Assembly: GCF_900111745.1 (NCBI RefSeq)
Contig: NZ_FOIJ01000010.1
Location: 186,001 to 250,000 of the forward strand
DNA length: 64,000 nt
Reading direction: 5' to 3'
From: Stigmatella erecta
GTDB taxonomy: Bacteria; Myxococcota; Myxococcia; Myxococcales; Myxococcaceae
Shown: positions 1 to 64,000 of the stretch, piece by piece
How the letters are laid out: the number at the start of each line of letters is the position of its first letter
Numbering within the stretch: position 1 is the first letter of the stretch
Made by a program: the position numbers and the translations under genes
The notes under the pieces: generated by a model
Told to the model about the DNA's origin: nothing
Seen by the model: the letters and a program-made list of their open reading frames with translations, nothing else
The model's database searches: none

Positions 1-1775
1 CGCGAGGAGCGCACCTCCAGCGCCCCGCCGTGCGCCAGGGCGATCTGCCGGGCGATGAAGAGCCCCAGCCCCAGCCCGGAGGGCTTCGCGTCCTCCGCCT
101 TCACGCCCCGGCGGAAGGGCTCGAAGATGACGGGGAGGATCTCCGCGGGGATGGGCTCGCCCTGGTTGTGCACCTCCAGCCGCACCTGGGCGCCCTCGTC
201 GTGCAGGCTGACCGTCACCGGCGTGTCCTCCGGGCTGTAGTCGAGCGCGTTCTTCACCAGGTTCCCCAGCAGCTGCGCCAGCCGGTCCCCGTCCCACTCG
301 CCCTGGAACTGGCCGTCGCCCTTGAGCCGCACCTCGCGGTCGGGCCGGGCCACGCGCAGCTCGTCCAGCACGTGGCGGCACAGCGGGCGCAAGTCCCCGG
401 GCCTCCGGGTGATGGGGATGCCCCCGCCCAGCCGCCCCCGCGTGAAGTCCAGCAGCTCGCCGATCATCCGCCCCATCCGCTCGGTGCTGTGGACGATGCG
501 GCCGGCCGTCTTCTGCGCCCGCGCGGACAGGCCCTCCTCGCGCACCAGCGCCCCGGCCGACAGGGAGATGGCGTTGAGCGGGTTGCGCAGGTCATGGCTG
601 ACGATGCCCAGGAAGCGCTCGCGGAACTCCGCCGCCCGCCGCAGCTCGCTCTCGCGGTGCTGGTGCTCCGTCAGGTCCGTGGCCACCACCACCGCGCTGA
701 CGATGCGCTCGCCCATGCGCACGGGCGCCGCCGCGATGCGCATCCACAGATCCTTGCCCGTGCGCGCGTGGCACAGCACCAGCTCGCGCGTGAAGGCCTC
801 ACCCGAGAGGGCGCGCGTGAAGGGCTCGTCTTCGGGGAGGAGGACTTCGCCGGTGTCCGGCGCCCGGCACGCCAGGCGCCGGCCCAGCTCGTGGGGCGCC
901 ACCCCCTGCAGGTCCTCGCCCAGCAGCTCGCGCGCCCGGGCATTGGCGTGCTTGATGTTCCGCGCGTCCCCCACGTACACCGCGTCCGGAATGCTCTGGA
1001 GAATGGCCTCCAGCTTCGCCGCGTTGCGCGCCACCGCGTCCGCCGACCGCTTGCGCTCGGTGAGGTCCACCACCACCGAGCCCATCAGGAAGGTGTGCCC
1101 CCCGGCGTCCTTCACCGGGTAGCAGCTCACCAGCCAGAAGCCCTGCTCGCCGCCCAGGCCCGGCGTCGTGCCCGACATCTCGAGGTCGAGCACGGGCTCC
1201 CCCGTCTCCAGCACCCGCTGGTAGAGCGGCTCGAGGTCGGAGGCCATCTGCGGAACCACCTCGCGCAGGGTTCGCCCGAGGGTCTCCTCCACGGACACGC
1301 CGTTGAAGGCGGCGATGGTGTGGTTGAGGTGCACGAAGCGCAGCTCCGGGCTCACGAAGCACAGCCCCACCGGCGCGGTGGCCAGCATCGTGTCCAGCAG
1401 CACCTGGGATTCGACCTGGACCCGCCGCGCCGTGGCGGCGTCCGCCTCCGACTGGGCCTGCTCCAGCGCCAGGTCCAGGAAGCGGTGGAGCCCCCGCAGC
1501 GCCTGGAAGTCCGCCGTCCCGCCGGTCTCCTCCCACACGTCGAGGATGCACTCCCGGACGAGGCTCAGTCCGGCCCGCAGCGGGCCCGCGTCCATGTCCG
1601 AGAGGCCCGGCAGGGCTTCTTCCGCCGGGGCTGCCGCGGGGGACTCCAGCGCGGCCTGCAACCGGTCCAGCAGTGCCGGGAGGACCTCGAGCAGGCGGGC
1701 CGGCGGGGCCTTGCGCGCGATGCGCCGCAGGAGGTCCTCTCTGCGCGTGGAGAGCAGTTGGGCCAGTCCGTCCAT
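1..1775 (-). CDS. PAS-domain sensor histidine kinase (C-terminus cut by window edge)
   Basis: Reading from ATG 1775 toward position 1, the frame stays open to the window edge, so the last residues are missing. Order: N-terminal region of about 120 residues, two PAS-like domains (about residues 125-250 and 255-375), a HisKA dimerisation domain with H-box GIVSHDLRNPL (His about residue 394), then a HATPase domain reaching the G-box GLGLGLFIARQIALAHGG at the edge. No membrane segment is visible, so it is probably a cytoplasmic sensor. By family it autophosphorylates the His and passes phosphate to a receiver. It starts six bases after the response regulator gene in the same frame, so the two form an operon and probably a cognate pair. 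Signal unknown. Confidence 0.93.
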   Translation of the reverse strand, partial: MDGLAQLLSTRREDLLRRIARKAPPARLLEVLPALLDRLQAALESPAAAPAEEALPGLSDMDAGPLRAGLSLVRECILDVWEETGGTADFQALRGLHRFLDLALEQAQSEADAATARRVQVESQVLLDTMLATAPVGLCFVSPELRFVHLNHTIAAFNGVSVEETLGRTLREVVPQMASDLEPLYQRVLETGEPVLDLEMSGTTPGLGGEQGFWLVSCYPVKDAGGHTFLMGSVVVDLTERKRSADAVARNAAKLEAILQSIPDAVYVGDARNIKHANARARELLGEDLQGVAPHELGRRLACRAPDTGEVLLPEDEPFTRALSGEAFTRELVLCHARTGKDLWMRIAAAPVRMGERIVSAVVVATDLTEHQHRESELRRAAEFRERFLGIVSHDLRNPLNAISLSAGALVREEGLSARAQKTAGRIVHSTERMGRMIGELLDFTRGRLGGGIPITRRPGDLRPLCRHVLDELRVARPDREVRLKGDGQFQGEWDGDRLAQLLGNLVKNALDYSPEDTPVTVSLHDEGAQVRLEVHNQGEPIPAEILPVIFEPFRRGVKAEDAKPSGLGLGLFIARQIALAHGGALEVRSS

Positions 1776-1781
1776 GGCTCT

Positions 1782-2150
1782 TCACTCACCACAGTGCGCG
1801 GCGACCGTGGCGAACAGTTCTCCGATTTCGAACGGCTTCTTGAGGATGCCCTGCGCCCCGGGGAGGGGCTGCCTTCCGCTGGCGGTCACGATGATGACGG
1901 GCAAGGCGTGGAAGGTGGGGTGCTTGCGCAGGTGGCGCAAGAAGTCCTCCCCGCTCATCACCGGCATCATCAGGTCCAGCAGGACGAGGCACGGGGGCGG
2001 CATCTGCTCGATGACCTCCAGCCCCTCCTGGCCGTTGGAGGCCACCGAGATGTCGAACCCCTCGTTCTCGAGAAGCTCGGCCATGGCGGCCCGGATGTCT
2101 TCGTCATCCTCGACAATCAGGATGCTGCCGCGAGAAGTGGGAACGCTCAC
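1782..2150 (-). CDS. single-domain response regulator (CheY-like receiver)
   Basis: A 122-residue protein that is just a receiver domain. It shows the acidic pocket (ILIVEDDED), the phosphoacceptor Asp in LVLLDLMMP (about D59), the Thr of VIIVTAS and the Lys of ILKKPFE. There is no output domain, so it must act by protein contact or as a phosphorelay intermediate. It is the first gene of an operon with the histidine kinase that follows six bases later, and it is divergent from the sigma-54 activator gene. The partner assignment is inferred from adjacency. Confidence 0.93.
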   Translation of the reverse strand: MSVPTSRGSILIVEDDEDIRAAMAELLENEGFDISVASNGQEGLEVIEQMPPPCLVLLDLMMPVMSGEDFLRHLRKHPTFHALPVIIVTASGRQPLPGAQGILKKPFEIGELFATVAAHCGE

Positions 2151-2165
2151 ACCCTGATTCTAGAC

Positions 2166-2217
2166 AGCCCGTGCCGTGGGGAGATTTGGATTACACGGGC
2201 TCTGTCGGATTCCGACA
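2166..2217. promoter_or_regulatory. divergent control region with two inverted repeats
   Basis: The gap between the response-regulator start and the sigma-54 activator holds a perfect palindrome, TGTCGGA-T-TCCGACA (2203-2217). It also holds a second inverted repeat, AGCCCGTG (2166-2173) with CACGGGCT (2194-2201). Both are in a position to be operators for either transcript. No regulator is assigned; function is inference. Confidence 0.4.
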
Positions 2218-2314
2218 ACGCGAGGAGGGGGGGACGCCACCGGTTGCCCTCCGGTACACTGACGGTGACAGGATGGGCGTTCACGGAATGGATGGCTTCT
2301 CGCACGAAGGCAAC

Positions 2315-3907
2315 ATGGCCGACGTCTCCACCCTGGGGGCGGCGGGCCGGGAGCGGGTCCAGGAGCCGCGCTCCCGCCTCGTTCCCGCGCTGACCGTCGC
2401 CTCGCACGCCCTGCCCCACCGGGTGGGGGAGCGTCTGCTGCTGCACCCGGTCCTGCTCGGCAGGGAGGTGGCCGTGTCGCGTAACCTCCCGGACTTCCAG
2501 CGTCCCGGGGCGCCGCTGGGCATGCCCCTGGCGGACCCGTTCCTCAGCCGCAAGCCGCTGGTGTTCTCGCCGGCCCCCGGGGAGGGAGTGCGGCTGGACC
2601 CTGGCGAGGGCAGCAAGGTGATGCTGGGCGGGGAGCTGTTGCAGGGCCCGTGGGCGTTCACCCGGGAGGAGGTGGCCGAGGGCATTGCCCTGGAGCTGGC
2701 CGGACGCGTGGTGCTGGTGCTGCACCTGGCGGACGTGCCGGCCGAGACGGTGGACCCGCTGGGCATGGTGGGCGGGGGCGGGGGCATCCAGCGCGTGCGC
2801 CGCCACATCGAGCAGGTGGCGGACCTCCAGGTCCCCGTGCTGGTGCGGGGCGAGACGGGCTCCGGCAAGGAGCTCATCGCGCGCGCCATCCACCAGCGCA
2901 GCAAGCGGCGGGACCAGGCCTTCGTCAGCGTGAACCTGGGGGCCATTCCGCGCGAGCTGGCGGCGGCCGAGCTGTTCGGGGCCCACAAGGGCGCTTACAC
3001 GGGCTCCACCCGGGACCGGGAGGGGTTCTTCCGCGCGGCGCACGGCGGCACGCTCTTCCTGGACGAGGTGGGCGAGGCGCCCCCCGAGGTGCAGGTGATG
3101 CTGCTCCGGGTGCTGGAGACCGGGGACATCTACCCGGTGGGCGGCCACACGCCGGTGGCCACCGACGTGCGGCTCATCGCGGCGACGGACGCGCAGCTGG
3201 AGGAGCGCATCCAGGATGGGCGCTTCAAGGCGCCGCTGCTGCACCGGCTGTCGGGGTATGATCTCCGGGTGCCCCCGCTGCGCGAGCGCCGCGAGGACAT
3301 CGGGCTCTTGTTCCACCACTTCGCCCGCGAGGTGCTGGAGGAGCTGGGCGAGGTGTGGCGGCTCACGCCGGAGGATGCGTCGGCGGAGCCGTGGCTGCCG
3401 GCGCCGCTGGCCGCCCGGCTGGTGCGCTACGCGTGGCCCGGCAACATCCGGCAGCTGCGCAACCTCTCGCGGCAGCTCATCATCGGCAGCCGGGGACAGC
3501 CGCGCTTGAGGCTGGACCCCCGGCTGGAGCAGGAGCTGGAGGCGGCGCAGGCCTCCCGGCCTGGCCGGCCCGCGGAGGCCGCCGCCGCTCCGCCCGAGCC
3601 GAAGGTGGCCTCGCGGCGCAAGGCCTCGGAGGTCACCGGGCCGGAGCTGCTGGCCGCCCTGCGCGCGTGCGCGTGGGATTTGAAGGCCACGGCCGACCGG
3701 CTGGGGATTCCGCGCTCCTCCATCTACGACTTGATCGACCGGAGCCCGAACCTGCGCACCGCGGGGGACCTCAGCGTGGAGGAGCTCACCCGCTGCTACC
3801 AGGAGTGTGGCGGGGACCTGGAGGCCATGGCCCAGCGGCTCGAGGTGTCCAAGCGCGCGCTGGGCCGCCGCATCAAGGAGCTGGGATTGGTGTCTGAAAA
3901 CACGTGA
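2315..3907 (+). CDS. sigma-54-dependent transcriptional activator with FHA-like N-terminus
   Basis: Enhancer-binding protein that should remodel sigma-54 RNA polymerase by ATP hydrolysis. A degenerate FHA-like N-terminal domain is followed by an AAA+ domain with Walker A GETGSGKEL (about residue 178), the sigma-54 contact loop GAYTGS (canonical GAFTGA, core Thr-Gly kept) and Walker B GGTLFLDEVGE. The C-terminus has two tandem Fis-type helix-turn-helix units (DLKATADRLGIPRSSIYDL and DLEAMAQRLEVSKRALGRR). An FHA input suggests control by phosphothreonine, and a Ser/Thr kinase lies just downstream. ATG 2315 was chosen because GAAGG sits four bases before it; the frame is open back to 2171 with ATGs at 2273 and 2288. 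A sigma-54 promoter lies 144 bases past its stop. Confidence 0.93.
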   Translation: MADVSTLGAAGRERVQEPRSRLVPALTVASHALPHRVGERLLLHPVLLGREVAVSRNLPDFQRPGAPLGMPLADPFLSRKPLVFSPAPGEGVRLDPGEGSKVMLGGELLQGPWAFTREEVAEGIALELAGRVVLVLHLADVPAETVDPLGMVGGGGGIQRVRRHIEQVADLQVPVLVRGETGSGKELIARAIHQRSKRRDQAFVSVNLGAIPRELAAAELFGAHKGAYTGSTRDREGFFRAAHGGTLFLDEVGEAPPEVQVMLLRVLETGDIYPVGGHTPVATDVRLIAATDAQLEERIQDGRFKAPLLHRLSGYDLRVPPLRERREDIGLLFHHFAREVLEELGEVWRLTPEDASAEPWLPAPLAARLVRYAWPGNIRQLRNLSRQLIIGSRGQPRLRLDPRLEQELEAAQASRPGRPAEAAAAPPEPKVASRRKASEVTGPELLAALRACAWDLKATADRLGIPRSSIYDLIDRSPNLRTAGDLSVEELTRCYQECGGDLEAMAQRLEVSKRALGRRIKELGLVSENT

Positions 3908-4050
3908 AACATGAAACCAGGGGAAAAAGGCTGGCATTGACGTGTCGGCGGGACAGGTCCGACGTGTCGAGAAGGGGGGGCCCCCCCTTGTTCAGCACCA
4001 GATAGGACGGTCATGCTGCAAATGGCTGCTGACCTTGTGGGTTCTCCGCC

Positions 4051-4066
4051 TGGCATCGCCGTTGCT
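4051..4066 (+). promoter_or_regulatory. sigma-54 (-24/-12) promoter
   Basis: TGGCATCGCCGTTGCT matches the sigma-54 consensus TGGCACG-N4-TTGCW at all but two positions. The invariant GG (4052-4053) and GC (4064-4065) are exactly ten bases apart. Transcription should start near 4077, about 50 bases before the ATG of the 43-codon gene. A sigma-54 activator gene ends 144 bases upstream. Confidence 0.75.
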
Positions 4067-4126
4067 GATGCGCCAGGGCGGATGGCCCGCGAGGGGTCCA
4101 CCCGGCAGACACTTGGAGACATGCAC

Positions 4127-4258
4127 ATGGCCAACGAGAAAGAGACCCCGAAGAGCTCCACCCCCACGACCCCCACCACGACCGGCAAGGGTGGAGGCTT
4201 CACCACGAGCGCGGGGCCGGGAGGCAAGACCGGGGATGTGCCGGTGGTGCCGAACTAG
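4127..4258 (+). CDS. small Thr/Gly/Pro-rich protein, 43 residues, function unknown
   Basis: Starts MANEKETPKSSTPTTP and ends GKTGDVPVVPN. It is hydrophilic and probably unstructured, with no Cys, membrane segment or signal peptide. ATG 4127 has GGAG eight bases upstream, while the ATG at 4121 is too close to it. A strong sigma-54-type promoter lies about 50 bases before the predicted transcript start-to-ATG interval, which argues that this is a real regulated gene. Its stop overlaps the stop of the convergent kinase gene in a shared CTAG. It could be a peptide precursor or a small regulator; neither is shown by the sequence. Confidence 0.6.
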   Translation: MANEKETPKSSTPTTPTTTGKGGGFTTSAGPGGKTGDVPVVPN

Positions 4259-7200
4259 TCCTTCCCGCCGGACGCCAGGTTGGGGTTCTTTTTCAGTGCC
4301 AGGGAGAGGTCGTCCTGGCTCTGGGCCAGCCACGCTTGCTGCGCGGTGGCGTTGGTTTTCTCCGCAGTCGCCCGTACGCGCCGGAACTGGGCGCGTAACA
4401 GCAGGGCACGGGGCCACCCGGGGCATGAGGAGAGCGCCTCTTCCACCAGGCTGAGGCCTCGTTCCAAGGGGACCGTTGGCGCACGTCCTGCCCGCGCTTC
4501 GAACGTGGCCCAGTCGTACAGCACCGCGGCGAAAGCCAGGCGTGCTTCGGAGGTGTCTCTCGACAACGCCAGCGCCTTCTCGAAGGCGCGCGAGGCTTCG
4601 GCGAAGTCCGGTGGGGCTCCCAGGGCCCGTTGCGACCGCCAGCGGGCTTGAATGCTGTGGAGTTGGCCCAGGTTGAGCCAAGCGCTGGCGTGCTGGGGAT
4701 TGAGGGCCAGGGCTTCGCGCAAGGCCTTCCCGGAGCGCTGTAAGAGGAGGTCCGGAGCCTTGCCTCGTTTCAGCTCCGCGTCCGCCAGCCAGGCCAAGCT
4801 CTCGCCCAGTCCCGCCTGAGCGTCTGCGTCGTCCGGGGATTGCTGGATGGCGTGCTCGAACGTGTCCACTGCGGAGCGAAGGTTGGCGCTGGTGTCTTGC
4901 CCCAGGTCGCGCTGGAAAGCGGCTCGCAGCAGGAAGGCCGAGCCACGGTTGATGTGGCCGTAAACCTGGCGGGGGGCCAACCGGATGGCATCGCTGTACG
5001 CGGCCTGCGCTTCATCGAGGAGGGGGAAGGCATTGCCGCCTTGTTCCCAGCGCTGGTTCGCTTGGGTGAACAGGCTGAATCCCAAGCCGTTGTGGAGGTT
5101 GGGGGCCTGGGAGTTGATGGCGAGTCCCTTGCGGAACAACTCCTGGGCGGTGTCCAGGTAGCGCGAGCCCTCCGCATCGCAGCGATGCATCGAGCCCCAC
5201 AGGTTGTGGATGTTGCCCCCATAGAAGTAGGGCACCCAATGCTGGGGGTTGAGGTCCATGGCCCGCTGGAGCGCCTCCCAGGCTTGCTGGAGCCGCTGCT
5301 CACGTAGCGCCTTCGCCGAGGGGGCCGTCATCGCCCCATCCGCATGCCGGTAGCAGGCCATGCCGAGGTTGATCCACGTGCCTACGGACAGGGGAGAGAT
5401 GCGCGTGGCCCTCTGAAAGGAGTCGATAGCGTTCTGCCAATGGCCCTGGGAGTCCGCTCCGGTGTCATCGTCATGGCCCGCCCAAGCGAAGAAGATGAGG
5501 CCGAGCGCATTGTAGAACTCGACATCCCGCTTCTCCGGCGGAATCCGTTCCAGGGCATGCTGCGCGGCACGAAGTTGCTCACGGGGGTCCATGCCCTTCT
5601 CTTTGAGGACGCGTGCCGAGAAGTAGAGCAGGAGCCCTTCCTCCTGGTGGGCTTCCCAGGAGGTGGGCTGTTGGTGGATCACCTCGCGGGCCGCCGTCAG
5701 TGCCCCCTCCAGGGGCTCCTGGGCCCCCTCGCCGCGGATGATCCGGGCCTCCGCGAACCGGCGGTAGAAGCGCGCTTTCTGGAGCAAGGAGACGGGGGCA
5801 TCGGGCAGGGCCTGAAGCGCACGCGTCACGCTGTCCATGCCGCGCTGGAAGGGCGGCTGCACATCGCCCTGGCCGTACAGCGCCATGAGCATGGCGGTGT
5901 ATTCGAGCTTGGCCATGGCCTGGTGGACCGCGGGCACGCTGCGGGCGATGTCCGCCGCCGCCGCGTAGGCGCCCCGGCCCTCCTCCAGGTCCTTCTTGGC
6001 CTCCTCGCCCTTGCCCTGGTTCCAGTGCTGGGCGGCCCGGGCCTGGAGGATGTCGCCGCGCAGCAGGGGCGCCTCGTAGAACCACGGCAGGCGGTTGCCC
6101 ATCGCGTCCAGCCGCGCCAGGGCATCGTCGAACCGCCCCTCATAGAAGGAGAGCAGCGCCGCCACGTACTCCGTGGAGGGCACGTCCGCGCCCTCGCTCT
6201 GGCGCAGGTACCCGAGGGCCGGGTCGCGGTACTGCCGCTCCACCTCGCGCCGCCGGGCCTCGCGCACGGCCGGGTCTCTCAGCCGCTCGGCCTCCAGCAG
6301 CCCGTCCTGGTACAGGTGCCCCATCACCAGCGCGAGCGCGTACGCGACGCGCGGCTCCCGGTAGCCGCTCTTCCACGCGGCCTCCAGGTGCTGGCGCGCG
6401 GTGGCCTCCTCCCCGAGCGCCAGGGCCCCACGGCCCAGGGCGTAGCGGCCCGGCGCCGCGGCGAGCCCCCCCGCGCGGAGCACCTCCGCCTCCAGCACGC
6501 CGATGTGCCGGCGCAGCTCCTCGCGGTCCGCGCGCGTGTCGTGCAGCGGGGACAGGCCGGAGTAGCGCGCCAGCGCCTCGATGTGCTCCACCTGCTCGGT
6601 GAAGCGCCGCGCCAGGTACTCGCGCCGGGAGGCCTGGCGCTGGGTGTAGAACGCCCAGCCCAGCGCCAGCGCCACCGCCAGGAGCGCCACGGCGGACACG
6701 CTCACCGCCACCCGGTGCTTGAGCGCCTTCTTGCGCAGCCGGTACCCCAGCCCCGTGGGGCGCGCGAGCACCGGCTCGCCGGCCAGGAAGCGCTCCAGGT
6801 CCTCCCCCAGCGCCCGCGCCGAGTCGTAGCGGGCCGAGCGGTCCTTCTCCAGGCACTTGAGGACGATGGCTTCCAGGTCCCTCGGCACGTCCGGATCCAG
6901 CGCGCGCGGTGGGCTGGGCTCCACGAGGGGGATATTGGTGAGCACCTCCAGGCCGTTGGTGCCCGGGATGGCGTGCTGGCCGGTGAGCAGGAAGTAGAGC
7001 GTGGCGCCCAGGCTGTACACGTCCGCGCGCCGGTCCAGCCCGGCCACCTCCCCGCGCGCCTGCTCGGGGGACATGAAGTGCGGGGTGCCCAGCACCGCGC
7101 CCGTGGCGGTGTTGCCCGTCTCGCTCCACTCGCGCGCCAGGCCAAAGTCCATCACGAAGGGCTTGAGCCGCCCATCCTCCATGCGCTCCACGAGGATGTT

Positions 7201-7860
7201 GGAGGGCTTCAGGTCCCGGTGGATGAGGCCCGCGCGGTGCGCGGCGTGCACGCCCTCGGCCGCGTCCCGGAGCACCATGACCTTCTGCTCCACGGTGAGC
7301 TCGGGGGCGAGCTGGCCCAGCGGCTGCCCGGCCACGTACTGCATGGCGATGAAGGGGCGCCCCTCCACCTCGCCCACCTCGAACACCTGGCAGATGCGCT
7401 CGTGGTCCACCCGGGCCTGGGCCCGGGCCTCGGACAGCAGGCGCTGGACGAGCTCCAGGTCATCGCCCCGGACGAACTTGAGGGCCACGTTGCGGCGCAG
7501 CCGCGGATCATACGCGAGGAACACCTGGCCCATGCCCCCCTGGCCCAGGAAGCGCACCCCCTGGTAGCGCTCCCAGTGGGGCATGGGGAAGGGCGGGTCC
7601 ACCTTGTGGCGGTCCTGCAGGGTGAGCGGGGTGCTCAGCGTCTCCGGCTCCCGGGGCCGGGCGCGCGTCACCGTGGGCTCCTGTTCGAGGCCCCGCAGCG
7701 ACGCGAGCGACTGTTCCGAGAGCACGCCCCGCTCCCGGAGCACGAGCAGGGGGCTGAGCCGCCGGTGGCGGGATTCTTCGCGCAGGGCGTCGGCCTCGTC
7801 GCGGGAGATGAGCCCCTCGGTCAAGGCAATGCGCAGTTCCGCCTCGTGCTCTTCGTGCAT
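4255..7860 (-). CDS. membrane-anchored Ser/Thr protein kinase with C-terminal TPR repeats
   Basis: 1201 residues. The Hanks-type kinase domain spans about residues 97-365: glycine loop FLGQGGMGQVFLAYD (about 101-115), catalytic LIHRDLKPSN (about 210), MDFGLAREW (about 236) and SPEQARG in the activation segment. A single membrane helix (VAVSVSAVALLAVALALGW, about 385-405) follows. The remaining 800 residues are alpha-helical with many TPR-like units. The N-terminal 90 residues are a helical region of unclear role. The kinase domain should face the cytoplasm and the TPR region the periplasm. It lies 30 bases after the hypothetical gene at 7891-8535 and is probably co-transcribed. Targets are unknown; the FHA-like activator nearby is a candidate by proximity only. 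Confidence 0.93.
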   Translation of the reverse strand: MHEEHEAELRIALTEGLISRDEADALREESRHRRLSPLLVLRERGVLSEQSLASLRGLEQEPTVTRARPREPETLSTPLTLQDRHKVDPPFPMPHWERYQGVRFLGQGGMGQVFLAYDPRLRRNVALKFVRGDDLELVQRLLSEARAQARVDHERICQVFEVGEVEGRPFIAMQYVAGQPLGQLAPELTVEQKVMVLRDAAEGVHAAHRAGLIHRDLKPSNILVERMEDGRLKPFVMDFGLAREWSETGNTATGAVLGTPHFMSPEQARGEVAGLDRRADVYSLGATLYFLLTGQHAIPGTNGLEVLTNIPLVEPSPPRALDPDVPRDLEAIVLKCLEKDRSARYDSARALGEDLERFLAGEPVLARPTGLGYRLRKKALKHRVAVSVSAVALLAVALALGWAFYTQRQASRREYLARRFTEQVEHIEALARYSGLSPLHDTRADREELRRHIGVLEAEVLRAGGLAAAPGRYALGRGALALGEEATARQHLEAAWKSGYREPRVAYALALVMGHLYQDGLLEAERLRDPAVREARRREVERQYRDPALGYLRQSEGADVPSTEYVAALLSFYEGRFDDALARLDAMGNRLPWFYEAPLLRGDILQARAAQHWNQGKGEEAKKDLEEGRGAYAAAADIARSVPAVHQAMAKLEYTAMLMALYGQGDVQPPFQRGMDSVTRALQALPDAPVSLLQKARFYRRFAEARIIRGEGAQEPLEGALTAAREVIHQQPTSWEAHQEEGLLLYFSARVLKEKGMDPREQLRAAQHALERIPPEKRDVEFYNALGLIFFAWAGHDDDTGADSQGHWQNAIDSFQRATRISPLSVGTWINLGMACYRHADGAMTAPSAKALREQRLQQAWEALQRAMDLNPQHWVPYFYGGNIHNLWGSMHRCDAEGSRYLDTAQELFRKGLAINSQAPNLHNGLGFSLFTQANQRWEQGGNAFPLLDEAQAAYSDAIRLAPRQVYGHINRGSAFLLRAAFQRDLGQDTSANLRSAVDTFEHAIQQSPDDADAQAGLGESLAWLADAELKRGKAPDLLLQRSGKALREALALNPQHASAWLNLGQLHSIQARWRSQRALGAPPDFAEASRAFEKALALSRDTSEARLAFAAVLYDWATFEARAGRAPTVPLERGLSLVEEALSSCPGWPRALLLRAQFRRVRATAEKTNATAQQAWLAQSQDDLSLALKKNPNLASGGKD

Positions 7861-7890
7861 CAGGCCCCGCTCTCCCTGGCTTCCGGGCGA

Positions 7891-8535
7891 TTATGCCCCC
7901 TGGGCATAGCCCGAGCGGGCCACCTGCGCCCACTCTTCCAGACGCGAGGAGTCCTCCTCGGTCCACTCGCCGAGGAACACCTGGATGGTGCCCCCATCCA
8001 GCGCCTCCAGGGAGGCCTCGATGCGGGCCCCCGGCTCCACGCTGAACCCCGGGGCCTGGATGCCCTCGAAGCGCTGCACGGAGAGCGAGGTGACGCGCGC
8101 GTCCGGGAACTCCGCCAGGCACGCGTCGAGCAGCTCCTGCGGGGGGCGGTAGGGCGGCGGGGCCCCCACGTGGACCTGCCAGGGCGCCATGTGCCGCCGC
8201 CGCGTGGTGTCCTTCACCCAGCGCGAGACGGCGCGGCGGTGCGTGGCGCCCACGTTGCCCACGGACTCCGGGCGCCGCATCCCGTCCTGCCCGCGGACGT
8301 GCAACGTATAATGAGGCTGCTCCTCGCCCCACCACAGGCTCATCTCGAACCGGTCCTCCGGGCCGAGCCCCTCGGGCTGGAAGAGCGCCTCCAGGTGGAG
8401 CAGGAACTCCTCCAGCGACAGGCTCACCCGGTGCTCCCGCAAGGCATGCCAGTCCGTGCGCGCGAAGAACAGCACCCGGGCCCGGTAGGCCTGGGGATCC
8501 GTGCGCAGCAATTGGCTCCAGACGTCGGCAATCAT
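7891..8535 (-). CDS. conserved hypothetical protein, 214 residues
   Basis: No family recognised. It is soluble, with no signal peptide or membrane helix, and rich in Trp and charged residues (begins MIADVWSQLLRTDPQAYRAR). Composition and periodicity suggest an alpha/beta fold. It lies immediately upstream of the Ser/Thr kinase gene with a 30-base gap on the same strand, so it may belong to the same signalling unit. Third codon positions are strongly G/C, as in neighbouring genes. Confidence 0.75.
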   Translation of the reverse strand: MIADVWSQLLRTDPQAYRARVLFFARTDWHALREHRVSLSLEEFLLHLEALFQPEGLGPEDRFEMSLWWGEEQPHYTLHVRGQDGMRRPESVGNVGATHRRAVSRWVKDTTRRRHMAPWQVHVGAPPPYRPPQELLDACLAEFPDARVTSLSVQRFEGIQAPGFSVEPGARIEASLEALDGGTIQVFLGEWTEEDSSRLEEWAQVARSGYAQGA

Positions 8536-8688
8536 GGCGGTCCCAGCCTATATCGCCCGGTGGGGGCGCCGGCGCATCGGGAAAACGGCCGCCGGGAGAC
8601 CCGAGGAGCCACGAGATTCACCCGGGCTGGCGGGAATCTCCTGTCCTTCGGGTTTCACGGCCGGGCGCCGTGGGGGCGGGGCGCAGGG

Positions 8689-9620
<932 letters not shown>

Positions 9621-9624
<4 letters not shown>

Positions 9625-10508
9625 GGCGTGAGCAGTCCGGAGGCCGGGGCCTGGGAAGGGAGGTTTTGCAGAAAGTCGTCCACGAGGGCGTTGAAGGATT
9701 GCGAGTGGCTCATGTACGGCAGGTGGCTGGCCTCGCGGAGCACCTCCAGCCGCGCGCCCGGAATGCGCCGCGCCACGTCGCAGGCGTCCGACAGCGGCAC
9801 CAGGTGGTCCCTGGCGCCGTGGAGCACGAGCGTGGGCACCCGGAGCCCCGCCAGGGCGCTCAGGTAGTCCGCGTCCAGGATGTCCCGGAGCCGCCGCAAC
9901 ATCTCCATCGGGGAGAGGCGCCGCGCCTCGCGGACGATTTCCGCGCGGCCTTCGGGGGGCAGGTACCGCCCGCCGAGCACCCGCGCCACGGTGGGGGCGA
10001 AGACAAAGGCGAAAGGCTTGGGAATGCGCACCAGCGTGGACAGGCTCAGCGCCCAGCGCCGCACCCGGTGAACGCTCGTCACCGGCGAGACCAGGACGAG
10101 CGCGCGGACCCGCTCCGGATGTTTCAGGGCGAAGGCCAGGGAGATGAGGCTTCCGAACGAGGAGCCCAGCAAGGCAAAGCGCGGGGGGAGCCCGGCGCTG
10201 GGGTCCGCCAGCGCCTCCAGGTTCCACTGCAAGGGCGTATGGGTGAGCGGCGTGCGCAGCGTGGGCGTCCACAAAAGCAGACGGTGCTCCAGGGCCAGGG
10301 GCGCCAGGGGCGCGAAGGAGCGGCCCGAGGCCCCCAGCCCCGGCAGACACACCACGGTGCGCGAGGGGTCCTGGCTGCCGTGCGGAAAGGTAAACAGGCG
10401 GATGGGCTCGCCGCGCACCCGCCGCTCCTCCATGGGCAGCCCGTAGCCGCGCTGGATGTCCTCCAGCGCCGGGACGAGCGCCGGGGCGTGAGAGGGCACC
10501 TCAAGCAT
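9621..10508 (-). CDS. alpha/beta-hydrolase fold protein (esterase/lipase-like)
   Basis: 295 residues with the alpha/beta hydrolase signature: nucleophile elbow GSSFGS, a late Asp in LHGARDHLVP, and a C-terminal His in LREASHLPYMSH, together a plausible Ser-Asp-His triad. The oxyanion region is VCLPGLGASG. No signal peptide is seen. It overlaps the upstream acyltransferase gene by eight bases and the downstream proline dehydrogenase by four. Pairing of an alpha/beta hydrolase with a DAGAT-type acyltransferase mirrors the fused domains of plant phytyl ester synthases, so a role in acyl-ester lipid turnover is plausible. Substrate unknown. Confidence 0.88.
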
Positions 10509-11361
10509 GGCAGGCCCTCAACAGCAGACGGCGCACGCTGGCGGCCACCCGGTCCCGGAAGGCCTTCAGCCGGTGCTCGGAGGCATCCGGGGGGGGCGGC
10601 TCATGGGGTTCACCCATGGCGAATGTCATACGTACGGGCAGCGGGAGCAGGCCCAATCCCATCACCAACGGCACACGGTATTTGTCCCGCGCGGAGAGTC
10701 TCAGACACAGTCGTTCTTCTCCTGGAGGGTAGAAGAACGTGTCATCCACCCCGAAGCCGGCGAACGGGACGATGGGGACGCCGGCGCGCGCGGCCAGCTT
10801 CACGAAGCCCAGGGCCTGCTCCCAGCGCAGCATGTAGCGGCCCTGGGAGCGCTTGAACACCTCGCGGGCGCCCCCGGGGTAGCAGACCACGAGCTGGCCG
10901 TCGTTGAGCGCCGTCAGGGCATTGGCGGGGGTGCCCTCCACCCCCCCAATCCACGGCAGCACCGTGCGGACCACGGGAATGCGGAAGAAGCCCCGGTCGG
11001 CGAGCCCCAGCGGATAGCGGCCGGTGGCCTGGTGGAGCAGGTGGAAGAAGGCGGGGGTTTCGTATCCCCAGACACCGTGGTTGCCGACCAGCAGCACCGG
11101 CCCGCTCCGGGGCAAGTGCTCTGAGCCCAACAATCGTGCCCGGTGATACATCGCCGACAGGGAGGCGCCCGCCTCGGCCAGCCGGAAGACCGCGCGACGG
11201 GTGGTGACGGACAGAGGTTCCAAGCGGCCTTGAAAATGGGGATGTCTGGCCAGGATGGCCAGCCCCTCCCCCGCGGGAGCGCACAAGCGGACAACCAAGC
11301 ATGCCCTTTGCCGGGGAGTGGACTTAAGGCTGCTTTTTTCCGGGGTTTTTGCCTGACGCAC
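10501..11361 (-). CDS. DAGAT/phytyl-ester-synthase-like acyltransferase
   Basis: 286 residues of the lysophospholipid acyltransferase superfamily. The active-site motif reads VGNHGVWGYE, with His and acidic residue separated by five positions. That is the spacing of the DAGAT/TMEM68/plant PES subgroup rather than the HX4D of PlsC. The second hallmark, CYPGGAREVFK, is also typical of that subgroup. It should transfer an acyl group from acyl-CoA or acyl-ACP to an alcohol such as diacylglycerol or a fatty alcohol. The first gene of a coupled operon with a hydrolase and proline dehydrogenase. The start is a GTG at 11361; the frame gives no strongly placed ATG before residue 70, so the exact N-terminus is uncertain. 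Confidence 0.85.
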   Translation of the reverse strand: MRQAKTPEKSSLKSTPRQRACLVVRLCAPAGEGLAILARHPHFQGRLEPLSVTTRRAVFRLAEAGASLSAMYHRARLLGSEHLPRSGPVLLVGNHGVWGYETPAFFHLLHQATGRYPLGLADRGFFRIPVVRTVLPWIGGVEGTPANALTALNDGQLVVCYPGGAREVFKRSQGRYMLRWEQALGFVKLAARAGVPIVPFAGFGVDDTFFYPPGEERLCLRLSARDKYRVPLVMGLGLLPLPVRMTFAMGEPHEPPPPDASEHRLKAFRDRVAASVRRLLLRACHA

Positions 11362-11434
11362 TGCTCCCAGGCGGGCGGGGTGGGTGTTTCAAGCGGTTGT
11401 CCAAGCTCCTGGGCATGCGGATGGTTGAGAGGCC

Positions 11435-11926
11435 ATGGGCCCTTTCGACATCCTGTCCGAGCAGCACCGCGCGTTGGAGGAGCGTCTGGAGGCCCTCGTC
11501 TCGGAAGAGGGGGGGCCGGAGGACGCGGAGGAGCGCACCCGGGAGCTGGCCGCGCTGATCCGGCTGCACGGGCGGCTGGAGGAGCGCCACCTGCAGCCGC
11601 TGATCCTCCGCTTCGAGGGGCGCGACCGGGCGCGCGAGGAGTTGGAGGATCATCTGACGCTGGGGGAGCTGGCCGAGGAGCTGGAGGAGTTCACCCCGGG
11701 AGGGCCCGAATGGCTGGCACGCCTCACGGCCCTGGAGGATCTGCTGGTGGCGCACGTGCAAGAGGAGGAGGCAGCGCTCTTTCCTCGCATTGCTACATGC
11801 CTGAATGCCCGCGAGGGCGAGGAATTGCTCCGCGCGCTCGAGTCTTCCCGGGAGGCGTTGGGAGGGCTTTGGGGATCATCCCCGGGCGGCCGGCCGGTGC
11901 TGGATGCGCCGCGTTGGGGGCCTTGA
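11435..11926 (+). CDS. hemerythrin HHE-domain protein
   Basis: 163 residues forming a predicted four-helix bundle with the di-iron ligand pattern of HHE proteins: EQHR (His 11), IRLHGRLEERHL, EDHLTLGELAEEL and VAHVQEEEAALFP. Such proteins bind oxygen, sense oxygen or NO, or store iron. It is divergent from the acyltransferase operon with only about 70 bases between starts. A soluble cytoplasmic protein by composition. The exact role is not indicated by context. Confidence 0.85.
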   Translation: MGPFDILSEQHRALEERLEALVSEEGGPEDAEERTRELAALIRLHGRLEERHLQPLILRFEGRDRAREELEDHLTLGELAEELEEFTPGGPEWLARLTALEDLLVAHVQEEEAALFPRIATCLNAREGEELLRALESSREALGGLWGSSPGGRPVLDAPRWGP

Positions 11927-12001
11927 GCCACGTCAGGCTGATGCGGCTCATGTGACAATGCCTCAAAAGACAATCGACAATTGCGCGCGTGACAGATATT
12001 G

Positions 12002-12033
12002 AAGCGCCTGGAACAGTTGGAAGCGCTTTTTTA
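12002..12033 (+). terminator. weak rho-independent terminator candidate
   Basis: AAGCGC (12002-12007) can pair with GCGCTT (12023-12028), followed directly by four more T. The stem is only six base pairs and the loop 15, so termination would be inefficient. It lies between the hemerythrin and AT-hook genes. Confidence 0.3.
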
Positions 12034-12075
12034 CCTGTCTCAAGCACACATTTCTGCACAAGAGGTTGTCCGCGC

Positions 12076-12603
12076 ATGTCTGTCGACAAAGCTTTCCGTG
12101 AAATGATCCGTAACGAGATCGAGGTTCAGCTCAAGCCCCTGCGGGCGGTGGTGTCGCGCCTGGAGGCCGGCACGGCGGACCTGGAGTCGCTGCGCAGCGT
12201 GGTGGAGCGGCTGGCGCCGGTGGCGCAGGCCATCTCGCCGCTCTTCGGCACGCAGGCGCCCAAGACGGGCAAGCGTCCCCCGGGCCGTCCGCCGCGCGCC
12301 GCGGCGCCCGCCGCGTCGAGCGCTTCGAGCTCCTCGGGCTCCACCGGCAAGCGCCGGGGCCGCAAGCCTTCCGAGGATGGCGCGCGCGAGTGCGCGATCC
12401 GCGGCTGCGGCTCGCCGAGCCGGACCAAGGGCTACTGCGCGGCGCACTACCAGAAGCTGCGCATGCTGACGAAGACCAACCGCCGCCCGAGCGCGTGGGT
12501 GGATTACGCGCCGGCCAACAGCGTCGAGGACGTGAAGCTGCCGCGTGGCCGCGCCGCCGCCAAGGCGCTCGCCGAGGCCGCCCAGAATGGTGGCGCGTCG
12601 TAA
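12076..12603 (+). CDS. AT-hook / zinc-knuckle protein (putative DNA-binding)
   Basis: 175 residues. An N-terminal helical region (about 1-60) is followed by a basic linker with two AT-hook-like cores (KRPPGRPPRAA and GKRRGRKPSED), which bind the minor groove of A/T-rich DNA. Then comes a small metal-binding motif, CAIRGCGSPSRTKGYCAAHY (CX4C...CX2H), and a basic tail. ATG 12076 has AGAGG ten bases upstream. Probably nucleoid-associated or a transcription cofactor; myxobacteria are rich in such AT-hook proteins. No partner gene is evident. Confidence 0.75.
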   Translation: MSVDKAFREMIRNEIEVQLKPLRAVVSRLEAGTADLESLRSVVERLAPVAQAISPLFGTQAPKTGKRPPGRPPRAAAPAASSASSSSGSTGKRRGRKPSEDGARECAIRGCGSPSRTKGYCAAHYQKLRMLTKTNRRPSAWVDYAPANSVEDVKLPRGRAAAKALAEAAQNGGAS

Positions 12604-12787
12604 AGCAGGCGTCTGTAGACCTGAACAATTGAGCAGTCTTTGAGCGGTCCATTCGTGGGCAAATCCTCTCGCCGTCCGTGAGGAGATGTTCCGGAGGAAA
12701 GCTCTCTGGGGAGCGCGGCCCTGTCTCTCCTGGCGGCCGCGTTACCCCCCCACCCACCATTGCGCGCAGCGGCGTGGCGGAGCATGA

Positions 12788-13663
12788 ATGCCACCCATGA
12801 ACAAGCGCGAGATGGAGCCAGGCATCGTCACGGAGCTGGCGGGCCACACCACCTACGGTGAGTATCTGCAGCTGGACCGGTTGTTGGCCGCGCAGGTGCC
12901 CCGCTCTCAACCCCCCCATCACGATGAGATGTTGTTCATCGTCCAGCATCAGACGAGCGAGCTGTGGATGAAGCTGCTCATCCACGAGCTGACGGCGTGC
13001 ATCCGGTATGTGCAGGCGGACAAGCTGGAGCCCTCGTTCAAGATTTTCGCGCGCGTGGGGCAAATCCAGCGGATGCTCTTCGAGCAGTGGAGCGTGCTGG
13101 AGACGCTCACCCCCAACGAGTACCTGGAGTTCCGCGCCGCGCTGGGCCACGCCTCGGGCTTCCAGAGCTTCCAGTATCACGCGCTGGAGATGCTCCTGGG
13201 GATGAAGGACGCCAAGACGCTCAAGCCCTTCGTGCACGTGCCGGCGCAGCACGCCGAGCTGGAGCGGCTCCTGGAGTCTCCCAGCCTGTATGACGAGTTT
13301 TTGCGCCACCTGGCGCGCATGGGGCACCCGGTGCCGCAGGACCGGTCGCAGCGCGACTGGCGCCAGCCGTATGAGAAGAGCGACGGGGTGATGGAGGTGT
13401 TCCGCCGCATCTACGAGAACACCGAGCGTTACTGGGACGCATACGAGATGTGCGAGAAGCTGGTGGACACCGAGGAGCGGTTCCAGCTCTGGCGTTACCG
13501 TCACATGATGACAGTGATGCGCATCATCGGGTTCAAGCAGGGCACGGGGGGCTCCTCGGGGGTGAACTTCCTGCGCAAGGCGTTGGACATCCGTTTCTTC
13601 CCGGAGCTGTGGGACGTGCGCACCGAGCTGGCGCCGCCCCCCGTGCGCCGCTCTCCTGCCTAG
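12788..13663 (+). CDS. kynA: tryptophan 2,3-dioxygenase
   Basis: Heme enzyme that opens the indole ring of L-tryptophan to N-formylkynurenine, the first step of the kynurenine pathway. The 291-residue length is normal. Substrate-pocket motif FIVQHQTSELWMKL (about residues 50-63) and the heme-ligand segment YRHMMTVMRIIGFKQGTGG (His about 238) are intact. ATG 12788 has GGAG five bases upstream; ATG 12797 is an alternative. It stands alone here: no kynureninase or formamidase gene is in the window. In myxobacteria kynurenine products can also feed secondary metabolism. Confidence 0.97.
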   Translation: MPPMNKREMEPGIVTELAGHTTYGEYLQLDRLLAAQVPRSQPPHHDEMLFIVQHQTSELWMKLLIHELTACIRYVQADKLEPSFKIFARVGQIQRMLFEQWSVLETLTPNEYLEFRAALGHASGFQSFQYHALEMLLGMKDAKTLKPFVHVPAQHAELERLLESPSLYDEFLRHLARMGHPVPQDRSQRDWRQPYEKSDGVMEVFRRIYENTERYWDAYEMCEKLVDTEERFQLWRYRHMMTVMRIIGFKQGTGGSSGVNFLRKALDIRFFPELWDVRTELAPPPVRRSPA

Positions 13664-13757
13664 GTGCCCGAGGGGCGAGCCCCGCCCGCGCCCTGCCCGG
13701 GCGGGCGCTGTGCCCTAGTTTGGAAGCCTGGACCGCTGTCTGAAGAGGGACACCGCC

Positions 13758-13931
13758 ATGGCCGAACACGACAGACCGAAGCAAGAGCCCGCCCTGCCCG
13801 AGGACGAGGGCGGCCCCCAGCGCCAGGCCGGCGACCGGCCGGTGCCCACCCCCGGACACATCGGCCATGTGCCCGATGATGCGCCGGGGCCCGGCAAGCC
13901 CGTTGTGTTTCCGCCGCGCGAGCCGCGTTGA
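13758..13931 (+). CDS. small acidic/Pro-rich protein, 57 residues
   Basis: Begins MAEHDRPKQEPALPEDEG, contains PTPGHIGHVPDDAPGPGK and ends PREPR. It is hydrophilic and probably disordered. ATG 13758 has GAGGG about eight bases before it, and third codon positions are almost all G or C. It lies between kynA and a secreted protein gene on the same strand. Function unknown; the case rests on ribosome binding site and codon bias. Confidence 0.5.
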   Translation: MAEHDRPKQEPALPEDEGGPQRQAGDRPVPTPGHIGHVPDDAPGPGKPVVFPPREPR

Positions 13932-13993
13932 GTGGCGAGCGTTGCGCGGCGGCGGGGCTCGGCCTGGGGGGGAGGCTTTGATAGACCCGGGCC

Positions 13994-14749
13994 ATGTTCC
14001 CGCTCGCCGTGGTTCTGGCCGTGCTCGCCGCCCCTCCACCGGCCGTCACGGCGTGGGCCCAGGCGGCGTGCCCGCTGCCCCCCCGGGAGGCGGCCTCCAA
14101 CGCGGAGTTCAAGGTTCAGCAGGCCGAGCGGGTGGCGTGTCTCGAGCGCGCGATGAACCGGGAGCTCGACAAGGTGTTGCGCCCGCTCCAGAAGAAGGAT
14201 GCCGCCGCGCTCGCGGAGTGGATGGGCTTGCAGTCAGACTTCCACCGCTGGGCCCGCGAGGCGTGTGCCACGGTGGAGGATGCGCGGTGGATTCACCTGC
14301 GCACCGGCGCCCGCTCCATGGGCACCTCGTACGGCAGCGCCGAGCGTGAGTGTCTCCAGGCCCAGTATGCCTGGCGCGGCTTCTTCGCCGGGGGCTGGAG
14401 CCGGGGCGAGTGGAAGGTCCTCTTCGCCGTGCTCGAGGCCTCCGCGCGGCAGGGGCCCCGGCGCCAGGAGGCGCTGAGCCAATACACCCAGCGCGCGGAG
14501 GCCGCCGCCCGGCGCGCCCCCGCCAAAGCCGCGCAGCAGGACACGCCCTCGCGCTCCCTCTCCCCGGAGGAGTGGGCGCGGCACCTGGACCGGTTGAGCC
14601 GCCTCGCCCACGGGCCGCAGGCGCTCGCCGGGCGCCAATGCGCCCTGATGCCCAAGCCCCCCCCGTCCTGCGCGCCGCTGCTCGTGTCTGGTTTCATGGA
14701 CCCCCTGGACTTCCAGGGAGTGCTCGACACGTCCTCGGACACGCGCTGA
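13994..14749 (+). CDS. secreted protein with LprI/DUF1311-like N-terminal half
   Basis: 251 residues with a signal peptide (MFPLAVVLAVLAAPP, cleavage near AWAQA). The segment after it (about residues 25-125) has the Cys-containing, helical CLERAMNRELDKVL...W...LQ pattern of LprI-type lysozyme-inhibitor-like proteins (DUF1311), with paired Cys near residues 50, 91 and 117. The C-terminal half is Ala/Arg-rich with two further Cys. Expected in the periplasm. The family link is moderate; it could simply be a small secreted helical protein. Confidence 0.7.
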   Translation: MFPLAVVLAVLAAPPPAVTAWAQAACPLPPREAASNAEFKVQQAERVACLERAMNRELDKVLRPLQKKDAAALAEWMGLQSDFHRWAREACATVEDARWIHLRTGARSMGTSYGSAERECLQAQYAWRGFFAGGWSRGEWKVLFAVLEASARQGPRRQEALSQYTQRAEAAARRAPAKAAQQDTPSRSLSPEEWARHLDRLSRLAHGPQALAGRQCALMPKPPPSCAPLLVSGFMDPLDFQGVLDTSSDTR

Positions 14750-14784
14750 GCCGGATGCCGCGGCGTGTCGTCTCGGGGCGTGGG

Positions 14785-14836
14785 CGGGCCCCCCGCGAAG
14801 GCCGTGTCCGGGGGCCCGGCACAAAGGTTTTTCTCT
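14785..14836 (+). terminator. probable terminator after the LprI-like gene
   Basis: CGGGCCCCC (14785-14793) pairs perfectly with GGGGGCCCG (14810-14818), followed within ten bases by a T-rich run (tttttctcttt). The short gap before the T run weakens it. Confidence 0.45.
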
Positions 14837-14957
14837 TTACAGAGAGGTGAAACCTCGACTTGTGTGCGCGCGCTGATAATGAGCCGGGGAGGCCGGTCCC
14901 TTGGGGCTCCGAGGACTGCCTTCCAGCGCCGACGCCACTGTCTCAAGGGATGACTGT

Positions 14958-16871
14958 ATGAACCAACCCACTTTTCTGCCCACTCGACCGTTGATGCGGT
15001 TGAGCCTTCTCTCCGCGCTGGCGTTGAGCACCTCCGCGCTGGCCCAGCCCGCCGGCTTGCCGGAGTTCGAGGTGGAGCGCCTCGAGTTCAATCCCAGTGG
15101 CGCGGGCTCCCTGGTGCTGGGCACCGGCCAGCTGCTGCCCGGCGAGCGCTTCCGCTTCGCCCTCATTGGCCACTACGAGAACCGGCCCCTCACCCCGTCC
15201 GTGGCGGATGTGAATGGGGAGAATGGCTTCCGCGAGGTGCCGCTGATCACCCACCGCACCACCGCGCACCTGCTGGCCGCCTACGGCCTGGGGGGCAACC
15301 TGGAAGTTGGGTTGCAGGTGCCCGTCATCCTCAGCAATGAGCAGGGCAACCTGGCCAACACGCCCTTCGGCACGCCCGAGGGCGGCCTGAAGCTGGGCAC
15401 CCCGCTGGCCACCTTCAACATCGGCGTGCTCTCCCAGTCCGAGACCATTCCGGTGGATCTGGCCGCCGGCGTGAGCATGGGCCTGCCGCTGGGCAGCGAC
15501 CAGGCGCTGGCGCGCGAGAGCGGGCTGCGCGCCATTCCGCGCATCATGGTGGGCCGCGAGAGCGAGGGGTTCCGCACCGGCTTCGAGCTCGGCGCCGCGC
15601 TGCGCCCGCGCGTCACCATCGGCGCGGGGGAGAGCAGCGAGGCGTACAACACGCTGCGCCTGGGCACCTCCGTGGCCACCGTGGGCGAGGGCGTGCGCTA
15701 CGAGGGCAACCTGCTGCTGAACATCCCCTTCGGCACCGAGTCGCTGTCCGCCGAGGCGCTGGCGGGCGTGCGCAGCCCCATGTCCAGCGATGTCGAGGTG
15801 TTCGCCATGGGCGGCATGGGCTTCGGCGGCACGCTGGGCACCCCGGACTTCCGCGTCATCCTCGGCGCGGCCTACGGCGGCATGCCCGCGCGCTGCGTGG
15901 CCGGCGGCAAGCACTCGCCCGCGCAGTGCCCGGACCTGGATGACGACGGCGACAACGTGAAGAACCGCGACGACTCCTGCCCCACCGAGGGCGGGAAGGT
16001 GGACACCAAGGGGTGCCCGCTCGCGGATTCCGACAAGGATGGCGTCGAGGACGCGGCCGACAAGTGCCCGCAGGTGGCCGGGACGGCTTCCTCCCAGGGC
16101 TGCCCGGACAAGGACGGCGACGGCGTGCAGGATGCCGAGGACAAGTGCCCGGCCGCCGCGGGCCCCGCCGCGAACCAGGGCTGCCCGGACAAGGACGGCG
16201 ACGGCATCGAGGACTCGGCCGACCGCTGCCCGGCCGAGGCCGGCCCCGCCGAGCGCCAGGGCTGCCCCACCAAGGACGCGGACAATGACGGCGTGCTGGA
16301 TGAGCAGGACTCCTGCCCCAGCGAGGCGGGCCTGCCCGAGCTGAAGGGCTGCCCGGCCAAGGACGCGGACAACGACACGCTGGCCGACCACCTGGACAAC
16401 TGCCCCAACGAGGCGGGCCCCGTGGACAACCAGGGCTGCCCCGCCAAGCAGAAGCAGCTGGTGGCCATCCGGCAGGACCGCATCGAAATCAAGGAAGCCG
16501 TCTACTTCGACAGCGGCAAGGCGACCATCCAGGCCCGCTCCAACGCGCTGCTCGACCAGATGGCCAAGCTGCTGAACGAGCACCCCGAGATCGTCTCCGT
16601 GCTCATCGAGGGCCACACGGACAACAGCGGCGCGGCCGACTTCAACCGCACCCTGTCCAAGCAGCGCGCGGACACCGTGCGTGACTACCTCGTGAAGAAG
16701 GGCGTGGCCACCGAGCGCCTGGAGACCCAGGGCTTCGGTCCGGACCGCCCGGTGCAGCCGAACACCACCCCCGCGGGCCGCACCGCCAACCGCCGCGTGG
16801 ACTTCATCACCCGCTACGCGAACGCCGAGCCGGCCGCCGCCACCCCGGAGCAGCAGCCGCAGCTGCCGTAA
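14958..16871 (+). CDS. OmpA-family outer-membrane protein with thrombospondin type 3 repeats
   Basis: 637 residues. A signal peptide (hydrophobic LSLLSALALSTSALA, cleavage near ALAQ) precedes a beta-rich domain of about 290 residues, probably an outer-membrane barrel. From about residue 325 to 497 come calcium-binding type 3 repeats of the form DxDxDGxxDxxDxCP (for example DKDGDGVQDAEDKCP). The C-terminal OmpA peptidoglycan-binding domain (about 508-625) includes EGHTDNSGAADFNRTLSKQR. It should link outer membrane and cell wall. ATG 14958 has AAGGGA seven bases upstream; the frame is open back to 14901. A paralogue follows downstream, after a terminator. Confidence 0.93.
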   Translation: MNQPTFLPTRPLMRLSLLSALALSTSALAQPAGLPEFEVERLEFNPSGAGSLVLGTGQLLPGERFRFALIGHYENRPLTPSVADVNGENGFREVPLITHRTTAHLLAAYGLGGNLEVGLQVPVILSNEQGNLANTPFGTPEGGLKLGTPLATFNIGVLSQSETIPVDLAAGVSMGLPLGSDQALARESGLRAIPRIMVGRESEGFRTGFELGAALRPRVTIGAGESSEAYNTLRLGTSVATVGEGVRYEGNLLLNIPFGTESLSAEALAGVRSPMSSDVEVFAMGGMGFGGTLGTPDFRVILGAAYGGMPARCVAGGKHSPAQCPDLDDDGDNVKNRDDSCPTEGGKVDTKGCPLADSDKDGVEDAADKCPQVAGTASSQGCPDKDGDGVQDAEDKCPAAAGPAANQGCPDKDGDGIEDSADRCPAEAGPAERQGCPTKDADNDGVLDEQDSCPSEAGLPELKGCPAKDADNDTLADHLDNCPNEAGPVDNQGCPAKQKQLVAIRQDRIEIKEAVYFDSGKATIQARSNALLDQMAKLLNEHPEIVSVLIEGHTDNSGAADFNRTLSKQRADTVRDYLVKKGVATERLETQGFGPDRPVQPNTTPAGRTANRRVDFITRYANAEPAAATPEQQPQLP

Positions 16872-16904
16872 GCCCGGCATAGCCAGGGTATCGTGAGTAA
16901 TCAG

Positions 16905-16955
16905 AAGGCCGAGGTTCGCTGCCCCGACGGGCGAGCGGCCTCGGCCTTTGTTTAT
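16905..16955 (+). terminator. rho-independent terminator after first OmpA gene
   Basis: AAGGCCGAGG (16905-16914) pairs perfectly with CCTCGGCCTT (16939-16948), with further pairing in the interior, and is followed by TGTTTATA. It separates the two OmpA-like genes into different transcripts. Confidence 0.8.
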
Positions 16956-17182
16956 ACTAGAGAGGGCTTGCCTCTTCGCGACCTCCCCAGGCGGGCAGGG
17001 TAGGCTTTCTGTGGATGTTGGAATCTTCCCTAGACACCCGGTACGGCCCCGGGTCTGCTGGTGGCCGCCGACCCCGGGGGGCGGGTACGAAGCACATGCC
17101 GATTCCAGACCGATGTGCCGCTTTGCCTTCGGACACCAAGGGCTCATGCCCGCCTCATTTCTTCTGCAGGAAGAACCACGAC
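16956..17182 (+). promoter_or_regulatory. leader/promoter region of the second OmpA operon
   Basis: Part of a 311-base gap between the OmpA paralogues. After the terminator it holds a long GC-rich stretch with a possible CCGGGTC/GACCCCGG hairpin around 17050-17085. No convincing -35/-10 pair or small gene was found. The ATG at 17183 has AGGAAG about ten bases upstream. Confidence 0.35.
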
Positions 17183-19102
17183 ATGATTGATGCTTTGCTC
17201 TCCACGGACCCGTCGCGGGCTCCCGGCCGCCGTGCGCGTTGGGGTGGTCTCCGCTCCCTGCCCGCGCTGGCGGGTTGTCTTCTGCCGCTGCTGAGCGCCA
17301 CCGCGCTGGCTCAGCCCGCGGGGTTGCCCGAGATTGAAATCGAGCGCCTGACGCTGAACCCCAGCGGCGCGGGCTCGCTGGTGCTGGGCACCGGTGAGCT
17401 GCTGCGGGGCGGGGGCTACCGGTTCTCCCTCACGGGCCACTACGAGAATGATCCGCTCGTGCTCTTCGAGGGCGACGCGCGCGTGGGCCCCGTGGTGCAG
17501 CACCGCGTGACGGGCCACCTGGCGGGCGCGTATGGCCTGACGGACTGGTTGGAAGTGCAGCTGCAGGTGCCCGTGCTGGTGTTGCAGCGTGGAGAGGACC
17601 TGACGGCGCGGGGCGTGGGCCGGCCCGAGGAGGGGCTGTCGCTGGGCACCCCGTCGGTGGGGCTGCGGCTGGGGCTGCTGTCTCAGGAGGATGGGGATGC
17701 GCTGGATTTGGCGGTGGGCGCGAACCTGGGGCTGCCGGTGGGCAACGCCGATGCGCTCGCACGGGAGCCCTCGCTGAGGGTCACCCCGAGCGTGATGCTG
17801 GGCCGGCGCCTGGGCTTCCTGCGGGCCTCGCTCGACGCGGGGGCGCTGCTGCGCAAGCGCACCCTCTTCAGTGATGACGCCGATGTGCGCGACGAGGTGG
17901 GCGACGCGATCCGCCTGGGCGCGACGCTGGCCACCACGGGCGAGGGGCTTCGCGGGGAAGTGGATGTCATTGGCCTGATTCCCTTCCGGCGCGAGGGGGA
18001 GAGCATCGAGGCGCTGGCCGGCTTGCGGCTGCCCTTGGGCCGCCACGTCGAGGCCTATGCGCTGGGCGGGGTGGGCTTTGGGGATTCGCCCGGTACGCCC
18101 ACCTTCCGTGGCCTGGTGGGCCTGGCGATTGGCAGCGGCGCCCCGGTGGCGTGCGTGGCGGGGGGCAACCACACGCCCTCGCAGTGCCCGGACCTGGATG
18201 ACGACGAGGACGGGGTGAAGAACCGGAACGATGCGTGCCCCGAGGAGGGCGGCGAGGTGGATGCGCGGGGCTGCCCCGAGCACGAGGTGGACTCGGACGG
18301 GGACGGCATCCTGGATGTGCGGGATGCGTGCCCCACGGTGGCCGGCGAGCCCGTACACCAGGGCTGCCCGGACACCGACAAGGACGGCATCCCGGACGAG
18401 GCGGACGCTTGTCCCGCGGCGCCGGGCCTGGCGGCGTTCAAGGGCTGCCCGGACACGGACCGGGACGGGCTCCAGGATTCGCAGGACGCGTGCCCCACGG
18501 AGGCGGGTCCCGCGAACCGCAAGGGCTGCCCGTCCAAGGACACGGACGGGGACGGCGTGCTGGACGAGCAGGATGCCTGCCCGGGCGAGGCGGGCCTGCG
18601 GGAACTGAAGGGCTGCCCGGCCAAGGACACGGACAACGACACGGTGGCGGACCACCTGGACAACTGCCCGAACGAGGCGGGCCCGGCGAACAACCAGGGC
18701 TGCCCGGCCAAGCAGAAGCAGCTGGTGGCCATCCGGCAGGACCGCCTCGACATCAAGGACACGGTCTACTTCGACAGCGGCAAGGCGACCATCCAGCGCC
18801 GCAGCTTCAAGCTGCTGGATCAGGTGGCCAAGCTGCTGAAGGAGCACCCGGAGCTGGAGCAGGTCACCATCGAGGGCCACACGGACAACGTGGGCAAGCC
18901 CGAGGCGAACCTCCGGCTGTCCCAGCACCGCGCCGAGGCGGTGAAGGACTACCTGGCCCGCAAGGGCGTGGCGCCGCAGCGTCTGGAAGCGAAGGGCTAC
19001 GGGCAGGAGCGGCCCATTGCCCCCAACACGACCCCGAAGGGGCGGTCCATCAACCGCCGCGTCGAATTCCTCACCACGACCCGCGAGGGCGCACAGCAGT
19101 AA
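17183..19102 (+). CDS. OmpA-family outer-membrane protein with thrombospondin type 3 repeats (paralogue)
   Basis: 639 residues and a clear paralogue of the gene at 14958: both mature proteins begin AQPAGLPE and continue with a shared SGAGSLVLGTG block. Signal peptide, N-terminal beta domain, Asp-rich type 3 repeats (about 336-510, for example DTDGDGVLDEQDACP) and an OmpA domain (about 520-632, EGHTDNVGKPEANLRLSQHR) are in the same order. The repeat and OmpA regions are closest; the barrel part has diverged. Only 18 bases separate it from the Ig-array gene, so the two are probably co-transcribed, suggesting a cell-wall-anchored outer-membrane partner for that surface protein. Confidence 0.93.
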   Translation: MIDALLSTDPSRAPGRRARWGGLRSLPALAGCLLPLLSATALAQPAGLPEIEIERLTLNPSGAGSLVLGTGELLRGGGYRFSLTGHYENDPLVLFEGDARVGPVVQHRVTGHLAGAYGLTDWLEVQLQVPVLVLQRGEDLTARGVGRPEEGLSLGTPSVGLRLGLLSQEDGDALDLAVGANLGLPVGNADALAREPSLRVTPSVMLGRRLGFLRASLDAGALLRKRTLFSDDADVRDEVGDAIRLGATLATTGEGLRGEVDVIGLIPFRREGESIEALAGLRLPLGRHVEAYALGGVGFGDSPGTPTFRGLVGLAIGSGAPVACVAGGNHTPSQCPDLDDDEDGVKNRNDACPEEGGEVDARGCPEHEVDSDGDGILDVRDACPTVAGEPVHQGCPDTDKDGIPDEADACPAAPGLAAFKGCPDTDRDGLQDSQDACPTEAGPANRKGCPSKDTDGDGVLDEQDACPGEAGLRELKGCPAKDTDNDTVADHLDNCPNEAGPANNQGCPAKQKQLVAIRQDRLDIKDTVYFDSGKATIQRRSFKLLDQVAKLLKEHPELEQVTIEGHTDNVGKPEANLRLSQHRAEAVKDYLARKGVAPQRLEAKGYGQERPIAPNTTPKGRSINRRVEFLTTTREGAQQ

Positions 19103-19120
19103 TCGCGGGAGACGACCCAC

Positions 19121-22100
19121 ATGAACTCTGCCTTCTTGAAGAACTCCTTGCGCACCGCGCTCCTGGCGCTCCTGGCCTGCGCGCTGCCCGCGCTGGCCGC
19201 GCCCGACAACGTCCTCCTGGGCACCGGGCGGGACGGGGCCTTCGCCGCTGGTTCGCTCAACCAGGTCATCAACCGCTATGCCCAGGTGACGGTGCCCCGC
19301 GCGCCGGGCGATACGACGCTCACGGTGGGCGATGCCACGGGCTTCGCCGTGGGCCAACTGGTGATGGTCATCCAGATGACGGGCATCGTCCCCGAGCCGC
19401 CCTCGGGCGGGACGGGGCCGATTGATCTCAGCAACGATCCGGTGGGCCGCTGGGAGTTCGCGCGCCTGTCTGCGGTGTCGGGCACGACGCTGACGGTGAA
19501 CGCGCCGCTCATCCACTCGTACGCGGCGAACGTCACCCAGGTCATCTGGGTGCCCGAGTACACCACGGTGAACATTGGTACGGGCCGCTCGCTCACCGCA
19601 GCCGTGTGGAACGGGACTACCGGCGGCGTGCTGGCCTTCCTGGCCACGGGCGCGGTGACGAACCTGGGCGGCATCACCGTTTCGGGCAAGGGCTTCCGGG
19701 GCGGTAAGCCCGTGGTGGACACCAGTGGCACCACGGGGTGCGGCGGCCTGGACGAGGCGCCCCCGGCGGGGGCTCAGAAGGGCGAAGGCGTCGCCTTCAC
19801 GCGCTATGGGCCGCTGCAGACGGGCCGGGGCGAGGTGGCCAACGGCGGTGGTGGTGGCGTGTGCTTGAAGTCCGGCGGTGGCGGCGGTGGCAACGCGGGC
19901 TCCGGCGGCCAGGGCGGCAACAGCTACCTGGATGAGTTTGGGACGGAGGACAGTGGCAACCGGCCGGTGGGAGGCGTGGGAGGGCTGGCGCTGACGCTGT
20001 CGCTGGCTGACCGCCTGATGATGGGCGGCGGCGGTGGCGCGGGGCACTCCACGGACGGCACCAGCCGGCCGGGCGGTGAGGGCGGCGGTATCCTCTTCAT
20101 CCGTGCCACGCAGATGACCGGAGTAGGCACGGTGACGGCCAACGGATTGTCCGTGACGCCCAGCAGTGGCACGGATGCGGCGGGCGGTGGCGGTGCCGGA
20201 GGCAGCGCCTACCTGCGGTTCGCCACCACGGCGGCGACCACGCCTCCGTGTGGCATCTGGCAGTCCACGGGTGGCCGGGGCGGTGACGCGGACCTGGAGG
20301 TCGGTCCTGGCGGTGGTGGCGGTGGCGGCCGGATCTACTACCAGCGGGCGGGAACCACCTGCCTTCCCTCGGGAACTGCCGCGATTGGTGCGACCCCGGG
20401 TGGCCAGCCCAATCCGGCCGTGGGCACCTCCTATGGCGCGCAGTCCGGCACCAACGGCTCGACGGTCCGGGTCGCGGGCTCCTATCCGACGGCGCTTCCG
20501 CCCACGCCCGTGGTGGTGACGCCGGCCAACGGCTCGCTGACGAACAACCCCACGCCCACGTACACCGGCACGCTTCCGACGCCCTTCCCCGCGGGCACCC
20601 AGGTGGCCGTGTTCGTGGATGGCGCTCAGGTCGCCCTGGTGACGCCGTCGGCGTCCGGGGACTGGAGCGTGGCGCCCGGCACGTCGCTGGGCCAGGGGCC
20701 GCACACCGTCTATGCCGTGGCCTTCCTCCCGGATCAGGTGGTGTACGGCAACTCGAGCAACACCAATACCTTCACCGTGGACAGCATCCCTCCGGCCGCG
20801 CCCGTGGTGTCGACGCCCGCCAATGGCTCGACCACCAACGACAGCACGCCGGCCTACAGCGGCACGGCGGAGCCCGGGAGCACCGTCACCATCATCGTGG
20901 ATGGCACGACCGTGGGCACCGCCGTCACGACGCCGGGGGGCAGCTGGACGTTCACGCCCACCACGCCGCTGCCGGATGGGCCGCATACGGTGAGCGCCAC
21001 GGCCACGGATGCCGCGGGCAACACCGGTCCTGCCTCCAACACCAACACCTTCACCGTGGACACGACGCCTCCGGCCGCGCCCGTGGTGTCGACGCCCGCC
21101 AATGGCTCGACCACCAACGACAGCACGCCCACCTACAGCGGCACGGCGGAGCCCGGCAGCACCGTCACCATCATCGTGGATGGCACCCCGGTGGGCACCG
21201 CCGTCACGACGCCGGGAGGCAACTGGACGTTCACGCCCACCACGCCGCTGCCCGATGGGCCGCACACGGTGAGCGCCACCGCCACGGACGCCGTGGGCAA
21301 CACCGGTCCCGCCTCCAGCCCGAATACCTTCACCGTGGACACCACCGCGCCGGCCGCGCCCGTGGTGACGACGCCCGCCAATGGCTCGACCACCAACGAC
21401 ACCACGCCCACCTACAGCGGTACGGCGGAGGCGGGCAGCACGGTCACCATCATCGTGGATGGCACCGCCGTGGGCACCACCACCGCGACGCCGGGGGGCA
21501 CCTGGACGTTCACGCCCACCACGCCGCTGGCCGATGGGCCGCACACGGTGAGCGCCACCGCCACGGACACCGCGGGCAACACCAGCCCTGCCTCCAACAC
21601 CAATACCTTCACCGTGGACACCACCGAGCCGATCGCGCCCGTGGTGTTGACGCCCGGGAACTTCTCGACCACCAACGACAGCACGCCCACCTACAGCGGT
21701 ACGGCGGAGCCCGGCAGCACCGTCACCGTCATCGTGGATGGCACCGTCGTGGGCACTGCTGTCACGACGCCGGGCGGTACCTGGACGTTCACGCCCACCA
21801 CGCCGCTGCCGGACGGGCAGCACTCGGTGCGCGCCACGGCCACGGATGCCGCGGGCAACACCAGCCCCGCCTCCAACACCAATGTCTTCACCGTGGACAC
21901 CACCGCGCCGGCCGCGCCCGTGGTGACGACGCCCGCCAACAACTCGGTGACCAACGACAACACGCCGACCTACAGCGGCACGGCGGAGCCGGGCAGCACC
22001 GTCACCGTCTATGTGGATGGCTCGCCCGTGGGCACCGCCGTCACGACGCCGGGGGGCACCTGGACGTTCACGCCCACCACGCCGCTGGTGGAGGGCTCGC

Positions 22101-24259
22101 ACACGGTGAGCGCCACCGCCACGGACACCGCGGGCAACACCGGTCCTGCCTCCAACACCAATGTCTTCATCGTGGACACCGCCGCGCCGGCCGCCCCCGT
22201 GGTGTCGACGCCTGCCAATGGCTCGACCACCAGCGACACCACGCCCACCTACAGCGGCACGGCGGAGGCGGGCAGCACCGTCACCGTCTATGTGGATGGC
22301 ACCGCCGTGGGCACCACCACCGCGGCGCCGGGGGGCACCTGGACGTTCACGCCCACCACGCCGCTGGCCGATGGGCCGCACACGGTGAACGTCACCGCCA
22401 CGGATGGCGCGGGCAACACCAGCCCCGCTTCCAACACCAACACCTTCACCGTGGACACCGCCGCGCCGGCCGCGCCCGTGGTGACGACGCCTGCCAATGG
22501 CTCGCTCATCAATGACGCCACGCCCACCTACAGCGGCACGGCGGAGCCGGGCAGCACCGTCACCGTCATCGTGGATGGCACCTCCGTGGGCACCGCCACC
22601 GCGGATGCCAGCGGCAACTGGAGCTTCACGCCCACCACGCCGCTGGCCGAAGGCCCGCACACGGTGAGCGCCACGGCCACGGATGCCGCGGGCAACACCA
22701 GCCCTGCCTCCAACACCAACACCTTCACCGTGGACACCGCCGCGCCGGCCGCCCCCGTGGTGGTGACGCCCGCCAACGGCTCGACCACCAGCGACAACAC
22801 GCCCACCTACAGTGGCACGGCCGAGCCGGGCTCCACCGTCACCGTCATCGTGGATGGCACCTCCGTGGGCACCACCACCGCGGATGCCAGCGGCAACTGG
22901 ACCCTCACGCCCACCGCGGGGCTGGCCTCCGGCCCCCACACGGTGAGCGCCACGGCCACGGATGCCGCGGGCAACACCAGCCCCGCCTCCAACACCAATA
23001 CCTTCACCGTGGACGCGGATCCGCCGGGCGCGCCCGTGGTGGTGACGCCCGCCAATGGCTCGGTCACCAACGACACCACGCCCACCTTCTCGGGCACCGC
23101 CGAGCCGGGCACCACGGTGACGCTGTCGCTGGGGGGCACCGAGTACGCCACCGGCATCCCCGTGGATGCCAGCGGCAACTGGAGCTACACCCCCACCGCG
23201 CCGCTGCCCGATGGCACCTACGCGGTGAGCGCCGTGGCCATCGACGCGGTCGGCAACGCCAGCCCCGCCTCCAACACCAACACCTTCACCGTGGACGCCA
23301 CGGCCCCCACCGCGCCGGTCATCACCTCGCCGGCCGATGGGTCCAGCACCGGGGACACCACGCCCACCATCTCGGGCACCGCCGAGCCGGGCACCACCGT
23401 GACGGTCATCATCGACGGCACGCCGGTGGGCACTGTCCCCGTGGACGCCAGCGGCAACTGGAGCTACACGCCCACCACGCCGCTCTCCGAGGGCCCGCAC
23501 ACCGTCACCGCCACCGCCACCGACCCGGCGGGCAACACGGGGCCCGCGCCGGCGCCCGTCGACTTCATCGTCGATGAGAGCCTGCCCGGCACGCCGGAGG
23601 TCACCAGCCCCACCGACGGCTCGGCGACCAACGACCCCACGCCCGTCATCTCCGGCACCGCCGAGCCGGGCACCACCGTGACGGTCACCATCGACGGCAC
23701 GGTGGTGGGCACCGCCCCCGTGGACGCCGCGGGCAACTGGACGTTCACGCCCCCCGCTCCGCTCTCCGACGGCCCCCACACCGTCACCGTCACCGCCACG
23801 GACATCACGGGCAACGTCAGCGCCCCCTCCATCCCGGTCACCTTCACCGTGGACACGGCCGCGCCGGAGACGGAGATCGTCTCCGGGCCCGAGGGCTCCA
23901 CCCCGGACCGGGACGCCACGTTCAGCTTCTCCTCCAACGAGGAGGGCGTGACGTACGAGTGCAGCCTGGACGGCGGGGACTTCGTGCCCTGCACCAACCC
24001 CGTCACCTTCCCGGGGCTGGCCGAGGGCGGCCACGTCCTCGAGGTGCGGGCCCGGGATGCGGCCGGCAACGTGGATGGCACCCCGGCCACCCGCACCTGG
24101 ACCGTCACCGGCCCGGGCGAGGAGCCCCCCCCGGGCGATGACCTGAACTTCCTCGGCGACGGCATGGGCTGTGCGTCGGCGGGGAGCTCGCCGTCCTCCC
24201 TGGCGGTGATGGGCCTGGCGCTGCTCGCGGCGCTCGGCTTCCGCCGCCGCCGGGCGTAG
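19121..24259 (+). CDS. giant secreted surface protein with tandem Ig-like repeats and MYXO-CTERM-like tail
   Basis: 1712 residues. Signal peptide (LLALLACALPALAA), then a globular N-terminal domain (about 25-230), a glycine-rich region (about 230-430) and about twelve bacterial Ig-like domains of 93 residues each (about 460-1580). Most contain TPTYSGTAEPGSTV and W-F-TPTTPL. A divergent Ig-like unit with two Cys (ECSLDGGDFVPC) follows. The C-terminus has MGCASAGSS, a hydrophobic helix and RRRR, the pattern of the myxobacterial MYXO-CTERM surface-sorting signal. ATG 19121 has GGGAGA eight bases upstream. Probably an adhesin or motility-related surface protein; similarity to proteins named AgmC in gliding screens is possible but unverified. 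Confidence 0.92.
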   Translation: MNSAFLKNSLRTALLALLACALPALAAPDNVLLGTGRDGAFAAGSLNQVINRYAQVTVPRAPGDTTLTVGDATGFAVGQLVMVIQMTGIVPEPPSGGTGPIDLSNDPVGRWEFARLSAVSGTTLTVNAPLIHSYAANVTQVIWVPEYTTVNIGTGRSLTAAVWNGTTGGVLAFLATGAVTNLGGITVSGKGFRGGKPVVDTSGTTGCGGLDEAPPAGAQKGEGVAFTRYGPLQTGRGEVANGGGGGVCLKSGGGGGGNAGSGGQGGNSYLDEFGTEDSGNRPVGGVGGLALTLSLADRLMMGGGGGAGHSTDGTSRPGGEGGGILFIRATQMTGVGTVTANGLSVTPSSGTDAAGGGGAGGSAYLRFATTAATTPPCGIWQSTGGRGGDADLEVGPGGGGGGGRIYYQRAGTTCLPSGTAAIGATPGGQPNPAVGTSYGAQSGTNGSTVRVAGSYPTALPPTPVVVTPANGSLTNNPTPTYTGTLPTPFPAGTQVAVFVDGAQVALVTPSASGDWSVAPGTSLGQGPHTVYAVAFLPDQVVYGNSSNTNTFTVDSIPPAAPVVSTPANGSTTNDSTPAYSGTAEPGSTVTIIVDGTTVGTAVTTPGGSWTFTPTTPLPDGPHTVSATATDAAGNTGPASNTNTFTVDTTPPAAPVVSTPANGSTTNDSTPTYSGTAEPGSTVTIIVDGTPVGTAVTTPGGNWTFTPTTPLPDGPHTVSATATDAVGNTGPASSPNTFTVDTTAPAAPVVTTPANGSTTNDTTPTYSGTAEAGSTVTIIVDGTAVGTTTATPGGTWTFTPTTPLADGPHTVSATATDTAGNTSPASNTNTFTVDTTEPIAPVVLTPGNFSTTNDSTPTYSGTAEPGSTVTVIVDGTVVGTAVTTPGGTWTFTPTTPLPDGQHSVRATATDAAGNTSPASNTNVFTVDTTAPAAPVVTTPANNSVTNDNTPTYSGTAEPGSTVTVYVDGSPVGTAVTTPGGTWTFTPTTPLVEGSHTVSATATDTAGNTGPASNTNVFIVDTAAPAAPVVSTPANGSTTSDTTPTYSGTAEAGSTVTVYVDGTAVGTTTAAPGGTWTFTPTTPLADGPHTVNVTATDGAGNTSPASNTNTFTVDTAAPAAPVVTTPANGSLINDATPTYSGTAEPGSTVTVIVDGTSVGTATADASGNWSFTPTTPLAEGPHTVSATATDAAGNTSPASNTNTFTVDTAAPAAPVVVTPANGSTTSDNTPTYSGTAEPGSTVTVIVDGTSVGTTTADASGNWTLTPTAGLASGPHTVSATATDAAGNTSPASNTNTFTVDADPPGAPVVVTPANGSVTNDTTPTFSGTAEPGTTVTLSLGGTEYATGIPVDASGNWSYTPTAPLPDGTYAVSAVAIDAVGNASPASNTNTFTVDATAPTAPVITSPADGSSTGDTTPTISGTAEPGTTVTVIIDGTPVGTVPVDASGNWSYTPTTPLSEGPHTVTATATDPAGNTGPAPAPVDFIVDESLPGTPEVTSPTDGSATNDPTPVISGTAEPGTTVTVTIDGTVVGTAPVDAAGNWTFTPPAPLSDGPHTVTVTATDITGNVSAPSIPVTFTVDTAAPETEIVSGPEGSTPDRDATFSFSSNEEGVTYECSLDGGDFVPCTNPVTFPGLAEGGHVLEVRARDAAGNVDGTPATRTWTVTGPGEEPPPGDDLNFLGDGMGCASAGSSPSSLAVMGLALLAALGFRRRRA
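20789..23857 (+). repeat. tandem array of 279-base coding repeats (11 units)
   Basis: Near-identical 279-base units begin at 20789, 21068, 21347, 21626, 21905, 22184, 22463 and 22742, and continue with increasing divergence to about 23857. Each encodes one 93-residue Ig-like domain. Central units are most alike, which suggests expansion by unequal recombination. Not a CRISPR array: units are coding and have no spacers. Confidence 0.92.
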
Positions 24260-24448
24260 GCCCCGGCGGTTCCTGGCACGGCCGCCGGTGGCAGGTTCGC
24301 TGGCGGCCGTCCCCCCTGGGGGGTAGGACCGGGCCCCGAAGCCCGGGAATCCAGGGCCCCCCGGGTTCACCCCGAGGGGCCTGCCGGGCAGGCCTTCACT
24401 CTCGGCTCACCCCGCGTGGGCCCGATGGGGTACGATTCAACCCTCTCG

Positions 24449-25915
24449 ATGAGTTCCTCCAGCCCCCTCTTCGGCGACCTTCTGCTCAAGCTTGGCATCG
24501 TCACGCCCAGCCAGGTCCAGGAGGCCCTCGCGCTCCAGCCCCGCACGGGCCAGCGCGTGGGCGAGGCGCTCATCTCCCTGGGCTACGTCACCCGGGCGCA
24601 GCTCCACGACGCGCTGAGCGAGGCGCTGGGGCTCAACACCGACAAGGCCCCCGCGCACGCGCCCCTGGGCGAGCTGCTGGTGGGGCTCAAGTACATCACC
24701 CTGGGACAGCTCGAGGAGGCGCTCGCCTTCCAGCGCAAGGATGGGCGCAAGCTGGGCGAAATCCTGGTGGAGATGGGCCACTGCACCTACCGGCAAATCT
24801 ACGAGGCGCTGAGCCTCCAGGGCCGGATTACCGGCCGCCAGGAGGCCCCCCGCCAGGTGCTCCAGGGCCACCACCGGGTGATGGTGGTGGATGACAGCCC
24901 GCTTGCGTGCGACTTCGTGAAGGAGGGGCTGGAGGCGCTGGGGCTGGGCTACGAGGTGATGTGCTTCCAGGACCCGTACGAGGCGCTGGAGCAGGTGGGC
25001 AAGGTGCAGCCGGCCATCGTCCTGTCGGACCTGGACATGCCGGGCATCGACGGGCTGGAGCTGTGCTGGCGGCTCAAGGAGAGCCCCTCCCGGCAGGTGC
25101 CCGTCATCATCCTCACCGCCAACGACAGCGAGGCCGAGCGCGTGAAGGGCCTGCGCGCGGGCGCCGACGACTACGTGAACAAGTCGGCCTCCATGGCGGA
25201 GCTGTCGGCGCGGATTGAAAGCGTCATGCGCCGCACGAGCGAGACGGAGCGCATGCGCAAGCTGTTCGCGCGCTACACGTCCGACGCGGTGGTGGAGGAG
25301 ATCCTCAAGAGCCCGGACACCGTGGTGCTCACCGGCGAGAAGCGCGAGGTGACGGTGCTCTTCGCGGACATCCGCAACTTCACGGGCCTGGCCGAGAGCC
25401 TTCCCCCCGAGCAGGTGGTGGGCGTGCTCAACCAGGTGCTCGGCCGGCTCTCGGACGCGGTGCTCACCTGCGGGGGCACGCTGGACAAGTTCCTGGGCGA
25501 TGGGCTGATGGCGGTGTGGGGCGCGCCCGTGCACCGCACGGACGATGCGCTCCGGGCGCTCCAGGCCGCCAAGATGATGATGTCGGCCATGGTGGAACTG
25601 CGCCAGGCGGCCCAGGCCGAGTGGGCCGCCAACGAGCGCCTGGGCAGGCCGCTGGTGCTGGAGCTGGGCATCGGCATCAACTCGGGGCTGGCGGTGGCCG
25701 GCAACATCGGCGGCTCCATGCGCACCGAGTACACGTGCATTGGCGACGCGGTGAACGTGGCCGCGCGGCTGTGCGCCCTGGCGGGCCCGGGAGAAATCCT
25801 GGCGGGCGAGCGCACGCGGGAGCTCGTCTCCAACCGGGAGATGCCCTTCGAGGACTTGCCCCCGGTGCGGCTCAAGGGCAAACAGCAGCCCGTGCCGCTC
25901 TACCGCGTGTTGTGA
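24449..25915 (+). CDS. class III adenylate cyclase with MshEN-like repeats and receiver domain
   Basis: 488 residues from ATG 24449 (GTG 24416 and ATG 24425 are alternatives; no start has a strong ribosome site). The N-terminus has four helical repeats of the MshEN/GspE-N type (for example [21 protein letters not shown]), a module that binds c-di-GMP in MshE. Then comes a receiver (VMVVDDSP, phosphoacceptor in LSDLDMPG, Lys in VNKSAS). The C-terminal class III cyclase domain shows metal Asp in [10 protein letters not shown] and [11 protein letters not shown], an adenine-selecting Lys in DKFLGDG, Thr in EYTCIGD, and the transition-state Asn/Arg in [10 protein letters not shown]. It should make cAMP from ATP under phosphorylation control, possibly with c-di-GMP input. 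A GspG-like gene follows four bases after its stop. Confidence 0.92.
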
Positions 25916-25919
25916 GGCC

Positions 25920-26315
25920 ATGACCGAGTCCCCCCCGCAGGTTGCTCCCGGCCCCCGCCCCGCGCGGCTGCTGCTCGTGGTGGCCCTGATTCTGGCCGCC
26001 GTCGCCGTGCCCACCACCCTGGCCCTGAGGGGCCAGCGGGACCCCTCGTACGCGCGCGTCCACGCGGACTTCGCGGTGCTGAAGGCCGCCGCGGAGAAGT
26101 ACCAGGCGGCCCACGGCACGCTGCCGGAGGAGGGGCCGCTCGACTTCCTGGTGCCCGAGTACCTCCCCGCGCTGCCGCTGGACCCGTGGGGGCGCCCCTA
26201 CGTGTTCCTGTACAACGGCCGGCAGGTGTTCCTGGCCACCTTCGGCGCGGATGGGCAGCGGGGCGGCTCCGGGGCAGAGCAGGACCACACCATCCACGAC
26301 GGCCACTCGCCCTGA
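25920..26315 (+). CDS. membrane-anchored GspG-like protein without prepilin cleavage site
   Basis: 131 residues. One N-terminal membrane helix (LLLVVALILAAVAVP, about 19-33), then a domain with the features of type II secretion major pseudopilin GspG: a helix with KAAAEKYQAAHGTLP, the LPLDPWGRPYVF strand, and a calcium-loop-like FGADGQRGGSGAEQDHTI near the end. The canonical G-F-T-L-x-E prepilin motif before the helix is missing, so it is unlikely to be processed by prepilin peptidase. Four bases after the cyclase, hence probably one operon. It may be a static membrane protein borrowing the GspG fold. Confidence 0.82.
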   Translation: MTESPPQVAPGPRPARLLLVVALILAAVAVPTTLALRGQRDPSYARVHADFAVLKAAAEKYQAAHGTLPEEGPLDFLVPEYLPALPLDPWGRPYVFLYNGRQVFLATFGADGQRGGSGAEQDHTIHDGHSP

Positions 26316-26457
26316 AGCTCCGCCTTCCCTGAACACCCGTTCAACCCCGGGGGCCCCGGGCCGGAAAATCGGCCCCGCGGGGCCACACCGTTCGACGGAC
26401 AACCCACCGGGGCGTTAGACTGGGGGGAACCTGACTTACAGGGAAGGAAGGTCTGCC

Positions 26458-27048
26458 GTGTTGAATCCCCGCGGGTATGGCGAAGAGGAGCTGGTCTCCA
26501 ACCGCGCGTCACTGCTGCTCTACGGGGGGACGGAGGAGGAGAGGCGTTCCTGGGCGCAGGAGGCCGCGTACCACTTCGAGCACGAGGGCGCGCTGGTGGA
26601 GGTCCGCCAGGCGGCGGAGCTGGCCCCGGCGCTGCAACGCCCCAAGGGCGTGGTGTTCATTCCGGACGTGTCCAAGCTGGGGCGGGAGGCGCAGGGCGCC
26701 ATCCTGCGGTGTCTGCAGACGCAGGAGGAGCGGCCCAAGCTGGTGGTGGCCATCCTCGGCTCGGCGGATGCGGCGCTGGAGCGCGGGGTGCTGCGCGACG
26801 ACTTGCACTACCGGCTGCACCAGGCGCAGGTGAACCTGGCCCAGCCCGGGCTGCGCGAGACGCTGAAGGAGCGCTGGGCGCGGCTGGCGGAGCTGCGCGC
26901 GGTGAAGGAGGCGGAGGCGCGCGCGGCGGCCGAGCGGGATTTGCAGGCGGCGATGAACCGCGCGCCCGGCACGGTGACGCGGCTCACGCCCCAGCAGCGC
27001 AAGGCGCAGGGCGTGAAGGCCCCGGCGCGCAAGACGGGCCGCCGGTAG
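26458..27048 (+). CDS. degenerate sigma-54-activator-like AAA+ domain protein
   Basis: 196 residues from GTG 26458, with a strong GGAAGGAAGG ribosome site seven bases upstream. The middle resembles the second half of a sigma-54 AAA+ domain: GVVFIPDVSKLGREAQGAIL in the Walker B position, then RDDLHYRLHQAQVNLAQPGL, as in the FRxDLYYRLxxxxIxLPPL segment. Walker A and the GAFTGA loop are absent, and the Walker B acid is reduced to a single Asp. The C-terminus is a basic helical tail. It cannot be a normal ATPase activator; it may be an inhibitor or adaptor of true activators. Confidence 0.72.
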   Translation: MLNPRGYGEEELVSNRASLLLYGGTEEERRSWAQEAAYHFEHEGALVEVRQAAELAPALQRPKGVVFIPDVSKLGREAQGAILRCLQTQEERPKLVVAILGSADAALERGVLRDDLHYRLHQAQVNLAQPGLRETLKERWARLAELRAVKEAEARAAAERDLQAAMNRAPGTVTRLTPQQRKAQGVKAPARKTGRR

Positions 27049-27059
27049 GCCGGGCGCGC

Positions 27060-27467
27060 TCAGGACTGGAGCTGGAGGGCCACGAGCTGGAAGTTGCCCT
27101 CCACGTGGTTGAACCCCAGGCGCTCGGCGCGCTTCACCACCGCGTCGAGCACGGTGTAGCCCAGCAGCAACTTGAAGCCGAGCCGGCGCGCCTCGTCGCT
27201 CACCGCCTTCACGATGGCGTCGATGGCCACGCTGCGCTCCTCGCGGCTCAGCTCCGGGGCGGCCACGAGGTTTTCGATCCAGGCCACCGAGCTGTCGGTG
27301 CGGTACAGGAAGCCCGCGGCCTTGCCGGGAAGGATGTAGCCCGTCTGCGGCAGGATGTCCGCGGTGAGCACCTCCTTGCGGGCGTGGTTCCAGCGGAGGA
27401 TCTGCTCGAAGTGCAGCTCGCGCACGAAGAGGATGGGGCTGAGCGTCTCGCCACCGGCTTGGGACAT
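27060..27467 (-). CDS. GNAT-like acetyltransferase-fold protein
   Basis: 135 residues, convergent with the preceding gene (11-base gap). The central segment has the beta4-alpha3-beta5 look of GNAT enzymes: IENLVAAPELSREERSVAID, then ARRLGFKLLLGYT, followed by ERLGFNHVEG near the end. The acetyl-CoA pyrophosphate loop (Q/R-x-x-G-x-G/A) is not obvious, so catalytic activity is doubtful. It could be a small GNAT-fold protein of the type often encoded in phages, or an inactive relative. Fold assignment only. Confidence 0.6.
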   Translation of the reverse strand: MSQAGGETLSPILFVRELHFEQILRWNHARKEVLTADILPQTGYILPGKAAGFLYRTDSSVAWIENLVAAPELSREERSVAIDAIVKAVSDEARRLGFKLLLGYTVLDAVVKRAERLGFNHVEGNFQLVALQLQS

Positions 27468-27615
27468 GGAGGGCTCCCGGCGGCCGGAGCATCGGCGGGG
27501 CGGAAAGCCACCGCCGGTCCGGGCCGGGGAGACGTGCTAGTCCAGCGCGCCGGGATGAGCAATGCGCGCGGCACGCCCGGGCCCCGCGTGGGCGGTGGCC
27601 CCGGCGCGGGTGGGC

Positions 27616-28161
27616 CTAGCGGCCGGTGTGGATGTGCTTCTGGCCGCGCTTGGCCTTGAAGACCTGCTGGGTGCCCTTGGCGGCCACCTTGGCGGGCTTG
27701 GTGCGCTTGGCGGAGGCGGCCGGCATCGTCTTGCGGCCCGCGTCGCGGCCGGCGATGGCCGGGGCCTCGGGGAGGTTGGCCGGGGCGGCGCTGCGCTTGG
27801 GCGGCTTGGCCACGGGCGCGTCGCTGGCCGGCGGGGAGTTCACCACCGGCGCGGCAGCGGCCTTGGGCGCAGCGGCCTTGGCCACGGTGGCGGCCTTGGC
27901 CGCGGTGGCGGCCTTGGTCACGGCGGCGGCCTTGGTCGCGGCGGCGTCCTTGGCCGCGGCGGCCTTGGCCGTGGCGGCGGCCTTGCCGCGGCCCAGCTTC
28001 TTCTGAATCGTGTCCACCGTCTTCACGGCGGCCACGGTGGTCTCCACGATGGCGCGGGCACCCCGGGTGCCGGCCTGGGTCGCCACTTCCGCGCCCCGCG
28101 AGCTCACCTTGGCCGCGGCCTTCTTGACCTTCTCCACCAGGTTCCGCCTGAGCGTTGCCAT
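27616..28161 (-). CDS. histone H1-like Lys/Ala-rich DNA-binding protein
   Basis: 181 residues from ATG 28161, which has GAGG seven bases upstream. The N-terminal 60 residues may form a helical domain (MATLRRNLVEKVKKAAAK). The rest is low-complexity Ala/Lys/Pro with repeated KAA and AKAA units (for example AAVTKAATAAKAATVAK), like the C-terminal tail of histone H1 or bacterial Hc1/BpH1. It ends with a basic KRGQKHIHTGR. Expected to bind and compact DNA non-specifically. Divergent from the macro-domain gene. Confidence 0.78.
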   Translation of the reverse strand: MATLRRNLVEKVKKAAAKVSSRGAEVATQAGTRGARAIVETTVAAVKTVDTIQKKLGRGKAAATAKAAAAKDAAATKAAAVTKAATAAKAATVAKAAAPKAAAAPVVNSPPASDAPVAKPPKRSAAPANLPEAPAIAGRDAGRKTMPAASAKRTKPAKVAAKGTQQVFKAKRGQKHIHTGR

Positions 28162-28267
28162 GACTGTCCTCACTTGAGAGAAATCTCGGTTTGTTGCCAA
28201 AGGTAGTCATGAAGCGGTGAGTGGGAAGCGGGGGGAGGGGTGGATCCTCCTCAAAGGAGTGGAGGCC

Positions 28268-28801
28268 ATGCGGCTGGAGCTTTGGCTTGGAGACATCACG
28301 GCGGTGGCGGCGGACGCCATCGTCAACGCGGCGAACAGCTCCCTGCTGGGCGGAGGGGGCGTGGATGGCGCCATCCACCGCGCGGCGGGGCCGGCGTTGC
28401 TGGAGGAGTGCCGCACGCTGGGCGGGTGCCCTACGGGCGAGGCGCGCATCACCCGGGGCTACCGGCTGCCCGCGCGCCACGTCATCCACACGGTGGGCCC
28501 GCGCTGGCAGGGCGGGGAGCGGGGCGAGCCCGCGCTGTTGGCGCGCTGCTACCAGAGCGTCTTCGCGCTCGTGGAGGCGCACGGGCTGCGCACGGTGGCC
28601 TTTCCCTCCATCTCCACGGGCATCTACGGGTACCCCCTGGCGCAGGCCGCGCGCATCGCGCTGCGGGAGATCCACGCGGCGCTCGCGCGGCTGCCTGGGG
28701 TGGAGAAGGTGACGGCGGTGCTCTTCAGCCCGGTGGACCTGGACGTGTACCGGCAAGCGCTGGCGGACGTGTCCGGGGGCCGGGGAGGCGTGCCCGGGTG
28801 A
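28268..28801 (+). CDS. macro-domain protein (O-acetyl-ADP-ribose deacetylase family)
   Basis: 177 residues comprising one macro domain. The ADP-ribose-binding signature is complete: [19 protein letters not shown], the [16 protein letters not shown] catalytic loop, HTVGP, and the phosphate loop [11 protein letters not shown]. This matches the YmdB/MacroD type, which hydrolyses O-acetyl-ADP-ribose and mono-ADP-ribosyl groups. ATG 28268 has AAAGGAG eight bases upstream. The next gene, a methyltransferase, starts inside its stop (GTGA), so the two are translationally coupled. Confidence 0.95.
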
Positions 28802-29613
28802 GCGAGGCTCCCGAGCGCCGGACGCGGGGCCGCACGTCCCGCTCGCGGCTCCAGGCGCTGGATGCGTACCTCGTGCACGCCGAGCGTCCACTGCTGGAAC
28901 GGCAGGACGGACCGTGGGACGAGGCCGCCTTCCTGGACGTGGGCTTCGGCGAGCACCCGTGGACGACGCTGGAGAGCGCCGAGGCGTTCCGGGCGCTGAA
29001 CCCCCGGCTGCGCGTCATCGGCGTGGAGGCGGATCCCGCGCGGGCGGCGGCGGCGGCCCCCCACGCGGCGGCGCACACCCACTTCCGGCACGGGGGCTTC
29101 GGCTGGGCGCGCGAGGCGGGGCAGCCGGTCCGGCTCGTGCGGGCGATGAACATCCTGCGCCAGTACCGCCCCGAGGAGGCCGCGGCGGCGCACGCGGAGC
29201 TGGGCCAGGCGCTGCTGCCCGGGGGGCTCCTGGTGGAGGGCAGCACGGATGGCCCGGGGGGCATCACCGTGGCGTACCTGCTGCGGCGGGAGGAAGGGGG
29301 GCTGCACCGCGAGGCGCTGCTCTTCCACACGGACTTCCACCAGGGCTTCGCGCCGCTGCTCTTCCGGGACTGGCTGCCGGTGGACTGGCGCCGGCGCCTG
29401 ACGCGGGGCTCGGCGCTGCAGGACTTCTTCGCGGCCTGGACGGCGGCGTGGACCGAGGCCCGGGCCCACGGGGCGAGCGCCCCCGCGGCGGGCTTTCTCC
29501 AGGGGGCGCGGCGGCTGGCCCGCACCTGTCCGGGCGTCAGCCCCGAGCCGTGGCTGTGGGAGCGGGGCTACCTGCGCTGGCAGCCCCCGGGAGGGGTGCC
29601 CCGCCCGGGCTAA
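28798..29613 (+). CDS. class I SAM-dependent methyltransferase-like protein
   Basis: 271 residues from GTG 28798, overlapping the macro-domain stop. A Rossmann-type SAM site is visible: [20 protein letters not shown] as a modified motif [14 protein letters not shown] as the acidic strand-2 loop, and [12 protein letters not shown] near motif IV. Another [14 protein letters not shown] segment fits motif V/VI. The substrate is unknown. Coupling to an ADP-ribosyl hydrolase is notable but may be chance. Its stop overlaps the stop of the convergent membrane-protein gene. Confidence 0.8.
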
Positions 29614-30170
29614 CCGCGGCCCGCGCCCGCATATAATGATGCGGGGGCCTCCAGGGCCGCCGGGGGCTCCGCCACCACCGGGGAGACCGGGGCCCACATG
29701 TGGACCCGGCCCACCAGCGTGAAGAGAACCTCGCACATCAACGCACACATGAACCAGTAGGGGGCGTAGTCGAGGCGAATCAGCCCGTGCACGCTGGCCC
29801 ACGAGGCGGAGTAGTCCCAGGGGCAGAGGCCCACCACGGCGACCAGGACGGCGCCGGTGGTGTACTCCACCGTGAAGCACAGGAGCATGCCCAGGGTGGC
29901 GCGCACCAGCCGGCTCAGCCCGGCGCGCTTCATCACCCTCACGAGCTGCTCGCCCAGCAGCAGGCCCGTGCCCCAGATGGGGTGCATCCACAGGTAGGAG
30001 TAGCCGCGCAGCCGCAGGTCCCCGGCGCCCGTGGCCAGGTCCACCAGCGAGGTGAAGAGGCACTCGATGCACCAGCCCACCAGGCCGTAGACGATGAAGC
30101 GGGCCACGGGGCCCAGCGGCTGCCCTCGGGCCCCTGGCGGCGTCTCGCTTCTGCTTCCCCGTCCGATCAT
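29610..30170 (-). CDS. multi-pass membrane protein of the CmpB/DUF1113 family
   Basis: 186 residues with about four to five membrane helices. Sequence hallmarks resemble Pfam ABC_trans_CmpB (DUF1113): GWCIECLF in the first helix, YSYLWMHPIWGTGLLLGE, VEYTTGAVL and WDYSASWASVHGLIRLDY. The 'ABC transporter' label is historical; no ATPase or transport role is shown. ATG 30170 was chosen because GGAGG lies six bases upstream and the helices start soon after; the frame stays open to 30287. Divergent from a sigma-54-type promoter at 30239. Confidence 0.8.
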   Translation of the reverse strand: MIGRGSRSETPPGARGQPLGPVARFIVYGLVGWCIECLFTSLVDLATGAGDLRLRGYSYLWMHPIWGTGLLLGEQLVRVMKRAGLSRLVRATLGMLLCFTVEYTTGAVLVAVVGLCPWDYSASWASVHGLIRLDYAPYWFMCALMCEVLFTLVGRVHMWAPVSPVVAEPPAALEAPASLYAGAGRG

Positions 30171-30238
30171 CCCTGGCCTCCCCGCGCCGAAGCTGAGAGG
30201 CAAAATGGTTTCCCTGCGTGGGTACCGCAAGGTCCACC

Positions 30239-30254
30239 CGGGACGGAACTTGCG
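30239..30254 (+). promoter_or_regulatory. sigma-54 (-24/-12) promoter candidate
   Basis: CGGGACGGAACTTGCG has GG (30240-30241) and GC (30252-30253) with exactly ten bases between, ACG after the GG block, and a perfect TTGC. Three consensus positions differ. Predicted start is near 30265, about 50 bases before the ATG at 30317. Confidence 0.55.
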
Positions 30255-30316
30255 TGAAAAAAGAAAAACCGGGCAGACTGTCAACACTTCCTCACACTTG
30301 CCCGGAGCCCCCAGTC

Positions 30317-30745
30317 ATGACGCAGGACGCCCCCCGCCCCAAGCGTGGCCTCAAGCGGCCCATCGAAGTGGTCCGTGCCGAGCTGCTCAAGGACGCCGAC
30401 ACCAAGCGCATCGCCAAGTCGGTGGGCATGGAGCTGGAGGCGTACGTGGAGCTGGTGCTCGAGTACGCCCAGGACAAGGACAAGGACCCGATGATCGCGG
30501 TGGTGAGCGACGAGGAGCTCCACGCCAAGGGCTTCCAGACGCCCACCAACGAGGACGTGGCGAAGCTGCTCACCAAGGCCGCCAAGGGCGAGCTGGGGGT
30601 GAACGAGGAGTTCGAGAAGTCGGAGTTCTCCAGCGCCCGCACGCCCAAGGGCCCCTCCCTGACGGGTGAGGCGGCCAACCCCTCCGGGCTCAAGACGGAC
30701 CCCGCGCTGCTGGAGCAAATCAAGAAGAACAGCTCGAAGGGCTAG
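30317..30745 (+). CDS. hypothetical protein, 142 residues, charged and helical
   Basis: Begins MTQDAPRPKRGLKRPIEVVR. An N-terminal half of predicted helices (KDADTKRIAKSVGMELEAYV, LVLEYAQDKDKDP) is followed by a polar, probably flexible tail. No signal peptide or membrane helix and no recognised family. ATG 30317 has GGAG about ten bases upstream. It sits behind a sigma-54-like promoter and 110 bases before the amphipathic protein gene; the trinucleotide context CCAGTC directly precedes both ATGs. Possibly a two-gene transcript ending at the terminator at 31345. Confidence 0.7.
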   Translation: MTQDAPRPKRGLKRPIEVVRAELLKDADTKRIAKSVGMELEAYVELVLEYAQDKDKDPMIAVVSDEELHAKGFQTPTNEDVAKLLTKAAKGELGVNEEFEKSEFSSARTPKGPSLTGEAANPSGLKTDPALLEQIKKNSSKG

Positions 30746-30855
30746 GATCAGGAAAGTGAAACCGGGAGGAAACCTTTATTCGGGCCCCCCGACAATTCAA
30801 TCAAAGCTGCACCCCCTTCCAAAAACCCTTCAAGAGTTCGAAAGCGAGTCCAGTC

Positions 30856-31305
30856 ATGGGCGGAGTCATCAAGGCTGTCGGTAACGCGGTGGGCAAGGTC
30901 GCCGAGACGGTTGGCAACGTGGCCGGCAAGGTCGCCGAGGTCGCCAAGGGCGTCGTGAACATCGGTTCGCAGGTCCTCAACTTCGCCAGCCAGGGCCTGA
31001 GCGCCCTGACCCAGCCCATCAAGGACCTGGCGGGCGGGTTCCTGGACAAGCTCCCGTTCGGCCTGGGCAACATGCTCAAGCCCCTGGCCAACGGCCTCAT
31101 CGACAACGCGGCCTCGTTCCTGTCCGGTCCGGTGAACGCCGGCGTGGGCCTGCTCAGCAAGGCGCTGCCCACGGTGAGCAAGATCGCCGACTTCGCCAGC
31201 ACCATCAAGGGTGTGGCGGACCAGGTGGGCGCGCTGGCCAACCCCCAGGCGCAGAGCAACTTCGCCAACACGATCGCCAGCGCCCACGCGCAGCACATCT
31301 TCTAG
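30856..31305 (+). CDS. amphipathic Gly/Ala-rich protein, 149 residues, function unknown
   Basis: Opens MGGVIKAVGNAVGKVAETVG, with the quasi-repeat GNxxGKVAE occurring twice, then hydrophobic/polar alternation throughout (GLSALTQPIKDLAGGFLDKL, NGLIDNAASFLSGPVNAGVG). No Cys, few aromatics, no standard signal peptide. The composition is that of amphipathic helices that could associate with membranes or assemble. A strong terminator follows. It resembles neither a known enzyme nor a transporter; a small pore-forming or structural role is speculation. Confidence 0.72.
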   Translation: MGGVIKAVGNAVGKVAETVGNVAGKVAEVAKGVVNIGSQVLNFASQGLSALTQPIKDLAGGFLDKLPFGLGNMLKPLANGLIDNAASFLSGPVNAGVGLLSKALPTVSKIADFASTIKGVADQVGALANPQAQSNFANTIASAHAQHIF

Positions 31306-31344
31306 TGCTTCGCGCCCTGTAAAGGCGCGGTGGTTCACAAAGCG

Positions 31345-31384
31345 AGGGCCTGTCCCGATGAGGGACGGGCCCTTCGCCTTTTTG
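31345..31384 (+). terminator. strong rho-independent terminator
   Basis: AGGGCCTGTCCC (31345-31356) pairs with GGGACGGGCCCT (31362-31373), with one T-G wobble and a five-base loop, followed by a T-rich run ending in ttttt. It ends the 30317-31305 transcript. Confidence 0.85.
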
Positions 31385-31420
31385 GGCGCCGAGGGCCGCC
31401 GGTAGACTCCCGGCCCCACC

Positions 31421-34400
31421 ATGGCCACCTACCCAGAGTCTCCCCGGGAAGCCTTCCAGCAGCTGCGCGCCCTGTCCGAGCGGCTCGCCGTGCCCGAGCA
31501 CCGTCCCCAGGCGCTCGCCGCGTTGAGGGCGCTGGCGGAGCTGTCGCGCGGCAAGCCCGAGGGGGCCCCGCTGCGGCTCACCTCGGTGGTGGTGGCGGTG
31601 GGCTCCTCGCAGGAGCGGCTGGAGCTGCTGCTCTTGCCCTCCATCTTCGCCCCCGAGGCCTGGGCGCACACCTTCCTGGAGGGGCTGCTCAAGGTGCCCC
31701 TGGACGAGTACGCGGGAAAGCGGCTCGTGGAGGTGGGCTCGGGCTCGGGGTGGATCTGCCTGGCCCTGGCCCGCTTCACCCGGCTGGCGCACGTGCTGGG
31801 GGTGGACCTGAACCCGCATGCGGCGCCCCTGGCGTGGTGCAACGCCTGGCTCAACGGGGACGAGGCGCTGGTGGCGCGGCTGTCCTTCGGCGAGAGCGAC
31901 CTGCTGCGCGAGGTGCCCGCCCCGCAGCCGTGGGACTTCGTGGTGGGGTGCATTCCCCAGGTGCTGCGCGGCGAGGGGTTGCCCGAGGAGGTGTCCCAGG
32001 CGGATGAGCAGGCCCTCTACGACTTGTCCAACTACTGCGCGATCCAGAACGTCTACGAGGACCACTTCGGCCTGGGGCTCAACGCGCGGCTGCTGGACGA
32101 AGTCCCCGAGCGCCTGGCGCCCGAGGGGCGGCTGCTGCTCAACCTCGCGGGGCGGCCCGGGCGGGCCATCATCGAGCGCATGTTCACCCGGCGGGGCTTC
32201 ACCACCCGGGTGCGCGTGGCCCGGCGGGTGATGCAGGCGGCGGACACGGACATCCGCCCGCTGGTGGCGCTGGAGCAGCGCACGCGCAGCGAGTTCGAGT
32301 TCTTCATGGAGGCGCACAGCCCCGAGCCCCTGCGGGCCTCCACCGCGCTGGGGTGGCTGTCGGCGGGCCACCCCATCTGGCACGAGGTGGCGGTGTGGGA
32401 GGCGCGGCTGGCGCTGCCCCGCGAGACGCTGGCGCTGCGCGCGGCCCTGCGCGAACTGGGCGCCTCCCGGTTGCAGGAGGAGCTGGACCTGGCGAACGCC
32501 CCGCCCGAGCAGCTCGGCTTCGTGGCGGCGCTCGCCGAGCGCCTGGCCCACACGCCCTTGTTGCCCTATGCGCACGAGGCGGGGGACGGCACCCTGCGCC
32601 AGCTCGTGGCGCGCTACCTGGGGCGCTTCTTCGACCTGCGGCTGTCGGAGGAGGAGATCTTCGTCGCGCCCGAGCGCGAGCAGGCCGTGTACTCGCTCCT
32701 GCTGTCCACCTGTGACGAGGGGGACGGGGTGCTGGTCTCCCACAACTTGCACGCCGAGTACGCGCCGGTGCTGGACAAGGCGGGGGTGCGCGTCACCGTC
32801 ACCAACAACTCGCTGGGAGAGATTCGCCAGCTGCTCGGCGCCTTCGACGTGAAGGTGGTGCTGCTGGCGGTGGAGCCGGGCGAGCGGACGAACATGGCGG
32901 AGCTGCGCGGCATCCTGGAGGAGGCGGCGCGGCGCGGCATCCTCGTGGTGCTCGACGAGAGCGCCTTCTTCAACATCACCGCCGAGGTGGAGCCCCGCAC
33001 GCTCTTCGAGTTCCTCGCCCGGGAGCCGCACCCCTCGCACCTGGTGGTGCTGTACGGGCTCATCAAGAACGCCGTCTTCCCGGACTGGGAGCTGACGCTG
33101 CTGTTGCCGGTGCCCGCGCCCCTGCGGGCCGCGCTGGAGGTGGCGGCGGAGGTGACGTACTCGCGCATCAGCACGCTGGTGCAGTGGTTCTACGAGCGCA
33201 CCTTCGCGGAGCTGCTCTCCTTCCGCATCGCCTTCACCGAGCCGCCGCCGCCGCCTGCGCGCGGGGAGCCCGCCGTGCCGCCCCCGCGCTCCCGGCGCAT
33301 CGCGCGGCTGGGAGACTTTCCCGCCTTCGCGCCCCGGGTGTTCCGCGAGGAGGACCCGGAGCTCATCCGCCTGGACTACGGGGAGAACGAGTCCCCGCTG
33401 CCCGCGCCGCTGATGGAGGGGCTGGTGGCGGCCTGCGCGGCGCCGAGGGACGCGGGCGCGCAGCATGGGCTGGCGGAGGCCGTGGCCGCCTTCCTGCTGG
33501 AGACGCGCGGGGTGCGCTACGAGCCCGGGGACATCACCCTGGCGCCCGGCGTGTGGCCGCTGATGCACCACGTGGGGGTGGCGCTGCGCCGGGTGCTGGG
33601 GCGTGCGCCGCGCGTCTTCCTGGCGAGCCCCTGCTACGGGGTGCTGCCCCCCACGTGGGCCGCGGTGGGCGCGGCGCTGGACGTGGCGCCGCTGAGCGCA
33701 CTGCCGGAGCGCCGGGGGACGAGCGCCCCGGACGTGGTGGTCATCTCCCAGCCGGCGAACCCCGGGGGCAGCTACCTGTCGCACGAGGAGCTGGTGGCGC
33801 TGGCCACCTACGTGGTGGAGCAGCGCTGCTGGCTGGTGTCGGACGAAATCTTCGGGCTGGTGAACCTGAGCCACCCGGCGGCGGAGACGGCGCACGGGCC
33901 GGTGGGGCTGGAGGCGACGGTGCCGGGCATCGGGGCGCGCACGGTGGTGCTCGGAGGCCTGTCCAAGGAGTTCGCCGCCGGCGGGCTGCGCGTGGGGTGG
34001 ATGGCGGCGAGGGACCGGGCGCTGACGGAGGCGGTGCGGCAGAGCGCGCCCGGGGTGATGCACCTGGCCACGGCGCGGGCGGCCTCGCGGCTCTATGCGG
34101 CGTATGCGCGGGGGCCGGACGGCAAGCTGCTCTACCCGGAGCGCCACCAGGCGCTGCGGGAGTTCCTCGCGCACATGCGCCGCGACCTGGCCGAGAAGCG
34201 GGCGCTGCTGGCCGAGGTGCTGCCCCGCGAGGGCGAGGAGGAGACGGTGCAGGCCGGCGGGCTCTTCCTCGCGCCCCGGATGACGTCCTGGCTGGGGCGG
34301 GAGGTGGACGGCGTGCGGCTGACGCGGGAGAACCTCCCGGCGGTGGTGTACGCGCACACGCACGTGGTGCTCAACGGCGGGGCGTGGTGTGGGGACCCGG

Positions 34401-34492
34401 AGCGGGTGCGCGCGGTGTTCTCGCTGCCCCGCGAGAAGCTGCAGCAAGCGCGCGAGCGGCTAGAGGCCTTCTGCCGGAAGCTTCGCGGATAA
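31421..34492 (+). CDS. plant-type methionine S-methyltransferase homologue (methyltransferase plus two aminotransferase-like domains)
   Basis: 1023 residues, close to plant MMT (about 1070-1090). The N-terminal SAM methyltransferase has motif I VEVGSGSGW (about 103) and GVDLNPHAAPLAW. It carries blocks I recognise from plant MMT: VGCIPQVL, LSNYCAIQNVYEDHFGLGL and MQAADTDI. A first aminotransferase-like domain (about 370-615) has LYGLIKNAVFPDWEL, matching the plant GLVKNKVYSDLEV block. A second (about 645-1020) keeps fold type I PLP residues: SQPANPGGSY, VSDEIFG and Lys 849 in GGLSKEFAAGGLRVGW. As I recall the plant protein, its corresponding segment lacks this Lys. Family reaction: AdoMet plus methionine gives S-methylmethionine. 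Retained PLP chemistry would suggest a second activity, which is inference. It is monocistronic. Confidence 0.88.
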   Translation: MATYPESPREAFQQLRALSERLAVPEHRPQALAALRALAELSRGKPEGAPLRLTSVVVAVGSSQERLELLLLPSIFAPEAWAHTFLEGLLKVPLDEYAGKRLVEVGSGSGWICLALARFTRLAHVLGVDLNPHAAPLAWCNAWLNGDEALVARLSFGESDLLREVPAPQPWDFVVGCIPQVLRGEGLPEEVSQADEQALYDLSNYCAIQNVYEDHFGLGLNARLLDEVPERLAPEGRLLLNLAGRPGRAIIERMFTRRGFTTRVRVARRVMQAADTDIRPLVALEQRTRSEFEFFMEAHSPEPLRASTALGWLSAGHPIWHEVAVWEARLALPRETLALRAALRELGASRLQEELDLANAPPEQLGFVAALAERLAHTPLLPYAHEAGDGTLRQLVARYLGRFFDLRLSEEEIFVAPEREQAVYSLLLSTCDEGDGVLVSHNLHAEYAPVLDKAGVRVTVTNNSLGEIRQLLGAFDVKVVLLAVEPGERTNMAELRGILEEAARRGILVVLDESAFFNITAEVEPRTLFEFLAREPHPSHLVVLYGLIKNAVFPDWELTLLLPVPAPLRAALEVAAEVTYSRISTLVQWFYERTFAELLSFRIAFTEPPPPPARGEPAVPPPRSRRIARLGDFPAFAPRVFREEDPELIRLDYGENESPLPAPLMEGLVAACAAPRDAGAQHGLAEAVAAFLLETRGVRYEPGDITLAPGVWPLMHHVGVALRRVLGRAPRVFLASPCYGVLPPTWAAVGAALDVAPLSALPERRGTSAPDVVVISQPANPGGSYLSHEELVALATYVVEQRCWLVSDEIFGLVNLSHPAAETAHGPVGLEATVPGIGARTVVLGGLSKEFAAGGLRVGWMAARDRALTEAVRQSAPGVMHLATARAASRLYAAYARGPDGKLLYPERHQALREFLAHMRRDLAEKRALLAEVLPREGEEETVQAGGLFLAPRMTSWLGREVDGVRLTRENLPAVVYAHTHVVLNGGAWCGDPERVRAVFSLPREKLQQARERLEAFCRKLRG

Positions 34493-34498
34493 GCCCGC

Positions 34499-34538
34499 CG
34501 GAAAGAAAAGACCCCAGCCACCGGAAGGTGCTGGGGTC
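34499..34538 (-). terminator. terminator of the lipoprotein gene
   Basis: GACCCCAGCCACC (34510-34522) pairs with GGTGCTGGGGTC (34527-34538) around a GGAA tetraloop, with one bulged C. On the minus strand it is followed by TTTTCTTTCC, so it should end the transcript of the lipoprotein gene at 34563. On the plus strand no T run follows. Confidence 0.8.
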
Positions 34539-34562
34539 CCAAACCGCGGGAGCGGGGTTGGC

Positions 34563-34961
34563 TTAGCGGGTGCGGCTGAGGCGGTAGGCCTCGCGGATGC
34601 TCTCGTCGCCAATGGACACGCCGCAGTCCTCGCTGATAGCGGCCAGGTGGGTGAGGATGCAGCCGGCGAACGCGGCGGAGAACTGATCCTCGGTGGCGGG
34701 GGTGCAGGCCGACAGGCCCGAGATGCAATCGCCGAAGTCCTTGATCTTGTCTTTCTCGCTGTCCGAACAGGACTTGACGGCCTCCTCGCACTGCTCAATG
34801 TCGGCTTCCGTGGGCTCCTCGTAGGGCTCGCCGTCGGAGCAGGCCTTGCCCTTCTCGTAGAAGTCCTTGCTGCTGTCCTTCAGATCATCACACACATCAT
34901 CGCCGCCACAACCCGCCAACACCAGGCACGCCACCGCGAACATCGAAGCCAACTTCTTCAT
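34563..34961 (-). CDS. Cys-rich lipoprotein, 132 residues
   Basis: ATG 34961 has GGAG eight bases upstream. A lipoprotein signal peptide (MKKLASMFAVACLVLAGC, lipobox LAGC) precedes a short acidic, helical protein with several Cys (VCDDLKD, KACSDG, QCEEAVKSCSD, DCISGLSACT, GCILTHL, EDCGV) spaced to form disulfides. Expected at the periplasmic side of a membrane. No family recognised. It has its own terminator. Confidence 0.85.
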   Translation of the reverse strand: MKKLASMFAVACLVLAGCGGDDVCDDLKDSSKDFYEKGKACSDGEPYEEPTEADIEQCEEAVKSCSDSEKDKIKDFGDCISGLSACTPATEDQFSAAFAGCILTHLAAISEDCGVSIGDESIREAYRLSRTR

Positions 34962-35060
34962 GTCGAAGACTCCAGGAAAAAAAGGGTGCAGCGCGCCCAT
35001 GCTAGCGCGCACCGGGTGTCTGGCGAGAAATGGACACGCGGGCCCTCGCGGCAGGAGTGC

Positions 35061-35633
35061 TTACGGGGGGAGGATGTGGATGTTGAACCGGGAGGAGCGT
35101 CCATCCTGCCGCGACAGGTCCACGCCGTTCTTGTTGTACTCGTGGGAGGTGATGTTGAAGCCGCCCGCCTTCCGGCCAAAGCTCTGGTTGGTCACGTAGT
35201 AGCGCTCGTTGGGGTACCCCGGCACGGGTTTGCCGTGGTACCGCTCGCGCAGGTCGGCGTGAATCCGGGCCAGGTCGTTCTTCGGCACCGTCACGGTGCC
35301 GTACATGTCCCCCTTGCCCCCGGCGGCCGACGACAGCTTGTTGTCGATCTGCGTGAGGTTCTGGTTGAACCGGCGGTCCGGATCAAAGGTCTTGGGGCCC
35401 GTGGGCTTCTTCGGGCCGACGGTCTCCCAACCATCGTTGTCCGCGGGCGGAGGGCTGGTGCGCGGCTGCGGGGTGCTGGGGCCCGGCGAGCGGGTGTCGA
35501 AGGTGTCCCGGCCCGGGCTGCGAGGGGTGGTCGGCGCGGGGCTCTGGAGGGGCCGGGGCTGGACCTGAGGGCTCGTCCGAGGGGGAGAGAAGGAAGGGGT
35601 CAGGTTCTTGGGGGAGAAGTTCAGGCGGGGCAT
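35061..35633 (-). CDS. proline-rich protein with C-terminal globular domain, possible effector
   Basis: 190 residues. The first 80 are Pro/Ser/Thr-rich and disordered (for example SPKNLTPSFSPPRTSPQVQP). The last 110 look folded, with DMYGTVTVPKNDLARIHADL, ERYYVTNQSFGRKAGGFNI and a closing SRFNIHILPP. No signal peptide or membrane helix. ATG 35633 has GGAGG six bases upstream. A disordered leader followed by a small domain is common in secreted effectors and toxins, but no toxin family was recognised. A sigma-54-like element lies about 43 bases upstream. Confidence 0.7.
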   Translation of the reverse strand: MPRLNFSPKNLTPSFSPPRTSPQVQPRPLQSPAPTTPRSPGRDTFDTRSPGPSTPQPRTSPPPADNDGWETVGPKKPTGPKTFDPDRRFNQNLTQIDNKLSSAAGGKGDMYGTVTVPKNDLARIHADLRERYHGKPVPGYPNERYYVTNQSFGRKAGGFNITSHEYNKNGVDLSRQDGRSSRFNIHILPP

Positions 35634-35675
35634 GGTGGGCCTCCAAATCAGCGGCAGTCCGTGCAGGAGGCCTAT

Positions 35676-35691
35676 TGCGCTTTGTGTGCCA
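35676..35691 (-). promoter_or_regulatory. possible sigma-54 promoter of the proline-rich protein
   Basis: On the minus strand TGGCACACAAAGCGCA has a perfect TGGCAC -24 element and GC ten bases after GG. The -12 element is GCGCA rather than TTGCA, so it would be weaker than the one at 4051. Confidence 0.4.
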
Positions 35692-35826
35692 GGCGGCGCG
35701 CCCGAGGGGACTCTCACGGAACGCCGTGAAAACGCACCTTTGCGCGAGGGCTGGTGACCGCGAGGGCCTCCTCCCCTGGTGACGGGTGTCTCCGCGCTGA
35801 TGACGGTGGGCACCAGCCATCGCGGC

Positions 35827-35937
35827 TCAGAGCCGCTGGAGGAAGGAGAGCAGATCCGCCTTCTGGGCCGGGCTGAGCGCTTCGGGAGGGCCGCCCGGGA
35901 CGCGAGGCGGGTGGACCGGGGGCCGGGTGAATTGATT
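35827..35937 (-). pseudogene. possible cytochrome-c-type gene remnant (C-terminal tail only)
   Basis: The minus-strand frame ending at 35827 reads EALSPAQKADLLSFLQRL, which resembles the usual last helix of diheme cytochrome c peroxidase-like proteins. No CxxCH or upstream domain is present, and the frame runs into the promoter of the small gene at 35987. Probably the degraded end of a lost gene. The rest of the 353-base gap 35634-35986 holds the promoters listed and nothing else recognisable. Confidence 0.3.
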
Positions 35938-35965
35938 GACTACATTTGTAGTCACTGCGTACTGT
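35936..35965 (+). promoter_or_regulatory. promoter with BlaI/CopY-type palindromic operator
   Basis: GACTACA-TT-TGTAGTC (35938-35953) is a perfect inverted repeat with the TACAnnTGTA core bound by BlaI/MecI/CopY-family repressors. It overlaps a likely -35, TTGACT (35936-35941), with -10 TACTGT (35960-35965) after 18 bases. Bound repressor would block the promoter. No BlaI-family gene lies in this window. Confidence 0.65.
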
Positions 35966-35986
35966 CCCGGTGCGAGGAGCCCTCTC

Positions 35987-36193
35987 ATGTCGAAGCCGCT
36001 CACCCTGATCCTGTTCTGGCTGTTGGCCGTGGCCCCCGCATCCGCGCAGCAGAGCGTCCTCAAGGACCCGTGGATCCAGCTCAACTACGGCTCCGGCAAG
36101 GACGTCAGCGACGAGACGGGGGAGGATGGGCGGGAGCCGCTGCGGATCCGCTGGTACGGCGGCAGCTTCATCGAGGTGCCCGTCTGGAGGTGA
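35987..36193 (+). CDS. small secreted protein, 68 residues
   Basis: ATG 35987 has GAGG seven bases upstream. Signal peptide PLTLILFWLLAVAPASAQQ, cleavage probably after ASA. The mature part is about 47 residues, hydrophilic, ending RWYGGSFIEVPVWR. No family recognised. It is the only gene directly behind the BlaI/CopY-type operator, so expression may respond to cell-wall or metal stress; that is inference from the operator class. It is convergent with the TetR gene, seven bases apart. Confidence 0.65.
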   Translation: MSKPLTLILFWLLAVAPASAQQSVLKDPWIQLNYGSGKDVSDETGEDGREPLRIRWYGGSFIEVPVWR

Positions 36194-36199
36194 CGCCGC

Positions 36200-36739
36200 T
36201 CACGGCACGAAGCGCTCGGCGAGGAGCTGGAGCCGCCGGCGCAAGGTGCGCACCGGGGGCAAGTCGGCGAGGAGCCCATCGACGGCGAGCATGAACAGCT
36301 CGGCGATCTCCTTGGGCTCCAGGACGGCCTGGGTGTACTTGAGCCGCAGCCGCTCGTGCTTCGAGTCCACCTCGGGGAACAGCCGGGAGCACGCCTCGTA
36401 GAACTCGGCCACCATGGGGGTGCCGGCCAGCTCGCCCCAGGGCTCCACCACCAGCAGCTCGTACACCTGGAGCAGCTTGTCGCGCTTGCCGCCGGGCCCG
36501 GCCAGCACCGCATCGGCCTTCGGGTAGCGCTCCTCGAACATGAAGTCCAGGAGCGCCGAGAAGATGTCGTCCTTGTTCTTGAACTTCCGGTAGATGAGCG
36601 TGCGCGAGATGTTCGCCCGCTGGGCGATGTCGTCGAGCGACGTCTTCGCGTAGCCGAACTGGAGAAAGCAGCCCCGGGCGGCCTCCAGGATGGCCTTCCG
36701 CCGCAGGGCGTCCCGTGCTTCACCGCTCGCATCCGCCAT
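36200..36739 (-). CDS. TetR-family transcriptional regulator
   Basis: 179 residues with a clear N-terminal TetR helix-turn-helix: KAILEAARGCFLQFGYAKTS then LDDIAQRANISRTLIYRKFK (about residues 15-55). A helical ligand domain follows. ATG 36739 lies just inside the repeat-flanked promoter region and lacks a strong ribosome site; the -10-like TCAATT sits only about eight bases upstream, so a leaderless mRNA is possible. Divergent from the metallo-hydrolase gene, which it probably controls along with itself. Confidence 0.92.
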   Translation of the reverse strand: MADASGEARDALRRKAILEAARGCFLQFGYAKTSLDDIAQRANISRTLIYRKFKNKDDIFSALLDFMFEERYPKADAVLAGPGGKRDKLLQVYELLVVEPWGELAGTPMVAEFYEACSRLFPEVDSKHERLRLKYTQAVLEPKEIAELFMLAVDGLLADLPPVRTLRRRLQLLAERFVP

Positions 36740-36743
36740 CCGA

Positions 36744-36779
36744 ACAAATTGACAAAAAATGCCCAAAACGTCAACTTGT
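36744..36779. promoter_or_regulatory. inverted-repeat operator between tetR and the hydrolase gene
   Basis: ACAAATTGAC (36744-36753) and GTCAACTTGT (36770-36779) are inverted copies matching at nine of ten positions, 16 bases apart. The TTGAC parts double as -35-like elements on both strands. The region is unusually A/T-rich. Likely operator for the adjacent TetR regulator. Confidence 0.55.
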
Positions 36780-36824
36780 GTGGCACGGCGCCCGGAAGTC
36801 CTGGTCAGCGCGCGGAGATGAACC

Positions 36825-37985
36825 ATGACGTGGCGCAGAGGCGTGCGGCGGGCCCTCCTGGGGTTGAGCGTGGTGGGAGCGCTCGGGCTGGCGGGCATCG
36901 CCGCCAGTGCCTGGAAGCCCATGGGCCAGGCAGCGAGCGGCGAGCGGCGGGCGCGGATGGAGCGCTCTCCGCAGTGGAAGGATGGCCACTTCGTGAACCC
37001 GCAGCCCATCGTGTGGGACCTCGCGGGCTCGGTGATGGGCATGTTCCGCTCCAGCGCTGATGTGAGCCCCTCGCGGCCCCTGGAGCCGGTGGTGGTGCCA
37101 GGCCGGGAGCGCTTCGAGACGCCGCCCGCCACGGGCCTGCGCGTCACGTGGCTCGGCCACTCCTCGGTGCTGGTGGAGCTGGATGGCCACCGGGTGCTCA
37201 CGGATCCGGTGTGGAGCGAGCGCGCCTCGCCGCTGACGTGGGTGGGGCCCCAGCGGTGGTATGCCCCGCCCGTGGCGCTGGGGGATCTGCCGTCCATCGA
37301 CGCCGTGGTCATCTCCCACGACCATTATGATCACCTGGACTACGGCACGCTCCGGGCGATGAAGGACTGGGACACCCGCTTCATCGTGCCCCTGGGCGTC
37401 GGGGCGCACCTCGTCTACTGGGGCGTGCCCCCGGAGCGCATCACCGAGCTGGACTGGTGGGAGCAGACGCGGGTGGGCGCACTCGACGTGGTCTGCACCC
37501 CCGCGCGCCATGCCTCGGGGCGGACGGGAATCGACAAGGACGCGACGCTGTGGGCGGGTTATGCGCTCCTGGGGCCGAAGCACCGGGTGTTCTTCTCGGG
37601 GGACACGGGGCTGTTCCCGGCCATGAAGGACATCGGCGAGCGGCTGGGGCCCTTCGATTTGACGATGATCGAAGTGGGCCAGTACCACCACGCGTGGCCC
37701 GACTGGCACATCGGCCCCGAGCAGGCGGTGCTCGCCCACCGGATGCTCCGGGGGCGCGCGCTGCTGCCGGTGCACTGGGGGCTGTTCACCCTGGCGCTGC
37801 ACGGCTGGACCGAGCCCATCGAGCGCGTGCTCTCGGCGGCCCGCACCGCCCAGGACACGGTGCTCGTGCCCCGGCCTGGCCAGAGCCTCGAGCCGGAGGC
37901 GCCGCCCCCGCTGGAGCGCTGGTGGCCCGAGCTGCCCTGGGTGTCCGGGGCGGAGGACCCCATCGTCTCCTCGCAGATGAACTGA
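36825..37985 (+). CDS. metallo-beta-lactamase-fold hydrolase (NAPE-PLD/UlaG-like)
   Basis: 386 residues. A hydrophobic N-terminus (ALLGLSVVGALGLAGIAASA) is a signal anchor or signal peptide. The catalytic domain has VTWLGHSSVLVELDG, the zinc motif SHDHYDHLD, later ligands in ARHASGR and FSGDTG, and LPVHWG near the end. This is the NAPE-PLD/RomA-like branch, which includes phospholipases acting on N-acyl lipids. Substrate unproven. ATG 36825 has GGAG about eight bases upstream. Divergent from a TetR regulator across an inverted repeat, so probably inducible. Confidence 0.9.
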   Translation: MTWRRGVRRALLGLSVVGALGLAGIAASAWKPMGQAASGERRARMERSPQWKDGHFVNPQPIVWDLAGSVMGMFRSSADVSPSRPLEPVVVPGRERFETPPATGLRVTWLGHSSVLVELDGHRVLTDPVWSERASPLTWVGPQRWYAPPVALGDLPSIDAVVISHDHYDHLDYGTLRAMKDWDTRFIVPLGVGAHLVYWGVPPERITELDWWEQTRVGALDVVCTPARHASGRTGIDKDATLWAGYALLGPKHRVFFSGDTGLFPAMKDIGERLGPFDLTMIEVGQYHHAWPDWHIGPEQAVLAHRMLRGRALLPVHWGLFTLALHGWTEPIERVLSAARTAQDTVLVPRPGQSLEPEAPPPLERWWPELPWVSGAEDPIVSSQMN

Positions 37986-38026
37986 CCCCAGGCCGTGAAC
38001 AGCGCACCCGGTGCGGCGGCCGGGGC

Positions 38027-40063
<2,037 letters not shown>

Positions 40064-40174
40064 GGAATCCTCCAGGTCGAGGGGAACGTCCGTGCCAGGA
40101 CGCACGCGGCACGGGCCCGGCACCGTGCCCGCTTCGCCCGGGGCTGTCCACCCCGTGGCGGAGCAGGGGGCGGC

Positions 40175-40825
40175 TCAGGGGGCCTGGAGGCGGTCCAGGT
40201 CCTTGAGCATCCGGGAGAAGGCCTCGTCGTCGCTGCTGTCGTAGTAGCCGCGGATCTCCCCGGAGGCATCCACGAGGACGAAGTGGTTGCCGTGGAAGAT
40301 GCCCATCACGTCGGCCTCGTCCAGGTTCTCCCGGCCCATGGAGATCTTGAAGCCCTGGACGACGGTGTCCTTCAGCTTCGCGTAGTCGCCGGTGAGGAAG
40401 CTCCAGCGGGCGGGGTTGGCGCCATGCTTCTGGGCGTACTCGGCCAGGCGCTCGGGGGTGTCATAGGTGGGGTCCACCGAGAAGGAGACGAGCTGGAGCG
40501 CGGGCCCGGCCGCCTCGGTCTGCTTCTGCACGTGCGCCATGCGGCGGGTGAAGGCGGGGCAGATGGTGGGGCAGCGGGTGAAGATGAAGTTGGCGACGAA
40601 GGGGTGGCCGCGCAGCTGGGCGAGCCCCCACGGGGTGCCGTTCTCGCGCGTGAAGGAGAATTCCGGCAGTGCGCCCAGCTGGGGCAGGGGCTCGGAGGGG
40701 CGGCCCATCAGCCCCACGGCCAGCACGGCCAGGCCCGCCACCAGCACGGTGAGGGCGGCCCAGAAGGCGGGGTGGCGGGAGAGGCGCGGCGGGGAGGGGG
40801 CGAGGGCGGAGGGCTGGGCGGACAT
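40175..40825 (-). CDS. SCO1/SenC-family copper chaperone
   Basis: 216 residues. One N-terminal membrane helix (AALTVLVAGLAVLAVGLMG), then a thioredoxin-fold domain with the copper-binding FTRCPTICPAF (CxxxC) and a distal His in HGNHFVLVD. SCO proteins deliver copper to the CuA centre of cytochrome oxidase subunit II, and that subunit's gene lies 400 bases away in the opposite direction. This supports a shared function and perhaps shared control. Confidence 0.95.
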   Translation of the reverse strand: MSAQPSALAPSPPRLSRHPAFWAALTVLVAGLAVLAVGLMGRPSEPLPQLGALPEFSFTRENGTPWGLAQLRGHPFVANFIFTRCPTICPAFTRRMAHVQKQTEAAGPALQLVSFSVDPTYDTPERLAEYAQKHGANPARWSFLTGDYAKLKDTVVQGFKISMGRENLDEADVMGIFHGNHFVLVDASGEIRGYYDSSDDEAFSRMLKDLDRLQAP

Positions 40826-40979
40826 GGGCGGCGGCGGGCAGAGGACGGGGAGGACAGCTAACGGATGTCTCCCCGGCGCACAAGGCGGCGAGATGCCGCA
40901 GGGCCCCTGAAAAGCGGCCAGACGGGGGATCCTCCCTGGCTTGAGGCACCGGAGGCGGGCGTGTTAACGCAGGCGCCGC

Positions 40980-41225
40980 GTGCCCATTCCCCCTGGCCAG
41001 TTCCGCTGTGCCCCGCGCTGGAGCGCCGCCTGCGGGGGGCTGGGGGCCGGGTGGGTGCCGGCGGAGGTGTGGGCGTGCCCCTCGTGCGTGGCGCGGGCCC
41101 CCGGGAACACCGGCACTTCAGCGCTGCTGATGGGGGCCATGCTGCTGACGCCGTTCCTGCTGGTGGCGGTGGGGGCATGGGTGGCCTGGCGGACGGCGCG
41201 AGGTGACGCGGCGAGGAAGCCGTGA
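40980..41225 (+). CDS. small membrane protein preceding cytochrome oxidase genes
   Basis: Up to 81 residues from GTG 40980; downstream GTGs at 41055 and 41067 are possible. The recognisable part is WACPSCVARAPGNTG followed by one membrane helix (LLMGAMLLTPFLLVAVGAWV) and a basic end. A CPxC box plus a single helix is typical of tiny proteins encoded before coxB in delta-proteobacteria, perhaps for copper handling or assembly. Its TGA overlaps the GTG of coxB, so translation is coupled. Confidence 0.6.
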   Translation: MPIPPGQFRCAPRWSAACGGLGAGWVPAEVWACPSCVARAPGNTGTSALLMGAMLLTPFLLVAVGAWVAWRTARGDAARKP

Positions 41226-42016
41226 CGCCCGGGGCGCCCGGGACGCCGGGAAGAGACCCCCGGCAGCAGGCGCGCACCCTGGCGCTGCCCGAGAACGCGA
41301 GCGCCCACGGCCACCGCCTCGATGCCCTGATGGCCTCCAGCCACCTGCTGGAGGCGGTGCTGGCGGCGGTGATGCTGGGGTGGCTGGTGCTGGCGGTGGG
41401 GCGCTTCCGGAAGGCGCCGCCCACGGCGGTGGACGGCGGCACGCGGCGCAGCCGGCTCTGGGTGATGGTGCTGGCGGTGGGGGCGGTGGGCGTGGTGGAT
41501 GGCACCCTGTTCGTGCGCTCGCTGGGCTACCTGGACGAGGTGCTGTGGAACTTCAGCACGCCGGTGAACCACCCGGACACGGTGCGGCTGGAGCTGAACG
41601 CGCACCAGTGGGCGTGGGAGGCGCGGTACGCGGGCGAGGACGGCCGTTTCGGCACGGCGGATGACGTGGTGACGTGGAACGACGTGCGGGTGCCGGTGGG
41701 CGTGCCGGTCTGGGTGCAGCTCGTCTCGGCGGACGTGGTGCACGGCTTCGCGCTGCCGAACTTCCGGGTGAAGCTGGACGCGGTGCCGGGGCGGGTGAAC
41801 CAGACGTGGTTCCAAGCAGCGCGCGAGGGGGTGTGGGAGGTGGCGTGCTACCAGCACTGCGGCACGAGCCACTACAAGATGCGCGGCGAGCTGACGGTGC
41901 TCTCCCCCCGCGACCATGCGGCCTGGCTGCGTGAGGCGAGCCGCCAGGCGGCGAGCGCGTATGACGCGGCGGACACGGCGGCGCACTGGGGCTGGGCGTG
42001 GCGGGACGCGCCGTGA
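41222..42016 (+). CDS. coxB: cytochrome c oxidase subunit II
   Basis: 264 residues from GTG 41222. Two membrane helices (SSHLLEAVLAAVMLGWLVLA and a second near 85-105), then the periplasmic cupredoxin domain. CuA ligands are in VVHGFALPNF and CYQHCGTSHYKM. The Glu of the common CSEICG loop is Gln here, as in ba3-type oxidases. No C-terminal cytochrome c domain. Receives electrons from cytochrome c. GTGA overlaps with the genes on both sides give tight coupling. Confidence 0.93.
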   Translation: MTPGAPGTPGRDPRQQARTLALPENASAHGHRLDALMASSHLLEAVLAAVMLGWLVLAVGRFRKAPPTAVDGGTRRSRLWVMVLAVGAVGVVDGTLFVRSLGYLDEVLWNFSTPVNHPDTVRLELNAHQWAWEARYAGEDGRFGTADDVVTWNDVRVPVGVPVWVQLVSADVVHGFALPNFRVKLDAVPGRVNQTWFQAAREGVWEVACYQHCGTSHYKMRGELTVLSPRDHAAWLREASRQAASAYDAADTAAHWGWAWRDAP

Positions 42017-43698
42017 CGTGGCTGCCGAGGGACCACAAGGTGGTGGCCCGGTGGTTTCTCTGGGCGGCCCTGGGCTTCCTGGCGGCGGGGGGGCTCCTGG
42101 CGATGCTCATTCGCTGGCAGTGGGCGTTTCCGGGCAGGCCCGTGCCGGGGCTGGGCTGGGCGCTGCCAGAGTCGGGCGGGGCGCTCACGCCGCCCCTGTA
42201 CACCCGCCTCTTCACGATGCACGGGCTGATGATGGTGTTCTTCGCCATCACCCCGCTGCTCACCGGCGCGCTGGGCACCTTCGTGGTGCCGCTGCTCATC
42301 GGCGCGCGGCGCATGGCCTTCCCGCGGCTGTCGGCGGTGGGCTTCTGGGTGTTCGCCGGGGGCGGAGGGCTGGTGCTGGCCTCGTTCGGGGTGCGGCTGG
42401 GGACGGCGGAGGCCGGGTGGACGTCCTATCCGCCGCTGTCCACGGCGGCCTTCACCCCCGGGGTGGGGCAGACGCTGGTGATGGTGGGGGTGCTGGGCGC
42501 GGCGGTGTCCTCGTTCCTGGGCGCGCTGAACCTGCTGGTGACGGTGGTGCGGTGCCGGGCGCCGGGGATGACGTGGGGGCGGCTGCCGCTCACGGTGTGG
42601 GGGCTGTTCTACACCTCGGTGCTGAACCTGCTGTTCCTGCCGGTGCTGGCGGCGGCGACGGGGATGCTGCTCCTGGACCGGCTGGCGGACACGCGCTTCT
42701 TCCAGGTGGCGGGGGGCGCGGGCGGAGATCCGCTGCTGTACCAGCACCTGTTCTGGATGTTCGGCCACCCGGAGGTCTACATCCTCATCCTGCCGGGCTG
42801 GGGGCTCATCGGGGACCTGGTGTCCTTCTTCAGCCGCAAGCCGGCGCACGGCTACCGGGGCACGGTGGGGGCGATGGGCGCGGTGACGGGGCTGTCCGGG
42901 CTGGTGTACGCGCACCACCTCTTCACCAGCGGCCTGTCGCCCTTGCTGGGCCGGGCCTTCATGGCGCTGACGCTGGCCATCTCGCTGCCCTCGGCGGTGA
43001 TGTTCCTCAACTGGCTGATGACGCTGTGGCGGGGCAGCGTGCGGCTGACGGCGCCGATGCTGGCGGGGCTCGGGGCCATGGCGGTGTTCGGGCTGGGCGG
43101 CATCTCCGGGCTGACGCTGGGCGCGGTGGCCACGGACATTCCGCTGCACGCGACGCTCTGGGTGGTGGGGCACTTCCACCTGACCATGGGGGCGGCGAGC
43201 TTCCTGGCGGCGTTCGCGGGGCTGTACTTCTGGTTCCCGAAGATGTTCGGCCGCATGGGGCACGAGGGGCTGGCGAAGGCCCACGTGGGGGCGAGCACGG
43301 TGCTGTTCCTGGGCGTGTTCGGCGGCCAGCTCGCGGCGGGGTACGCGGGGCAGCTGCGGCGGCTCTATGACCCGTACCAGTACACCTTCCTGAAGCCGCT
43401 CCTGGGCTTGAACCAGTGGACGAGCGGGGCGGCGCTCGCGCTGGGGCTCGTGCAGGGGCTGTTCGTGGTGAACCTGGTGTGGAGCCTGCGCCGGGGGCCT
43501 GCCGCGGCCCAGAACCCCTGGAGCGTGGGGACGCTGGAGTGGACGTGCGCGCCGAGCCCGCCGCCCGAGGACAACTATCCCCAGGTGCCGGTGGTCCTCC
43601 GGGGGCCGCACGAGCTGTCCCAGCCCGGCCTGGGGCCACGGGACTGGGTGGGGCAAGCGGAGCGCGCCGCCCTTCCTGGTGACTCCAGTCACCACTGA
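42013..43698 (+). CDS. coxA: cytochrome c oxidase subunit I
   Basis: 561 residues from GTG 42013, with twelve predicted membrane helices. Heme a ligand in LFTMHGLMMV; CuB His and the cross-linked Tyr in FGHPEVYILILPG (the HPEVY motif marks an A-type enzyme with the D-channel Glu); CuB His pair in YAHHLF; heme a3/a ligands in GHFHLTMG. Proton-pumping terminal oxidase core. Subunit III and cytochrome c genes do not follow directly but lie 10.6 kb downstream. Confidence 0.95.
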   Translation: MTWLPRDHKVVARWFLWAALGFLAAGGLLAMLIRWQWAFPGRPVPGLGWALPESGGALTPPLYTRLFTMHGLMMVFFAITPLLTGALGTFVVPLLIGARRMAFPRLSAVGFWVFAGGGGLVLASFGVRLGTAEAGWTSYPPLSTAAFTPGVGQTLVMVGVLGAAVSSFLGALNLLVTVVRCRAPGMTWGRLPLTVWGLFYTSVLNLLFLPVLAAATGMLLLDRLADTRFFQVAGGAGGDPLLYQHLFWMFGHPEVYILILPGWGLIGDLVSFFSRKPAHGYRGTVGAMGAVTGLSGLVYAHHLFTSGLSPLLGRAFMALTLAISLPSAVMFLNWLMTLWRGSVRLTAPMLAGLGAMAVFGLGGISGLTLGAVATDIPLHATLWVVGHFHLTMGAASFLAAFAGLYFWFPKMFGRMGHEGLAKAHVGASTVLFLGVFGGQLAAGYAGQLRRLYDPYQYTFLKPLLGLNQWTSGAALALGLVQGLFVVNLVWSLRRGPAAAQNPWSVGTLEWTCAPSPPPEDNYPQVPVVLRGPHELSQPGLGPRDWVGQAERAALPGDSSHH

Positions 43699-43729
43699 TG
43701 ACGGGAGTCATCAGCCGGGAGTCACCAGG
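43675..43729. repeat. nested inverted repeats at the end of coxA
   Basis: CCTGGTGACTCC (43675-43686) and GGAGTCACCAGG (43718-43729) are perfect 12-base inverted arms. Inside lies a second perfect hairpin, CTGATGAC-GGGA-GTCATCAG (43695-43714). The coxA stop is within the structure. There is no T run, so it is not a classical terminator. Confidence 0.7.
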
Positions 43730-43823
43730 GGGAGCCCCTCTGCGCCCCGGGAGTCCGCTCAGGGCCGCCATCACTTTGAGAGAAATCAAGTAATTGGCAG
43801 GCGCACAGGGTGGTGCGAGGTCC

Positions 43824-43839
43824 TGGCACGTCGCATGCT
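43824..43839 (+). promoter_or_regulatory. sigma-54 (-24/-12) promoter
   Basis: TGGCACGTCGCATGCT matches TGGCACG-N4-TTGCW except for one base. GG (43825-43826) and GC (43837-43838) are ten bases apart. Predicted start is near 43850, about 40 bases before the GTG of the transglycosylase-like gene. Confidence 0.8.
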
Positions 43840-43888
43840 GTAGGTCCAATCGTTACCGCACCTCACTTCACCCCCAGGAGCACTCACC

Positions 43889-44692
43889 GTGGCCATCGCC
43901 CCCCTGTCCAGCCCCTCCCAGTCCTTCCGCTCCCTCCAGAACGACACGGCGTTGGCCCCGGCGGCGGTGTCCGCGCCCTCCATCCAGAGCGGCGGGTGCA
44001 CGGCGAAGCAGGGTGCGAACCCCATGGGCGACCTGCTGAAGGACAGCTTCGGAGGGAAGGGCCCCGCGATCGACCAGCTCATGGAGGGAATGAAGGAGCT
44101 GCTGTCGGCGGTGCAGCAGCTGACCGAGCTGCTCCAGTCGCCGGAGATCGGCGGCGGTGACGCGCTGGGCGGCGGGCTCGATGCGGCGGCGGGCGCCCCT
44201 GGCGTGGCGGGCGGCGGCTGCGGCGGCGGTAGCGCAGGCGGCGCGGGTGGTGGCGTGGGTGGCCCGGCCGACGTGGGTGGCGCGGGCGGCGCGCAGGCGG
44301 CTGGGGGCTCGGCGCCGGTGGGCGAGGCGCCCCAGGGCCAGGTGGGCGAATGGATCGCCGAGGCGCAGAAGGCGCTGTCCGCGGCCGGCATTCCTGCCGA
44401 CAAGATGAACGCGCAGGACATCGCGACCATCATCCAGCGCGAGTCCAGCGGCAACCCGAACGCCATCAACGAGTGGGACGACAACGCCAAGAACGGCACG
44501 CCGTCCATCGGCCTGATGCAGACCATTCAGCCGACGTTCGACGCGCACAAGCTGCCGGGCCATGACGACATCCGCAACCCGGTGGACAACATCATCGCGG
44601 CGGTGCGCTACGCGGTGGACCGCTACGGCTCGGTGTCCAACGTGCCGGGCGTGCAGGCGCTCAACAACGGCGGCAGCTACGTCGGTTACTGA
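43889..44692 (+). CDS. lytic-transglycosylase (SLT)-like protein without signal peptide
   Basis: 267 residues from GTG 43889, with CAGGAG nine bases upstream. The N-terminal 90 residues are polar/helical, then a 60-residue Gly/Ala linker (GGGCGGGSAGGAGGGVGGPA). The C-terminal SLT domain has catalytic-type Glu in IIQRESSGNPNAINEWD, GTPSIGLMQTIQPTF and the NIIAAVRYAVDRYG helix. The family cleaves peptidoglycan glycan strands. No export signal is visible, so release may need a special secretion route or lysis. A near-consensus sigma-54 promoter precedes it and a terminator follows, so it is monocistronic. Confidence 0.85.
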   Translation: MAIAPLSSPSQSFRSLQNDTALAPAAVSAPSIQSGGCTAKQGANPMGDLLKDSFGGKGPAIDQLMEGMKELLSAVQQLTELLQSPEIGGGDALGGGLDAAAGAPGVAGGGCGGGSAGGAGGGVGGPADVGGAGGAQAAGGSAPVGEAPQGQVGEWIAEAQKALSAAGIPADKMNAQDIATIIQRESSGNPNAINEWDDNAKNGTPSIGLMQTIQPTFDAHKLPGHDDIRNPVDNIIAAVRYAVDRYGSVSNVPGVQALNNGGSYVGY

Positions 44693-44724
44693 GAGCACCC
44701 CGCCTCCACTCAGGATGGACCTGG

Positions 44725-44760
44725 CCCCGGGCACCCACAGGTGCTCCGGGGTTTTCCATT
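44725..44760 (+). terminator. rho-independent terminator of the transglycosylase gene
   Basis: CCCCGGGCACC (44725-44735) pairs with GGTGCTCCGGGG (44740-44751) with one bulged base, followed by TTTTCCATTTT. Confidence 0.8.
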
Positions 44761-45000
44761 TTCAAGGAGTTCTTCAACGGCGAGTGGCTGCCGTAGGAGC
44801 GACATCACGGCAAAACGAAGGGTAAGACTCCACGCGTTCGCCATGCCCTGATCAGCGGCGGCTCTGGACGTCGAAGAGCTCTTGCTCTCCAGTTGGCTCA
44901 GAATTCGCTGACGACAAGAGTCGCCGTTTCGTCGACGCTGGACGAAGCCCGCGCCAGAAAGTGGACGCGTCCTGGTTCAAGGCATACTGAACAGGCTTGA
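44761..45000 (+). pseudogene. decayed gene remnants before hicA
   Basis: The 381-base gap 44693-45073 has no intact gene. Just after the terminator an open segment reads FKEFFNGEWLP-stop (44761-44796), like the end of a lost protein. From about 44822 to 45000 another frame reads HALISGGSGRRRALALQLAQ and ends at TGA 44998. This resembles a short-chain dehydrogenase nucleotide-binding start but is truncated. Both readings are tentative; base composition is less G/C-rich than in the flanking genes. Confidence 0.3.
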
Positions 45001-45073
45001 GGGTTCTTATGAACGAACTTCAAGCTGTCACGCGCCCACAGACGATTGGTCTGGCCACTCCTGGAAGGCACTC

Positions 45074-45286
45074 ATGAGCACCTGGCCTTCAGTCAAGGCG
45101 CAGCGGCTGCTCAATGCACTTCTCCGAATCGGATGGGAAGAGAAGCGCCGAGGCGGTTCTCATAGGACACTCAGCCGAGCAGGCTGGCAAGATTATGTCT
45201 TCGCTTTCCACGACAAGGACGAGATAGGACCCGTCATGCTTGCCAAGGTGGCTAAGCGGACCGGCCTGACACCCGAGGATCTGTAG
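45074..45286 (+). CDS. hicA: HicA-family mRNA interferase toxin
   Basis: 70 residues forming one double-stranded-RNA-binding-like domain. Hallmarks are RRGGSHRTLSR with the catalytic His, YVFAFHDKDEIGP and the C-terminal MLAKVAKRTGLTPEDL helix. HicA toxins cleave mRNA until bound by HicB. ATG 45074 has GGAAGG five bases upstream. Its 3' end overlaps the opposite-strand hicB by 35 bases, unlike the usual co-directional hicAB operon. Confidence 0.9.
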   Translation: MSTWPSVKAQRLLNALLRIGWEEKRRGGSHRTLSRAGWQDYVFAFHDKDEIGPVMLAKVAKRTGLTPEDL

Positions 45287-45497
45287 GAGCCTCTCCAAGT
45301 ACGGAGAACTCCAGCGAATCGGGTACGGCTTCTCCATGCTCCATCCGATCCGCAATGACCCGGAGCGCTAGGATCTTGGCCTGGAGGATGGCCTCTTCTT
45401 GGGTGTCCCCATAAACGAGCACTCCCGGAAGATCCAGAACCTCGGCAATCCACCGTCCGCCCTCCCGGTCCAGCTCGATTTTCAGGGGGGTAGGCAT
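45252..45497 (-). CDS. hicB: HicB-family antitoxin
   Basis: 81 residues from ATG 45497 (frame open to 45569). It begins MPTPLKIELDREGGRWIAEV and continues LDLPGVLVYGDTQEEAILQA, the partial RNase H-like fold of HicB antitoxins. There is no obvious C-terminal DNA-binding domain, though the tail lies in the region overlapping hicA. It should neutralise HicA by covering its active site. Convergent with hicA; a TAGAAT -10 and a near-palindrome lie about 60 bases upstream. Confidence 0.82.
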   Translation of the reverse strand: MPTPLKIELDREGGRWIAEVLDLPGVLVYGDTQEEAILQAKILALRVIADRMEHGEAVPDSLEFSVLGEAPTDPRVSGRSA

Positions 45498-45553
45498 GAT
45501 TGCGTGTCCTAGAGAATCTGGAAGCGGTTCGACAGAGGCCAAGCGCGGAACCC

Positions 45554-45575
45554 ATTCTACATAATGCATGCGTTA
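45554..45575 (-). promoter_or_regulatory. likely hicB promoter with near-palindrome
   Basis: On the minus strand TAGAAT (45559-45554) is a good -10. TAATGCATGCGTTA (45562-45575) is a palindrome with one mismatched pair and falls in the spacer, a typical place for autorepression. No clear -35. Confidence 0.4.
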
Positions 45576-45597
45576 CAGCCATAAAAGGGTCGAAAGA

Positions 45598-45640
45598 AAC
45601 TCCTTTAACATCAAGGAGTTACAGGCTGAGTTAAGCCTGT
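45598..45640. repeat. two adjacent perfect hairpins
   Basis: AACTCCTT-TAACATC-AAGGAGTT (45598-45620) is followed at once by ACAGGCT-GAGTTA-AGCCTGT (45621-45640). Both arms are perfect and no base separates the hairpins. They lie in the 330-base gap between hicB and the ArsR gene (45498-45827), which otherwise holds the hicB promoter and nothing recognisable. Possible small RNA, recombination site or terminator pair. Confidence 0.6.
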
Positions 45641-45827
45641 TGCAGCTCGGCGGGAGAGGATGCGGCCATGCGGAGGGGTCGGTTGAGTGCACGAGGCCTG
45701 TCTCGCTCGCCAACTGCTCTGTGGAGGTTCAAGCCTGCGAAGAGCTGTGAGCATACCCAAGGTTCAGAAGCGTTAAAGCATGGAATTCTGGGAGTGACTG
45801 CACCTCCACCGAGTCCTGGCGAGGACT

Positions 45828-46184
45828 TCAGGACTCTTCCACGAGTTGCTTCAACCGTCCGAGTGACTCGTCCCACTGCTGGGAGAGGCGCGCCAGGCAG
45901 CGGCGCGCCTCGTCGAGCTGGCCCGGCTCGAACGCCCACAGGCTCTCGCGGCCCTGGCGCACGCTGCGCACCATGCCCGCCTCGGAGAGCACGTGCAGGT
46001 GCTTGGTGATGGCCTGACGGGTGACGCCCGCGCCGTCGGTGAGGCGCGCGATGGACAGGGGCCCCTCGGTGCTCAACCGCGCCACCAGCCCCAGCCGCGT
46101 CTCGTCCCCGAGCGCGGCGAACAGGGGCGCGGCGTGCTTCAGCCCGCCCGCCAGGGCTCCTGCGCTAGGCCGCCGGGCTGACAT
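45828..46184 (-). CDS. ArsR-family winged-helix repressor
   Basis: 118 residues with a winged helix: LFAALGDETRLGLVARLSTE, then IARLTDGAGVTRQAITKHLH (recognition helix) and a wing around VRSVRQGRESLWAFEP. No metal-binding Cys, so it is not a metal sensor. This matches the ArsR subgroup paired with SRPBCC/AHSA1 proteins. The ATG at 46184 lies 20 bases inside the end of the SRPBCC gene, so the two are coupled. It probably binds the two palindromes at 46626-46686 and represses its own operon. Confidence 0.92.
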   Translation of the reverse strand: MSARRPSAGALAGGLKHAAPLFAALGDETRLGLVARLSTEGPLSIARLTDGAGVTRQAITKHLHVLSEAGMVRSVRQGRESLWAFEPGQLDEARRCLARLSQQWDESLGRLKQLVEES

Positions 46185-46626
46185 GCCGCTCGATGTTCCC
46201 CAGCTGAATCGTCCAGCCCTCCTCGTTGCCCCGGTAGAGCTCCGCCCGGCGCGCGAGCGGAATCTCATCGAAGCCGGACTCCACCACCGTGAGCAGCGTC
46301 CCGCCCGGCGCGTCCTCGAGCGTGAACACCACCTGCGTCGTGGGCACCTCGGGCGAGGACATGCCCTGCGCCTCGGGGTGCGGGGGCGCGCGCCAGGACA
46401 GCAGCCGCTCGGGCTCCACCCGGTCGATGAGGATCTTGAACGGCAGGTGCGCGTAGTCCGGGTGCAGAATCTTCCCCTTGATGTGCGCTCCGGGCGCGAA
46501 CGTGCCCTCCAGCTTCAGCCCGAACCAGGTGCCAAACTCCCCCGCGTCCGAGATCGCCCGCCAGACGCGGGCGCGCGGTGCACGCAGCAGGATCTTCTTC
46601 TCGATGCGATCGGTACTCGGGGACAT
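46165..46626 (-). CDS. SRPBCC/AHSA1-like START-fold protein
   Basis: 153 residues. Typical Aha1 C-terminal-like pattern: IEKKILLRAPRARVWRAISD at the start, FGTWFGLKLEG, then VVFTLEDAPGGTLLTVVESG and a final long helix with GNEEGWTIQLGNI. Such proteins bind hydrophobic ligands in a cavity. ATG 46626 is preceded by GGAGG, and that ribosome site is itself inside a perfect operator palindrome. First gene of the operon with the ArsR repressor. Ligand unknown. Confidence 0.9.
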   Translation of the reverse strand: MSPSTDRIEKKILLRAPRARVWRAISDAGEFGTWFGLKLEGTFAPGAHIKGKILHPDYAHLPFKILIDRVEPERLLSWRAPPHPEAQGMSSPEVPTTQVVFTLEDAPGGTLLTVVESGFDEIPLARRAELYRGNEEGWTIQLGNIERHVSPAA

Positions 46627-46686
46627 GTGCAACCTCCAGGTTGCACATTAGGGGGATGCGATTCGAAGTGCAACCCTTGGGTTGCC
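46626..46686 (-). promoter_or_regulatory. SRPBCC-arsR promoter with two palindromic operators
   Basis: Minus strand: -35 TTGCAC (46673-46668), 17-base spacer, -10 TAATGT (46650-46645). Operator 1, TGTGCAACCT-CC-AGGTTGCACA (46626-46647), has perfect ten-base arms and covers the end of the -10, the start site and the ribosome site. Operator 2, GCAACCC-TT-GGGTTGC (46670-46685), covers the -35. Their centres are 41 bases apart, about four helical turns. Confidence 0.85.
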
Positions 46687-46700
46687 ATTCGTGAAGGCCG

Positions 46701-47114
46701 TCAGAGGACTCCCGCCAGGCGGCCCATCATCCAGACGAGGAGCAGCAACTGGGGCAGGAAGAAGGAGAAGCGCAGGAAGACCAGGACATGGGAGGTGCCC
46801 ACCAGGTGGACGAGGGTCTGGCCGATGCGCAGCGCCAGGTAGGGGCCCGCCAGCGGATCAATGAGCGCCAGCTTGCCGGTCAGCCCCGCGACGAGGACGA
46901 CGGCGGCCAGCAGGGGCAGGTTCTCCAGGCAGTTCGCGTGGGCGTGCGCCAGGCGCAGCAGGAGGTCCGGATCCTGAAAGGGCAGGTGGCGGCCCCAGGC
47001 GTTGGCCCGGCGCTTCCCGCTCAGCACCAGGGCCGAACGGTACGAGACGACGCCGAGGACCAGCAGCAGGGTCCACGCGGCGAACCCCAGCAGACTCCAC
47101 AAGGACATGCCCAT
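46701..47114 (-). CDS. MAPEG-family membrane protein
   Basis: 137 residues with four predicted membrane helices (for example SLLGFAAWTLLLVLGVVSY). The family motif is present in LLRLAHAHANCLENLPLLA, corresponding to the E-R-x-x-N-x-x-E region that binds glutathione in eukaryotic members. Bacterial MAPEG proteins are poorly characterised; glutathione transferase or peroxidase activity is possible. ATG 47114 has GGAG eight bases upstream. Divergent from the sensor kinase gene. Confidence 0.85.
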   Translation of the reverse strand: MGMSLWSLLGFAAWTLLLVLGVVSYRSALVLSGKRRANAWGRHLPFQDPDLLLRLAHAHANCLENLPLLAAVVLVAGLTGKLALIDPLAGPYLALRIGQTLVHLVGTSHVLVFLRFSFFLPQLLLLVWMMGRLAGVL

Positions 47115-47269
47115 CGCACTTCTCCGGGGACGCGCCTGGGGCGCTTTGTGTCCGGACGCTGACACAGTCAGGTGGGGAATGCACCCAGGCCGCTGCGCGC
47201 CGGCCCCGAGGCAGGGGACCATGGGGGAACCCTCTTCGTGATGATCTTCTCGACGCTGAATCCTTCCGG

Positions 47270-50260
47270 ATGCCACGGACGATGAGCCCTCCGGAACCTC
47301 CGGCCGGTCCGGGCGGCCATGGGCTCGAGGCGATCTTCCCAGGCTCCAGCGAGATGGCCGGGCGCATGCGGGCCAAGGACTGGCTGGCCACGCTGCTAGG
47401 CCCGGTCACGCAATGGCCCCAGTCGCTGCGCACGGCGGTGAGCGTGATGCTCGCCTCGCCCGAGCCCGCGCTCATCTACTGGGGCCGTGAGCTGGTGGTG
47501 CTCTACAACGACAGCGCGCGGTTCATGCTGGGCCACAAGCACCCGGATGGGCTCGGGGTGAGCTTCAAGATCGTGTTCCAGGAGAGCTGGCCGCTCCTGG
47601 GCCCTATGCTGGAGCGGGTGCTCGACACCGGCGAGCCCGTCCACAACGAGAACCTCCTCGTTCCGCTGGTGCGCTTCGGGTTCCTCGAGGACTGTTACTT
47701 CACGTTCTCCTACATCCCCACGCGGGAGGAGAGCACCGGCGTGGGCGGCGTCTTCGTCATCGTGACCGACACGACGGCGCAGGTGCTTGGCGCGCGGCGG
47801 CTGGCGCTCCTGCGGGAGCTGTCCCTGCGCGCGGCGCTCTGCGAGACGGTGGAGGCCGTCCTTCGTGCGTCAGAGGCGGTGCTGGCCCAGTCCTCGGCGG
47901 ACCTTCCCTTCAGCCTCCTGTACGCACTGCGGGGCGAGCGCGCCCAGCTCCTCTTCCGCACGGGGCTCGCGCAGGCGCCCGCAGGAGACGGCCTGGAGGC
48001 GGGCGGTGCGTGGCCGCTCGCGGAGGTGGCGCGCTCCCGGCAAGAGCAGCTCGTGGAGCACGTGCTGGGCGGGTCCTCCAGCGAGGCCCCGGTCCAGGCG
48101 CTGGTGCTGCCGCTCTCCGGCGCGTCCGAGGAAGAGGCCCGCCTGGTGCTCGTCGTCGGGCTCAACCCCCGCATCGCGCTGAACGCCGACACCCGGAGCT
48201 TCCTGCAACTGCTCGCCCGGCAGCTCGCCACGAGCATCGAGAGCACCCGCTCGCTGGAGGAGAAGACCCAGCGCGCCGCGCAGCTCGCCGAGCTCGACCG
48301 GCAGAAGACGCAGTTCTTCTCCAACGTGAGCCACGAGCTGCGCACGCCGCTGACGCTGATGCTGGGGCCGCTGGAGGATGCCCTCTCGGACACGCGCGAG
48401 CCGCTGCCCGGCGCCCAGCACCAGCGGGTGTCGCTCGTGCAGCGGGGCGCCGTCCGGCTGCTGAAGCTCGTCAACCAGCTGCTCGAGTTCACCCGGTTCG
48501 AGGCGGGGCGCGCGCAGGTCCGCTTCCACGCGGTGGACCTCTCGCGGCTCACCCTGGAGCTGGTGGGGCACTTCGAGTCCGCCGCGCGCCGGGCGGGCCT
48601 CACGCTGTCCCTGGACTGCCCGCCGCTGGGCGAGCCGGTCTGGGTGGACCGCGAGGCGTGGGAGCGCATCGTCTTCAACCTGCTGTCCAACGCCTTCAAG
48701 TTCACCTTCGAGGGTGGCCTCACGGTGAGCCTGCGGCGGGAGGGCGAGGCGGCCGTGCTTCGCGTCCGGGACACCGGGACGGGCATGCCCCCGGAGGCGC
48801 TGCCGCGCCTGTTCCAGCGCTTCTACCGGGTGGAGGGCGCGCAGGGCCGCAGCTTCGAGGGCAGCGGCATCGGCCTGTCCCTGGTGCAGGAGCTGGTGAA
48901 GCTGCACGGCGGCGAGGTGGGCGTGTGGAGCCGCCCCGGCGAGGGCAGCGAGTTCACGGTGCGCCTGCCACGAGGCTCCGGCCACCTGCCCGCGGACCGG
49001 CTCTCGCACGAGGCCAGCCCGGGGCAGGGCAATGCCTTCCTGCGCGACAGCTCCGTGCAGGAAGTGGAGAGCTGGATTCCTCGCGTGCCCGAGGCCGCCT
49101 CGCCGTCCCTGCCCGAGGCGGCCCCGCCGGTGGCGGGTGCACGGGGACCGGCGGGGCCGGGGGGCCGGGTCCTCATCGTGGACGACAACGCGGACCTGCG
49201 CGCGTACCTCACCAGCGTGCTGTCGCCCCACTTCGAGGTGGAGACGGCCGGGGATGGGCAGGAGGCGCTGGAGGCCCTGCGCCGGCACGCGCCGGACGTG
49301 GTGGTGAGCGATGTGATGATGCCGAGGCTCGGCGGCTTCGGGCTCCTGCGGGCCATCCGGGAGGACCCGGGGCTGCGCGCCACGCCGCTCATCCTGCTGT
49401 CGGCGCGGGCGGGAGAGGAGGCCAGCGTGGAGGGGCTGGAGGCGGGCGCGGATGACTACCTCGTCAAGCCCTTCAGCGGCCGGGAGCTGCTGGCGCGGGT
49501 GCAGACCCAGCTCTCCATGTCCCGGATGCGCGCCGAGGCCGCGCTCCAGTGGGGCCGGGAGCTGGCGCTCAAGGAGGCGGTGCAGGCCCGGGACGACTTC
49601 CTCTCCGTGGCGAGCCACGAGCTGAAGACGCCGCTCACGGGGCTGAAGCTGCACCTGGAGATGCTGGAGCGGATGCTGCCGGGGGCCCTGCGCGCGAAGG
49701 CCGCGGAGCGGTTCGCGAGCGCCCGGAGGCAGGCCCAGCGCATGGGCGCGCTGGTGGAGTCGCTGCTGGATGTGTCCCAGGTGGCGTCCGGACGGCTCCA
49801 GCTTCACCGCGAGCGCACGGATGTGATGGCGCTGGTGGCGGACTGCCTCGCGCAGAGCCAGGAGGCGCTCCTGCAGGCGGGCTGCACCGTCACGTTCGAG
49901 GCCCGGGCGCCGCTGTTCGCGGAGGTGGATCCGGTGCGCCTGGAGCAGCTCGTGCGCCACCTGCTGTCCAACGCGGCCAAGTACGGCGCGGGGAAGCCGG
50001 TGGAGGTGCACCTCGGCGAGGTGGGCGCGCAGCTGCGGCTCGGGGTGGTGGACCACGGCATGGGCGTGAAGCCGGAGGACCGCGAGCGCATCTTCGGGCG
50101 CTTCGAGCGGGCCGTCTCCGTGCGCCGCTTCGGGGGCTTCGGGCTCGGGCTGTGGGTGTCGCGCCAGGTGGTGGAGGCGCACGGGGGCAGCATCGAGGTG
50201 ACGGACACGCCCGGCGGCGGGGCCACCTTCACGGTCCTGCTGCCCCGCCAGGCGCGGTGA
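47270..50260 (+). CDS. hybrid sensor kinase with two histidine kinase modules flanking a receiver
   Basis: 996 residues. PAS-like domain (about 25-170), GAF-like domain (about 180-330), first kinase module with FFSNVSHELRTPLTLMLGP and ATP-lid GSGIGLSLVQELVKLHGG. A receiver follows (about 640-760; VLIVDDNADLR, VVSDVMMPRLGG, LVKPFSG). The second kinase module has FLSVASHELKTPLTGLKLH and FGLGLWVSRQVVEAHGG. No membrane helix. Order kinase-receiver-kinase implies an internal relay, the first module phosphorylating the receiver that gates the second. ATG 47282 is an alternative start. Output partner unknown. Confidence 0.93.
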   Translation: MPRTMSPPEPPAGPGGHGLEAIFPGSSEMAGRMRAKDWLATLLGPVTQWPQSLRTAVSVMLASPEPALIYWGRELVVLYNDSARFMLGHKHPDGLGVSFKIVFQESWPLLGPMLERVLDTGEPVHNENLLVPLVRFGFLEDCYFTFSYIPTREESTGVGGVFVIVTDTTAQVLGARRLALLRELSLRAALCETVEAVLRASEAVLAQSSADLPFSLLYALRGERAQLLFRTGLAQAPAGDGLEAGGAWPLAEVARSRQEQLVEHVLGGSSSEAPVQALVLPLSGASEEEARLVLVVGLNPRIALNADTRSFLQLLARQLATSIESTRSLEEKTQRAAQLAELDRQKTQFFSNVSHELRTPLTLMLGPLEDALSDTREPLPGAQHQRVSLVQRGAVRLLKLVNQLLEFTRFEAGRAQVRFHAVDLSRLTLELVGHFESAARRAGLTLSLDCPPLGEPVWVDREAWERIVFNLLSNAFKFTFEGGLTVSLRREGEAAVLRVRDTGTGMPPEALPRLFQRFYRVEGAQGRSFEGSGIGLSLVQELVKLHGGEVGVWSRPGEGSEFTVRLPRGSGHLPADRLSHEASPGQGNAFLRDSSVQEVESWIPRVPEAASPSLPEAAPPVAGARGPAGPGGRVLIVDDNADLRAYLTSVLSPHFEVETAGDGQEALEALRRHAPDVVVSDVMMPRLGGFGLLRAIREDPGLRATPLILLSARAGEEASVEGLEAGADDYLVKPFSGRELLARVQTQLSMSRMRAEAALQWGRELALKEAVQARDDFLSVASHELKTPLTGLKLHLEMLERMLPGALRAKAAERFASARRQAQRMGALVESLLDVSQVASGRLQLHRERTDVMALVADCLAQSQEALLQAGCTVTFEARAPLFAEVDPVRLEQLVRHLLSNAAKYGAGKPVEVHLGEVGAQLRLGVVDHGMGVKPEDRERIFGRFERAVSVRRFGGFGLGLWVSRQVVEAHGGSIEVTDTPGGGATFTVLLPRQAR

Positions 50261-50267
50261 GCGGCCG

Positions 50268-50921
50268 TCAGGCCTGAAGGGCTTGGAGGGCCTGTGCCAC
50301 GTCCGGGAGGCGGGCGTGCACCTGGAGGGCGCCCGCCTGCTTCAAGGTCTCGGCATGGCCGGGCCAGGTGTGCCCGCCGCCCGTGAAGCCAATCACCCGC
50401 ATGCCGGCCGCGACCGCGCCGGACACGCCGTGCGCGGAGTCCTCGACGACGAGGGTCTTCGCGGGGCTGACGCCGAACGCCTTCGCCGCGTGCAGGTAGA
50501 CATCCGGCGCGGGCTTGGAGCGGCCCACCTCGGGGGCGGAGAAGATGTGCGGGGCGAGGCGCTCCCAGAGCCCGGTGGCCGTCAGGCTGAGCTGGAGCCG
50601 CGCGCTGCTCGAGTTCGAGCAGACGCAGCGCGGGCCGGTGAGCTGATCCAGCATCGCGTGGACGCCCGCGATGGGCTTCACGCCCTCCATCCGGCGGTCG
50701 AGCTCCACGAGCGTGCGCTGCCGGTAGTCCTCGGGCAGGGGCCGGCCCAGCTGCTGGGCGAGCAGGGTGGAGATCTGCTCGTGGGTGAGGCCGGTGAAGC
50801 GGGTGATGACCTCCTCCTGGGTGATGGCCAGGCCCATCTCCGTCAGCAAGTCGGCATGGACGCCCGCAGCGAGGATCTCCGAGTCGATCAGCACACCGTC
50901 ACAATCAAAGATGATGAGCAC
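50268..50921 (-). CDS. HAD-family phosphatase (phosphoglycolate phosphatase/beta-PGM-like)
   Basis: 217 residues with all HAD motifs: nucleophile FDCDGVLIDS, motif II Ser in VCSNSSSA, motif III Lys in GRSKPAPDVY, and motif IV VVEDSAHGV. The helical cap between motifs I and II is of the C1 type found in phosphoglycolate phosphatase, beta-phosphoglucomutase and sugar-phosphate phosphatases such as YieH. The cap sequence does not settle the substrate. Convergent with the kinase gene, seven bases apart. Confidence 0.93.
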   Translation of the reverse strand: MLIIFDCDGVLIDSEILAAGVHADLLTEMGLAITQEEVITRFTGLTHEQISTLLAQQLGRPLPEDYRQRTLVELDRRMEGVKPIAGVHAMLDQLTGPRCVCSNSSSARLQLSLTATGLWERLAPHIFSAPEVGRSKPAPDVYLHAAKAFGVSPAKTLVVEDSAHGVSGAVAAGMRVIGFTGGGHTWPGHAETLKQAGALQVHARLPDVAQALQALQA

Positions 50922-51090
50922 GAGGCTCCTTTCGAGGGCGGGACTCTAGCCGAAGCCGGCATGCGTCCAGTGCCGCACCGGGGGCTCTCCCCCCGGGACA
51001 GTTCTGCCGCCCAGAAGATGCGGGTAGAGGAAACGGGAGGCTCTCCGCGCGTGAGCCGGCCGGTGAACCTGTCCGGCCAGGAGGCGGGGC

Positions 51091-52206
51091 ATGACAAGCC
51101 GTGTACGGGGCGGGCTGCTGGGCGTCTGTCTGGGCATGGGGGTGGTGGCCGGCTGCGGCCCGTCCTCCGGCCCCCCCGCTGCCACGGGGGCGTGGCACGC
51201 GGCCCTGGGGCCAGGCGAGTCCCCCGAGGCCCCGGGGAGCGTGCCGGTGCAGGTGCCCCATTTGCGCGGCGGGGTGGCCGTGGCGGCGGGCTACGCCCAC
51301 GCGCTGGCGGTGCTGAAGGACACGACGGTGTGGGCCTGGGGCGGCAACGCGGAGGGCCAGCTCGGCGATGGCACCCACCTTCCCCACGCCGAGCCCGTGC
51401 AGGTGCCGGGGCTGAGCGGGGTGGGGGCGGTGGCGGCCGGAGGGCTGCACTCGCTGGCGGTGCGCGCGGACGGCACCGTGTGGGCCTGGGGCAACAACCA
51501 GCACGGCCGGCTCGGGGATGGCTCGCTCACCCCTCGCGCCACGCCGGTGCGGGTGCGCGAGCTGAGCGGCGCGGTGGCCGTGGCGGCGGGCTCCGCCCAC
51601 TCGCTGGCCTTACGCGCGGACGGCACCGTGTGGGCCTGGGGCTTCAACGCGTTTGGCCAGCTCGGCGACGGCACGCTGAGCAACCGCGCCACGCCGGTGC
51701 GCGTGCAGGGCCTGCGGGACGTGGTGGCGGTGGCGGCCGGAGGGCTGCACTCGCTGGCGCTGCGCGCGGACGGCACCGTCTGGGTGTGGGGCTATGACGC
51801 CTCTCGCCAGGGCGCCACCGGGCGGCCTTCCGTGCCGGAGCGGGTGCCGGGACTGAGCGAGGCCGTGGCGGTGGGGGCAGGGCTGTGGCTGTCCCGGGTG
51901 GTGCGCGCGGATGGCACCGTGTGGACATTGGGCGCGGGCCCCCGGCCGGTGCCCGTGCCCGGGCTGGGCCAGGTGGTGGCCGTGGCCGGCGGGGGCCTCC
52001 ACGCGTTGGCGGTGCGCGCGAACGGCACCGTCTGGGCCTGGGAGGATGGCGGCGAAGAGGCCGGGCTGCCGGTGCCGGGGCTGGACCGGGTGGTGACGGT
52101 GGCGGAGGGCATTGACCATGCGCTGGCGGTGCGCCGGGACGGCACCGTCTGGGCCTGGACCCCCCCCGCGGGGATGGCGCCCCCCGGGGGCTTGCCCCTT
52201 CCCTGA
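51091..52206 (+). CDS. RCC1-repeat lipoprotein
   Basis: 371 residues. Lipoprotein signal peptide (GGLLGVCLGMGVVAGC, lipobox VAGC), a short linker, then about seven RCC1-type repeats with GGLHSLAVRADGTVWAWG and NNQHGRLGDGS units, closing into a beta-propeller. Repeats degrade toward the C-terminus (WGYDASRQGATG, TLGAGPRP). ATG 51091 has GGAGG about seven bases upstream. Such secreted RCC1 proteins are numerous in myxobacteria; a binding or scaffold role on the cell surface is likely, not guanine-nucleotide exchange. Confidence 0.9.
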   Translation: MTSRVRGGLLGVCLGMGVVAGCGPSSGPPAATGAWHAALGPGESPEAPGSVPVQVPHLRGGVAVAAGYAHALAVLKDTTVWAWGGNAEGQLGDGTHLPHAEPVQVPGLSGVGAVAAGGLHSLAVRADGTVWAWGNNQHGRLGDGSLTPRATPVRVRELSGAVAVAAGSAHSLALRADGTVWAWGFNAFGQLGDGTLSNRATPVRVQGLRDVVAVAAGGLHSLALRADGTVWVWGYDASRQGATGRPSVPERVPGLSEAVAVGAGLWLSRVVRADGTVWTLGAGPRPVPVPGLGQVVAVAGGGLHALAVRANGTVWAWEDGGEEAGLPVPGLDRVVTVAEGIDHALAVRRDGTVWAWTPPAGMAPPGGLPLP

Positions 52207-52239
52207 GGCCGGAGACGGGCCCCGGCCCCGGGGCGCGGG

Positions 52240-54138
52240 CTACTGCTCCTTCGCGTTCGCGAAGTCCTCTTGCAGGACCTTGGGCAGCCGGGACATGACG
52301 TCGATGGGCTTCAGGGGCGGCAGCAGCAGCAGCTCCTGCATGGACTTGTCCCCCACGACGAAGCCGCTGGCGAACAGGGTGCGCTCCTGGGCCCCCACCC
52401 CGCGCAGCTCGTAGGGCGTTCCCAGGGCGAGGTTGAACACCCGCTTGCCCTGGACCGGCACGCGCTTCACCGACTTGAGCATGGCGGCGCCCTTGTCGGT
52501 GAGCACCTGGTCGCGGACCTTCAGGGCCTTGGCCGCCACCACCCTGCCGTCGGCTTTGAGGATGGGGTGCATCTGCGTCAGGGTGACGGAGTGGCCCGCC
52601 GTGTCCTGCAACTGCACGAGGTCCTGGGTCTCGTTGCCGCGAATCACGTCGGTGACGGTGAGGATCAACCCCATCCGGTTGGCCAGGACCTTGTCGCCGG
52701 CCTCAACCTGCTCCACGGGGAGGACCCGGCCGTTGGCGAGCTGGATGCGGGTGCCCTCGGCCATGCAGCTGTTCTGGAAGAGGAGCCGCTGGGCGGTGGC
52801 GGAGCGCTCATCGAGGGCCTGGGACCGGTAGAACGGCTCGAGGGTGTGGGAGCCATCGGGCTGCGCGCACCGGGCCATGCCGCGGACGGTGAAGGTGAAG
52901 TGCACCGGCTGCTGGAGGATGCGGGCGGTGGAGCACTCCGGGGCGCTCTGGCCCTGGAGGTTGGAGGAGACCTCCGCCAGGTGGTTGAACACGGCGGTGT
53001 GCTGGCCCACGGGCAGCAGCCGCGTGAGGTCGCCGGTGCTCGCGCACGAGTCGCCCGTGGGGGAGTGGAGCCGCACCTGGGCATGGGTGTAGTGGTCCAC
53101 GGTGCACGGCTGGCCGTTCACGCGGCCGGCCTGGATTTCCACGCGCAGGGGCACATAGGGGCGCGTGGCCTCGAACGGGCGGGAGAACTCCCAGAGGTCG
53201 CTCGGGTTCAGCTCGCCGGGGGCCTCGGTGCGGGAGGCGGCCACGCCCTGGGGAACGGGCGGGGAGGCCTGGAGGAGGCCCTGGTCGTAGCCGGCCACCG
53301 CGTAGTCACAGTCCGCGCCGCCGCGAAGCTGGCACATCCAGATGTCGGCCCGCGTGTTGTCCGGGACGGTCTCGCGGGGGTGGAGGAGCGTGACGCCGCG
53401 CTCCTCCTTCAGGGCCAGGGACGTCTTCTCCACCGTATAGGAGATGAACTCCCGGCCCGTGGCCTCATCCATCGCGAGGGCCAGGGACTCCAGGCGCAGC
53501 AGCCGGCCCGGGGCCACGTCCACGGAGGCCACGGTGCCCACGCCGGTGAAGCCGGTGCCGCCGCCGTACTCCTCGCCGGCCTGGGAGGCCACCACGCGGC
53601 CCTCGGTGTCCTCGCGGTTGATGTCGTGGACGAGCAGATCGGCATAGACGTAGGCGGCACCGCCCTGGCAGCTCACCCGGACATAGGGCTCATACGTGAG
53701 GGAGGCGCCGGTGCTGGAGTCGGCCGGGGGCTTCACGACCAGGTAGTGGTCGCACCAGGCGGAGCCGTTCGTGACGGTGACCGCCGGGGCGGCCTGCCGG
53801 GCGCGGCGCAGGGCATGCGCGCGGAACTGGGACAACTTGTGGAAAAGTCCGGGAGCGTTCCGGGCAGTCTTGCCCGCGGCCTGGAGCCGGCCCAGGACGA
53901 AGGCGTGCTGCGCATCGTCGGAGAGATCCAGGCCGATGCTGAGCCGGTCCGCATGCTGGAGGCGCCGCGCGTCATACAGGGCATTCATCCGCCGGGACTG
54001 CTCCACCAACTGGGGGTGAGGCACCCGCTCCGCGGGGGGCCGCAGCGGGCCGCTCCACCCCGCGGTGAGCAAGAGCACCCCCATCATCTGGGACGTCCGG
54101 ACGAGCGGCCCCCACGGGTTCAACGAACCGATTCTCAT
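52240..54138 (-). CDS. secreted protein with C-terminal Hint (hedgehog/intein) domain
   Basis: 632 residues. Hydrophobic N-terminus (MMGVLLLTAGWSG) suggests export. A large domain of about 400 residues of unknown type with several Cys follows. The Hint domain starts at about residue 455 (NSCMAEGTRIQLANG: Cys+1 with the A/B block), has block B THP-type LTQMHPILKADG (about 521), and the terminal block LFASGFVVGDKSM (about 592), where an intein would have HN plus a nucleophile. N-S acyl shift and N-terminal cleavage are thus possible, but full splicing is not. It may cleave itself to release the upstream domain. Confidence 0.82.
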   Translation of the reverse strand: MRIGSLNPWGPLVRTSQMMGVLLLTAGWSGPLRPPAERVPHPQLVEQSRRMNALYDARRLQHADRLSIGLDLSDDAQHAFVLGRLQAAGKTARNAPGLFHKLSQFRAHALRRARQAAPAVTVTNGSAWCDHYLVVKPPADSSTGASLTYEPYVRVSCQGGAAYVYADLLVHDINREDTEGRVVASQAGEEYGGGTGFTGVGTVASVDVAPGRLLRLESLALAMDEATGREFISYTVEKTSLALKEERGVTLLHPRETVPDNTRADIWMCQLRGGADCDYAVAGYDQGLLQASPPVPQGVAASRTEAPGELNPSDLWEFSRPFEATRPYVPLRVEIQAGRVNGQPCTVDHYTHAQVRLHSPTGDSCASTGDLTRLLPVGQHTAVFNHLAEVSSNLQGQSAPECSTARILQQPVHFTFTVRGMARCAQPDGSHTLEPFYRSQALDERSATAQRLLFQNSCMAEGTRIQLANGRVLPVEQVEAGDKVLANRMGLILTVTDVIRGNETQDLVQLQDTAGHSVTLTQMHPILKADGRVVAAKALKVRDQVLTDKGAAMLKSVKRVPVQGKRVFNLALGTPYELRGVGAQERTLFASGFVVGDKSMQELLLLPPLKPIDVMSRLPKVLQEDFANAKEQ

Positions 54139-54347
54139 GAACTCCCCCCATCGAGTGGCACCGTGCTCGGCACGATGCCCCGCGCCCTATAGGCCCCTTG
54201 TTGGCGGCGAACCATGTCCCGGAGGGCAGTGGCGGAAGAGTGAACACGCCCCGCCAGAGGATGTCGGGGGCCGGACGGGAAAGACGTCCACGAGTGGATG
54301 CCGTGGGGCGAGCGGCGCCTCGCGGAATAGGGGTATGGTCCTCCCCG

Positions 54348-54884
54348 ATGGCCTCCCTTTCCCCAGAGAGCGATCCGGCGGACGCGGCCACCTCCGTGTT
54401 CGGGGTGACGGTGGGCCTGCTGGCGTGGGGGATGTTCTTCGCGGCGCTGGTGTTCGCGGTGGGCTTCCTGCGGCTGCGTGAACCCTGGCCTCCCGCTGGC
54501 CTGCCGCCGCTTCCCCGGATCCTTCCGATGCTGGGCGCCGTGTTGCTGGCGGGGGCGGCCCTCCTGCTCCACCGGGGCGCACGTCAGGTGCACGCCCGGG
54601 GCGCCGTGGCAGGCGCCCTGGCGGCCCAGGTGGGGTTCCTCGCGGTGCAGGGCTTCGTCCTGAGCACCTTGTGGCGCGCGGGGCTGCGGCTGCCGGAAGG
54701 GGGCGCCTATGCCTCGGCGGTCCACGGCCTGGGCGCGCTGCACGCGGCCCATGTGGTGCCGGGAGTGGCGGGGCTCGCGCTGCGAGGCTTCCGGCGCGGG
54801 GCCGCGCTGAGGCCCTGGGCGCTCTATGGGGATTTCCTGGCGGTGACGGGGGCGATGGTCCTCGGGGCGGTGTACCTGACATGA
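54348..54884 (+). CDS. coxC: cytochrome c oxidase subunit III-like protein
   Basis: 178 residues with five predicted membrane helices. Subunit III features: GMFFAALVFAVGFLRLREPW in the first helix pair (usual form SE-x-M-x-F...Y), LRLPEGGAYASAVHG and LGALHAAHVVPGV (the conserved HG-x-H segment). It is a shortened subunit III. ATG 54348 follows a 209-base gap with nothing else recognisable; its stop overlaps the start of the cytochrome c gene as ATGA. Expected partner of the coxB/coxA products 10.6 kb upstream. Confidence 0.82.
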   Translation: MASLSPESDPADAATSVFGVTVGLLAWGMFFAALVFAVGFLRLREPWPPAGLPPLPRILPMLGAVLLAGAALLLHRGARQVHARGAVAGALAAQVGFLAVQGFVLSTLWRAGLRLPEGGAYASAVHGLGALHAAHVVPGVAGLALRGFRRGAALRPWALYGDFLAVTGAMVLGAVYLT

Positions 54885-55855
54885 ACGCGTGGCGGGCCCT
54901 GGCCTTCGGCGGCTGGGTGATGGCGATGGGGTGCAAGCCGCAGGCGCCGAAGTTCGAGCCGCTGGCGCTGGCAGAGGGGCGCACGGTGAGCGTGGCGTCG
55001 CTGGAGCGCGGCTACTCGGTCTACATGCAGTACTGCATGTCCTGTCACGGCGAGCGCGGGGATGGGCAGGGGCCCTCGGCCTCGGGCATGCGCCCTCCGC
55101 CGCGCAACTTCCGGCAGGGGCTGTTCAAGTTCGGCGGCGTGGCGGCGGGCGAGCTGCCCACGGACGCGGCACTGAAGCGCACGGTGCGGCGCGGGCTGCA
55201 CGGCACGCCCATGTTGCCGTGGGACGTGCCCGAGGCGGACGTGGAGGCGGTGGTGCAGTACCTGAAGACGTTCAGCCCCCGCTGGCGCCAGGAGGCCCCG
55301 GGGCAGCCGCTGGCCGTCTCCGAGGATCCGTGGCAGGGGCGCGAGGCGGAGGCGGTGGCGCGGGGCCAGGCGGTGTACCACGTGGCGAGCGCGGGCCACG
55401 CGGGGTGCTCGGCCTGCCACATCGCCTACCTGCCCAAGCCCGAGTTGGAGGCGCTGACGGAGCGGGTGACGGGCCGCACGGTGGACCTGAGCCAGGTGGA
55501 TCCGTACACGGCCCTGGCGCGCGAGTCGGACTACGCGGTGGCGGTGAATGCCCAGGGCGAGCCCACGCAGACGGCGAAGGTGCTGCCGCCGGACTTCCTG
55601 GTGCACCGGCTGCGCACGGTGTGGCCGCTGGAAGAAGAAGTGGAGGGCGCGGAGTACACGCCCGCGCGGCAGCGGGAGGATCTTTACCGTGTCATCGCCG
55701 CGGGCGTGGGCGGGGCGGCGATGCCGACGTGGAAGGGGGCCATCCCGGAAGAGAACCTGTGGGCGCTCACGTATTATGTCCAGACGCTGGTGAACCAGCG
55801 GGACACGCGCGAGGGACAGGCCTTGAAGGAGCGGCTGCTCGCGCCCGCGCGGTGA
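54881..55855 (+). CDS. diheme cytochrome c lipoprotein
   Basis: 324 residues. A short lipoprotein-type signal (GGWVMAMGC) places it on the periplasmic side of a membrane. Two cytochrome c domains: CMSCH (about residue 48) with axial Met in GTPMLPWD, and CSACH (about residue 178) with Met in GAAMPTWKG. It probably donates electrons to, or works beside, the oxidase whose subunit III gene overlaps its start codon. Confidence 0.92.
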   Translation: MNAWRALAFGGWVMAMGCKPQAPKFEPLALAEGRTVSVASLERGYSVYMQYCMSCHGERGDGQGPSASGMRPPPRNFRQGLFKFGGVAAGELPTDAALKRTVRRGLHGTPMLPWDVPEADVEAVVQYLKTFSPRWRQEAPGQPLAVSEDPWQGREAEAVARGQAVYHVASAGHAGCSACHIAYLPKPELEALTERVTGRTVDLSQVDPYTALARESDYAVAVNAQGEPTQTAKVLPPDFLVHRLRTVWPLEEEVEGAEYTPARQREDLYRVIAAGVGGAAMPTWKGAIPEENLWALTYYVQTLVNQRDTREGQALKERLLAPAR

Positions 55856-55991
55856 GCAGCGCGAAGGCCGAACGCTCGCCAGTGAGCGGACTTCCGGGGG
55901 GCCGCCGCTGGATAGCCGCCATGCGCCCCGCCTCCCCGGGGGGATTGCCTTCTGCCCGTGAACGGTTGGCAGGTCGCGTACCCGTGCGTAC

Positions 55992-58900
55992 ATGGACGAC
56001 TTTGGTACATCTACCCGCAACCGCATGAATTCTCTTGAATCCTCCGTCATGGACTCATCAAGCACAACGCTCCCCCTGGCGGGCTCCATGGGATGGGAGT
56101 TCCTCGTCGAGAGCCTGCCCGATGCGGTGCTCGTGCTGGAGCGCGACTGGCGCATCACCGCCCTCAACGGGGTGGCCGAGGGCATCATCGGGCGCTCCCG
56201 GGACACCTTGGTGGGCCACAGCCTGTGGACGGAACTGCCGGAGCTGGCGGAGGCTCCCTTGGGCGCAGCCCTGCGCGCGGCCCTGGCCAGCGGTGAGCGC
56301 AGCACGCACACGGGCCACTTCGCGCCCTTTGGCGCGTGGTTCGAGGCGCGGCTCGTTCCCCAGGCTGGGGGGCTGGTGGTCTTCATCCGGGACGTCTCCC
56401 CGCTGCACGAGGCGGAGCTGGAGCGGAGCCGGCTGGTGGCCGCCGAGCGCGCCGCGTCCGAGCGGGCCGAGCAGGCCGCGCACCGGCTCACGCGCCTGCA
56501 GGAGTTCACCGCGCGCCTGTCCGCCGCGCGCTCGCCGGAAGAGGTGACGCAGCAGACGGTGGCGTCCGCCATGGCGGCGGTGGGCGCGACGCTGGCCATG
56601 GTGGGCGTGCCCACCGAGACGCTGCGCACCCTGCGGATGGCGGCCTGCCTGGGCGCGCCCTCCCAGGTCCTGCGGGAGTACCAGGTGCTGCCGCTGGATG
56701 CGCCGCTGCCCATGTCGGTGGCCTTCCAGGGCGAGGCGGAGTGGGTGGAGTCTCCCGAGGCGCTGGGGGCGCGCTACCCGGGGCTGGCGAAGACGCTCGC
56801 GGGCAACGCGCGGGCGCACGCGCTGGCGAGCCTGCCGCTGGCGGTGGAGGGGCGGGTGCTGGGGGTGCTGACGCTGTGCTACCCCGAGCCGCGCGCCTTC
56901 ACGGCGGAGGAGCGGGAGTTCCTGATGGCCCTGGCGCGGCACAGCGCGCTGGCGCTGGACCGGGCGCGGCTCTTGGCGGAGGGCGAGACGCAGCGCGCGC
57001 GGCTGGAGGAGCTGGTGATGTGCGCCCCGGCGGTGGTGTCCGTCACGCGCGGCTCGGGGCACCGCTACGTGCTGTGCAACCCGCGCTACCGGCAGCTCCT
57101 GGGCGGCAAGGATTTGACGGGCATGTCCGCGCGCGAGGCCGTGCCGGTGCTGGAGGGCCAGGGCGTCTTCGAGGCGATGGACCGGGTGTACGAGACGGGG
57201 GAGCCCTTCATCAGCAAGGAGTTCCCGGTGCGGCTGGGGCCCAAGTCGGACGTGCCCTCGGAGGCCTTCTTCGACTTCGTCCACCAGCCGCTGCGGGACT
57301 CCGAGGGGCGGGTGGAGGGCATCGCCACGTTCGCCTTCGACGTGACGGACCAGGTGCTGGCGCGGCGCACGGTGGAGGAGCTGCTGCGGGACATGGCGCG
57401 CAGCGAGGAGCGCTTCCGCGCGTTCCTCACCGCCACCTCGGAGATCATCTGGGACATGCCGCCCCAGGGCGGGTTCGACTCGGATCAGCCCGGCTGGCGG
57501 GCCTTCACGGGCCAGTCGCGCGAGGCGCTGCTGGGCTGGGGCTGGCTGGACGCGGTGCACCCGGAGGACCGGCAGGGCACCCAGCAGGCCTGGCGCGAGG
57601 CGGTGAAGGCCGGCACGCTCTTCCAGAACGAGGTGCGGCTGCGGCGGCAGGACGGGATGTACCGCCACATGCAGATGCGCGCGGTGCCGGTGCTGGAGCT
57701 GGACGGCACGGTGCGCGAGTGGGTGGGCATCCACCGCGACATCACCCGCCAGCGCGAGGACGAGGTGGAGCGGGCGCGGCTCTTGTCGCGCGAGCAGCGG
57801 CACCGGGCGCAGCTCCAGGGGCTGGCGGCGGCGTCGCTGGCCATTGGCCAGGCGGCCTCGCTGGACGCGGTGCTGCTGGTCATCACCGAGCAGGCCCGCG
57901 AGCTCATCGGCGCGCACCAGTCCGTCACCAGCCTGACGACGGGCGAGGACGGGGCACAGTCCATCAGCGCGGTGTCGCTGTCGGAGAAGTACTCGCAGTA
58001 CCGGGGCTACTCGCCGCGGGCGGACGGCTGGGGGTTCTCGGCGCAGGTGTGCCGGACGAACCGGCCCCTGCGCATGGCGCAGCCGGAGCTGGAGGCGCAC
58101 CCGGCGTGGCGGAGCCTGGGCACGTCCGAGGCGGAGCACCCGCCCCCGCGCGGGTGGCTCGCGGTGCCGCTGGTGGGCAGCAGCGGCAGCAACCTGGGGC
58201 TCATCCAGCTGTCGGACCGGCACGAGGGGGACTTCACCGCGGAGGACGAGGCCATCCTGGTGCAGCTGGCGCGCATGGCCTCGGTGGCCATCGAGAACGC
58301 GCGGCTGATGGCGGAGTCCCAGGCGGCCAACCGCGCGAAGGACGAGTTCCTGGCGGTGATGAGCCACGAGCTGCGCACGCCGCTCACGGCGGTGCTGGGC
58401 TGGACGCAGATGCTGCGCACGCGCCGCGGTGACGCGGCCATCCAGGAGAAGGGGCTGGATGTCATCGAGCGCAACGCGCGCTCGCTGGCGCAGCTCATCG
58501 AGGACGTGCTGGACGTGTCGCGCATCCTCACGGGCAAGCTGGCGCTGCACCAGCGCGCGGTGGACCTGGCCGGGGTGGTGCAGGCGGCGGTGGAGGTGGT
58601 GCGGCCCCGGGCGGAGCAGAAGGGCGTGGCGCTGGTGCTGGAGGCGGTGGGGGGCGGGGGGATGGTGACGGGGGACCCGGGCCGGTTGCAGCAGGTGTTC
58701 TGGAACCTGCTGGTGAACGCGGTGAAGTTCACCCCGGCCGGCGGGCGGGTGGAAGTGCGGATGGAGCGGGACAACGCCGAGTGGCGGGTGTGGATCAAGG
58801 ACTCGGGGCAGGGCATCCGGGTGGAGGCGCTGCCGCACCTCTTCGAGCGCTTCTGGCAGGCGGACGGCAGCAGCACGCGGGAGCACGGCGGGCTGGGACT

Positions 58901-59477
58901 GGGGCTGGCCATCGTGCGGCACCTGGTGGAGCTGCACCGGGGCGAGGTGGAGGCGGAGAGCGCGGGGCTGGGCCATGGCTCCACCTTCACGGTGCGCCTG
59001 CCGGTGCCGGCCCTGCTGCCCGAGCCGGAGCGCGCGGCCACGGCCGCGGAGGGCGGGGTGCCCCAGGTGCGGCTGGACGGGGTGCGCGTGCTGCTGGTGG
59101 AGGACGCGGAGGACGCGCGCGAGCTCATCACCCTGCTGCTCAGGGACCGGGGCGCCCAGGTGCGCGCGGTGGTCAACGCCCGCGAGGCGATGGAGAGCCT
59201 GGAGGCGGACTTGCCGGACGTGGTGGTGTCGGACATCGGCCTGCCGGGCGAGGACGGCCATGCCCTGCTCAAGCGGATGCGGGCGTGGGCGGAGGCGAGG
59301 GACCAGTGGCTGCCGGCCATCGCGCTGACGGCGTACGCGGGGGCGGAGGACGCGCGGCGGGCCTACCGGGCGGGCTTCCAGGTCCACATGGCCAAGCCGC
59401 TGGAGTCGGAGGCGCTGGTGGAGTCCGTGGCCCGGCTGGCGGCGCGGGACCGGGAGGCGGGGCCGCACGCGGGGTGA
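55992..59477 (+). CDS. multi-PAS/GAF hybrid histidine kinase with C-terminal receiver
   Basis: 1161 residues, cytoplasmic. Order: PAS (about 35-150), GAF (about 170-320), PAS (about 330-455), PAS (about 470-590, with PAC motif WVGIHRDITRQRE), GAF (about 620-770), HisKA with FLAVMSHELRTPLTAVLGW, HATPase (LVNAVKFTPAGG, GLGLGLAIVRHLVELHRG) and a receiver (about 1030-1150; VLLVEDAEDAREL, VVSDIGLPGEDG, MAKPLES). Reads several small-molecule or redox cues and stores phosphate on its own receiver. The start is uncertain: ATGs at 55992, 56025 and 56049 lack clear ribosome sites. Confidence 0.93.
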   Translation: MDDFGTSTRNRMNSLESSVMDSSSTTLPLAGSMGWEFLVESLPDAVLVLERDWRITALNGVAEGIIGRSRDTLVGHSLWTELPELAEAPLGAALRAALASGERSTHTGHFAPFGAWFEARLVPQAGGLVVFIRDVSPLHEAELERSRLVAAERAASERAEQAAHRLTRLQEFTARLSAARSPEEVTQQTVASAMAAVGATLAMVGVPTETLRTLRMAACLGAPSQVLREYQVLPLDAPLPMSVAFQGEAEWVESPEALGARYPGLAKTLAGNARAHALASLPLAVEGRVLGVLTLCYPEPRAFTAEEREFLMALARHSALALDRARLLAEGETQRARLEELVMCAPAVVSVTRGSGHRYVLCNPRYRQLLGGKDLTGMSAREAVPVLEGQGVFEAMDRVYETGEPFISKEFPVRLGPKSDVPSEAFFDFVHQPLRDSEGRVEGIATFAFDVTDQVLARRTVEELLRDMARSEERFRAFLTATSEIIWDMPPQGGFDSDQPGWRAFTGQSREALLGWGWLDAVHPEDRQGTQQAWREAVKAGTLFQNEVRLRRQDGMYRHMQMRAVPVLELDGTVREWVGIHRDITRQREDEVERARLLSREQRHRAQLQGLAAASLAIGQAASLDAVLLVITEQARELIGAHQSVTSLTTGEDGAQSISAVSLSEKYSQYRGYSPRADGWGFSAQVCRTNRPLRMAQPELEAHPAWRSLGTSEAEHPPPRGWLAVPLVGSSGSNLGLIQLSDRHEGDFTAEDEAILVQLARMASVAIENARLMAESQAANRAKDEFLAVMSHELRTPLTAVLGWTQMLRTRRGDAAIQEKGLDVIERNARSLAQLIEDVLDVSRILTGKLALHQRAVDLAGVVQAAVEVVRPRAEQKGVALVLEAVGGGGMVTGDPGRLQQVFWNLLVNAVKFTPAGGRVEVRMERDNAEWRVWIKDSGQGIRVEALPHLFERFWQADGSSTREHGGLGLGLAIVRHLVELHRGEVEAESAGLGHGSTFTVRLPVPALLPEPERAATAAEGGVPQVRLDGVRVLLVEDAEDARELITLLLRDRGAQVRAVVNAREAMESLEADLPDVVVSDIGLPGEDGHALLKRMRAWAEARDQWLPAIALTAYAGAEDARRAYRAGFQVHMAKPLESEALVESVARLAARDREAGPHAG

Positions 59478-59489
59478 GCGGCCGGGCCC

Positions 59490-61880
59490 TCAGGAGGGCA
59501 GGGTGGCCGGATCGAACAGCACCGTGAGGATGGGCCGGGCCTGGTCCAGCCGCGGGGCGAAGAGGGAGAGTTGCCCGGGGTCGGCGAACACCGCCGCGAA
59601 GTCCTCGGGGGTGAGCGCCCGGACGAGCCGGGCCGCGAACGTCTCGCGCAGCTGCCGGACGTAGTAATCGGCGTCGTAGTCCCGGGGATCGCTGCCCGCG
59701 CCCGCCGTCTCCGCGTCCGGCAGCAGCCCCGCGCGGCCCCCGGATGCACGGTAGACGCGGACGTGCTCGCCGGGCGTCCACTCGGTCCGGCCGCTGGCCA
59801 GCACGGCCTCGTAGGGCAGCTCCCGCCGGCGCTCGCGGGTGGCGAGGTACTGCGGGGAGTCCTTCGTCAGCCGGACCCGCGCGGTGACGGCCTGGGTGGG
59901 CAGCTCCCGCCGGCGCAGCGCCGTCACGGTCTCGACGAAGACGGTCCGCACCCCGGCGACGTCTCCGGCCAGCAGGCAGCGCAGGGCCCGGCGCAGGAAG
60001 TCCTCGCCGAAGGGCTCCGCCCGGCTGGAGCGGAACGCCACGCCCCGGAGCAGGAGCGAGCCGTCATACGTCTGGAGCGCGTAGTTCTTCGGCTCGTGCG
60101 AGAGCATGGCGGCATAGCGCCCATCGAAGGAGAGCTTCACGAGGGGGGGCAGCAGCGCGGCGACCTCGGCCACCACGCGGCGCTCGTCGGCCTCGCGCCA
60201 GCCCTCGGGCACGGCGAAGTACACCCCGTCCGTGTCGGCCTCCAGGAGCGTGACGCCGCGCCGGGCCAGCTCGCGGCACAGCAGCCCCAGTACCTCGCGG
60301 CCGTGGCGCGTCACGTCGTTGGCGGCGTGGACGTCCGAGAAGCGGGTGAGCCCGGCGGCGCCCAGGTAGCCATAGGCCGAGTTGACGAGGATCTTCATCG
60401 CGGCGGAGAGCGCCTCGTGCGTGTGGCGCGCGGGGGAGCCGGGGGCGGCGGCCTGGCCCTGGGCCTTGGCGGCCAGCCGCTGCTCCACGAGCCGGTCCAC
60501 CAGCGCGAGCAGCACGCCCAGCCGGTCCCGCTGGGGGCGGATCCGGTACTGGCGCATCAGGGACGGGTACATGCTCGCGACGTCGGCCTTCACCACGCGC
60601 TGGGCCACGCCTGTCGCGAACAGGTGCAGGGCGGCGCCGCTGTGCGGGGTGCCATCGCCCGGCTCATGGGCGGGGAGCGCGGCGCCCGCGCGGAGGTAGG
60701 CGCGCACGAGGAGCGGATCAATCACGCCGGTGGCGGGGCCCGCGTCCGCGAGGCGCTCGTAGCGGCGCGGGGCCATTTGGGCCAGGGCGAAGGCCGCGCC
60801 CCCGAGCAGGCGGGCCAGGCCCGCGGCCTCCGACACGTCCTCGCGGGCATAGCGCCGCACGCGCTCGGGCTCCTGGAGAAACACCGCGTGGACGCGGGGG
60901 CCGGGAATGAGCTCGCGCTCGGGGCCCGCGAGGCCAAAGTGCCGGGCGACGGCCTTGAGCCCATGGCCGGGCAAGTCGCGCGCGGAGAAGTCGTGCCGGA
61001 GCACGGCGTCCATCGTGTCGATCAGCTCGCGGCCGGGCATCGTGTAGCGCGTGCGGCGCATCGGATCCTGGGCGCGCGCCGCAGGCCCCCGTCCCAGGGC
61101 GGCGCCCCGGGAGGAGGGGCGCTGCCGCAGCCCGGGCGCCCCATCCCGTCCCAGCGCGAGCGGAACGCCGAGCCGCCGGGCGCGGTGGGCGAGGAAGGGC
61201 AGGTCGAAGCCGTGCAGGTTGTGGTTCTCGATGATGTCGGGATCACACGCGCGGATGCGGGCGGCCAGCCGCTGGAGGAGCTCGGCCTCGGCCGCGTCGC
61301 CTGGGCCCTGGGCTTCGAGCGTCTCGGCCTGGCCCTCGGGGGTCCTCACGGCCACGAGGAAGATCCGGTCCTGCTGGGGGTCGAGCCCGGTCGTCTCCAG
61401 ATCGAACTGCAAGTGGTGCAGCGCATCGAAGCCGAGGCCCCGGAAGTACGTGCGCCCGGAGGCGGTGAGGTACTGCTCCTCGGGGGGCAGCGAGAGCACG
61501 GTGTCCTCGGGCAGCTCCCGCACGTGCCCAACGGGGCGGCCCAGGCGGCGCGAGGCGCCCTGGAGCACGGCCGACGCCAGCATCCGCCCATCCTCCGCAT
61601 GCACCAGGTAGCGCAGCGCCCCGGGGCCCTCCAACTCCTGGTAGGAAACGGGGGCGAGCCCCTCTGCCTCGGGACGAAGCCGCGGGCCCAGGTGGGACAG
61701 GTCCTCTAAGGAGGACAGGAGCAGCCAGGGCCGGAACCGCACCTCCTCGCGCACCAGCGCGCCCGTCCCGGGCAGCCGCCGCCACACGGTGACGCGGCCA
61801 TCGGGCTCCGCCCACACCGAGACGATGCCGGGGGTCGGGTCCCAGCCCCAGAGCCATTCGTCCTCAAGGGTGGGCGTCAC
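59490..61880 (-). CDS. polB: family B DNA polymerase (Pol II-like) with 3'-5' exonuclease
   Basis: About 796 residues. Exonuclease motifs: LQFDLETTGL (Exo I), NHNLHGFDLPFL (Exo II), YAREDVSEAAGL (Exo III). Polymerase motifs: KADVASMYPSLM (A), MKILVNSAYGYLG (B) and LEADTDGVYF (C), where the usual DTDS is DTDG. An Arg/Gly-rich insertion of about 35 residues follows Exo II. By family it takes part in translesion or repair synthesis. GTG 61880 was preferred because AAGGA lies seven bases upstream; GTG 61907 in the same frame is an alternative. Convergent with the kinase gene. Confidence 0.92.
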   Translation of the reverse strand: MTPTLEDEWLWGWDPTPGIVSVWAEPDGRVTVWRRLPGTGALVREEVRFRPWLLLSSLEDLSHLGPRLRPEAEGLAPVSYQELEGPGALRYLVHAEDGRMLASAVLQGASRRLGRPVGHVRELPEDTVLSLPPEEQYLTASGRTYFRGLGFDALHHLQFDLETTGLDPQQDRIFLVAVRTPEGQAETLEAQGPGDAAEAELLQRLAARIRACDPDIIENHNLHGFDLPFLAHRARRLGVPLALGRDGAPGLRQRPSSRGAALGRGPAARAQDPMRRTRYTMPGRELIDTMDAVLRHDFSARDLPGHGLKAVARHFGLAGPERELIPGPRVHAVFLQEPERVRRYAREDVSEAAGLARLLGGAAFALAQMAPRRYERLADAGPATGVIDPLLVRAYLRAGAALPAHEPGDGTPHSGAALHLFATGVAQRVVKADVASMYPSLMRQYRIRPQRDRLGVLLALVDRLVEQRLAAKAQGQAAAPGSPARHTHEALSAAMKILVNSAYGYLGAAGLTRFSDVHAANDVTRHGREVLGLLCRELARRGVTLLEADTDGVYFAVPEGWREADERRVVAEVAALLPPLVKLSFDGRYAAMLSHEPKNYALQTYDGSLLLRGVAFRSSRAEPFGEDFLRRALRCLLAGDVAGVRTVFVETVTALRRRELPTQAVTARVRLTKDSPQYLATRERRRELPYEAVLASGRTEWTPGEHVRVYRASGGRAGLLPDAETAGAGSDPRDYDADYYVRQLRETFAARLVRALTPEDFAAVFADPGQLSLFAPRLDQARPILTVLFDPATLPS

Positions 61881-62121
61881 CGGGGCGTCCTTAGCCGGGA
61901 GCCTCACGGCCTCGCAACGTCTCCGGAAACGTACGGGACTGTAGGCTTATGGAAGGCCATGTCGCTGAAAACACAGGGTTTAGGACCCTTCAAAGCCCTC
62001 TAAAACGAGGAAAAACCGCATTTTGTCGGTCTGGCGGGAATGATCCGCGGGGGAGGCGCAACCAAAGGGCGGTTTGAACGACAATCAGGCAACGATTCAC
62101 TTTTTTAAAGAGGGCCTCTCT

Positions 62122-63861
62122 TTGACCACCACGTCTTCTGTGAAGCCGAGCACCTATTCCGTTCGCAGCGGTGACACCCTCAACAAGCTGGCGGAGCGCT
62201 TTGGAACGACCGCCACCGCGCTGGCTCAGAAGAACGGCATCTCGAACCCGAATCAGATCAAGGCCGGCCAGAAGCTCGTCATCCCGGACAGCTTCGAGGC
62301 AGCCCCCGCCGCCCAGCCCTCCCGCGCGGCCAACACCACCGCCGCTGCGAACACCACCGCCGCCGGTCCTGCCCGGGACAGCAACGGCCGTGAGTACCCC
62401 ACCTCGAGCGACGGCACGCCCATGTTCAAGCAGGGCGATGCCGAGTGGGGCAAGCGCACCCTGGGCAAGAGCTCCAGCGTGGGCGCCGCCGGCTGCGCGA
62501 TGACGGCCACCGCCATGGCGGTCAGCAAGATCTCCGGGAAGACGATCAACCCCGGCCAGATGGACGCCTACCTGGACAAGAACGGCGGCTACTCCGGCAA
62601 CGGCCTGAACTGGGACAAGGCGGCCCAGATGGGTGGCCTGCACGCCAGCAGCGCGGCGTGGAACCTGGACACCATCAACAAGCAGGTGGACGCGGGCCGC
62701 CCGGTGGTCGTGGGCGTGGACTACAAGGCCGGCAGCAACGGCGGCGCCAACGGCACCGACCACTGGATCGCCATCACCGGTCGCGGCCAGGAGAACGGCA
62801 AGCCCGTCTACTACGCGAATGATCCGGCCACCGGCAAGCAGATCACCCTGAGCCAGGATGGCAACACGCTCAAGGGCGGCCCCCAGGGCTACAAGACGAC
62901 CGGCCAGCTGCGCACGTTCTCGGGCGGCAACCCCCCGCGCCCGGGCACCGTGGCCCAGCCCCCCGCGGGCCAGACCCCGAGCACCGGCGGCACCCCGGCC
63001 CCCACCGCTCCCACCACCCCCACCACCCCCGCGGCCAGCAACGGCTCGCTGAAGGGCACGACGCTGCCCAGCGAGCACCTGAAGCGCGGCTCCACGGGCC
63101 AGGGCGTGGAGCAGCTCCAGGACGCGCTCGTGAAGACGGGCTACATGACCAAGGCGCAGGTGGCCACGGGCCCCGGCACCTTCGGCCCGAAGACCGAGGC
63201 GGCGCTCAAGAAGTTCCAGAAGGACCACGGCGTGGAGGCCATCGGCGAGTACGGCCCCAAGACGCGCGCGGCCTTCGAGAAGCTCGGCGCGAAGATCGGC
63301 GGCGCCACGGGTGGCACGCCCAGCACCGGCACCCCGAGCACCGGCACCCCGAGCACCGGCACCCCCAGCACGGGCGGCGTGACGGGCCCGCTGCCCAAGA
63401 CGGGCAACGCGTTCATGGACAAGATGGCGGCCGACGCCATCAAGAGCCAGCGTGAGACGGGCGTGCCCGCCTCGGTGACGCTGGCGCAGGCGGCGCTGGA
63501 GAGCGGCTGGGGCAAGTCGGGCCTGTCGACGAAGGGCAACAACTTCTTCGGCATCAAGGGCAAGGGCCCCGCGGGCAGCGTCACCATGCCGACCAAGGAG
63601 TTCCTCGGCGGCAAGTGGGTGACGGTGGACGCGCCCTTCCGCAAGTACAACTCGCCGGCCGAGTCCTTCGCGGACCATGGCAAGTTCCTGCGCGAGAACA
63701 AGCGGTACGCCGAGGCCTTCAAGCACACGGGCGACGCGGAGCGCTTCGCGAAGGAGATCCACAAGGCCGGCTACGCCACGGACCCTGAGTACTCGAACAA
63801 GCTCATCGGGATGATCAACAAGTACGGCCTGGAGCGCTTCGACGCCATCGGCCGCCAGTAA
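62122..63861 (+). CDS. multidomain peptidoglycan hydrolase: LysM, C39-like, PG-binding, glucosaminidase
   Basis: About 579 residues. LysM (YSVRSGDTLNKLAERFG, about 12-56), then a C39_2-like papain-fold domain (QGDAEWGKRTLG, GAAGCAMTATAM with Cys, TDHWIAITGRG with His, about 100-275). After a Thr/Pro linker comes a peptidoglycan-binding domain (LKRGSTGQGVEQLQDAL, about 320-400), a GTPST linker, and a FlgJ-type glucosaminidase domain (ASVTLAQAALESGWGKSGLS with catalytic Glu, about 440-575). No signal peptide. TTG 62122 has GAGGG seven bases upstream; TTG 62074 is an alternative. It can bind and cut peptidoglycan and perhaps a peptide; a predation or lysis role is plausible. Confidence 0.9.
   Translation: MTTTSSVKPSTYSVRSGDTLNKLAERFGTTATALAQKNGISNPNQIKAGQKLVIPDSFEAAPAAQPSRAANTTAAANTTAAGPARDSNGREYPTSSDGTPMFKQGDAEWGKRTLGKSSSVGAAGCAMTATAMAVSKISGKTINPGQMDAYLDKNGGYSGNGLNWDKAAQMGGLHASSAAWNLDTINKQVDAGRPVVVGVDYKAGSNGGANGTDHWIAITGRGQENGKPVYYANDPATGKQITLSQDGNTLKGGPQGYKTTGQLRTFSGGNPPRPGTVAQPPAGQTPSTGGTPAPTAPTTPTTPAASNGSLKGTTLPSEHLKRGSTGQGVEQLQDALVKTGYMTKAQVATGPGTFGPKTEAALKKFQKDHGVEAIGEYGPKTRAAFEKLGAKIGGATGGTPSTGTPSTGTPSTGTPSTGGVTGPLPKTGNAFMDKMAADAIKSQRETGVPASVTLAQAALESGWGKSGLSTKGNNFFGIKGKGPAGSVTMPTKEFLGGKWVTVDAPFRKYNSPAESFADHGKFLRENKRYAEAFKHTGDAERFAKEIHKAGYATDPEYSNKLIGMINKYGLERFDAIGRQ
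63313..63372 (+). repeat. 15-base tandem repeat encoding (GTPST)n linker
   Basis: Four near-identical 15-base units encode GTPST in the linker before the glucosaminidase domain. Slippage could vary the linker length between strains. Confidence 0.8.
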
Positions 63862-63888
63862 GCGGCAGGCAGGCCCCTGAAGTCACGA

Positions 63889-63932
63889 GGACCGCGCGCC
63901 CCGGAGCCAGGGGGCCGCGGTCCTTGTCTTTT
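63889..63932 (+). terminator. rho-independent terminator of the hydrolase gene
   Basis: GGACCGCG (63889-63896) pairs with CGCGGTCC (63916-63923), with additional CCCC/GGGG pairing inside, followed by TTGTCTTTT. Nothing recognisable follows to the window end. Confidence 0.8.
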
Positions 63933-64000
63933 GAGGCCCCAGGCGCTGCCTTGCCTGGCTGGGTGGGAGGGGGGCCAGCAGCGGGGAAGGCCGGGCCGGA

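Follow-up and report, generated by a model that had tools for sequence, protein, structure and literature searches.

Among the systems closest to the protein described here, Stigmatella aurantiaca CyaB is reportedly a receiver-linked, bicarbonate-stimulated adenylate cyclase with an active-site Thr, and to our knowledge it has been reported without any MshEN domain. On the input side, Wang et al. 2016 list fusions of the c-di-GMP-binding MshEN domain to receiver (REC) domains and to adenylate/guanylate cyclases, and give up to 22 MshEN genes for M. xanthus; the cyclase fusions are reported there as a class, and the main text of that paper contains no functional test of any of them (PMC5013675). 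The two messengers, c-di-GMP and cAMP, are usually linked via transcription, e.g., through FleQ control of cyaA (cited in PMC11139211). For the MshEN domain itself, substitutions have been studied in MshE and PilF. In MshE, changes of Arg9, Asp12, or Gln32 shift the affinity by at most about fivefold, and a change of any conserved hydrophobic residue costs more than tenfold (PMC5013675). The GSPII-B domain of PilF, where Lys and Leu replace two arginines, binds c-di-GMP with an affinity of 6 nM, in line with a motif Arg to Lys or Leu change being tolerated or even improving affinity, and binding is abolished when both terminal glutamines are changed (PMC11731258). GSPII-C has Pro at one motif start and an MshEN-like affinity. 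GSPII-A, where both terminal glutamines are replaced, does not bind, and restoration of its motif gives no rescue (PMC12002112), while XpsE is a further known non-binding MshEN domain (PMC5013675). Our literature searches by phrase turned up no paper that describes an adenylate cyclase as c-di-GMP-binding or c-di-GMP-regulated, and no report testing the function of an MshEN-cyclase fusion.

The window analyzed here, a stretch of 64,000 nucleotides of Stigmatella erecta DNA, carries a gene with the type of domain combination listed by Wang et al. 2016, followed by a gene for a GspG-like protein:

24449 to 25915, + strand: tandem MshEN, receiver, class III adenylate cyclase gene (488 aa, soluble)
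24467 to 24625, + strand: MshEN-1 (repeats A and B, residues 7-59), matched by NF053729 and predicted to be degenerate, with Phe8 for Leu and Ala59 for Gln
24662 to 24820, + strand: MshEN-2 (repeats C and D, residues 72-124), the predicted c-di-GMP site, with invariant Gln95 and Gln124, Lys/Arg at 101, and Pro72 replacing Arg/Lys/Leu
24878 to 25216, + strand: receiver domain (residues 144-256; PF00072) with D148/D149, phospho-acceptor D194, T223, and K245
25193 to 25273, + strand: predicted long helix leading from receiver to cyclase (about residues 249-275; AlphaFold2 model)
25337 to 25888, + strand: class III cyclase catalytic domain (residues 297-480; PF00211) with D307, K347, D351, T429, N436, and R440
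25920 to 26315, + strand: single-pass membrane protein with a T2SSG C-terminal region (131 aa; PF08334)
26458 to 27048, + strand: degenerate sigma54-activator-like AAA+ fragment (PF14532, E 1.6e-4, under its cut-off)

The cyclase and GspG-like genes are complete and adjacent, match the interval 24449-26315, and are separated by 4 bp. The ATG start at 24449 is supported by the orthologues, which begin MSASSPLFGD; the cyclase searches took 24446 as the start, and the residue numbers of several searches are thus one higher than those given here. We found no transmembrane segment in the cyclase protein (peak 19-residue hydropathy, 1.46). Upstream lies a 1712-aa Ig-repeat protein (19121-24259, +) that ends in a MYXO-CTERM-like tail, and a 2408-aa open frame antisense to it (17144-24370, -) is most likely a high-GC artefact.

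The preliminary description had read the cyclase protein as four MshEN-like repeats fused to a receiver and an adenylate cyclase, and this architecture was borne out. Four 24-residue repeats (residues 7-30, 36-59, 72-95, and 101-124) pair into two MshEN domains, in both of which the canonical spacer of 5 residues separates the repeats, and the NCBIfam profile NF053729 ("cyclic di-GMP-binding domain-containing protein, MshE-related") matches the protein in two stretches at 116.8 bits (cut-off 38; E 2.6e-34), which puts the assignment far above chance. A Pfam search of the protein did not detect MshEN, only the receiver (PF00072, E 6.4e-26) and the class III cyclase (PF00211, E 3.3e-22). A profile built from the orthologous N-termini and compared with PDB sequences matched PilF (2e-20), MshE 5HTL (2.5e-13), and PilB proteins too. 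In AlphaFold2 models, the N-terminus forms eight helices, four per MshEN domain, with good confidence within the domains and an uncertain relative domain orientation (pTM 0.46-0.50; 0.46 for the N-terminus alone). When the full-length model was used for a fold search, the matches listed were all cyclase or receiver structures, and we therefore modeled the N-terminus on its own. The confident Foldseek matches of this model were MshEN/GSPII structures, most of them c-di-GMP-bound, albeit with weak E-values because each target covers half of the query. The superposition with ligand-bound PilF GSPII-B (0.7 A over 55 columns, 44% identity) fits MshEN-2. The protein shares with MshE 5HTL and PilF GSPII-A/B/C the two 24-residue motifs, the 5-residue spacer, and the four-helix fold, has the terminal Gln residues in MshEN-2, and, as in PilF, combines domains in tandem with one apparently degenerate copy. 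It differs from them in that a receiver and a cyclase replace the motor ATPase, that the MshEN_C subdomain is missing, and that MshEN-2 has Pro/Ala at the first motif position.

The receiver and catalytic domains both possess complete residue sets. Among 52 distinct orthologues, which extend down to about 50% identity and underlie all residue counts given here, receiver residues D148, D149, D194, T223, and K245 are invariant (52/52), and the receiver is very probably phosphorylated. In the catalytic domain, D307, K347, D351, T429, and N436 were found in 52/52 and R440 in 51/52 (one exception), i.e., two metal Asp, the Lys/Thr base-selecting pair, and the transition-state Asn/Arg. The Lys347/Thr429 pair predicts synthesis of cAMP from ATP, a product that we consider highly likely, and membership of the bicarbonate-responsive class IIIb group: Thr429 occupies the position where class IIIa enzymes have Asp, and an active-site Thr in place of Asp goes along with a bicarbonate response. 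By fold, the catalytic domain matches CyaC and P. aeruginosa CyaB. The combination of a receiver with a predicted bicarbonate-responsive cyclase and an active-site Thr also matches what is reported for S. aurantiaca CyaB, and on a narrow balance of probability, the protein belongs to the CyaB orthologous group, the MshEN part of CyaB having gone unnoticed. One relative, which we take to be S. aurantiaca DW4/3-1, has an orthologue that is 99% identical to the cyclase protein; among the loci examined, which leave out seven weaker cyclase matches of that genome, no other cyclase showed a close receiver match. Across the cyclase loci examined here and in one relative, a close receiver match was seen only for the present gene and its orthologue. 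Furthermore, one adenylyl cyclase of S. aurantiaca is bicarbonate-stimulated (PMC3918592). CyaB membership is compatible with our main explanation; in that case, only the MshEN input would be new, the catalytic output having been described before.

The N-terminal region gave a single match per genome in 83 of the 145 genomes of the order, all within Myxococcaceae and none in the other families of the order. Named orthologues occur in Myxococcus, Corallococcus, Pyxidicoccus, Archangium, Citreicoccus, and Hyalangium, and M. xanthus AM003 has one as well, where the match is interrupted. A record titled Comamonas sp. KCTC 72670 (BNCN01000018.1, L056) holds a Myxococcus-like locus at 80% identity and is probably mislabelled or contaminated. 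Outside Myxococcaceae, matches are confined to the REC-cyclase or cyclase part, the nearest proteins start at the receiver, and the orthologue profile matched an MshEN region in 0/33 of these homologues. Like the present protein, plain REC - class III cyclases (for example L096-L100 and L104) carry the same cyclase domain behind a receiver, sharing 34-40% identity with residues about 140-489, but they begin at the receiver and lack MshEN. As the closest relatives elsewhere are plain REC-cyclases, the tandem MshEN was probably added onto an older REC-cyclase as a gain by Myxococcaceae. Since such fusions are listed by Wang et al. 2016, the novelty belongs to the conserved family and the residue-level prediction rather than to the combination of domains, and the earlier remark that no well-studied cyclase has such an input has to be corrected to this extent (PMC5013675).

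The GspG-like gene is likely co-transcribed with the cyclase gene. Its product matches PF08334 (E 4.2e-9) at profile positions 58-104, i.e., in the C-terminal part only, and scores 42.3 against the NCBIfam GspG profile, below the cut-off of 88.85. It has a single hydrophobic stretch near the N-terminus (about residues 11-38) and, like the major pseudopilin GspG, a C-terminal DPWG...GADG..GG.G region, but lacks the prepilin peptidase cleavage motif (G|FTLIE type), which the real GspG of the genome displays as RGMTLIEIMV; a GspG-type domain lacking this motif had been noted at the outset and was confirmed. In the type II secretion operon of the genome (L159, about 1165-2250), the real GspG is followed by a second GspG-like protein that has no prepilin motif and resembles the 25920-26315 product in layout. 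The GspG-like gene adjoins the cyclase in 25 of 45 named loci and is missing from deep-branching members that keep the cyclase, which makes it a lineage-restricted companion and not a defining part of the system; a role as obligate partner was rejected on the same grounds. The idea that secretion-system parts were reused for signaling is likewise unsupported or overstated, as MshEN is a general c-di-GMP module with 25 matches in this genome. The most widely conserved neighbor is the AAA+ gene, near the cyclase in 38/45 named loci, deep-branching ones included. Many relatives have a universal-stress-protein-like gene between the GspG-like gene and the AAA+ gene (compare L051:9993-11408); it is missing here (26316-26457) and in the three closest relatives, where the AAA+ gene follows directly. 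Further downstream, a macro-domain protein (28217-28801, +; PF01661, E 6.8e-48) is syntenic in many relatives.

Whether the MshEN pair could bind c-di-GMP was evaluated from its ligand residues. In MshEN-1, the first position of motif I is Leu in 36, Arg in 12, and Pro in 1 of the 52 orthologues (gap in 3), the Leu10 position is Phe in 52/52, the Gln32 position is Gln in 52/52, and motif II has Arg in 52/52 and Ala in 51/52 at the Gln61 position. With this Phe and Ala, MshEN-1 fails the extended consensus for c-di-GMP-competent MshEN domains. In MshEN-2, Gln95 and Gln124 are each present in 52/52, Leu-Gly is kept, both motif glycines are found in 52/52, and the first residue of motif II (position 101) is Lys or Arg in 51/52; departures from the binding consensus occur at position 1 of motif I (Pro in 41 and Ala in 11, i.e., 52/52) and at the motif I turn glycine (Lys, Arg, or Gln in 51/52). 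Judged by the substitutions studied in MshE and PilF, the ligand is likely to bind at MshEN-2 and probably not at MshEN-1, and our prediction is a single functional c-di-GMP site, in MshEN-2, next to a degenerate MshEN-1. The MshEN ligand residues are thus mostly conserved in MshEN-2, where both glutamines are invariant and the deviations have precedent, but not in MshEN-1, which lacks its terminal Gln in 51/52. Binding of c-di-GMP by MshEN-2 appears probable. We consider it rather unlikely that the pair no longer binds and serves as a dimerization, localization, or protein-interaction platform, with the receiver (perhaps together with bicarbonate) alone running the cyclase. The two changed positions in MshEN-1 and the two departures in MshEN-2 would fit such a loss, as would the precedents of XpsE and of PilF GSPII-A, the latter near-consensus and yet unrescued by motif restoration, but the invariance of the Gln and glycine residues of MshEN-2 down to about 50% identity is hard to explain by a purely structural role, and the closest solved structures are ligand-bound domains.

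Starting from the observed domains, residue conservation, single-copy distribution, and fold match, we infer ligand binding, a direction of its effect, dimerization, and a cognate kinase as further parts of an explanation that we modestly favor: a cytoplasmic, probably dimeric adenylate cyclase that would integrate c-di-GMP at MshEN-2 with receiver phosphorylation. The protein would combine two or three inputs. One c-di-GMP per chain would occupy MshEN-2, MshEN-1 would have lost ligand binding and act as a structural or dimerization module, and a histidine kinase would phosphorylate receiver Asp194. Both signals would run through the receiver and the following helix and alter the packing of the cyclase dimer, which would determine how fast cAMP is made from ATP. 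As possible kinase partners, the window encodes two large hybrid histidine kinases that carry receivers (47270-50260 and 55992-59477, +), 21-34 kb from the cyclase gene. Gating of the cyclase by c-di-GMP is plausible, with an about even chance that binding alters the activity, and the sign of the effect is not readable from sequence. The name "converter" given in the preliminary description is inapt because c-di-GMP, as an allosteric ligand, would not be consumed. The complete picture, a conserved cyclase gated directly by c-di-GMP and receiver phosphorylation, and possibly by bicarbonate, with one MshEN sensor and one degenerate partner, is put forward tentatively. A catalytic domain making cGMP instead of cAMP is very unlikely, since, although guanylyl cyclase Cya2 is among the closest structures, Lys347 (52/52) has a Lys counterpart in the phytochrome-cyclase chimera 6fht and a Glu counterpart in Cya2 (2w01), and together with Thr429 (52/52) forms the ATP-type pair, which disfavors a guanylate cyclase identity.

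In the genome (9.2 Mb, 47 contigs), 25 matches to MshEN and 20 to class III cyclases were counted, and its 15 GGDEF and 25 cNMP-binding matches indicate that c-di-GMP sources and candidate cAMP readers are present. The 25 MshEN matches (L001-L025) fall in ORFs of widely varied size, and several of their motifs begin with Pro (L007, L015). A 2022 study of M. xanthus counted 17 MshEN proteins, describes c-di-GMP binding by PilB and by MXAN_7500 as an open question, and reports that a rise in c-di-GMP is required for myxobacterial development (PMC8844925). If c-di-GMP gates the cyclase, one protein would directly connect c-di-GMP to cAMP in a multicellular predator, a link testable in genetically tractable myxobacteria, where most MshEN proteins are without an assigned role.
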